The position numbers and the translations under genes are program-made. Positions 1 through 30,327 of a DNA stretch of 30,327 nucleotides are shown piece by piece. Numbering within the stretch: position 1 is the first letter of the stretch; every line of letters starts with the position of its first letter. The notes below the pieces were generated by a model, which did not search any database, had not been told where the DNA came from, and saw only the letters and a program-made list of their open reading frames with translations. This DNA comes from an uncultured Pseudomonas sp. (GTDB lineage: Bacteria > Pseudomonadota > Gammaproteobacteria > Pseudomonadales > Pseudomonadaceae): NCBI RefSeq assembly GCF_946885885.1, contig NZ_CAMPHN010000041.1, positions 1-30,327 on the forward strand, read 5' to 3'.

Positions 1-474
1 GGCGACGACATCCTCAAGGTATCCGCGACCTCGAGCAGCAACCTGCTGTCGGGTGGTGCGGGTAACGACAGCCTCACCGGTGGCTATTACAACGATACCT
101 ACCTGTTCAACCTGGGCGATGGCGTCGACACCATCACCGAGATGGTGAGCGGTAGCTCTTACACCTACACGGACGTGTTGCGTTTCGGCGCCGACCTATC
201 TCCCGAGCAGCTATGGTTCCAGCGCAACGGCAACAATTTGGATATTCTTGTCGAGGGCAGCAGCGACCGGGTTACGGTGAGCAACTGGTATGCCAGTAGC
301 GGTTCCCGGATCGAGCAGATGCAAGCCTCGGGTGGTCTTGCCTTGACTGAAAGCCGGGTGCAGAACTTGGTCGATGCAATGGCGGCCTTCGGTGCACCGG
401 CTGGTGGGGAGTCTAATTTGACGTCGGATCAACGGGAGCAACTTAACGTGGTAATCGCCGCCAACTGGCAGTAA
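1..474 (+). CDS. RTX / haemolysin-type calcium-binding protein, C-terminal end (5' truncated)
   Basis: The reading frame is open from base 1 to TAA at 472-474, giving 157 residues of a protein that starts outside the window. The first part has glycine/aspartate-rich nonapeptide-like repeats (GGAGNDSLTGG, then LGDGVDTI), which in RTX proteins form a Ca2+-binding beta-roll. It is followed by a segment resembling the haemolysin-type calcium-binding-related domain (FGADLSPEQLWFQRNGNN through VTVSNWY) and a short polar tail. Proteins of this type are usually large, secreted by a type I system through a C-terminal signal, and act as toxins, adhesins, lipases or proteases. The catalytic or adhesive part is not visible, so the activity cannot be named. 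A strong hairpin terminator follows 22 bp after the stop. Confidence 0.85.
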   Translation, partial: GDDILKVSATSSSNLLSGGAGNDSLTGGYYNDTYLFNLGDGVDTITEMVSGSSYTYTDVLRFGADLSPEQLWFQRNGNNLDILVEGSSDRVTVSNWYASSGSRIEQMQASGGLALTESRVQNLVDAMAAFGAPAGGESNLTSDQREQLNVVIAANWQ

Positions 475-496
475 GTCTCCAGCGCGAGCGTTCAGG

Positions 497-531
497 CAAA
501 GGCCCATCAAATGATGGGCCTTTGTCTTTTC
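497..531 (+). terminator. Rho-independent terminator after the RTX gene
   Basis: A perfect 13-bp inverted repeat (CAAAGGCCCATCA / TGATGGGCCTTTG, 2-nt loop) is followed by TCTTTTC. It lies directly downstream of the RTX stop codon and reads as an intrinsic terminator on the plus strand. Confidence 0.85.
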
Positions 532-554
532 ATCGGGAGGCTTGTTTGGTTTGA

Positions 555-737
555 GCGGAATTCAAGCGTCGCCTCGGAAGCGACTGGCGACGGTTCGCCT
601 CGGCCTGCGTGCGCGCCAGCCGCAACAAAGGCGAAACGCCGGACTTCGCCCCCATCGCCGAACGCCTGCGCGGTATCGCCTTGCAGGAGCGCGCGCTGAT
701 GAAGGAACTGGGCGCCTGGGCCAAGCGTAAGGGCTGA
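555..737 (+). pseudogene. Possible 3' remnant of an unrecognised gene
   Basis: The frame ending at TGA 735-737 is open for about 60 codons back to an in-frame TGA at 552. It has strongly coding-like composition, with G/C at most third positions and a charged helical sequence (GETPDFAPIAERLRGI, then LMKELGAWAKRKG). There is no convincing start or ribosome binding site, and the RTX terminator lies immediately upstream. This is best explained as the surviving C-terminal end of a disrupted gene. I do not recognise the family. A short real gene with a non-AUG start cannot be excluded. Confidence 0.3.
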
Positions 738-790
738 AGTGGCATGCAGCCTTGCTCGGATTGCAGCCGGGCAAGGCCGCGCAACAATGC

Positions 791-889
791 TGTAGGAGGC
801 GCGCCCCGCGGCGAATGCAGCCCGCAGGGCTGCCCGGCTATCGGGCCGGCGAAAAGGCAAAAGCATCGCCCCGGGGGCGGGCCTCCCAC
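791..889. repeat. REPIN-like inverted repeat pair
   Basis: TGTAGGAGGCGCGCCCCGCG at the left is mirrored by CATCGCCCCGGGGGCGGGCC and TCCCACG at the right, with about 50 bp between. The core is of the Pseudomonas REP type (GTAGGAGGC-GC-rich palindrome). Confidence 0.6.
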
Positions 890-904
890 GGGCGTAGCAG
901 CGGG

Positions 905-973
905 GTAGGGTGGATGACGCTTTACCCATCCACCAATAACGCTGGTGGATGAAAACGGCGCCATCCACCCTAC
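905..973. repeat. GTAGGGTGGA...TCCACCCTAC intergenic repeat (copy 1)
   Basis: A 69-bp imperfect inverted repeat begins GTAGGGTGGATGACGC and ends GCCATCCACCCTAC. Related copies occur at 14510, 25347, 28413 and 29999. All are intergenic or touch a stop codon. Confidence 0.75.
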
Positions 974-1061
974 AACTCCGCCGATATTGCACCTAGACAG
1001 ACGATTTATATGCGCTGCTGAGCTGGCTCCTACGCGGGTGGCTCACCCATCACGGCATGTT

Positions 1062-1619
1062 CTATAGCTGTAATCGCCGCATAGCCACGCTGGCGCTCAG
1101 GCCTGCGAAGTCGCTCGCCGGTAAACGCCCTTCGCGGCCTTCGAGCAACAGGGCCTGCACGCAGAGGTTCGTCTGCTCGTCGCAGAACACCAGCAAGGCC
1201 TGAGTTGCCAGGCCGTCGTGCAGGTCCAGGGTGGCCAGGCTCAATAGCTGCGCCCAGACCCGTTCGCCGGCGCCGATAAACAGGTTCGGCCCTTCCAACC
1301 CCAGTTGCTGGGCGATATGGAAGCCGGCTGCGTTGCTGACGCTGTTGACGAACTCGAAGGGTTTCGGTTGTTTGTGCTGCACGCACACGGCATCCAGCAG
1401 CGCGCCCATGGTCGGCCGCGATGGGTAGCGTGCGGCCAGGTACAGGCCGCAATCGCTGCGCACCCGATCCTTCAGGGCGGCGGCGCCGAGCAGGGCTTGC
1501 AGGATCAGGCGGTCGATGCGCCGTGGCGGGTTGTCCAGCCACTGGCTCAGGGCGGTTTTCAGCTGTTTGTCGTCGGTCGCGGCCTGGCCGTGGATTTCGC
1601 TGGCGGCAATCACTCTCAT
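1062..1619 (-). CDS. Ketosynthase-like protein without active-site Cys (chain-length-factor-like)
   Basis: This 185-aa protein resembles the short 'beta-ketoacyl synthase-like, N-terminal' family (Pfam Ketoacyl-synt_2) that accompanies true ketosynthases in aryl-polyene-type and other type II clusters. It covers about half a thiolase fold. The segment NSVSNAAGFHIAQQLGL (about residues 92-108) aligns with the nucleophile elbow of the upstream ketosynthase (NTACTSAANGL), but Ser occupies the Cys position, so it should not condense acyl groups itself. Its probable role is as a partner that shapes chain length or initiation; this is inferred. The ATG overlaps the ketosynthase stop codon (ATGA), implying translational coupling. 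It is the last gene of the six-gene operon. Confidence 0.75.
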   Translation of the reverse strand: MRVIAASEIHGQAATDDKQLKTALSQWLDNPPRRIDRLILQALLGAAALKDRVRSDCGLYLAARYPSRPTMGALLDAVCVQHKQPKPFEFVNSVSNAAGFHIAQQLGLEGPNLFIGAGERVWAQLLSLATLDLHDGLATQALLVFCDEQTNLCVQALLLEGREGRLPASDFAGLSASVAMRRLQL

Positions 1620-2737
1620 GCTTGTTCTCCCGGCCGGCACGCCTGCAATACCAGACTGGCGTTGTTGCCGCCGAAGCCGAAGAAGTTCGCCAGCAGCAGG
1701 TCGTCGACCGCGCCAAAGCTTTCGGCGGCCAGCGGCAATATGGCCTCGTCGGCATAGTCCGTGGCCGGCAGTTGGCCCTGGCGCAGTGCCTCGATCAGCA
1801 ATAGCGTCTCGCTCAGGCCGCAGGCGCCGAGGGTATGGCCGAGCCAGGGTTTGAGGGCGCAAAGCGTCGGCATGGCATCGCCGAACAGGCTGTGCATACC
1901 GTTGCTTTCGGCGATGTCGTTGGCGGTGGTGGCAGTGCCGTGCAGCTTGACCAGATCGATCTCGCTGAGCTCACGCCCGGCGCTATGCAGGGCGGCGCGC
2001 ATCACCGCGTCGATATGGCTGCCGTCTTCGCGGGTGCCGGTCAGGCTACTGGTGTCGCAGGCGCTGAAGCCACCGAGCAGGCGGGCCAGCGGCGCGTTGC
2101 CGGGTTCGAGGCAGAGCAGGGCGCAAGTGTAGGCTTCGCCGAGAATCAAGCCGTCGCGTTCGGGATGAAAAGGCCGGTATTGGCCGCTCGGGCTGGTCAG
2201 GCCGAGGGCGCCGAAGCCCTGCATGGCCAGGGCGCTGGGGGTTTCGAAGGCGAGCACGAGCGCCCGGCTGAATTGCCCGCTGGCGACCAGCTTGGCGCCG
2301 TAAATCAGGCCGTTGGCGGCGCTGGTGCAGGCGGTGTTGAGGGTGAAGGCGTCGGCAAAGCCCCAGCGTTGGCGCAGTTGCGCGGCCAGCGAGTCGAGGG
2401 GTGTCGAATGCTCGATGCGAAAGCCCTGGTCGGCGCCGGCCCGGGCTTCCAGCTCGGCGATATCCAGGCCGGTGCTGGCGACTATCAATAAACAGTCAGC
2501 CAGCTCCTGGGGACCATCGCCAAGGGTTTCACGCACTAGCCGATCGAGGCGTTGCTCGAGGTTTTCGTTGGCAGCGGCGCCGAGGGCATGCCAATAGGGA
2601 CGCGTCTGTTGCAGTTCATGCAGGATGAATTCGCCTGCCCGCGGCCGTTCGCCGCTCAACAATGCTCGGGTCGAGCTATCCAGACCCGCGCCCAGTGCGC
2701 TGTGCAGGGCGCCGCGCTGCAAGTAAACCGGGATCAC
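1616..2737 (-). CDS. Beta-ketoacyl-[ACP] synthase (FabF-like)
   Basis: This 373-aa condensing enzyme carries out decarboxylative Claisen condensation of malonyl-ACP with an acyl chain. All three catalytic residues are visible: Cys137 (TACTSAANGL), His266 (KLHGTATTAND) and His301 (LKPWLGHTLGACG). The C-terminal NFFGFGGNNASLVL is typical of the family. I place the start at GTG 2737, which overlaps the ACP stop (GTGA) and gives the expected N-terminus IPVYLQRGALHSALG. The open frame further upstream lies over the ACP gene and is not ketosynthase-like. A length of 373 aa is short against about 410 for FabF. Together with the ACP, dehydratase and KS-like partner it suggests a dedicated fatty-acyl or polyketide product rather than housekeeping synthesis. 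Confidence 0.9.
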   Translation of the reverse strand: MIPVYLQRGALHSALGAGLDSSTRALLSGERPRAGEFILHELQQTRPYWHALGAAANENLEQRLDRLVRETLGDGPQELADCLLIVASTGLDIAELEARAGADQGFRIEHSTPLDSLAAQLRQRWGFADAFTLNTACTSAANGLIYGAKLVASGQFSRALVLAFETPSALAMQGFGALGLTSPSGQYRPFHPERDGLILGEAYTCALLCLEPGNAPLARLLGGFSACDTSSLTGTREDGSHIDAVMRAALHSAGRELSEIDLVKLHGTATTANDIAESNGMHSLFGDAMPTLCALKPWLGHTLGACGLSETLLLIEALRQGQLPATDYADEAILPLAAESFGAVDDLLLANFFGFGGNNASLVLQACRPGEQA

Positions 2738-3000
2738 TGCTGCTGCCTGATAAAGGCGGCGATGCTGGCGATGCTGTTGAGAATCCGCCGGCCGTCTTTC
2801 GCCCCTTCGATGCGCACGCCGTAGTTCTGCTGCAAGGCCAGGGAGACCTGCAAGGCATCCAGGCTGTCCATCTGGATACGGCTTTGGCTGCCGAACAATG
2901 GCTCGTCGTCGGCGATGCTCTGCCAGTCGATATCGTCTTCCTTGTCGCACTCGCGGATCAGCAGCTGCTTGAGTTGTTGTTCTAGTAGTGTGTGGTCCAT
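2734..3000 (-). CDS. Acyl carrier protein
   Basis: This 88-aa protein has an ACP fold and the phosphopantetheine attachment motif MDSLDALQ (Ser46). The pattern around it (IQMDSLDALQVSLALQQNYG) is that of a freestanding type II carrier protein, ending in a hydrophobic helix (NSIASIAAFI). ATG 3000 is chosen because it gives a standard ACP N-terminus; the upstream extension in the same frame overlaps the permease and is arginine-rich. The gene starts inside the last codons of the ABC permease (19-nt overlap) and overlaps the ketosynthase GTG by 4 nt, so the three are almost certainly co-translated. No phosphopantetheinyl transferase is nearby, so a genomic one must serve it. Confidence 0.9.
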   Translation of the reverse strand: MDHTLLEQQLKQLLIRECDKEDDIDWQSIADDEPLFGSQSRIQMDSLDALQVSLALQQNYGVRIEGAKDGRRILNSIASIAAFIRQQQ

Positions 3001-4169
3001 TGCGTTTGCCGTACTCGTCGAGTGAACAGAAGCAGCCCGCCGCCGCCCAGCAGTGCCGCGAACAGCAGCAAGCGGGCGCAATAGGGGGCGATGTCGGCCA
3101 GCGAGCCTTGGCCCACCAGCAGGGTGAGAAAGGCGTCCAGCGCCCAGCTCATTGGGGAGATTTCGGCCAGTTGGCGCATCGCCTCGGGCATCACGCTTTT
3201 CGGCACCATAATGCCGCCGATGGCCGCGAGGATGATATTCAGCCCGCCGCCGAGCAACAACGCTTGCTCGCTGCTGCGCGCCACTGCCGCGAGAAACAGG
3301 CCGAGGCTGCAGGTCGCCAGGCTCAGGCTGAGCGCCAGCAGCGCGTAGGCCAAGGGGTTGCCGGGTAGGCTCAGCGCGGGCAGGCCGATTGCCGGCAGCC
3401 CGTACACGCCCAATGTCAGCAGCAGCACGAACTGCACCAGGTTGATCGCCAGGTAAGGCAGCAGCTTGCTCAACACCAGGCTGCCGAGGCTCAGCCCCAG
3501 GCAGCGGAAACGCAGTAGGGTGCCGCTCTGCTGCTCGCGCTGAAAGCCCGCGGCCATCGGCAGCATGACGAAGAACATGCCGAAGATCAGCCAGGCAGGC
3601 ACGCTCAGTTGGCTGGCATTGGCGCGGCCGCTGAGATCGCCGCTGCTCAGCAACTGCGACTCGGCGATCTCGCTTTGGGTGCGCTGCTGGGCGAGTTCGA
3701 GGCGCTCGTGCAAGGGTGTGTCGGGGGCGATCGCGCCGCTGTCCTCCAGGTAGGCGAGCAGGCGGGTTTGCGCCAGGGCGATGGTCACCGCGCTGCGCAG
3801 ACGCTGGCGGGTCTGCGCATCGGTCTGCGCCGGGTAGCTCAAACGCGGGCCCTGGTGCGGCACGTCCAGCAGGCTGGCGGAGAAGTCGCTGGCCAGGCTG
3901 ATGCGCGGCAATTTCTCGTCGCCGTCTGCGACCAGGCTGCTACCGGCTAACTGAGCCAACAACGCGGCCTGGAACAGTTCGCTGGAATCGCTGGGCTGCG
4001 GCACTTCCAGCACCAAACGCAGCGGTGGCGGTCGATCCTGCAAATAGCTGGACATGGCGCCGGCCATCAACAGCAAAAACAGGGTCGGCATGATAAACAG
4101 CACCGCCAGCGCATGGGGGTCGCGCAGTAGCAGGCGGATTTCCTTGCGCACCAGCGCCGATAGCCTCAT
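2982..4169 (-). CDS. ABC-2 type exporter, permease subunit
   Basis: This 395-aa inner-membrane protein has one N-terminal membrane segment (about residues 20-42, LFIMPTLFLLLMAGAM). A long periplasmic/soluble domain (about 45-215) follows, then a block of about five membrane helices at the C-terminus. This is the topology of ABC-2 (YhhJ/YadH-like) permeases that export hydrophobic or lipid-linked substrates. ATG 4169 forms an ATGA overlap with the ATPase stop. The open frame upstream to 4388 lies inside the ATPase gene and is not membrane-like. Sitting between the ATPase and the ACP, it links transport to the acyl-chain genes. The substrate is unknown; a product of the neighbouring ketosynthase is the natural inference. 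Confidence 0.88.
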   Translation of the reverse strand: MRLSALVRKEIRLLLRDPHALAVLFIMPTLFLLLMAGAMSSYLQDRPPPLRLVLEVPQPSDSSELFQAALLAQLAGSSLVADGDEKLPRISLASDFSASLLDVPHQGPRLSYPAQTDAQTRQRLRSAVTIALAQTRLLAYLEDSGAIAPDTPLHERLELAQQRTQSEIAESQLLSSGDLSGRANASQLSVPAWLIFGMFFVMLPMAAGFQREQQSGTLLRFRCLGLSLGSLVLSKLLPYLAINLVQFVLLLTLGVYGLPAIGLPALSLPGNPLAYALLALSLSLATCSLGLFLAAVARSSEQALLLGGGLNIILAAIGGIMVPKSVMPEAMRQLAEISPMSWALDAFLTLLVGQGSLADIAPYCARLLLFAALLGGGGLLLFTRRVRQTQWTTHY

Positions 4170-5050
4170 AGCCGACCTCCGTTGAGACGCAGATAGAGCT
4201 GCTCCAGCGAGGGGCGACCGAAGCGCATCAGGCTTGGCAGGCCATCCAGGGCCTGAATGAAGCGGGTGATCTCCAGCAGTTGCTCGCCGTTCAACGCAGG
4301 GATGTGCACGCCTTTGGGCAGGAGTTCGCCGCTCAGTTGCAGGCGCGCGAGCAGCGCGTCCAGGCCAGTCGGCGCCGCTTGCGGCCATTCCAGCAACAAC
4401 CCGTGGCTATCGCCGAGCAGTTGGCGGGTATCCAGATCGAGGCGGACCTGGCCTTCGTGCAGCAGCAGAATGCGCTGTGCCACCCGTTCGACTTCGTCCA
4501 GATAGTGGCTGGTGTAGATCGCGCTCTTGCCGGCGGCGACCAGTTGTTCGACCGCGCTCAGCAGCATCTGCCGGCTGCTGGTATCGACCCCCACGGTGGC
4601 CTCGTCGAACAGGTACAGCACGGCCGGTTGCAGCAGGCCGATGGCGAAGTTCAGGCGACGCTGTTCGCCGCCGGAGAGGCGCTCGCTGCGGCGCTGCAAC
4701 TTGTCGCCGAGGTCGGTGCAGGCGATGCACAATTCCAGGCGTTGGCGGCGTTCGCTGCCGCGCAGACGATAGAGGTCGGCGAACAGTTCGAGGTTCTCGC
4801 GTACCTTGAGCCCGGCGTAGAACGCCAATTGTTGCGGCACCAGGCCGAGGCTGCGCGGGCCCTGCCAGATAATCTCGCCCTGCTGCGCCTGCAATACGCC
4901 GCTGAGCAGCGAGAGCAGGGTGGTTTTGCCGGCGCCGTTGCTGCCGAGCAGGCCCAGGCATTCGCCGCTGCGCAGTTGCAGGTCGATGCCGCTCAGCGCC
5001 GGTTGCGCGGCGCCGGGGTAGCGATAGCCGAGGTTGCGTAATTCAAGCAC
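4166..5050 (-). CDS. ABC transporter ATP-binding protein
   Basis: This 294-aa cytoplasmic ATPase powers the adjacent ABC-2 permease. Walker A is GSNGAGKTT (residues 36-44), the signature is LSGGEQRR (125-132), and Walker B is LYLFDEA (145-151), followed by the D-loop region and a switch His in YTSHYLDEVE. A C-terminal extension of about 80 residues follows the nucleotide-binding domain, as in many DrrA/CcmA-type exporters. The start at 5050 lies inside the end of the dehydratase gene (8-nt overlap) and its end overlaps the permease ATG by 4 nt. The spacing argues for one mRNA covering transport and acyl-chain genes. Confidence 0.93.
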   Translation of the reverse strand: MLELRNLGYRYPGAAQPALSGIDLQLRSGECLGLLGSNGAGKTTLLSLLSGVLQAQQGEIIWQGPRSLGLVPQQLAFYAGLKVRENLELFADLYRLRGSERRQRLELCIACTDLGDKLQRRSERLSGGEQRRLNFAIGLLQPAVLYLFDEATVGVDTSSRQMLLSAVEQLVAAGKSAIYTSHYLDEVERVAQRILLLHEGQVRLDLDTRQLLGDSHGLLLEWPQAAPTGLDALLARLQLSGELLPKGVHIPALNGEQLLEITRFIQALDGLPSLMRFGRPSLEQLYLRLNGGRL

Positions 5051-5450
5051 GGACCAATACCAGCAGGAGTTTGCCGTCGAGCAACAATTGCCCGTCGGTG
5101 TGGATGCTGAAGGCGTAGAGCGCGCCGGCCGGACTCAGCGCTTGCTGGGTAGCGGCGACCTGCAACGTGCCCTGACGCTGGCTGGGCTCATGGTGCATTT
5201 GCAGCTGCGAGAGCTTGCCGATCAGCGCCATTTCAATGGCACTGTCGTCGCCGTATAAGGCACCATGCGCGGCGCACAATTGCGCCGCCGCCTCGAACAA
5301 CAGGCAGGGCGAGGCATCTGCGCCGAAGGCCGCCAGGTGATGCCAGGCGCTGAGGCCCTGGATGCTTTGGGCATCGTGACCCAGCAGGCCGTCGAGCCAA
5401 AGCGCCGGGCCCCGGTGCGGCAAGAGGCGCTGTAATTGAGTGCGGTCCAT
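5043..5450 (-). CDS. Hotdog-fold 3-hydroxyacyl-ACP dehydratase-like protein
   Basis: This 135-aa protein begins LLPHRGPALWLDGLLGHD, the opening strand/helix pattern of FabA/FabZ and the ApeP-like dehydratases of aryl-polyene clusters. LLFEAAAQLCAAHGAL is the central hotdog helix, where Glu53 matches the FabZ catalytic Glu. His37/His38, about 15 residues earlier, are candidates for the catalytic His; this alignment is tentative. Expected role: dehydration of 3-hydroxyacyl-ACP, or acyl recognition. It is the first gene of the six-gene operon and overlaps the ATPase by 8 nt. There is no good Shine-Dalgarno before ATG 5450, so a weak initiation site or a different start is possible. The promoter must lie in 5451-5577, shared with the divergent methyltransferase-like gene. 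Confidence 0.75.
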   Translation of the reverse strand: MDRTQLQRLLPHRGPALWLDGLLGHDAQSIQGLSAWHHLAAFGADASPCLLFEAAAQLCAAHGALYGDDSAIEMALIGKLSQLQMHHEPSQRQGTLQVAATQQALSPAGALYAFSIHTDGQLLLDGKLLLVLVRA

Positions 5451-5577
5451 TGCGTACGGTCGATACGGGTGGGCCGGCAGTGTACCAGAGGGGCTGTAAG
5501 TCTCGCAGCGCGTGGCCAGCGGCTGGCGACGGGGCCTGATGGGCGATGCGCTGAGCGGATAGGAAAGGAGCGAGTGG

Positions 5578-6132
5578 ATGCTGTGGTTGCAGGGGCTGGG
5601 ATTGTTGTTGGGGTCGCTATTGTTGGTCGGGATTTCCTGGCGGTCGCTACGCCGCCCGCATTCCCACGGTTTTTACCGCTTCTTCGCCTGGGAGGCGATG
5701 TTGGGGTTGCTCGTGGCGAACGCGCCCGTGTGGTTCGACGACCGCTATGCGGCGCATCAATTGCTCTCCTGGGCGCTGCTGTTCGGCTCGCTGCTGGTGT
5801 TGTTTCTCGGCCTGTATCAATTGCGCAGCGCCGGCCGCCCCGATGCCCGCCGCGACGATGCCGGGCTGTTCGCCTTCGAGCGCACGTCGCAGTTGGTTAG
5901 CAGTGGAATTTTTCGCTACATCCGCCATCCATTGTATTGCTCGCTGCTATTGCTGGCATGGGGCATTTGCTGGAAGCAGGCCAATGGCCTGACGGTCGGG
6001 TTGGCGTTGTTCGCCAGCCTTATGCTCTACCTGACCGCGAAACGCGACGAGGCCGAGTGCCTGGCCTATTTCGGCGATGCCTATGCGCGCTATATGCAGC
6101 GCAGCCGAATGTTTATTCCCTGGCTTATCTAG
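5578..6132 (+). CDS. Isoprenylcysteine carboxyl methyltransferase-family membrane protein
   Basis: This 184-aa integral membrane protein has about four to five hydrophobic helices. The C-terminal signature of the ICMT/PEMT family is present: GIFRYIRHPLYCSLLLL (Arg-His-Pro-x-Tyr, about residues 113-129), then KRDEAECLAYFGDAYARYMQ and RMFIPWL at the end. Family members transfer a methyl group from S-adenosylmethionine to a carboxylate, lipid or small-molecule acceptor at the membrane. The bacterial substrate is usually unknown. An AAGGAG ribosome binding site precedes ATG 5578. It is divergent from the ketosynthase/ABC operon, so co-regulation and tailoring of that product are possible but unproven. 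Its TAG stop is the CTAG target duplication of a MITE-like element. Confidence 0.8.
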   Translation: MLWLQGLGLLLGSLLLVGISWRSLRRPHSHGFYRFFAWEAMLGLLVANAPVWFDDRYAAHQLLSWALLFGSLLVLFLGLYQLRSAGRPDARRDDAGLFAFERTSQLVSSGIFRYIRHPLYCSLLLLAWGICWKQANGLTVGLALFASLMLYLTAKRDEAECLAYFGDAYARYMQRSRMFIPWLI

Positions 6133-6301
6133 CAGGCCGTTGAAAAACGTAGGCGAGGTAGCCAGCGCAAGGCAAAAACAGGCGAAAAACGGACTGGGCT
6201 CGCACGCGAGTTTACGAGCTGTAAATGAGCATTTTGAGACGCCGAGTCCCGGCCTGTTTTTAACGCGGCGATGGCAACGCAGGTAGGTTTTCAACAGCCT
6301 G
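6133..6301. mobile_element. MITE-like element, copy 1 (169 bp)
   Basis: It begins CAGGCCGTTGAAAAAC and ends GGTTTTCAACAGCCTG, giving 14-bp terminal inverted repeats with one mismatch, and is flanked on both sides by CTAG (6129-6132 and 6302-6305). An internal stem (AAAAACAGGC / GCCTGTTTTT) and an apical stem (TTTAC / GTAAA) are present. It has no coding capacity. It is related to the copies at 8897 and 13198. Confidence 0.8.
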
Positions 6302-6332
6302 CTAGGCGTATTCAGCGATGTGATCGGACGCT

Positions 6333-6356
6333 GCCCTCACCCGTTTGGGTGAGGGC
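6333..6356. other. Perfect hairpin upstream of estA
   Basis: GCCCTCACCC and GGGTGAGGGC form a 10-bp perfect stem with a GTTT loop. No T-run follows on either strand, so an intrinsic terminator is doubtful. It could be a dispersed palindrome or a structure in the estA leader, 70 bp before the start codon. Confidence 0.5.
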
Positions 6357-6426
6357 GATGTGTGCCCGTTCTCATTAGTCTGCGGGGCCAGCCTTCCGGC
6401 GGATAAAACAATAAGAGGGAGCCCCC

Positions 6427-8367
6427 ATGAAGCCCAGCCTGAAACTTCTCACCGCGGCCGTATTGATGGCCGGCCTATCGAGCACGGCGCAGGCCATGCC
6501 CTATACGCAGTTCATCGTATTCGGCGATTCGCTCAGCGACAGCGGGCAATTCCCTGATCTCGGCAGCCCCTTGGCGGGCGGCTTCCCCACCGGTGGCGCG
6601 CGCTTTACCAACCGTACCGGGCCGACCTATCAGCACAACAACAGCGAGTACTACGCCGAGGTCTCCACCCAGCGTCTGGCCTCGATGCTCGGCCTGCAGG
6701 CTTTACCCTCGACGCCATCGTTGCCACAGGCATTGACGGGGAATCCGGCTGGGACCAACTACGCCGTGGCCGGTTATCAAACGGCAAATATTCTTAATTC
6801 AGTTACCAGCGTTTCCGTTAACCCGATCAACATTTTTGGTCCTGATCCTTTAACGCGCAACGGCTACTTGATCGGTGTGCCGCGGGTCGACGCCAATGCG
6901 TTGTTTTATATCAACGGCGGTGGCAACGACGTACGCGATGGGGTGATCGTCGATCAGGCCAGTGCGGCCGCTTCCGCCAGTAATCTGGTGGCCGCCGTGG
7001 CGGCGCTGCAAGCTGCTGGCGCGCGTACCATCATCGTCTCCGATCTGCCCGATGTGGGTATGACCCCGGAAAGTACGATGCTGGGAGCCCTAACCGCTGA
7101 TGCACGTTCCACCGCCTCGGCATTGTTCAACCAGGAACTGGACACGCAGCTGTCCGCGCTGGGCGGCAATGTCATCCGTTTGAACCTGCGTAGTCTGTTG
7201 AGCGAGGTGCAGGGCGATCTGGCCAGCTTTGGCTTCGATGACAGCATCGTGCAAACAGCGGTGTGTTTCGACGGCGCGCCTATCGCCGGGGTGACCTGCA
7301 ACGCCGACCCGACCTGGGGCATCGGCAGCCTCACTGCCGATCCGAGCAAGCTGCTGTTCAACGACGGTATTCACCCATCGGCGGCCACCCATCAGATTAC
7401 CGCCGACTACATCTATTCGATCCTCGCCGCACCTTGGGAAGTCAGCCTGCTGCCGGAGATGGCCATGGCCAGTCTTAACGGTCACCAGCAGCAGCTGCGC
7501 AGCGAATGGCAGGCGGATCGTGGGCAATGGCAGGCGAATGGGCAGTGGCGCAGTTTCGTCAGCGCCAGCGGCATGCGTCAGAAATTTCAGCGCGGCGAGG
7601 CGGTGAGCGAAGGCGACAGCGATGGCCTGGGCGTAACCCTGGGCGGCAGTTACCGGCTCGATGAGAACTGGCGTCTGGGCCTGGCCCTGGGCTTGCAACA
7701 CCAGCAATTGGACAGCGACAGCGATTCCCAGTACGACCTCAGCAGCTACCTGCTGAGCGCCTTCGCCCAGTATCAACAGAATCGCCTATGGGCCGATGCC
7801 AGCTTCAGCCTGGGCATGCTCGACTACGGCGACCTCGATCGCCAGTTCGCCCTGGGCATCACCGAGCGCAGCGAGAGCGGCGATACCGACGGCCGGCTGT
7901 ATGCGCTGTCCGGGCGTATCGGCTACGACCTGGCCAACGAAGGCACCGGCTGGCGCGTCAGCCCCTTTATCAGTGCCGACCTGGCGCGCGTCGATGTCGA
8001 CGGTTACCGCGAGGACGGCAACCGCTCCACCGCCCTGGCGTTCGGCGATCAGCAGCGCGACAGCCGCCGCCTCGGTGTCGGTGTGCAGCTCAACTACCAG
8101 TTGACCCCACAGACCCAGCTGTTCGCCGAAGTGGCCCGCGAACGTGAATACGAAAACGATCCCAGCAGTCTCGATATGAGCCTCAACAGCGTCAGCGGCG
8201 ACCGCTTCGAATTGCAGGGCCATACGCCCGCGGATGGCCAGACCACTGGGTTGCTCGGCGTCAGCCATACGCTCGCCGGGCAACTGAAACTGGTGGGTAG
8301 TTATCACTTGCGCGGCACCGAAGACCGTCAGCACGGCGTCAATATCGGCCTCAGCCTGGACTGGTAG
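6427..8367 (+). CDS. estA: EstA-type GDSL esterase autotransporter
   Basis: This 646-aa outer-membrane esterase matches the usual length of Pseudomonas EstA. A signal peptide ends at AQA (residues 21-23). The GDSL passenger has the nucleophile motif FGDSLSDSG (Ser35), the oxyanion block NGGGND (163-168) and the DGIHPSAATHQ Asp/His pair (Asp313, His316). After a linker, about residues 370-646 form an autotransporter beta-barrel of amphipathic strands ending in SLDW. The enzyme hydrolyses short- to medium-chain esters on the cell surface and in Pseudomonas is linked to rhamnolipid production and motility. ATG 6427 follows AAGAGGGAG. The codons around 6780-6860 are unusually AT-rich compared with the rest. 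The next gene is convergent, 10 bp away. Confidence 0.95.
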   Translation: MKPSLKLLTAAVLMAGLSSTAQAMPYTQFIVFGDSLSDSGQFPDLGSPLAGGFPTGGARFTNRTGPTYQHNNSEYYAEVSTQRLASMLGLQALPSTPSLPQALTGNPAGTNYAVAGYQTANILNSVTSVSVNPINIFGPDPLTRNGYLIGVPRVDANALFYINGGGNDVRDGVIVDQASAAASASNLVAAVAALQAAGARTIIVSDLPDVGMTPESTMLGALTADARSTASALFNQELDTQLSALGGNVIRLNLRSLLSEVQGDLASFGFDDSIVQTAVCFDGAPIAGVTCNADPTWGIGSLTADPSKLLFNDGIHPSAATHQITADYIYSILAAPWEVSLLPEMAMASLNGHQQQLRSEWQADRGQWQANGQWRSFVSASGMRQKFQRGEAVSEGDSDGLGVTLGGSYRLDENWRLGLALGLQHQQLDSDSDSQYDLSSYLLSAFAQYQQNRLWADASFSLGMLDYGDLDRQFALGITERSESGDTDGRLYALSGRIGYDLANEGTGWRVSPFISADLARVDVDGYREDGNRSTALAFGDQQRDSRRLGVGVQLNYQLTPQTQLFAEVAREREYENDPSSLDMSLNSVSGDRFELQGHTPADGQTTGLLGVSHTLAGQLKLVGSYHLRGTEDRQHGVNIGLSLDW

Positions 8368-8377
8368 GGGCGCCGCG

Positions 8378-8812
8378 TCACTCCCATGCGAGGCGCGCGA
8401 GCTTCCACTCGCCGCCTTCCAGCCACCACTCCAGCTTCACCGCATAATGACGGGCGCTGTCGGGGATCAGCCCTTCGGCGCCGGTCAGCGCCACCTGGGC
8501 TTCGGTGTGGCCTTTCTCGCTATAGGTTGGATCGAGCCAGCTGTTTTTACTCAGCGCGATCACCTGCACGTTCTTATGCCGTAGAAACAGCAGGGTCATG
8601 GTGCGCTTGGCCCAGTCGCGGTCGAACTGCTGTTGAGCGACGAAGGTCGGGTGCAATTGATCGAGCACCGCGCTGGTGTTCTTCTCCTGCAGATTGTCTT
8701 GCAGCCGCTGCACTGCCGCATCCAGCGCCGCTTGCGGGTCGTCCTTGCCGCCACAGCCGGCCAGGAGGAAAAAAAACAACAGCAAAGGTAAGGCAAATTT
8801 CCGAGCTGACAT
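8378..8812 (-). CDS. Small lipoprotein of unknown function
   Basis: This 144-aa protein has a lipoprotein signal peptide: Lys/Arg at 4-5, a hydrophobic stretch, then the lipobox LAGC with Cys20 and GGKDD after it (no Asp at +2, which favours outer-membrane sorting). The mature part is alpha+beta and ends KLEWWLEGGEWKLARLAWE. This pattern of paired Trp strands recalls NTF2/SnoaL-like accessory lipoproteins, but I cannot assign a family. ATG 8812 is chosen because AGGGA lies 7 nt upstream and the signal peptide then begins correctly; the frame upstream runs into the MITE-like element. Its stop is 10 bp from the convergent estA stop. Confidence 0.8.
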   Translation of the reverse strand: MSARKFALPLLLFFFLLAGCGGKDDPQAALDAAVQRLQDNLQEKNTSAVLDQLHPTFVAQQQFDRDWAKRTMTLLFLRHKNVQVIALSKNSWLDPTYSEKGHTEAQVALTGAEGLIPDSARHYAVKLEWWLEGGEWKLARLAWE

Positions 8813-8896
8813 GCTGAATTCCCTATACATGGTTATGATGCGTGACAGAGCGGGAACGGTAACGGCGGCAAATCGTGCGAGTCTCAATCCGCATAG

Positions 8897-9035
8897 CAGG
8901 CTGTTGAAAAACGTAGGCGAGGCAGGCGAGACAAGGCAAAAATGGTCGAGAAAGCGGAGTTTACTGTTGTAAATGAGCATTTCGAGACCATTTTTAACGC
9001 AGGATCGGCCACGTAGGTAGTTTTTCAACAGCCTG
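8897..9035. mobile_element. MITE-like element, copy 2 (139 bp)
   Basis: It begins CAGGCTGTTGAAAAAC and ends GTTTTTCAACAGCCTG (16-bp perfect terminal inverted repeats), flanked by ATAG on both sides (8893-8896 and 9036-9039). The internal stem is AAAAATGGTC / GACCATTTTT. It lies between the divergent lipoprotein and pip genes and so separates or supplies their promoters. Confidence 0.82.
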
Positions 9036-9091
9036 ATAGCCGTTTGCACAGAAGCGCTAACCGTGCCCTACGTACAAGCCAGGAGAGCACC

Positions 9092-10063
9092 ATGCAGACT
9101 TTGTATCCGGAGATCAAACCCTACGCTCGTCATGAATTGGCCGTGGAGGAGCCGCACGTTCTCTATGTGGACGAGAGCGGCACGCCGGATGGATTGCCCG
9201 TGGTGTTTATCCATGGCGGTCCGGGCGCCGGTTGCGATGCCCTGAGCCGGCGCTTTTTCGACCCCAACCTGTACCGCATCGTCACTTTCGATCAGCGTGG
9301 CTGCGGACGCTCCACCCCGCATGCCAGTCTGGAAAACAACACCACCTGGGACCTGGTCGCCGATCTGGAGCGGATTCGCGAACACCTGGGCATCGACAAA
9401 TGGGTGCTGTTCGGCGGCTCCTGGGGCTCGACCCTGGCGCTGGCCTATGCGCAGACCCATCCCGAGCGCGTGCACGCGTTGATCCTGCGCGGCATCTTTC
9501 TCTGCCGTCCCCAGGAATTCCGCTGGTTCTACCAGGAGGGCGCCAGCCGGGTCTTCCCCGATTACTGGCAGGACTACCTGGCGCCGATCCCGCTCGACGA
9601 GCGCGGCGACCTGATGCAAGCGTTCTACAAGCGCCTGACCGGCTCCGATCAGATCGCCCAGATGCACGCGGCCAAGGCCTGGTCGACCTGGGAAGGCCGC
9701 ACCGCCACCCTGCGGCCCAACCCACAGGTGGTCGAGCGCTTCGGCGATGCCCATCGCGCGCTGTCGATCGCCCGTATCGAGTGCCATTACTTCCTCAACA
9801 ACGCCTTTCTCGAGCCCGACCAATTGCTCCGCGACATGCCGAAGATCGCCCACTTGCCCGGGGTCATCGTACACGGCCGCTACGACATGATCTGCCCGCT
9901 GGAGAACGCCTGGGAACTGCATCAGGCCTGGCCCAACAGCGAGCTGCAGATCATTCGCGACGCCGGCCATGCAGCCTCGGAAAACGGTATCGCCGATGCC
10001 TTGGTGCGCGCGGCCAACCAGATCGCCCAGCGCCTGCTCGACCTGGCGCCCGAAGAGGCATGA
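9092..10063 (+). CDS. pip: Proline iminopeptidase
   Basis: This 323-aa cytoplasmic alpha/beta hydrolase of peptidase family S33 releases N-terminal proline from peptides. Visible motifs are HGGPGAGCD (oxyanion region, residues 41-49), DQRGCGRS, the nucleophile elbow GGSWGS (Ser110), Asp265 in HGRYDMICP and His293 in DAGHAASE. Length and motifs match the family. ATG 9092 is preferred over the upstream ATG at 9044 because AGGAGAG sits just before it and the protein then begins LYPEIKPY. It overlaps dtd by 4 nt (ATGA), an arrangement expected of a two-gene operon. Confidence 0.95.
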
Positions 10064-10497
10064 AGGCGCTGATCCAACGCGCCGCCGGCGCGCGGGTCGA
10101 GGTGGCGGGCGAGGTGGTCGGCGCCATCGACCAGGGATTACTGGCCCTGGTCGCGGTCGAACCACAGGACACCCCGGCCAGCGTCGACAAGTTGCTGCAC
10201 AAGCTGCTCAATTACCGGGTGTTCGGCGACGCCGCCGGCAAGATGAACCTGTCGCTCGCCGATGTCGGCGGCGGCTTGCTGCTGGTCTCGCAATTCACCC
10301 TGGCGGCCGATACCCAAAGCGGCCTGCGCCCGAGCTTTTCCAGCGCCGCACCGCCCGCCCTGGGCGCCGAACTGTTCGGCTTGCTGGTCGAACGGGCGCG
10401 GGAAAAACACCCACAGGTCGCCACCGGCCGCTTCGGCGCCGAGATGCAGGTGCACCTGGTCAACGACGGGCCGGTGACCTTTCTGTTGCAGGTCTAG
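10060..10497 (+). CDS. dtd: D-aminoacyl-tRNA deacylase
   Basis: This 145-aa protein, the exact usual length of bacterial DTD, hydrolyses D-aminoacyl-tRNA (for example D-Tyr-tRNA) to recycle mischarged tRNA. It begins [14 protein letters not shown], has the SQFTLAADT catalytic segment at about residues 77-85, and ends with the NDGPVTFLL Gly-Pro motif that forms the cross-subunit active site. ATG 10060 overlaps the pip TGA. There is no separate ribosome binding site, so it is probably translationally coupled to pip. Confidence 0.96.
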
Positions 10498-10526
10498 CAG
10501 GGGGCGATGGTGCAGGCACAGCCTTT

Positions 10527-10547
10527 CCCGGATTGCATCCGGGCTAC
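10527..10547. repeat. Single CCCGGATTGCATCCGGGCTAC repeat half
   Basis: The 21-bp unit is identical to the right arm of the inverted pair at 11681-11747. It lies between the convergent dtd and UPF0158 genes and is itself partly palindromic (CCCGGAT / ATCCGGG), so it may act as a weak bidirectional terminator. Confidence 0.6.
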
Positions 10548-10552
10548 AAAAC

Positions 10553-10975
10553 TCAACGCGGCGGCAGCATTTCCAGGCCGTTGATCTGCAACCATTCGAG
10601 TACGTGTTCGCGCATGCGCTGGCCCTGGTAGGCCTGCCAGTCGCGCTGTGCCCTGGGCAGGCTTTCCAGGAGGAAGTCGAAGGTGCGGATCGGTTTGCGC
10701 CCGTTCAGGGCTTGGCTCAGGGCGACATGGGCGTCGATGTCGTGGACGCCGGCGAGAAAGGCCATGCGCATGGCCAGGTTGTCCTCCTGGGGTAGGGGCT
10801 CGATGGCCAGGTAGCGGTCCGGCTGCACATCGTACTTTTCCTCGGCATCGGGCCGCGTCTTGTCGCGCATGCGCAGCACGCCGCCGGTTTGCAGATCGAG
10901 GAAGTACTCGGCGTCGTCCTGACGCAGCATCGCCTGTTCGATACGCGCGAGTTCGAGTTTCAGAGAACGCATCAT
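10553..10975 (-). CDS. UPF0158 family protein
   Basis: This 140-aa cytoplasmic protein resembles the uncharacterised family UPF0158 (Pfam PF03682). It has an N-terminal helix followed by EYFLDLQTGGVLRM and YLAIEPLPQ, with the conserved C-terminal FDFLLESLPRAQRDWQAY and LEWLQINGLE. No catalytic residues are established for the family. ATG 10975 (first of two adjacent ATGs) has GGAG 8 nt upstream; ATG 10996 is also in frame but lacks a site. It is convergent with dtd. Confidence 0.8.
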   Translation of the reverse strand: MMRSLKLELARIEQAMLRQDDAEYFLDLQTGGVLRMRDKTRPDAEEKYDVQPDRYLAIEPLPQEDNLAMRMAFLAGVHDIDAHVALSQALNGRKPIRTFDFLLESLPRAQRDWQAYQGQRMREHVLEWLQINGLEMLPPR

Positions 10976-11047
10976 GGGACTGACTCCAGGCTTCATCCGT
11001 GTCGACCATAACCCCGCGCGCCGATCAGGTGAAGCCGGCTCGTCACC

Positions 11048-11641
11048 TCAGTCGGCCCGCGCCAGCGCCTCGGCGACGAAATCCAGACGATCCTGGCCGA
11101 AGTGCATTTCATCGCCGACGAAAAACGTCGGGGCGCCGAATACGCCGCGTTCGACCGCCTCTTCGGTATTGTCTTTCAAGCGTTGTTTCACCGCTTCGTC
11201 GTTGATCAGGCGCTCGAACTCGGCGATATCCAGGCCGGCCGCACTCAGTACTTCAGCGATTATCTCGGGCTTGCCGAGATTCTGCTGGCGTACCCAGATC
11301 GCCTCGAACACCGCGCGTAGATAGGGCTGGAATGCGTCGCTGTCGAGGTAGCCGGCGGCACCGCGCATCAGTGTCAGGGTGTTGATCGGGAAGTACGGGT
11401 TGAACGCCAAGGGCACGCCATAGCGTTTGGCGAAGCGGGCGAAATCCTCCAGCACATAACGGCCCTTGCTCGGGATCGCCACCGGCGACTGGTTGCCGGT
11501 GGCCTTGAACACGCCGCCGAGCAGCATCGGCCGCCAGACGATTTGCGCCTGCGCCGCCGCGGCGATGCCCGGCAATTGAGTCCAGGCCAAGTAGGAGGAC
11601 GGGCTGCCGACATCGAAAAAGAACTCAACTGTTTTGCTCAT
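11048..11641 (-). CDS. 2-hydroxychromene-2-carboxylate isomerase-like (DsbA-fold) protein
   Basis: This 197-aa protein of the kappa-GST/HCCA isomerase family is a thioredoxin-fold protein with a helical insertion. The N-terminal VEFFFDVGSPSSYLAW carries the serine-rich active-site motif (Ser13-Pro14-Ser15-Ser16) in place of the Cys-x-x-Cys of DsbA. The C-terminal GVFGAPTFFVGDEMHFGQDR contains the conserved cis-proline segment. In naphthalene degradation this family isomerises hydroxychromene carboxylate with glutathione. No aromatic pathway genes are nearby, so the substrate here is open and a general glutathione-dependent isomerase/transferase role is the safer statement. Confidence 0.88.
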   Translation of the reverse strand: MSKTVEFFFDVGSPSSYLAWTQLPGIAAAAQAQIVWRPMLLGGVFKATGNQSPVAIPSKGRYVLEDFARFAKRYGVPLAFNPYFPINTLTLMRGAAGYLDSDAFQPYLRAVFEAIWVRQQNLGKPEIIAEVLSAAGLDIAEFERLINDEAVKQRLKDNTEEAVERGVFGAPTFFVGDEMHFGQDRLDFVAEALARAD

Positions 11642-11680
11642 ACGATGACCCTATCGAATCTGGGAGGCATTTCGTTGGTC

Positions 11681-11747
11681 GTAGCCTGAATGCAATCCGG
11701 GAATCATGGATGGCTTCACATCGCTCCCCGGATTGCATCCGGGCTAC
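11681..11747. repeat. GTAGCCTGAATGCAATCCGGG inverted repeat pair
   Basis: The left arm 11681-11701 and right arm 11727-11747 (CCCGGATTGCATCCGGGCTAC) are inverted copies with a 25-bp loop. Together with the REP at 11764 they fill the gap between two minus-strand genes (11642-11798). Confidence 0.75.
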
Positions 11748-11763
11748 GGGGCAACGCGCCTTT

Positions 11764-11787
11764 TGTAGGAGCGGCCTTGGCCGCGAT
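11764..11787 (+). repeat. Solo REP (TGTAGGAGCGGCCTTGGCCGCGAT)
   Basis: A single Pseudomonas REP unit with the palindromic core GCGGCCTTGGCCGC. No inverted partner lies nearby, in contrast to the pair at 17976-18060. It sits just after the SDR stop. Confidence 0.75.
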
Positions 11788-11798
11788 TGTTGGGCCTG

Positions 11799-12527
11799 CT
11801 AGAACGTCTCGCTCCAGGGCCGCAGATCCATTTCGTGCACCCAGCAATCGCGCGGCTGGCAATGGATCTGCCAATAGGTGTCGGCGATATGCGCGGGGTC
11901 GAGGATGCCGCCCTGCTCCTTGCGCTGGTACAGCTCGGGAAAGTTGTCGCGGATAAAGGCGGTATCGATGGCGCCATCGATGATCGGGTGGGCCACATGA
12001 ATGCCCTGTGGGCCGAGTTCGCGGGCCATGCTCTGGGCCAGGGCGCGCAGGGCGAATTTGGCGCTGGCGAAGGCTGAGAAGTTGGCCCGGCCGCGCAGCG
12101 AGGCGGTGGCGCCGGTGAAGATGATGCTGCCGCGTCCGCGCGTCAGCATGACTTTGGCCGCTTCGCGACCGGTGAGGAAACCGGCCAGGGCGGCCATTTC
12201 CCAGACCTTGCGATAGACCCGCTCGGTGGTTTCGGTGATGGAGAACTGCACGTTGGCGCCGATATTGAACACCACCGCTTCCAACGGGCCAACCTCGCGT
12301 TCGATGGTGGCGAACAACTCGACCACCTGTTCCTCGATGCGCGCATCGCAGCCGAAGGCGCGGGCGCTGCCGCCTTCTGCCTCGATGGCTGCGACCAGGG
12401 GCGCCAGTTTGTCGGCATTACGCCGCACCACGCAGGCGACATAGCCTTCGCGGGCGAAGCGTTTGGCGATGGCGCCGCCGGTTGCGTCGCCGGCCCCCAC
12501 CACCAGGATGGCTTTGCGTTCTGTCAT
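11799..12527 (-). CDS. SDR-family oxidoreductase-like protein with Phe at the catalytic Tyr
   Basis: This 242-aa Rossmann-fold protein has a nucleotide-binding turn (LVVGAGDATGGAIAKRF; Gly11, Gly13, Gly17/18), the Asp61 adenine contact (GCDAR), and FNIGANV where classical SDRs have NNAG. The active-site Ser143 is present (FTGATAS) and Lys157 is in place, but the YxxxK motif reads FASAK, so Phe153 replaces the catalytic Tyr. It may use another proton donor, be a weak enzyme or have a binding role; the substrate is unknown. GGAGA lies just upstream of ATG 12527. It is divergent from an HxlR regulator across 100 bp containing two matching palindromes, which suggests direct control by that regulator. 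Confidence 0.85.
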   Translation of the reverse strand: MTERKAILVVGAGDATGGAIAKRFAREGYVACVVRRNADKLAPLVAAIEAEGGSARAFGCDARIEEQVVELFATIEREVGPLEAVVFNIGANVQFSITETTERVYRKVWEMAALAGFLTGREAAKVMLTRGRGSIIFTGATASLRGRANFSAFASAKFALRALAQSMARELGPQGIHVAHPIIDGAIDTAFIRDNFPELYQRKEQGGILDPAHIADTYWQIHCQPRDCWVHEMDLRPWSETF

Positions 12528-12542
12528 CGGGATTCTCCATTA

Positions 12543-12587
12543 GTTCTGTTTTGGAACCTGGATCGATAGTCGGTTCCATTTTGGAAC
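12543..12587. promoter_or_regulatory. Paired candidate operators between the SDR and HxlR genes
   Basis: GTTCCATTTTGGAAC at 12573-12587 is a perfect palindrome (6-bp arms, 3-nt spacer). GTTCTGTTTTGGAAC at 12543-12557 is the same site with two mismatches. Their centres are 30 bp apart, about three helical turns, within the 100-bp divergent promoter region. Two in-phase copies suit two dimers of the adjacent HxlR regulator. Confidence 0.7.
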
Positions 12588-12627
12588 TTGTCAAGCTAAG
12601 ATAGGCCATCGAATCCGGAGAGTCGTC

Positions 12628-13128
12628 ATGCGTTGGGAAGAACTCGAGCAACAGCCCTGCTCCTTGGCCCGCACCCTGTCGGTGGTCGGCGACCGCTGGA
12701 CCCTGTTGGTGCTGCGCGAATGTTTTCTCGGCACGCGGCGTTTCGATGCCTTCGAGCAGCGCCTGGGGATTACCCGGCACTTGCTCGCGGATCGACTGAA
12801 AACCTTGGTGCGGGCGGGCGTATTGAACAAGGTGGCGTATCAGCAGCGTCCCTTGCGCGAGGAGTACCGGCTAACCGACAAGGGTCGCGATCTCTACCCG
12901 GTGATCATGTCCCTGGTGAATTGGGGCGACCGACATATGAGCGACGAAAACGGCCCGCCGATTCGGCATATCCATCGCACCTGCGGCAAACCGTTGCGTG
13001 CCCAGCTGGTCTGTTCGGAGTGCGCCGAACTGCTGGCGCCCCATGAGGTGCTGCTGGAGGAGGCGCCGGCGTTCGAAGGGCAGTTGCTGCCGGCGCATTG
13101 GCACGCCGGGCAGGCGGGGGAAACCTAG
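12628..13128 (+). CDS. HxlR-family winged-helix transcriptional regulator
   Basis: This 166-aa DNA-binding protein begins with the family opening EQQPCSLARTLSVVGDRWTL, where Cys11 is the position used for redox or electrophile sensing in several HxlR proteins. The winged-helix core is at about residues 20-100 (FDAFEQRLGITRHLLADRL recognition region; EYRLTDKGRDLYPV wing). Members are about 110-120 aa; this one has about 50 extra residues with HRTCGKPL and LVCSECAELL, a Cys/His cluster that could bind metal. ATG 12628 follows GGAGAG. Its likely target is its own promoter and that of the divergent SDR, through the two palindromes between them. Confidence 0.92.
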   Translation: MRWEELEQQPCSLARTLSVVGDRWTLLVLRECFLGTRRFDAFEQRLGITRHLLADRLKTLVRAGVLNKVAYQQRPLREEYRLTDKGRDLYPVIMSLVNWGDRHMSDENGPPIRHIHRTCGKPLRAQLVCSECAELLAPHEVLLEEAPAFEGQLLPAHWHAGQAGET

Positions 13129-13157
13129 TACCGCGACACGAAGCATTGTCGCAGTCC

Positions 13158-13368
13158 GTGGGAGGGGTTTCAGCCGCGACGCTTACAGCGCCTTTAACAG
13201 GCCGTTGAAAAACGTTGGCGAGGCAGGCGAGACAAGGCAAAAATGGCCGAAAAGGCGGAGTTTACTGCTGTAAATGAGCACTTTGAGGCCGTTTTTAACG
13301 CCGTCTCGGCTACGTAGGTAGTTTTTCAACAGCCTGTTAAGGTCCATCGCGGCTAAAGCCCCTCCCAC
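13158..13368. repeat. REPIN (GTGGGAGGGGYTTYAGCCGCGAY arms) interrupted by a MITE-like element
   Basis: The left arm 13158-13180 and right arm 13346-13368 are inverted copies of a 23-bp REP. The space between them is almost entirely the 139-bp MITE-like element at 13198-13336. Uninterrupted relatives lie at 15848, 20183 and 22064. Confidence 0.75.
13198..13336. mobile_element. MITE-like element, copy 3 (139 bp)
   Basis: It begins CAGGCCGTTGAAAAAC and ends GTTTTTCAACAGCCTG, and is flanked by TTAA on both sides (13194-13197 and 13337-13340). The internal stem is AAAAATGGCC / GGCCGTTTTT (one wobble pair). It has exactly the same length as copy 2. Confidence 0.82.
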
Positions 13369-13415
13369 GCAAGCCTGGCGTTAAACCGACATCATGATGG
13401 TTGACGCGACACTCG

Positions 13416-13453
13416 CAGGCCGTGGAAAGCCTAGGTAGTTCTTCAACGGCCTG
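13416..13453. mobile_element. Internally deleted remnant of the same MITE-like family (38 bp)
   Basis: It begins CAGGCCGTGGAAAGC and ends TAGTTCTTCAACGGCCTG, matching both ends of copies 1-3 with the middle missing. No matching flanking duplication remains (CTCG left, TCAG right). The right flank TCAG contains the stop codon of the minus-strand gene that follows. Confidence 0.6.
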
Positions 13454-13699
13454 TCAGCGTGGTACCAATGCCGGCAATAGCGTGCGCGAAATCGCTTCGC
13501 GCACGGTGGGCAGCAAGGTGGCGCTGCCGCCGAGCATCTCCTCGACCAGCTGGCGCAGGGCGACGGCGCGTTCCGGGCTCAGGCCGCTGACCGCATATTC
13601 GCAGGCTTGTTCGGCACTCACGCCCGGTGGAATCGACAGGCCCAGTGCCACCAGGCGTTCGCGAAAGTCTTCCTGGTCGATAAGGTCGGCATGCATCAT
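13454..13699 (-). CDS. Small hypothetical protein at the end of the dimethylglycine operon
   Basis: This 81-aa acidic, helical protein has no signal peptide or membrane segment: LIDQEDFRERLVALG, then SAEQACEYAVSGLSPERAV, LRQLVEEMLGG and a hydrophobic C-terminal helix. I do not recognise the family. ATG 13699 is chosen because GGAGGA lies 7 nt upstream; the ATG at 13714 has no such site. It begins 25 bp after the ETF beta stop, on the same strand, so it is probably the last gene of the dgc/ETF transcript. Its TGA is formed next to a degenerate MITE copy, so the original C-terminus may have been altered. Confidence 0.7.
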   Translation of the reverse strand: MMHADLIDQEDFRERLVALGLSIPPGVSAEQACEYAVSGLSPERAVALRQLVEEMLGGSATLLPTVREAISRTLLPALVPR

Positions 13700-13724
13700 G
13701 GTTGAATCCTCCATTGGCGCCGCT

Positions 13725-14498
13725 TCAGCGCAGTACGCCTTCATCGAGCAATAACTTGAAGATAGCCTCGGCGCCGTCTTGTGGCGAGACGTCCTTGAGT
13801 ATCTGGCCGCCGCCACCGGAAGCCTTGGCGGTGGCCGCCTTCATCCGTTCGGCGCCGGTTTTCGCCTTGATCACCTTGAGTCGCTTCGGCCGCGGCCGCG
13901 CCGGTTGCAACTGGGCGACAGCGAGCAGGTCGTCGGCGATAGAGAGTGTCGCATGGGCCTGTACCTGTCCGCGTCGGGCCGGGCCGAAGGCGCTCTGGCG
14001 GGCAACCGGCGCGGCATGGTCGACGCTGGCGACGAACGGCAAACGCACGCGCAGACGGCGGCGCTGGCCGCGGGGCAGGGCTTGCAGCACGTGCGCCACG
14101 CCGTTCTCGACGCTCTCCACCTCGGCCAAACCCACCACCAGGGGCCAGCCCAATTGCTCCGCCAACAGGTAGGGCAGCATGCCCGAACCTTCGCCGGTTT
14201 CCGCCTGGCTTCCGGTCAGTACAAGCTGCGCATCGGCGCTGCCGAGATAGGCGGCCAAGGCGGGCAGGGCGTCGTCGCCGGGTGCTTGTTCGAGCACGCC
14301 GATTTCGCTCAAGCCCATACCCAGGTAGGCGCGCAAGGCGTCCGCATGCGGGTCGCCGGCATGCAGCAGCTGCAGTTTGTCGCCGCTTAAACGCAAACCC
14401 AGTTCCACCGCGCGGGCATCCTGCTCGGCGCGGCGGGGCCGGCCCGAACTCGGGTGTGCACCGATGGAAACCAGGGCGATGATATTTAGATCAGTCAT
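13725..14498 (-). CDS. Electron transfer flavoprotein, beta subunit (dimethylglycine pathway)
   Basis: This 257-aa ETF beta-type protein begins LNIIALVSIGAHPSSGRPRR, with the central QLVLTGSQAETGEGSGMLPY corresponding to the AMP/nucleotide-binding and partner recognition region of the family. A basic/alanine-rich C-terminal stretch (RPKRLKVIKAKTG) precedes the final helix. ETF beta pairs with ETF alpha to take electrons from dehydrogenases and pass them to ETF:ubiquinone oxidoreductase. Its position directly behind ETF alpha, dgcB and dgcA marks this pair as a dedicated paralogue for dimethylglycine oxidation rather than the housekeeping ETF. A GTAGGGTGGA-type repeat separates it from ETF alpha by 95 bp. 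Confidence 0.88.
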   Translation of the reverse strand: MTDLNIIALVSIGAHPSSGRPRRAEQDARAVELGLRLSGDKLQLLHAGDPHADALRAYLGMGLSEIGVLEQAPGDDALPALAAYLGSADAQLVLTGSQAETGEGSGMLPYLLAEQLGWPLVVGLAEVESVENGVAHVLQALPRGQRRRLRVRLPFVASVDHAAPVARQSAFGPARRGQVQAHATLSIADDLLAVAQLQPARPRPKRLKVIKAKTGAERMKAATAKASGGGGQILKDVSPQDGAEAIFKLLLDEGVLR

Positions 14499-14509
14499 GG
14501 CAACGCTCC

Positions 14510-14589
14510 GTAGGGTGGAAGACGCTGTTTTCTTCCACCGTCGTATTGTGGTTGCTGCTGGTGGATGGGTGAGGCGTCATCCACCCTAC
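14510..14589. repeat. GTAGGGTGGA...TCCACCCTAC repeat between the ETF subunit genes (copy 2)
   Basis: An 80-bp inverted repeat begins GTAGGGTGGAAGACGC and ends GTCATCCACCCTAC, with an inner TTCCACC/GGTGGA pair. It occupies nearly the whole gap between two genes whose products should be made in equal amounts. Confidence 0.78.
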
Positions 14590-14593
14590 GTAT

Positions 14594-15817
14594 CTATGCC
14601 GCATCGCGGGCCGCTCCCTGACGATGGGCCGCAATCCGTTCGATCAGGGCCTGCAGAATCGCCGCCGAGTCGCCGATCACCGAGAGGTCGGCGCGTTTGA
14701 TCATGTCGCAGCCGGGGTCCATGTTCACTGCCACTACCTTGTCGCAGGCACCGATGCCCTGTAGGTGCTGAATCGCCCCGGAAATGCCGACGGCCAGATA
14801 AACCCGCGCGCTGACCCAGGTGCCGGTGGCGCCGACCTGACGGTTGCGCGGCATGAAGCCGTCGTCCACCGCCACGCGCGAGGCGCCCTCGGTGGCGCCG
14901 AGGGTTTTCGCGGCCTGGTGGAACAGCTCCCAGTCCTTGACCCCGTTGCCGCCGGAGAGAATGAATTCGGCTTCGGCCATGGGGATCAGCGCCGGGTCCA
15001 CCGCCACCGCGCCGAGATCCTGGATCCGTGGCAGATGGCGGACGATCTGTTCGCTGAGCTCGATTGGCCGCACTTCATGACGGGTTTCGCTGACCGGCTC
15101 GGCGCATTCGGCGGCGGCCAGGATCAGCCGTGGCGCTTGCCGTACCAAGTCCTCGCGGCCTGCACCGGCGCGGCCGCTGGCTTGGCCATCGGCCACCTGC
15201 CAGACCCGGGTCGCCGGGCGTTCGCCGAGTTTGGCGGCCAGCCGGCGGCCCAGCTCGCCGCCACCGCTGCGGCTGTCGGGCAGCAGCCAGTGGCGCGGCG
15301 CCAACTGGCTTTCCACCGCGCTCAAGGCCAGCACGCGCGCTTCCGGGGCGTAACCCTCGAAGGCTTCGCCTGTGAGCTGCAGCAGGCGGTCGACGCCGTT
15401 GCAATCGAAGGCGCTTTCTTTGTGCTCGCCGAATACCACGGCCACTACCGCGCCGTCGTTGCCGGCGAGTTTGTGGGCCAAACCGAGCAGGTCCTTGTCG
15501 TGGCTGCTCAGGCGGCCGCCGACCATGTCCGGCACCACCACGATATGGAAGGCCGGCTGTTCGACGCTATGCAGCGGCAGCTGCACCGCTTCGGTCGTGC
15601 TGCTGCGTTTGCCGGTACCGCCCTGCTGGACGCCGGAGCGGTCGATGCGCTTGATCCCGTTGGGGCCGATAAAGCCGAGCGCATGAGGATTCTTGCGGAT
15701 GATGCCGTTGGGGCCCATCCAACTACTTTCAGCCTTCTGCATCGCCGCGTGCAGCGGATGCAGGCGGTTGCGGGCGATCCACTCGGCGCGTGGGTCGCGG
15801 CGGATAATGTCGCTCAT
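14594..15817 (-). CDS. Electron transfer flavoprotein, alpha subunit (FixB family; dimethylglycine pathway)
   Basis: This 407-aa protein is larger than the usual ETF alpha of about 310 aa because of an N-terminal extension of about 85 residues. The extension contains two GPNGIxR motifs (MGPNGIIR and IGPNGIKR). The ETF N-terminal domain then follows (HIVVVPDMVGGRLSSHDK). The C-terminal FAD domain, about residues 285-395, has ILSGGNGVKDWELF, VGATGTWVSARVYLAVGISG and AIQHLQGI, which are conserved flavin contacts. Expected role: heterodimer with ETF beta that accepts electrons from DgcA/DgcB. The order dgcA-dgcB-alpha-beta on one strand supports this. A REPIN lies between it and dgcB. Confidence 0.9.
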   Translation of the reverse strand: MSDIIRRDPRAEWIARNRLHPLHAAMQKAESSWMGPNGIIRKNPHALGFIGPNGIKRIDRSGVQQGGTGKRSSTTEAVQLPLHSVEQPAFHIVVVPDMVGGRLSSHDKDLLGLAHKLAGNDGAVVAVVFGEHKESAFDCNGVDRLLQLTGEAFEGYAPEARVLALSAVESQLAPRHWLLPDSRSGGGELGRRLAAKLGERPATRVWQVADGQASGRAGAGREDLVRQAPRLILAAAECAEPVSETRHEVRPIELSEQIVRHLPRIQDLGAVAVDPALIPMAEAEFILSGGNGVKDWELFHQAAKTLGATEGASRVAVDDGFMPRNRQVGATGTWVSARVYLAVGISGAIQHLQGIGACDKVVAVNMDPGCDMIKRADLSVIGDSAAILQALIERIAAHRQGAARDAA

Positions 15818-15847
15818 GGGTGGGCCTCCATAGCAGGTGATGTATCT

Positions 15848-15913
15848 GTGGGAGGGGCCGGGCGGCGTACCGCTTTAGCCGCGATGACACATGTCGCGGC
15901 TAAAGCCCCTCCC
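15848..15913. repeat. REPIN between dgcB and the ETF alpha gene
   Basis: GTGGGAGGGG ... CTTTAGCCGCGAT pairs with ATCGCGGCTAAAG and CCCCTCCC. The left arm is split by about 15 extra bases (CCGGGCGGCGTACCG) between GGGG and CTTTAG. Confidence 0.72.
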
Positions 15914-15950
15914 TCGGGGCGTGGAGACATATTCATAAGGTGCGTCGGCA

Positions 15951-17912
15951 TCACTGCACCTCCGCCATGTCACGCTTGGCCGGCGCCGGCTTTTTTGCCG
16001 GGGCGGGTCCTTCGATCAGCACGTCCGCCACCAGCTCGGCGATGTCCTTGATTTGCGGGCGCGGTTCGACCACGCCTTCGAGCATCGCGGTGCACTGCGG
16101 GCAGCCCACGGCCACCAGCTCGGCGCCGGTTTCCTTGATGTCGACCATGCGCATGTCGGGGATCCGCTGCTTGCCGGGGATGTCGGTGATAGGCGCGCCG
16201 CCGCCACCGCCGCAGCAACGCGAGCGGAAGCCGGAGCGTTCCATTTCCTTCACTTCGATACCGATGGCATTCAGCACGTTGCGCGGCGCTTGGTACTCGC
16301 CGTTGTAGCGGCCCAGGTAGCAGGGGTCGTGATAGGTCACGCTGCCGCCCTTGTGGCTACCCAGGTTGAGTTTCTGCCCGGCGATCAGCTCGTCGAGGAA
16401 GGTGCTGTGGTGCAGCACCTGGTAGTGGCCGCCCAGCGCGCCGTATTCGTTCTTCAGCACGTGGAAGCTGTGCGGGTCGCAGCTGACGATGCGTTTGAAC
16501 TGGTACTTGGCCAGGGTGGCGATATTGCGTTTGGCCAACTGCTGGAACGTTGCCTCGTCGCCCAGACGGCGGGCGACGTCGCCGCTGTCGCGTTCTTCCA
16601 GGCCGAGCACGGCGAAGTCGACATTGGCGGCTTTCAGCACTTTGACAAAGGCTCTCAAGGTTCTCTGATTGCGCATATCGAAGGCGCCGTCGCCGACCCA
16701 GAACAGCACATCCGCCTGTTTCTTGTCGCTCATCAGCGGCAGATTGAGGTCCGCCGCCCAGTTCAAACGACCGCCGGGGGCGAAGCCGCCGGGGTTGTCG
16801 GTGGCGATCAGGTTGTCCAGCACCTCGGCACCCTTGTTCGGCGTGGCGCCTTTTTCCAGGGTCAGATGGCGGCGCATATCGACGATGGCGTCGACGTGCT
16901 CGATCATCATCGGGCATTCCTCGACGCAGGCGCGGCAGGTGGTGCAGGACCACAGCGTTTCGGCATCGACCAGGGCCTTGCCTTGCAGGTTGACGATCGG
17001 CAGGTGCGGGCCACCGCTGTGCTCGCCAATCGGCTTACCAGGGTAGGGGCTGCCGGCGAACTTGGCATCGCTGCCGCCGGCCAGGCCGACCACCATGTCC
17101 TGAATCAGCTTTTTCGGGTTCAGCGGCTGGCCGGCGGCGAAGGCCGGGCAGGCCGCCTCGCACTTGCCGCACTGCACGCAGGCGTCGAAGCCGAGCAACT
17201 GGTTCCAGGTGAAATCGGTGGGTTTTTCCACGCCCAGCGGCGCTTTGGGATCGTTCAGGTCCAGCGCTTTCAGCCCGGTCGAGCGACCGCCGCCGAAGCG
17301 CTCGGCACGGCGGTGCCAGGCCAGGTGCAGGGCGCCGGCGAAGGCGTGCTTCATCGGTCCGCCCCAGGTCATGCCGAAGAACAGCTCGGACACGCCCCAG
17401 GCCACGCCGACGGCCAGGATGGCGGCAAGTATCCAACCACCGAAGCCTTGCGGCAGGATACCGGCCACCGGCAGGGTGGCGATAAAGAAGCTGGCGGCGA
17501 ACATCAGCAAGCTTTTCGGCAAGCGCATCCACGGGCCTTTCGACAGCCGCGACGGCGGATCGAGGCGACGTTTAGCGACGAACAGGGCGCCGACGAACAT
17601 CAGCACGGTGGCGCCCAGCAGGGCGAAGCCGAGGATTTTGTTGTGCAAGCCGAAACCATGCACCAGGATCGCCAGCGCCGCCGCCAGGACGAAGCCGCCG
17701 GCGGTGGCCACGTGGGTCTTGGACATGTACTTGTCGCGCTCGACCACGTGGTGCAGGTCCACCAGGTAGCGGCGCGGCATCTTCAGCAGGCCGCCGATCC
17801 AGTCGACCTTGGCCGGCCGACCGCGACGCCACATAAAGAAGCGCTTGCCGGCGCCGAGCACGGCGAGGCCGAGTGCGGCGAACAGCAGAATGGGTAGAAG
17901 GGTGTTCAACAT
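15951..17912 (-). CDS. dgcB: Dimethylglycine catabolism protein DgcB (iron-sulfur/membrane subunit)
   Basis: This 653-aa protein has about five membrane segments in the first 180 residues (DUF3483-type region). Two ferredoxin motifs follow: CVQCGKCEAACP (Cys245, 248, 251, 255) and CTTCRACVEECP (Cys323, 326, 329, 333). Two CCG-type cysteine domains come after that (HDPCYLGRYNGEYQ, then RCCGGGGG and GCPQCTAML), as in heterodisulfide-reductase-like electron carriers. A Lys/Pro/Ala tail ends the protein. In Pseudomonas, dgcB is required with dgcA for dimethylglycine growth. The architecture suggests it moves electrons from DgcA to ETF or the membrane; this last step is inference. ATG 17912 has GGGAG upstream and gives the hydrophobic N-terminus LNTLLPILLF. 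Confidence 0.93.
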   Translation of the reverse strand: MLNTLLPILLFAALGLAVLGAGKRFFMWRRGRPAKVDWIGGLLKMPRRYLVDLHHVVERDKYMSKTHVATAGGFVLAAALAILVHGFGLHNKILGFALLGATVLMFVGALFVAKRRLDPPSRLSKGPWMRLPKSLLMFAASFFIATLPVAGILPQGFGGWILAAILAVGVAWGVSELFFGMTWGGPMKHAFAGALHLAWHRRAERFGGGRSTGLKALDLNDPKAPLGVEKPTDFTWNQLLGFDACVQCGKCEAACPAFAAGQPLNPKKLIQDMVVGLAGGSDAKFAGSPYPGKPIGEHSGGPHLPIVNLQGKALVDAETLWSCTTCRACVEECPMMIEHVDAIVDMRRHLTLEKGATPNKGAEVLDNLIATDNPGGFAPGGRLNWAADLNLPLMSDKKQADVLFWVGDGAFDMRNQRTLRAFVKVLKAANVDFAVLGLEERDSGDVARRLGDEATFQQLAKRNIATLAKYQFKRIVSCDPHSFHVLKNEYGALGGHYQVLHHSTFLDELIAGQKLNLGSHKGGSVTYHDPCYLGRYNGEYQAPRNVLNAIGIEVKEMERSGFRSRCCGGGGGAPITDIPGKQRIPDMRMVDIKETGAELVAVGCPQCTAMLEGVVEPRPQIKDIAELVADVLIEGPAPAKKPAPAKRDMAEVQ

Positions 17913-17975
17913 GGGAGGCTCCCACAACAGCGGTTGCAAGGGGGTCTTCGCCCCCTGGAATCTTGCACCGGCCCT

Positions 17976-18060
17976 TGTAGGAGCGGGCTTGCCCGCGATG
18001 CGTCCGATCAGACAACTGTGTTGTTACTGCTGGCGCTATCGCGGGCAAGCCCGCTCCTAC
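17976..18060. repeat. REPIN of classic Pseudomonas REP units
   Basis: The left unit TGTAGGAGCGGGCTTGCCCG (17976 onward) and right unit ATCGCGGGCAAGCCCGCTCC (18038 onward) form an inverted pair with about 38 bp between. It sits between dgcA and dgcB in the same-strand operon. Confidence 0.88.
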
Positions 18061-18082
18061 TGGGTCCGAGTCCGGCCTGTGC

Positions 18083-20143
18083 TCAGAAGTCCTTGCACAG
18101 GCGCAAGGCGTCATAGATCGCCGCGTGGGTGTTGCGTTGGGCCACGCAATCGCCGATGCGGAACAGCAGGTAGCCGTCGCCGGCCTCGGAGAGACATGGC
18201 TGCGGCTTGATCGCGAACAGAGCTTCCACGTCGATCTGGCCCTTGTTGCGCGAACCGTCCTTGAGCCCGTAGTACAGGCTTTCGTCCGGACGCACGCCGT
18301 TCTCCACCACCACCTGGTCGACCACCCGCTCTTCCCGGGCGCCGGTGTATTCGTTCTCCAGCACCGCCACCAGCTTGTCGCCCTCGCGGTAGACCTTTTC
18401 CAGCATCAGGTCGCCGGTCATGATCACTTCTTTCGGGTACAGGCTGCGGTAGTAGGTCGGGAACGAGGTGCCGCCCATGGCCACGCCCGGCTTGATGTCG
18501 TCGGTGACGATCTCCACCTTGGCGCCCTTCTCGGCGATGAAATCGGCCACCGACATGCCGGTGAATTCGCAGATGGTGTCGTACACCAGCACGTTGTTGC
18601 CCGGCGCGACCTTGCCGTCGAGCACGTCCCAGCTGCTGACCACCAGGCCTTCGTCCGCGCCCCAGTGTTCGTTCTGCTCGATGAACGGATGGCCGCCGTT
18701 GGCCAGCACCACGATGTCCGGACGCAGGTCGAGGATGCTGTCGATATCGGCACCGGTGCCCAGGCGCAGGTCGACGCCGAGGCGGGCGATCTCCATCTGG
18801 AACCAACGGGTGATACCGGCCATCTGATCGCGTTGCGGCGCCTTGGCGGCGAGGCTGATCTGCCCGCCGAGGCTGTCTTTCTTCTCGAACAGGGTCACAT
18901 CGTGGCCGCGCTCGGCAGCGACGCGTGCCGCTTCCATCCCGGCCGGGCCGCCACCGACGATCACCACCTTGCGCTTGGGCCCGGTGGATTTTTCGATGAT
19001 ATGCGGCAGGCCCATGTATTCGCGGGAAGTCGCTGCGTTCTGGATGCAGAGTACATCGAGGCCCTGGTACTGACGGTCGATGCAATAGTTGGCGCCGACG
19101 CATTGCTTGATCTGATCGACCTGGCCCATCTTGATCTTGGCGATCAGATGCGGGTCGGCGATATGCGCACGGGTCATGCCGACCATGTCGACATAGCCGC
19201 CTTCGAGGATACGGGTCGCCTGGTTCGGGTCCTTGATGTTCTGCGCGTGCAGTACCGGGACCTTGACCACTTCCTTGATCCCGGCCGCCAGGTGCAGGAA
19301 GGGCTCCGGCGGGTAGCTCATGTTCGGGATGACGTTGGCCAGGGTGTTGTGGGTGTCGCAACCCGAACCCACCACGCCGATGAAGTCGATCATGCCGGTG
19401 GCGTCGTAGTAGGCGGCGATTTGCTTCATGTCGTCATGCGACAGACCGTCCGGGTGGAATTCGTCGCCACAGATGCGCATGCCGACGCAGAAGTCGTCAC
19501 CGACTTCCTTGCGCACCGCTTTGATCACTTCCAGGCCGAACTTCATCCGGCCCTCGAAGCTGCCGCCCCATTCGTCGGTACGCTTGTTGACGCGCGGCGA
19601 CCAGAACTGGTCGATCATGTGCTGGTGCACGGCGGACAGCTCGACGCCGTCCAGGCCGCCCTCTTTGGCGCGACGTGCGGCCTGGGCGTAGTTGCCGATC
19701 ACCCGCCAGATTTCCTCGACCTCAATGGTCTTACAGGTGGCGCGGTGCACCGGTTCACGGATGCCCGACGGCGACATCAGGGTCGGCCAGTTGAAGCCGT
19801 CCCAGCGCGAGCGACGACCCATGTGGGTAATCTGGATCATGATCTTGGCGCCGTGCTTGTGCATGGCGTCGGCCAGGTTCTGGAAGTGCGGGATGATCCG
19901 GTCGGTGGACAGGTTGACCGAGCTCCACCATTCCTGCGGGCTGTCGATGGCCACCACCGAGGAGCCGCCGCAGATCGCCAGGCCGATGCCGCCCTTGGCC
20001 TTCTCTTCGTAATACTGGACGTAACGCTCGGTGGTCATGCCGCCGTCGGTGGCGTAGACCTCGGCGTGCGCAGTGGAAAGCACGCGGTTGCGGATGGTCA
20101 GTTTGCCGATCTGGATCGGCTGGAACATTGCTTCGAAAGCCAT
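18083..20143 (-). CDS. dgcA: Dimethylglycine demethylase/dehydrogenase DgcA
   Basis: This 686-aa protein of the trimethylamine-dehydrogenase/2,4-dienoyl-CoA reductase family oxidises dimethylglycine to sarcosine. It has an FMN-binding TIM barrel (about residues 1-370; opens FQPIQIGKLTIRNR), an Fe-S segment (CVGANYC ... LCIQN, Cys348, 354, 366), then an FAD/NAD(P)-type Rossmann region from VVIVGGGPAGMEAARV. In trimethylamine dehydrogenase the cluster motif is CxxCxxC; here the middle Cys is Ala351. ATG 20143 has GAGGG 7 nt upstream and yields the standard N-terminus; the longer frame upstream crosses a REPIN and the DUF5943 gene. It is followed by dgcB and the ETF genes. Confidence 0.95.
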   Translation of the reverse strand: MAFEAMFQPIQIGKLTIRNRVLSTAHAEVYATDGGMTTERYVQYYEEKAKGGIGLAICGGSSVVAIDSPQEWWSSVNLSTDRIIPHFQNLADAMHKHGAKIMIQITHMGRRSRWDGFNWPTLMSPSGIREPVHRATCKTIEVEEIWRVIGNYAQAARRAKEGGLDGVELSAVHQHMIDQFWSPRVNKRTDEWGGSFEGRMKFGLEVIKAVRKEVGDDFCVGMRICGDEFHPDGLSHDDMKQIAAYYDATGMIDFIGVVGSGCDTHNTLANVIPNMSYPPEPFLHLAAGIKEVVKVPVLHAQNIKDPNQATRILEGGYVDMVGMTRAHIADPHLIAKIKMGQVDQIKQCVGANYCIDRQYQGLDVLCIQNAATSREYMGLPHIIEKSTGPKRKVVIVGGGPAGMEAARVAAERGHDVTLFEKKDSLGGQISLAAKAPQRDQMAGITRWFQMEIARLGVDLRLGTGADIDSILDLRPDIVVLANGGHPFIEQNEHWGADEGLVVSSWDVLDGKVAPGNNVLVYDTICEFTGMSVADFIAEKGAKVEIVTDDIKPGVAMGGTSFPTYYRSLYPKEVIMTGDLMLEKVYREGDKLVAVLENEYTGAREERVVDQVVVENGVRPDESLYYGLKDGSRNKGQIDVEALFAIKPQPCLSEAGDGYLLFRIGDCVAQRNTHAAIYDALRLCKDF

Positions 20144-20182
20144 TGCGGCACCCTCACGGAAAAGCGGCCTAGCGTTACTTCG

Positions 20183-20229
20183 CGGGAGGCGTTTTAGCGG
20201 CGATGCTGTCGCGGCTGAAGCTCCTCCCA
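20183..20229. repeat. Short REPIN between DUF5943 gene and dgcA
   Basis: GGGAGGCGTTTTAGCGGCGA and TCGCGGCTGAAGCTCCTCCC are inverted arms of the same REP type seen at 13158 and 15848, with almost no loop. Confidence 0.7.
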
Positions 20230-20241
20230 CATACAGTTTTT

Positions 20242-20772
20242 TTAGCGTGGTTTGACGCGGAACAGGCCATGGTCGTGGCCTTCCTGCGAGGCGCCGTAGA
20301 CCTGTTCGGCGACGGTGCGGATATTGCTGCCCTGGGCCTGCAGAATCTGGTCCATGGCGCCGGCGAACCAGCCGGTGAACATGTAATCCACCGGGCGACC
20401 GCACTTGCCGTAGACGTAGACGAAGGCCGAGTGGTCCAGGCGCACTTCGCAGGTGCCGGCGTCGAGGTCGATCGACTGGATCTTGAACAGGCCCCAGCCG
20501 CGCTGCGACAGACGCTTCATGTAGTGCTCGAACACCGCCACGCCGGACAGGCCATGGCATTCGGCCTCTTTCTCGCACCAGTGCCAGGCGGATTTGTAGC
20601 CGGCCTTGTAGAGAATCTCGGCATAGGCCTCGGCGCCGAGCACTTCCTCGATGCCGATATGGTTGTTGACGAAGAAATGCCGCGGCACATAGAGCATCGG
20701 CAGAGCGTCGGTGGTCCAGACGCCGGTTTCGTCGTCGACCTGGATGGGCATTTCGGGGGCGTGGGTGGACAT
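20242..20772 (-). CDS. DUF5943 protein of the dimethylglycine operon
   Basis: This 176-aa cytoplasmic protein has no signal or membrane segment and matches the DUF5943 proteins conserved beside dgcA in Pseudomonas. Visible features are PRHFFVNNHIGIEEVLGAEA near residues 30-50, paired aromatic residues (GYKSAWHWCEKEAECHG), and Cys/His residues spread along the chain, in a V4R/heme-NO-like alpha+beta pattern (GWGLFKIQSID, CEVRLDHSAFVY). That resemblance is only by eye. Its biochemical function is unknown to me; context points to an accessory or substrate-binding role in dimethylglycine oxidation. ATG 20772 is immediately followed by a normal N-terminus. The upstream gap holds a GTAGGTTGG-type repeat. 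Confidence 0.82.
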   Translation of the reverse strand: MSTHAPEMPIQVDDETGVWTTDALPMLYVPRHFFVNNHIGIEEVLGAEAYAEILYKAGYKSAWHWCEKEAECHGLSGVAVFEHYMKRLSQRGWGLFKIQSIDLDAGTCEVRLDHSAFVYVYGKCGRPVDYMFTGWFAGAMDQILQAQGSNIRTVAEQVYGASQEGHDHGLFRVKPR

Positions 20773-20810
20773 GTGTTCAAACTCCAGAATTCGTTGCGTG
20801 TCGGTGCGCG

Positions 20811-20929
20811 GTAGGTTGGTGCTGAGCCTGCGAAGCCCAACATGGAGCGCGTAGCGCTCCGCTCGAGGATTTCGTTAATGGGGAATGCATTTCGAATGTG
20901 CTGTTGGGCTTCGCAGAGCTCAGCCCAAC

Positions 20930-20933
<4 letters not shown>
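20811..20933. repeat. GTAGGTTGG...CCAACCTAC inverted repeat
   Basis: GTAGGTTGGTGCTGAGCCTG at the left is mirrored by GCTCAGCCCAACCTAC at the right, with inner GAAGCCCAACA/TGTTGGGCTTC arms. The right end overlaps the dipeptidase TAG stop (20930-20932). Confidence 0.8.
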
Positions 20934-21904
<971 letters not shown>

Positions 21905-22460
21905 CAGGCTGTCCCCTTTTTTAGCTGGTATCGCCAAAGCGGTCGTTGGCGCGTTGGGTTGAGCATATAGCCGAGGGGCGCGGCGACCCGGTGCAAAAAC
22001 GACCGGGGTATTGCCGAAAGCGTCAATGCCGGGTCGCGGGCGGATATGCCTCAGCTAAAGGCCGTGGGAGGTGCTTCAGCGGCGATGCTTTTGATCGGCG
22101 GTTCGCGGCTAAAGCCCCTTTCATTAAGCTGAAATAACTCCTTGTTTTTCATACATAAATTTAATCGGCGCGGAACCCTCGTAGGAGCCAGCTTGCTGGC
22201 GATCCCGGCAGATCAGAAGCATCGCAGCAAGAACTGGGCGCCCCTCTGGCTCCTACACCGTTTGCGGCGCGACAGCGCTCCGTCGCGGACGGCGGGTAAA
22301 CTCCCGCATGCGATAAGAATCCCAAAAAAGGCGATGTACCCCATTGCATATTGCGTGGGGCGCTTGGAAGACTGGCCCTGTTTGCGGGGGCCGCGTTGCC
22401 GGCTATGCGAGAGAGGCTCAGGCCTGAATCGCCCATGCGACACATTATTGGGACAGCGCT
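21905..22460. promoter_or_regulatory. Gene-free leader of the dipeptidase-dgc operon, with repeats
   Basis: No credible gene is seen in these 556 bp. They should contain the promoter of the minus-strand dipeptidase-DUF5943-dgc operon. Visible elements are an inverted pair GCGACCCGG (21983) / CCGGGTCGC (22029) about 80-130 bp upstream of the start; a degenerate REPIN at 22064-22120; a GTAGGAGCCAGCTTGCTGGC ... TGGCTCCTAC pair at 22181-22257; and an AAAGGCxATGTACC motif at about 22327-22355 shared with two sites near 26938 and 27151. I cannot assign a regulator site, although AraC-type GbdR control is established for these pathway genes in Pseudomonas. Confidence 0.5.
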
Positions 22461-22495
22461 AAAAAAAAGCCCCTGCCCGGGATACGGGCAGAGGC
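22461..22495 (-). terminator. Rho-independent terminator of gbcA
   Basis: Read on the minus strand, an 11-bp GC-rich stem (GCCTCTGCCCG / CGGGCAGGGGC, one G-U pair, 5-nt loop) is followed by eight T residues. It lies after gbcA and the 29-codon gene, so both are expected on the same transcript. Confidence 0.9.
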
Positions 22496-22517
22496 CAAGG
22501 TGACCCTCGGGAGGGTC

Positions 22518-22607
22518 TCAGTGTGTGACGGCTGTTTCCGGCCTGCGACGGGCGGCCAGCAGGCCGTAGACCGTCAGCGCAATCAGCAGCCACAGGCTCG
22601 AGGACAT
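22518..22607 (-). CDS. 29-aa single-pass membrane microprotein downstream of gbcA
   Basis: An ATG located 2 nt after the gbcA TAA opens a 29-codon frame: a short polar start (MSSS), the hydrophobic helix LWLLIALTVYGLLAA, and a basic cytoplasmic-type tail ARRRPETAVTH, ending in TGA 22518-22520. The composition (one membrane span then a positive cluster) is typical of bacterial small membrane proteins, and the frame ends just before the terminator, as expected of a real last gene. The ribosome binding site is weak (GGCAG within the gbcA end), suggesting translational coupling to gbcA. No family is recognised; a role with the GbcA/GbcB oxygenase at the membrane is speculation. Confidence 0.6.
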   Translation of the reverse strand: MSSSLWLLIALTVYGLLAARRRPETAVTH

Positions 22608-22609
22608 GG

Positions 22610-23902
22610 TTATTCGCTGCCTACCTGGCGCAAATAGGGGGCGGGCGCAGCACCGAGGTTACTGAGCATCCGCTCGCTGTACCAGTCCATGAAATTGACC
22701 ACACCGAACTCGTAGGTCTTCGAGTACGGGCCCGGCTGGTAGGCCGTGGAGTTGATCCCGCGCTGATTTTCCTCGCCGAGGCGGCGGTCCTGATCGTTGG
22801 TCGCATCCCAGACCTGGCGCAGGCGCGCGACATCGTAGTCGACGCCTTCGACCGCATCCTTGTGCACCAGCCATTTGGTGATGACGATGGTTTCCTGGGC
22901 GCTGATCGGCCACACGGTGAAGTTGATCAGGTGATCGCCCATGCAGTGGTTCCACGAGTGCGGCAGGTGCAGGATGCGCATCGAACCGAGGTCCGGGTTC
23001 TGGATTCGGCCCATCAACTTGTTGCAGCCCTGCTTGCCGTCCATGGTCATGGAAACGGTGCCTTTGAGCAGCGGCATGCGCACGATACGGTTGCGCAGGC
23101 CGTAACCGGCATGCAGGTAAGGGATCTTCTCCGCCTCCCACTTGGCCGCCGAGTCAGCCACGTGGTCCTTGAATTCCTGGCTGGCGCGCGGGTCGTTGGT
23201 GTCGTCCCATTCCAGCAGGGTGTTGAGCAGTTCCGGGTGCGAACCGTTGCAGTGGTAGCACTCGCGGTTGTTCTCGATCACCAGCTTCCAGTTGGCCTGC
23301 TCGCGCATGGTGCTTTGCACTGCGACCTTGGTGTTCTCCATGTCGTAGGGCTCCATGTAGTGAGCCAGACCGGAAAGGAACTCATCGATGGCCGGCGGGT
23401 TTTCCGCCAGGGAGATGAAGATGAAGCCGCCGGCGGTCTTGCAGTGCACCGGCTTGAGGTTGTAATCGCTGAGCTTGAAGTCTTCGCCCATCTCGCTGCC
23501 GGCGAACAGCAGGCGGCCGTCCAGCTCGTAGGTCCACTGGTGGTAGGGGCAAACCAGCTTGGCGACCTTGCCCTTGTCGCTGACGCACAGACGCGAGCCG
23601 CGATGCCGGCAGACGTTATGGAAGGCATGCACAACGCCTTCGGCGCCACGGATGACGATGATCGGGTTGTCGCCCAATTGCAGCGTCAGGTAGTTGCCCT
23701 TGGCGGGGATCTCGCAAGTCATGCCGGCGATCAGCCATTCCTTATGGAAGATCTCCTGCATGTCGATCTGGAACAGTCGCTCGTCGTTATAGAACGGCTG
23801 CGGCAGGGAAAAGGTACGCTCGCGGGTTTGCAGCATTTCGGCGGTGGCCTTGCGCGCTGGTTCCAGCGGGTCGCCCAAGCTCAGGGTGGAAGTGACGTCC
23901 AT
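22610..23902 (-). CDS. gbcA: Glycine betaine monooxygenase, Rieske oxygenase subunit
   Basis: This 430-aa cytoplasmic oxygenase converts glycine betaine to dimethylglycine and formaldehyde with electrons from GbcB. The Rieske [2Fe-2S] ligands are CRH (Cys98, His100) and CPYH (Cys118, His121). The mononuclear iron region is ENNRECYHCNGSHPELL, giving His217 and His222. The length and C-terminal MDWYSERML agree with the GbcA family. ATG 23902 has GAGGAG 6 nt upstream; the long upstream frame is not Rieske-like. A perfect hairpin lies just upstream of the ribosome binding site. It is divergent from gbcB across 332 bp, where both promoters must lie, and is followed by a microprotein and a terminator. 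Confidence 0.96.
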   Translation of the reverse strand: MDVTSTLSLGDPLEPARKATAEMLQTRERTFSLPQPFYNDERLFQIDMQEIFHKEWLIAGMTCEIPAKGNYLTLQLGDNPIIVIRGAEGVVHAFHNVCRHRGSRLCVSDKGKVAKLVCPYHQWTYELDGRLLFAGSEMGEDFKLSDYNLKPVHCKTAGGFIFISLAENPPAIDEFLSGLAHYMEPYDMENTKVAVQSTMREQANWKLVIENNRECYHCNGSHPELLNTLLEWDDTNDPRASQEFKDHVADSAAKWEAEKIPYLHAGYGLRNRIVRMPLLKGTVSMTMDGKQGCNKLMGRIQNPDLGSMRILHLPHSWNHCMGDHLINFTVWPISAQETIVITKWLVHKDAVEGVDYDVARLRQVWDATNDQDRRLGEENQRGINSTAYQPGPYSKTYEFGVVNFMDWYSERMLSNLGAAPAPYLRQVGSE

Positions 23903-24234
23903 CGGTGACTCCTCAATGGCAATCGCGTTTGCGATTGCCGCAAAAAAGTGGCTGTTCGGTGTTGCTACGCAAGGTTGCTGGCGTCCTGCTGATCGGTGTG
24001 TTGCACCGGCCTGCGGCGTGCTTCTTCGGCATGAGCTGAGTGTGGAGTTGGTCGTGCTGGCGACCTTATCCATGGGCGACATGGCGGCATCCGTTTCCGA
24101 CGCGGCAAGCCGCGTGCTCAGTGGCAGGTCGCGATAAGTATGTCAGTGTCGTTGGTAGATAAGTGGCTATCCTGAGCGTTACGCACAATCGCTCCATCAG
24201 GCCGGCAACAGGCCCCGTGCACGAGAGAACGACC
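23903..24234. promoter_or_regulatory. Divergent gbcA/gbcB promoter region
   Basis: This 332-bp gap has no gene. It contains a perfect hairpin in the gbcA leader (GGCAATCGC/GCGATTGCC, GTTT loop, 23918-23939), 15 nt before the gbcA start. On the gbcB side are two direct GATAAGT repeats (24133 and 24158, 25 bp apart), about 70-100 bp before the gbcB start. Both genes are known GbdR targets in Pseudomonas. I do not know the consensus well enough to call the site. Confidence 0.55.
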
Positions 24235-25335
24235 ATGTCGAACGACTTCCTCAATCCGGTTACCACCCAGACCTGGAGCAACGGCCGCCACTTGGTGCGC
24301 TGCGTCAAGGTTATCCAGGAAACCTGGGATGTACGCACCTTCTGCTTTATGGCGGATCAGCCGGTGCTGTTTTTCTTCAAGCCGGGGCAGTTCGTCACCC
24401 TGGAGTTGGAGATCGACGGTCAGCCGGTCATGCGTTCCTACACCATTTCCAGCTCGCCTTCGGTGCCCTACAGCTTTTCCATCACCATCAAGCGGGTGCC
24501 GGGCGGCAAGGTCTCCAACTGGCTGCACGACAACCTGCAAGAAGGTACGGTGCTGCCGGTGCACGGCCCGGTCGGGTTGTTCAACGCCATGGACTTCCCG
24601 GCGGACAAGGTGCTGTTTCTCAGTGGCGGCGTCGGCATCACCCCGGTGATGTCGATGGCGCGCTGGTTCTACGACACCAACGGCGCTGTCGATATGGTCT
24701 TCGTGCACAGCGCGCGCTCGCCGAAGGACATCATCTACCACCGCGAGCTGGAACACATGGCTGCGCGGATCAACAACTTCAGCCTGCACGTGATCTGCGA
24801 AAAGCACGGTTTTGGCGAAGCCTGGGCCGGTTACCGCGGTTATCTCAACCAGAAGATGCTGGAGCTGATCGCCCCGGATTATCTGGATCGGGAGATTTTC
24901 TGCTGTGGACCGACGCCCTATATGAACGCGGTCAAGCACCTGCTGCAGAACAACGGCTACGACATGCAGCGTTACCACGAAGAGTCCTTCGGCGCGACGC
25001 CGCCGGAAGTGCGCGCCGAGGTCTCGGAGCTGGCCGCCGAAGCCGCCGACGCGCCGCCGGTGCCGGCCGCCGATCAGCACCAGGTGACCTTCGCCGCCAC
25101 CGGCAAGAGTATCCGCATCAACCCCGGCGAAACCGTTCACGCCGCGGCCGCCAAGCTCGGCCTGCATATCCCCAAGGCTTGCGGCATGGGCATTTGCGGC
25201 ACCTGCAAGGTGATGAAAACCGCCGGCGAGGTAACCATGGAACACAACGGCGGGATCACCGACGAAGATGTTGCCGAGGGTTATATCCTCTCCTGCTGCA
25301 GCGTCGCCCAGGGCGATGTGACCATCGATTATTGA
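24235..25335 (+). CDS. gbcB: Glycine betaine monooxygenase, ferredoxin reductase subunit
   Basis: This 366-aa reductase passes electrons from NAD(P)H through FAD and a [2Fe-2S] cluster to GbcA. The FAD-binding RSYTIS motif is at residues 67-72, the nucleotide-binding SGGVGITP follows at about 130, and the CCGP motif lies near 225. A plant-type ferredoxin domain occupies the last about 90 residues, with ACGMGICGTCK and a final Cys in LSCCSVAQG. ATG 24235 gives the family N-terminus SNDFLNPVT; the ribosome binding site is only AGAG. It is divergent from gbcA and followed by a short GTGGACA repeat. Confidence 0.96.
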   Translation: MSNDFLNPVTTQTWSNGRHLVRCVKVIQETWDVRTFCFMADQPVLFFFKPGQFVTLELEIDGQPVMRSYTISSSPSVPYSFSITIKRVPGGKVSNWLHDNLQEGTVLPVHGPVGLFNAMDFPADKVLFLSGGVGITPVMSMARWFYDTNGAVDMVFVHSARSPKDIIYHRELEHMAARINNFSLHVICEKHGFGEAWAGYRGYLNQKMLELIAPDYLDREIFCCGPTPYMNAVKHLLQNNGYDMQRYHEESFGATPPEVRAEVSELAAEAADAPPVPAADQHQVTFAATGKSIRINPGETVHAAAAKLGLHIPKACGMGICGTCKVMKTAGEVTMEHNGGITDEDVAEGYILSCCSVAQGDVTIDY

Positions 25336-25346
25336 TGGTCACAGGC

Positions 25347-25382
25347 GTAGTGGTGGACAGGCCTTCGGCGTGTCCACCCTAC
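25347..25382. repeat. Short GTAG-TGGTGGACA...TGTCCACCCTAC repeat (copy 3)
   Basis: A 36-bp inverted repeat with 8-bp inner arms GGTGGACA/TGTCCACC lies between the convergent gbcB and the 80-aa gene. It may work as a terminator by structure, but no T-run is present. Confidence 0.7.
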
Positions 25383-25394
25383 ATTGGCGACCTG

Positions 25395-25637
25395 CTAAAT
25401 ATCCGTACCCAGGGTCCAGCCGTTGGCGTCGGCGCGGCGGTCTTTGTTGGCGCGGCGGTCTTCTTCGAAGCGGATGGCTCCGCGTCTGTCGGCATGGCTA
25501 CGGCGTTCGCGTTTGCCGCGGGTGTCGATCTTGAACGACGCCGGTTGTTTGGCGGGGGCGGGGGCCGGAGCAAGCGGCTCCAGCGGTTCGAGGCTCAGGT
25601 CCTCGAGGCTGAGTTCGAAGTTGTCGTCGGTTGCCAT
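25395..25637 (-). CDS. 80-aa hypothetical protein with Arg-rich repeated motif
   Basis: This small cytoplasmic protein has three visible parts: an acidic/Leu N-terminus (NFELSLEDLSLEPLEPL), an Ala/Pro linker (APAPAPAK), and a basic C-terminus with repeated RR doublets (RERRSHADRRGAIRF, then EDRRANKDRRAD) before GWTLGTDI. The RxxxDRR spacing suggests a nucleic-acid, phosphate or membrane-surface contact, but no family is recognised by me. Similar small genes are known at this place in Pseudomonas betaine loci. GGAGGAG lies 7 nt before ATG 25637. It is 107 bp downstream of ltaA on the same strand, with a palindrome and a hairpin in between, so it may have its own promoter. Confidence 0.75.
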   Translation of the reverse strand: MATDDNFELSLEDLSLEPLEPLAPAPAPAKQPASFKIDTRGKRERRSHADRRGAIRFEEDRRANKDRRADANGWTLGTDI

Positions 25638-25668
25638 TGGCGTGCTCCTCCGCGGGTGCGGGTGCGTG

Positions 25669-25683
25669 CAGGCAATTTGCCTG
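25669..25683. promoter_or_regulatory. 15-bp perfect palindrome upstream of the 80-aa gene
   Basis: CAGGCAATTTGCCTG has 7-bp arms around a central T and lies 32 bp before the start codon. It is a candidate operator for an unidentified regulator. Confidence 0.5.
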
Positions 25684-25699
25684 TATCTGCATTAGATTA

Positions 25700-25717
25700 G
25701 CCCTGGTTTCCCAGGGC
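25700..25717 (-). terminator. Hairpin after ltaA with GAAA tetraloop
   Basis: On the minus strand GCCCTGG-GAAA-CCAGGGC forms a perfect 7-bp stem capped by a GNRA loop, 28 bp after the ltaA stop. No U-tract follows, so it may be a processing or stability hairpin, or a weak terminator. Confidence 0.45.
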
Positions 25718-25744
25718 GCACGCGCGAGCGGACGAGCTGTAGGA

Positions 25745-26788
25745 TCAGACCGCCGCCATGGCCGCGCGAATATCCGCCGCCAACTGCTGCACTCGTTGCT
25801 CTTCGGTATCCCATGAGCACATGAAGCGCGCGCCGCCGGCGCCGATAAAGGTGTAGAAGCGCCAGCCCTTGGCGCGCAGGGTTTCCAGGGCCGTTTCGGA
25901 CATTTGCAGGAACACTCCGTTGGCTTCCACCGGGAACATCGGGCTGACCCCGGGCACGTCGGCGACAAGTTCGGCGAGCAGGCGCGCGCAGCTGTTGGCG
26001 TGGTTGGCGTAGCGCAGCCAGGCGCCGTCTTGCAGCAGGCCGACCCAGGGCGCCGACAGGTAGCGCATCTTCGAAGCCAGCTGGCCGGCCTGCTTGCAGC
26101 GGTAGTCGAAATCCTCGGCCAGGGCTTTGTTGAAGAACAGAATCGCCTCGCCTACCGCCATGCCGTTCTTGGTACCGCCGAAACACAGCACATCGACGCC
26201 GGCTTTCCAGGTCAGCTCGGCCGGGGAGCAGCCGAGCGAGGCGCAGGCGTTGGAAAAGCGCGCGCCGTCCATGTGCAGATTGAGGCCCAGTTCATGGCAG
26301 GTCGCGCTGATCGCGGCGATTTCCTCGGGGCGATAGACGGTGCCGACTTCGGTGGCCTGGGTCAGCGTCACCACCCGCGGCTTGGGGTAGTGGATATCCA
26401 GACGCTTGAGCGCCACTTCGCGGATCGCCTCGGGCGTCAGCTTGCCGTTCTCGGTTCTGGCCAGCAGCAGTTTGGAGCCGTTGGAGAAAAACTCCGGGGC
26501 GCCGCATTCGTCGGTTTCGACGTGGGCGGTCTCCGAACAGATCACGCTGTGATAGCTCTGACACAGGGCGGCCAGGGCCAGGGAGTTGGCCGCGGTGCCG
26601 TTGAAGGCGAAGAACACCTCGCAATCGGTTTCGAACAGGCGGCGGAAGTGGTCGGCGGCACGCGCGGTCCACTGATCGTCGCCATAGGCGCGGTCGTGGC
26701 CGTGATTGGCCTCGGCCATCGCGGCCCAGGCCTCCGGGCAGATACCGGAATAGTTGTCGCTGGCGAACTGTTGCGAGAGATCGGGCAT
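25745..26788 (-). CDS. ltaA: Low-specificity L-threonine aldolase
   Basis: This 347-aa PLP enzyme cleaves L-threonine or L-allo-threonine to glycine and acetaldehyde, or runs in reverse. Features are SDNYSGICPEAW near the N-terminus, the FAFNGTAANSLAL glycine-rich PLP phosphate region, HMDGARF (Asp that contacts the PLP nitrogen), and CFGGTKNGM with the Schiff-base Lys. The length fits the family. ATG 26788 has AAGGAAC upstream. Its position between gbcB and glyA links it to glycine metabolism. Confidence 0.94.
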   Translation of the reverse strand: MPDLSQQFASDNYSGICPEAWAAMAEANHGHDRAYGDDQWTARAADHFRRLFETDCEVFFAFNGTAANSLALAALCQSYHSVICSETAHVETDECGAPEFFSNGSKLLLARTENGKLTPEAIREVALKRLDIHYPKPRVVTLTQATEVGTVYRPEEIAAISATCHELGLNLHMDGARFSNACASLGCSPAELTWKAGVDVLCFGGTKNGMAVGEAILFFNKALAEDFDYRCKQAGQLASKMRYLSAPWVGLLQDGAWLRYANHANSCARLLAELVADVPGVSPMFPVEANGVFLQMSETALETLRAKGWRFYTFIGAGGARFMCSWDTEEQRVQQLAADIRAAMAAV

Positions 26789-27265
26789 TGCTAGTTCCTT
26801 CTATTCGGGCGTCGGACGTCGGGTGCCGAGGCGAGGCGTCGGCGGATCGCCTTACTTTACCTGCGTGCTGGCCGGTCTACGGACGTTGCGGCGACATCTT
26901 ATTTATTCCAGGCGCTATCCGGCGCTTTTCAAAGGCTATGTACCCGCAGTGTGTTGCGTTCAGGCTTGGGCGTTTCAGTGTGAGGATCTGACCTCGTAGG
27001 GTGACGCGGGGCCGCCTAGGCCGTGCGCACCAGCCCATCACGCCAGCGCTGGCTGCGGACGCCTGGTGCGCACGGCGCACCCTACTATTGCGGCCCTTGC
27101 AAGCAGGGCCACTCTTCCCTGAACGCCCCATGCAACACCTAATTGGTACATGGCCTTTTCAAACCGCCCGGCAGCGGCGAAAGACAAGGAACTCATGGCC
27201 GGCAGCGGCCTCAGAAATACAGGCCCGGCAGTGCTTGCCGAGTCCTGACCTGAACGGAGTCCGCC
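26789..27265. repeat. Gene-free region with inverted ATGTACC motifs and a GTAGGGTG repeat
   Basis: No credible gene is seen. Two copies of a motif (TTCAAAGGCTATGTACC at about 26927-26944 on plus; TTTGAAAAGGCCATGTACC at about 27163-27145 on minus) face each other. Between them, at 26996-27085, is an inverted repeat beginning GTAGGGTGACGCG and ending GCGCACGGCGCACCCTAC. The ltaA promoter (minus) and the promoter of the small secreted protein gene (plus) must also lie here. Confidence 0.6.
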
Positions 27266-27574
27266 ATGAGCCATCGCCATTTGCTTGCCCGGTTGTTCGC
27301 AGCATGCGCCCCTTTGCTCGTTTCCTTCCCGGCTGCCGCCGATTGGCCGCCGGGCGCCAAGAGCCAGTTCACCGAAGAGTGCATCGCCAGTGCCCAGAGT
27401 GGCCACAGCAAGGCGCAGTTGCAGGCTTACTGCGAGTGCGCGGCGACCAAGGTCAGCAGCGAGTTCAGCGAAGCCGAATTGCGGGAGCTCGGCCGGCAAG
27501 CGTCGCCCGATCCGGCGCTGCGGCAACGGCTGATCGATGCGTCGAGCAGTTGCGAAGCGCAGTTGCAGCAATAG
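27266..27574 (+). CDS. Small secreted (periplasmic) cysteine-containing protein
   Basis: This 102-aa protein has a signal peptide: basic start MSHRH, a hydrophobic core LFAACAPLLVSF, and probable cleavage after PAAA near residue 25. The mature part of about 77 aa has four Cys (EECIAS, AYCECAA, SSCEAQ), spaced to form two disulfides, and a helical body (FSEAELRELGRQ). This pattern recalls small periplasmic proteins with paired Cys helices, but I do not recognise the family. GGAG lies before ATG 27266. It is followed by the TraX-like gene on the same strand at 80 bp, so they may be co-transcribed. Confidence 0.75.
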   Translation: MSHRHLLARLFAACAPLLVSFPAAADWPPGAKSQFTEECIASAQSGHSKAQLQAYCECAATKVSSEFSEAELRELGRQASPDPALRQRLIDASSSCEAQLQQ

Positions 27575-27654
27575 TCGGCGACGGCCGGTCGGTCGTGCTT
27601 GGGCTGACGTGCTTGGGTTAAGGTGAGCGACACCCCGTCGCTCCGATAGCCGTC

Positions 27655-28416
27655 ATGCCCGACTCAGCCGCAGAGGTACCCCACAGCCGCGACCGCGCGT
27701 TGGATCTGCTCAAGTGGCTGGCGCTGCTGAGCATGTTTATCGACCACCTGCGCCACGTCTGGCCGCAGCTATACGCCGTGTATATTCCCGGCCGTCTGGC
27801 CTTCCCGTTTTTCTGTCTGGCGATCGCCGCTAATCTGGCGCGGCCTGCTTTGGCGCGGTCCGCTTCGCTGCGATCGGCGGGCCGAGGGATACCGCTGCGC
27901 TATCTCGCGCTGCTGCTGATTTTTGCGCTGCTCTCGGAATGGCCTTATCGGTTGTTGGTGCCGGCGCCGCAGTCGCTCAATGTGCTGCCGACGCTGGCCC
28001 TGGGGCTGCTGATCGCCGCCGGCCTGCAACACCCGCACGGCCAACGCCGTTGGTTGGCATTGGCGGCATTGTCGCTGGCGCTGCTCGGGCATTCCTGGCT
28101 GATGTTCGGCGCGGCCGGTGCGCTGTTGCCGGCGGCGTTCCTGCATGCCCTGCGGCAACCCGCGTCCGGCTGGCTTTGGCCGCTGCTGCTGTGCCTGCTC
28201 GCCAACTACTGGCCGCCGTTCTATATCGATGCGCTACGTGGCGATCCCTTCGCCTGGACGGTGATTCTCGTTTGCGCCATGGCGCCGTTGTTCGGCCTCT
28301 GGTTGCTGCGCCAGCGCTTGACGCTGCCCGTGCCGCCGGTGCGGCGCTGGGCCTACCTGTTCTACCCTGGGCACTTCCTGCTGCTGGCCGCGATAGGCGA
28401 ATTGGCGGCCTCGTAG
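27655..28416 (+). CDS. TraX-family membrane protein
   Basis: This 253-aa integral membrane protein has about eight hydrophobic segments. The family pattern is present: DLLKWLALLSMFIDHLRHVW near residues 19-38, IPGRLAFPFFCLAIAANL, then a C-terminal WAYLFYPGHFLLL. TraX on the F plasmid N-acetylates pilin; chromosomal homologues in Pseudomonas are widespread and mostly uncharacterised, probably membrane acyltransferases. No conjugation genes are visible here, so pilin acetylation is unlikely. ATG 27655 lacks a strong ribosome binding site. The TAG stop lies inside the left end of a GTAGGG-type repeat. Confidence 0.85.
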   Translation: MPDSAAEVPHSRDRALDLLKWLALLSMFIDHLRHVWPQLYAVYIPGRLAFPFFCLAIAANLARPALARSASLRSAGRGIPLRYLALLLIFALLSEWPYRLLVPAPQSLNVLPTLALGLLIAAGLQHPHGQRRWLALAALSLALLGHSWLMFGAAGALLPAAFLHALRQPASGWLWPLLLCLLANYWPPFYIDALRGDPFAWTVILVCAMAPLFGLWLLRQRLTLPVPPVRRWAYLFYPGHFLLLAAIGELAAS

Positions 28417-28486
28417 GGCAGGCATACCGAAGGCTTGTCCGCATGGGGCGCCAGCGGTGGACAAAGCTTCGCTATGTCCACCCTAC
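28413..28486. repeat. GTAGGG...CACCCTAC repeat overlapping the TraX stop (copy 4)
   Basis: It begins GTAGGGCAGGCATACCGAAG and ends CTATGTCCACCCTAC, and contains GGTGGACA/TGTCCACC arms like copy 3. The first bases supply the TraX stop codon (TAG, 28414-28416). Confidence 0.75.
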
Positions 28487-28575
28487 GAACTGGCCGCCAT
28501 ACGCGAGTGACTGGGCTGATGACCGTTCACGGATACCGTGTTCGGGGATCTCGCGACCCGGGGCGGACTTCCCCG

Positions 28576-28661
28576 CATGTCGCCAATGTGCCTGTCGTGA
28601 AAACACCCATGTCGCAAACGAACCCCCCTGTGGCGTGCATAGGCATCTGGCCCTTAAGGGC
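28576..28661 (+). promoter_or_regulatory. Candidate regulator sites upstream of glyA
   Basis: CATGTCGC occurs at 28576 and 28608 with the related CCTGTCGT at 28591, i.e. three direct repeats at 15-17-bp spacing. Downstream is the perfect palindrome GCCCTTAAGGGC (28650-28661). All lie 80-165 bp before the glyA start. AraC-family control of the glyA-sox genes is known in Pseudomonas and such regulators bind direct repeats; the assignment of these sites is my inference. Confidence 0.45.
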
Positions 28662-28741
28662 GAGTCATACCATCTCTGGCAACTGGGCTAGTTCCCAGAA
28701 CCGATAGACAGGCGCCGCCCAGGGGCCTCAGGAGATACGCG

Positions 28742-29995
28742 ATGTTCAGCAAGCACGACCAGATCCAGGGCTACGACGATGAATTGCTCGTTGCCATCAA
28801 CGCCGAAGAGGCGCGCCAGGAGCATCACATCGAGCTGATCGCTTCGGAAAACTACACCAGCAAGCGCGTCATGCAAGCCCAGGGCAGCGGCTTGACCAAC
28901 AAGTACGCCGAAGGCTATCCGGGTAAGCGTTACTACGGCGGTTGCGAGCACGTCGATGTGGTCGAGCAGTTGGCCATCGATCGCGCCAAGGCGCTGTTCG
29001 GCGCCGATTACGCCAACGTCCAGCCGCATTCCGGCTCTTCGGCCAACAGCGCGGTCTACCTGGCGCTGATCAATGCCGGCGACACCATTCTCGGCATGAG
29101 CCTGGCCCACGGCGGTCACCTGACCCACGGCGCCAAGGTTTCGTCCTCGGGCAAGCTGTACAACGCGGTGCAATACGGTATCGATACCGCCACCGGTCTG
29201 ATCGATTACGACGAGGTCGAGCGCCTGGCCGTCGAGCATAAGCCGAAGATGATCGTGGCCGGCTTCAGCGCCTATTCCAAGACTCTGGATTTCCCGCGTT
29301 TCCGCGCCATCGCCGACAAGGTCGGGGCGCTGCTGTTCGTCGACATGGCCCACGTCGCCGGTCTGGTCGCCGCTGGCCTGTATCCCAACCCGATTCCGTT
29401 CGCCGACGTGGTCACCACCACCACCCACAAGACCCTGCGCGGTCCGCGTGGCGGCCTGATCCTGGCCAAGGCCAACCCTGAGATCGAGAAGAAGCTCAAC
29501 GCCGCGGTGTTCCCTGGCGCCCAGGGCGGCCCGTTGATGCACGTGATCGCCGCCAAAGCGGTGTGCTTCAAGGAAGCCATGGAGCCGGGCTTCAAGGAAT
29601 ACCAGGCCCAGGTGATCAAGAACGCCCAGGCCATGGCCAAGGTGTTTATCGATCGCGGTTTCGATGTGGTTTCCGGCGGCACCGACAACCACCTGTTCCT
29701 GGTCAGCCTGATCAAGCAGGGCCTGACCGGCAAAGACGCCGACGCCGCTTTGGGTCGCGTCGGTATCACCGTCAACAAGAACGCCGTGCCCAACGACCCG
29801 CAGTCGCCGTTCGTGACCTCGGGCCTGCGCATCGGCACCCCGGCGATCACCACCCGCGGCCTCAAAGAGGCCCAGAGCATCGATCTGGCCGGCTGGATCT
29901 GCGACGTGCTCGACCACCTCGGCGATGCCGACGTGGAAGCGCAGGTGGCGACGTTGGCGGCGGGGCTTTGCGCCGATTATCCGGTTTATCGGTGA
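28742..29995 (+). CDS. glyA: Serine hydroxymethyltransferase
   Basis: This 417-aa cytoplasmic PLP enzyme interconverts serine and glycine with tetrahydrofolate. Motifs are [20 protein letters not shown] near the start ([20 protein letters not shown]), [18 protein letters not shown], the substrate loop [11 protein letters not shown], and [13 protein letters not shown] with the PLP-binding Lys near residue 230. Length is exact for the family. CAGGAG precedes ATG 28742. Placement immediately before soxB shows this is the copy devoted to the sarcosine oxidase pathway, using glycine and the C1 units released by demethylation; other Pseudomonas glyA copies exist elsewhere. Confidence 0.97.
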
Positions 29996-29998
29996 TTC

Positions 29999-30065
29999 GT
30001 AGGGTGGAAGGCGCTGTTTCCTTCCACCGCGTATCGGTGGATCGGTGAAGCGTGATCCACCCTAC
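29999..30065. repeat. GTAGGGTGGA...TCCACCCTAC repeat (copy 5)
   Basis: It begins GTAGGGTGGAAGGCGC and ends GTGATCCACCCTAC, closely related to copy 2 between the ETF genes. It starts 4 bp after the glyA stop. Confidence 0.8.
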
Positions 30066-30079
30066 GAGCTAGCGGATTC

Positions 30080-30165
30080 GTAGGCTGGATCGGGCCGCGC
30101 AGGTCGCGCCGCGAGTTACTCATAAAACCGATTTTCCTGGGTATCGCTGCGCTCAACCCAGGCTA
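30080..30165. repeat. GTAGGCTGG...CCCAGGCTAC repeat
   Basis: GTAGGCTGGATCGGGC at the left pairs with GCTCAACCCAGGCTAC at the right (imperfect). It is a distinct repeat family next to copy 5, so the glyA-soxB gap of 256 bp is mostly repetitive. Confidence 0.65.
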
Positions 30166-30251
30166 CGTCCTCGTTTGCAGGGGCGTAGGGCGGCAGCGAG
30201 AACTGGCGGAGTCGCCTGCACACCGTTTTCAAGTATCAGGAGTACCCACTG

Positions 30252-30327
30252 ATGCAACGTTATTCCGGCTTCGGCCTGTTCAAGCACTCCTTCAGCCACC
30301 ATGAGAACTGGCAGCGCATGTGGCGCA
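30252..30327 (+). CDS. soxB: Sarcosine oxidase beta subunit (3' truncated by window end)
   Basis: Only 25 codons are present: MQRYSGFGLFKHSFSHHE followed by NWQRMWR, which matches the N-terminus of heterotetrameric sarcosine oxidase beta subunits in Pseudomonas. AGGAG precedes ATG 30252. The beta subunit carries the covalent FMN and the FAD site that oxidises sarcosine to glycine, in complex with SoxD, SoxA and SoxG, whose genes usually follow. Identification rests on this short segment and on the glyA context. Confidence 0.85.
   Translation, partial: MQRYSGFGLFKHSFSHHENWQRMWR

What the first reader, a model, noticed from the sequence alone, without database searches (positions are those of the whole stretch)
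1062..5450. Six-gene overlapping operon joining a type II ketosynthase set to an ABC-2 exporter
All six minus-strand genes overlap by 4-19 nt in the order dehydratase, ABC ATPase, ABC permease, ACP, ketosynthase (intact Cys137/His266/His301), Cys-less KS-like protein. The KS-like partner and dehydratase recall aryl-polyene clusters, but the acyltransferases, ligase, ketoreductase, methyltransferase-like tailoring set and MMPL exporter expected there are absent, and an ABC-2 exporter lies in the middle of the operon. The simplest reading is a minimal pathway that borrows FabD/FabG from the host, builds a short acyl or polyene chain on its own ACP and exports it or a lipid carrying it. I do not recognise a described system with this composition.
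Basis: partly seen in the sequence, partly recalled or inferred. Interest (0 to 1): 0.75.

Follow-up and report, generated by a model that had tools for sequence, protein, structure and literature searches.

The report
Half of a split pigment-lipid gene cluster
These six genes look like the chain-building and export half of a known kind of bacterial pathway that joins an aryl-polyene pigment to a resorcinol lipid, and here the facing half has been cut off, leaving only the tail of one of its genes.

Summary
In detail: six intact minus-strand genes, 1062-5450, overlap by 8, 4, 19, 4 and 4 nt. The interpretation changes. The block matches, in gene kind and order, the darF-darI-darC-darJ-darK segment (ABC ATPase, permease, ACP, ketosynthase, small protein) of dialkylresorcinol (DAR) clusters, with a FabZ-like dehydratase added. 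Such clusters make the resorcinol half of flexirubin/arcuflavin-type pigments. Of the 80 best loci, 57 have the block's permease; all 57 have ATPase-permease-ACP-KS in order, 30 have all six, and 53 hold darA, darB, darD and darE in the fetched stretch; in the other four darA lies elsewhere in the genome. Of 298 Pseudomonadaceae genomes, 37 have the small partner; all 37 have DarA and an ApeP-family dehydratase. So this is a truncated or rearranged APE-DAR locus. The role of the block (substrates for DarB or the polyene, export) is inferred; darAB alone can make DAR in a foreign host, which weakens the first. Whether the break is genomic or an assembly join is untested.

The parts
5043..5450 (-). 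DH: FabZ/ApeP-like hot-dog dehydratase, first gene of the block
   Evidence: His12 and Glu53 invariant in 13 sequences; model, mean pLDDT 88.7; FabZ chains best, ApeI:P 6qsr_B rank 17
4166..5050 (-). ABC transporter ATPase (DarF counterpart)
   Evidence: Pfam ABC_tran 88 bits; motifs
2982..4169 (-). ABC-2 permease (DarI counterpart)
   Evidence: Pfam ABC2_membrane 85.7 bits, ABC2_membrane_3 82.2 bits
2734..3000 (-). Acyl carrier protein (DarC counterpart), Ser46 in DSL
   Evidence: PP-binding 18.8 bits, below the 20.8 cut-off; NF006617 46.1 bits, below its cut-off of 70; Ser46
1616..2737 (-). Ketosynthase (DarJ counterpart), triad Cys137/His266/His301
   Evidence: Pfam Ketoacyl-synt_C 67.6 bits; best PDB sequence match 6qsp_A, which is ApeO (title); triad invariant in 26 sequences
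1062..1619 (-). Half-size ketosynthase-like partner (DarK counterpart by position), ApeC-like, without nucleophile
   Evidence: hhalign A3 vs PF13723-type set, probability 96.9%; 7f28_C/A first, 6qsp_B = ApeC rank 11
573..737 (+). 3' stub of darE (BtrH-like; NCBIfam name DarH): last 54 codons and stop, tail to tail with the block
   Evidence: 83% identity over 54 aa to DarE of L083; nt 581-737 83% identical to L091 13739-13583
1..474 (+). 3' end of an RTX-type gene, lying where the rest of darE and darD/B/A stand in relatives
   Evidence: Pfam HCBP_related 30.6 bits; matches at E <= 1e-20 in 35 of 298 Pseudomonadaceae genomes
5578..6132 (+). PEMT/ICMT-type methyltransferase, divergent neighbour
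   Evidence: Pfam PEMT 28.7 bits; a relative in 30 of 57 block loci
905..973 (.). Dispersed repeat between darE stub and KS-like gene (REP-like is my own label), also in relatives
   Evidence: blastn

Best explanation
The six genes are the chain-building and export half of an aryl polyene-dialkylresorcinol (APE-DAR, flexirubin/arcuflavin-type) cluster in a Pseudomonas-like genome, and the facing half (darA-darB-darD-darE) is cut at this site, leaving 54 codons of darE. SHOWN by sequence: gene identities, conserved order, co-occurrence with DarA and with an ApeP-family dehydratase, the stub. INFERRED mechanism, as the most likely: on the dedicated ACP the KS/half-size-CLF pair extends an acyl chain; host FabG reduces it and the FabZ-like DH removes water; the resulting 3-oxoacyl and 2-enoyl thioesters are the two kinds of substrate that DarB condenses to a cyclohexanedione, which DarA aromatises; the BtrH-like DarE would transfer the aryl-polyenoyl group to the resorcinol; the ABC-2 pair moves the product across the inner membrane. 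I give the membership about 0.9 and the precursor-supply step about 0.5. In this genome the block either serves dar genes kept elsewhere or is left without its partner.
For: darA, DarB, DarG-family, DarH, ATPase, permease, ACP, KS, KS-like run on one strand in L039 and L041; in L041 DarB, flexirubin DarG and DarH pass their NCBIfam cut-offs, in L039 the StlD/DarB subfamily, DarG_fam and DarH do. Same kinds and order in the Azoarcus table. 53 of 57 block loci hold darA, B, D, E in the fetched stretch; 0 of 23 loci without the permease hold darA, B or E there, some of these contigs being short. DarA in 16 of 16 block genomes tested. 37 of 37 KS-like-positive genomes among 298 have DarA and ApeP-family hits; 8 of the 37 are genomes of loci I already held. 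L030 is titled Pseudomonas sp. 8O, in which PMC10165715 reports a hybrid APE-DAR cluster. darE stub. ApeC is described as half the size of its partner with one thiolase domain (PMC8358021 passages), and the KS-like fold is nearest to such chains. DarB chemistry from a passage in PMC5515871. Relatives of the DarA query are named dialkylresorcinol condensing enzyme by NCBI.
Against: darA, darB and darD are absent from the window and no genome is held, so a working DAR pathway is not shown here. darB and darA of C. pinensis alone gave, in a foreign host, a DAR identical to that of a flexirubin (PMC3992019 passage), and a darC mutant of P. chlororaphis still makes some HPR (PMC6403133 passage): a dedicated ACP and KS are not strictly needed for ring formation. 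Two genomes (G143, G265) have darAB without the block. DH is found in only 30 of 57 block loci, and in 34 of 37 family genomes at the block: one lacks it and two weak hits lie beyond darA. Genome counts are not corrected for phylogeny. No substrate or product was tested.
Confidence: 0.75

Rival explanations
1. The KS, KS-like partner and DH serve the aryl-polyene chain (a second ApeO-ApeC-like pair) or its transfer, not the resorcinol's alkyl chains, while the ABC pair exports the finished hybrid.
For: KS best PDB sequence match is ApeO and the KS-like fold is nearest ApeC-type chains; all 37 block genomes sampled have an ApeP-family gene; darAB alone can make DAR in a foreign host.
Against: The APE-type core beside the block in L007 has two KSs, a FabG-type KR and ApeP of its own; alteromonad loci carry a separate PF13723 ApeC-like protein besides the block's partner; in L039 and L041 the genes directly follow dar genes.
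Confidence: 0.3
2. The break at about 573 is an assembly join or contig error; the real genome has an intact dar operon facing the block.
For: The source of the window is unknown; in all 37 family genomes with the KS-like gene DarA is on the same contig within about 6 kb; the left flank is lower in GC (about 58% against roughly 60-70% in the block).
Against: The RTX end is of a type found in Pseudomonadaceae (35 of 298 at E <= 1e-20), best in G174, whose KS and DH are the closest found; G004 (L017 and L083) shows block and dar genes on separate contigs, though its contigs could be short pieces of one region.
Confidence: 0.25
3. One reading: a self-sufficient, undescribed minimal pathway making and exporting a short acyl or polyene lipid.
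For: The window itself shows no darA, darB, darD or aryl-polyene core gene, and the six genes show no sign of decay: 2, 1 and 0 changes at otherwise invariant columns for KS, KS-like and DH, pN/pS 0.13-0.43 against L091.
Against: Co-occurrence with DarA in all genomes tested and a darE remnant at the locus itself.
Confidence: 0.08

Closest known systems
DAR (dar) gene cluster of Azoarcus sp. BH72, arcuflavin pathway (PMC3949708: outline, passages, sections 3, 18 and 22 read)
   Same: ABC ATPase, ABC permease, ACP, KS, small hypothetical protein in the order darF-I-C-J-K
   Different: Window has a FabZ-like DH at the head, no darA, B, D, only a darE stub; Azoarcus has PilT and prevent-host-death proteins between ATPase and permease. 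Compared by annotation and order only
Flexirubin-type dar operon of Chitinophaga (L041 here; PMC3992019, passages seen)
   Same: ATPase, permease, ACP, KS, KS-like in the same order behind darA, DarB, DarG, DarH
   Different: No DH found; KS-like is 347 aa and still matches PF13723; KS only 36% identical over residues 132-364
Hybrid APE-DAR clusters V1-V3 of marine Pseudomonadaceae (PMC10165715, section 18 read; figure not held)
   Same: L030 is titled Pseudomonas sp. 8O, a strain named there; it holds the six genes, the four dar genes and ApeP with flanking KSs
   Different: In the window the dar operon is cut and no APE core was found in the 30 kb
ApeO-ApeC ketosynthase/chain length factor (PDB 6qsp; 7f28 by inference; PMC8358021, passages seen)
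   Same: KS with Cys-His-His beside a half-size, nucleophile-free partner
   Different: KS-like protein has no PDB sequence match at E <= 10; it stands with dar genes, not in the APE segment
HPR (2-hexyl-5-propylresorcinol) darABC of P. chlororaphis (PMC6403133, passages seen)
   Same: DarA and DarB
   Different: The two sampled darAB loci without the block (L086, L087) are probably of this type; L087 has a PP-binding protein after darB; no ABC pair or KS-like gene was labelled there

Membership tests
Dialkylresorcinol (dar) cluster, Azoarcus/flexirubin type | ABC ATPase, permease, ACP, KS and small partner in the darF-I-C-J-K order | tested here: met
Dialkylresorcinol (dar) cluster, Azoarcus/flexirubin type | darB cyclase and darA aromatase at the locus | tested here: not met
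   No DarA, DarB or DarD hit at E <= 1e-4 in the 30,327-base window; the locus as it stands is not filed as a complete DAR cluster
Dialkylresorcinol (dar) cluster, Azoarcus/flexirubin type | darA/darB anywhere in the same genome | not testable with these tools
   No genome held
Dialkylresorcinol (dar) cluster, Azoarcus/flexirubin type | BtrH-like darE | tested here: inconclusive
   Only the last 54 codons were found
Aryl-polyene (APE) cluster | APE core (ApeP, KR, adenylating enzyme, ammonia lyase, acyltransferase, glycosyltransferase) at the locus | tested here: not met
   Queries from L007 and L031 give no hit at E <= 1e-4 in the window; the ApeO query finds only the block's own KS; a distant SDR at 11799-12527 is below the cut-offs of the 25 models shown
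ApeO-ApeC type KS-CLF pair | Half-size partner without nucleophile, ApeC-like fold | tested here: met
ApeO-ApeC type KS-CLF pair | Heterodimer formation | not tested
   No complex prediction or experiment
FabZ/ApeP hot-dog dehydratases | Hot-dog fold with conserved His and acid | tested here: met
   profile match to ApeP weak (A5 vs A6, probability 59%); catalytic role of the residues is inferred

The most novel reading that the evidence does not exclude
The block has outlived its resorcinol partner: in this lineage the KS/half-CLF/ACP/DH set with its ABC-2 exporter works without DarA/DarB and makes and exports its own acyl product, so the dar accessory half is a self-sufficient lipid module that can be re-used.
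Probability: 0.12. Interest if true: 0.55.

Novelty: new variant of a known kind. Interest (0 to 1): 0.3.

Why it matters
It places a ketosynthase/ABC-exporter block, listed in a DAR cluster in 2014 without an assigned role in the passages I read, as a constant partner of DarA in the Pseudomonadaceae sampled, and gives testable roles: supplying acyl chains to DarB (or to the polyene) and exporting the product. A locus where the facing dar operon is cut would be a natural test of whether the block has a function of its own.

Tried and rejected
Stand-alone pathway: rejected by co-occurrence. Plain APE fragment: rejected as the main reading, since the APE core genes beside it are separate and the block follows dar genes in L039 and L041. 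Decay of the block: looked for, not seen, but comparison with distant relatives cannot show recent relaxation. A closer relative to test the junction: not found; best KS identity is 71% in 149 genomes of the genus of G174, 11 of them with a match at E <= 1e-100. PDB sequence search with the KS-like protein: 0 hits; with DH: 3 hits at E 0.44-1, taken as chance. Rfam: 0 matches. Plasmid collection, near mode: no match with the KS DNA. Papers giving a function to the ABC/KS part of dar clusters: none recognised in the listings (open-licence PubMed Central only; some searches listed 12 of 28, 15 of 23 and 15 of 31 papers); the paper behind the NCBIfam names DarG/DarH was not recognised. The DarA query has no Pfam or NCBIfam match; its name comes from source names.
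Full report
WHAT IS THERE. The window carries six open minus-strand genes between 1062 and 5450 with overlaps of 8, 4, 19, 4 and 4 nt: a FabZ-like dehydratase, an ABC ATPase, an ABC-2 permease, an acyl carrier protein, a ketosynthase with Cys137/His266/His301, and a 185-residue ketosynthase-like protein without the nucleophile. Order and overlap are conserved: of 57 loci with the block's permease, all 57 have ATPase-permease-ACP-KS in order and 30 (L001-L030) have all six. In these 30 a start codon giving the same overlap exists in 29, 30, 25, 29 and 26 for the five junctions.

NEIGHBOURHOOD. Of these, 57 hold the block's permease and 53 of the 57 hold darA, darB, darD and darE within the fetched stretch; none of the 23 loci without the permease holds darA, darB or darE there (tblastn over 60 bits; some of these contigs are short). 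The four exceptions are L017, L031, L032 and L035. Whole-genome searches found DarA in all 16 block genomes tested, these four included. For L017 the genome has darA, B, D and E together on another contig (L083). In Sulfurimonas L039 and Chitinophaga L041 the genes run darA-darB-darD-darE-ATPase-permease-ACP-KS-KSlike on one strand. In L041 DarB, flexirubin DarG and DarH pass their NCBIfam cut-offs; in L039 the StlD/DarB subfamily, DarG_fam and DarH do. NCBIfam's DarG and DarH stand where Azoarcus has darD and darE; the Azoarcus paper uses darG/darH for other proteins. That table lists darA, B, D, E, F (ATPase), I (permease), C (ACP), J (ketosynthase), K (hypothetical), the same kinds in the same order as here apart from the inserted pair.

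FAMILY SURVEY. In 298 Pseudomonadaceae genomes drawn by the tool, the KS-like profile hits 37, DarA 39, DH 36 and the ApeP family 170 (168 over its cut-off, 0 of 14 control genomes). All 37 KS-like genomes are among the DarA and the ApeP genomes, and in all 37 DarA lies on the same contig within about 6 kb. Eight of the 37 are genomes of loci I already held. DH is missing in one of the 37 (G168), and in two (G184, G222) the hit is weak and lies beyond darA, so DH stands at the block in 34 of 37. Two genomes (G143, G265) have DarA without the block: their loci hold darA and darB, probably the HPR type of P. chlororaphis. Genomes are not independent samples, so the Fisher values are only a guide.

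THE BREAK IN THE WINDOW. At 573-734 the plus strand encodes the last 54 residues of a BtrH-like DarE (83% identical to DarE of L083), followed by a stop at 735-737. Window 581-737 matches L091 13739-13583 at 83%, and window 1209-6132 matches L091 13138-8238 at 78%, in the same relative order. Left of about 573 the match ends and the window shows the 3' end of an RTX-type gene (1-474), a kind found at E <= 1e-20 in 35 of 298 Pseudomonadaceae genomes. No DarA, DarB or DarD match exists in the window. So the facing dar operon is cut at this site. I cannot tell a genomic rearrangement from an assembly join, and no genome is held. The six block genes show no unusual number of changes at conserved positions (KS, KS-like and DH checked) and pN/pS of 0.13-0.43 against L091.

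HOW IT MOST LIKELY WORKS. DarB joins an activated 3-oxoacyl chain to a 2-enoyl chain to form a cyclohexanedione (passage in PMC5515871, citing Fuchs 2013, which I did not see). A KS with its half-size partner, a dedicated ACP and a dehydratase, with the host's FabG and FabD, could yield these two kinds of substrate. I infer this role for the block, at about 0.5. Against it, darB and darA of C. pinensis alone gave in a foreign host a DAR identical to that of a flexirubin (PMC3992019 passage), and a darC mutant of P. chlororaphis still makes some HPR (PMC6403133 passage). The block may instead serve the polyene side or set chain length and yield. BtrH-type acyltransferases move acyl groups from a carrier protein (recalled), so DarE is a candidate for joining polyene and resorcinol; this too is inference. 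The ABC-2 pair is the natural exporter of the product; its cargo is unknown. A relative of the methyltransferase at 5578-6132 is found in 30 of 57 block loci and stands directly before the ATPase in two Marinobacter loci, L037 and L038, so it may belong to the pathway.

VERDICT. The block belongs to a known kind of cluster, in a variant that is split and truncated here. The claim of an unrecognised minimal pathway is not supported, though a function of the orphan block on its own is not excluded.

Noticed in passing
   Followed up: yes
window:6427-8367: GDSL lipase with autotransporter beta-domain; a relative lies near the dar operon in L083.
   Followed up: partly
window:13725-25335: Glycine betaine catabolism region: GbcA 22610-24082, GbcB 24163-25335 and Etf alpha 14594-15817 pass NCBIfam cut-offs; dimethylglycine dehydrogenase-like genes lie between (last point recalled).
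   Followed up: partly
window:6130-6314, 8894-9048, 13195-13349: Three dispersed copies of an intergenic repeat (60 and 58 nt parts, 72-82% identical to the first copy; two copies 89% over 145 nt), with similar stretches in L091.
   Followed up: no
L017 and L083 (one genome, G004): Block and darA-B-D-E on separate contigs; a second possible split APE-DAR arrangement.
   Followed up: partly
L031, L032: Alteromonad loci where the block is followed by a phosphopantetheinyl transferase-like gene and APE-type genes, with DarA elsewhere in the genome.
   Followed up: partly
L024: The block's ATPase is read in two ORFs in this MAG contig; L025's KS-like gene carries one in-frame TGA in its genome G007.
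   Followed up: no
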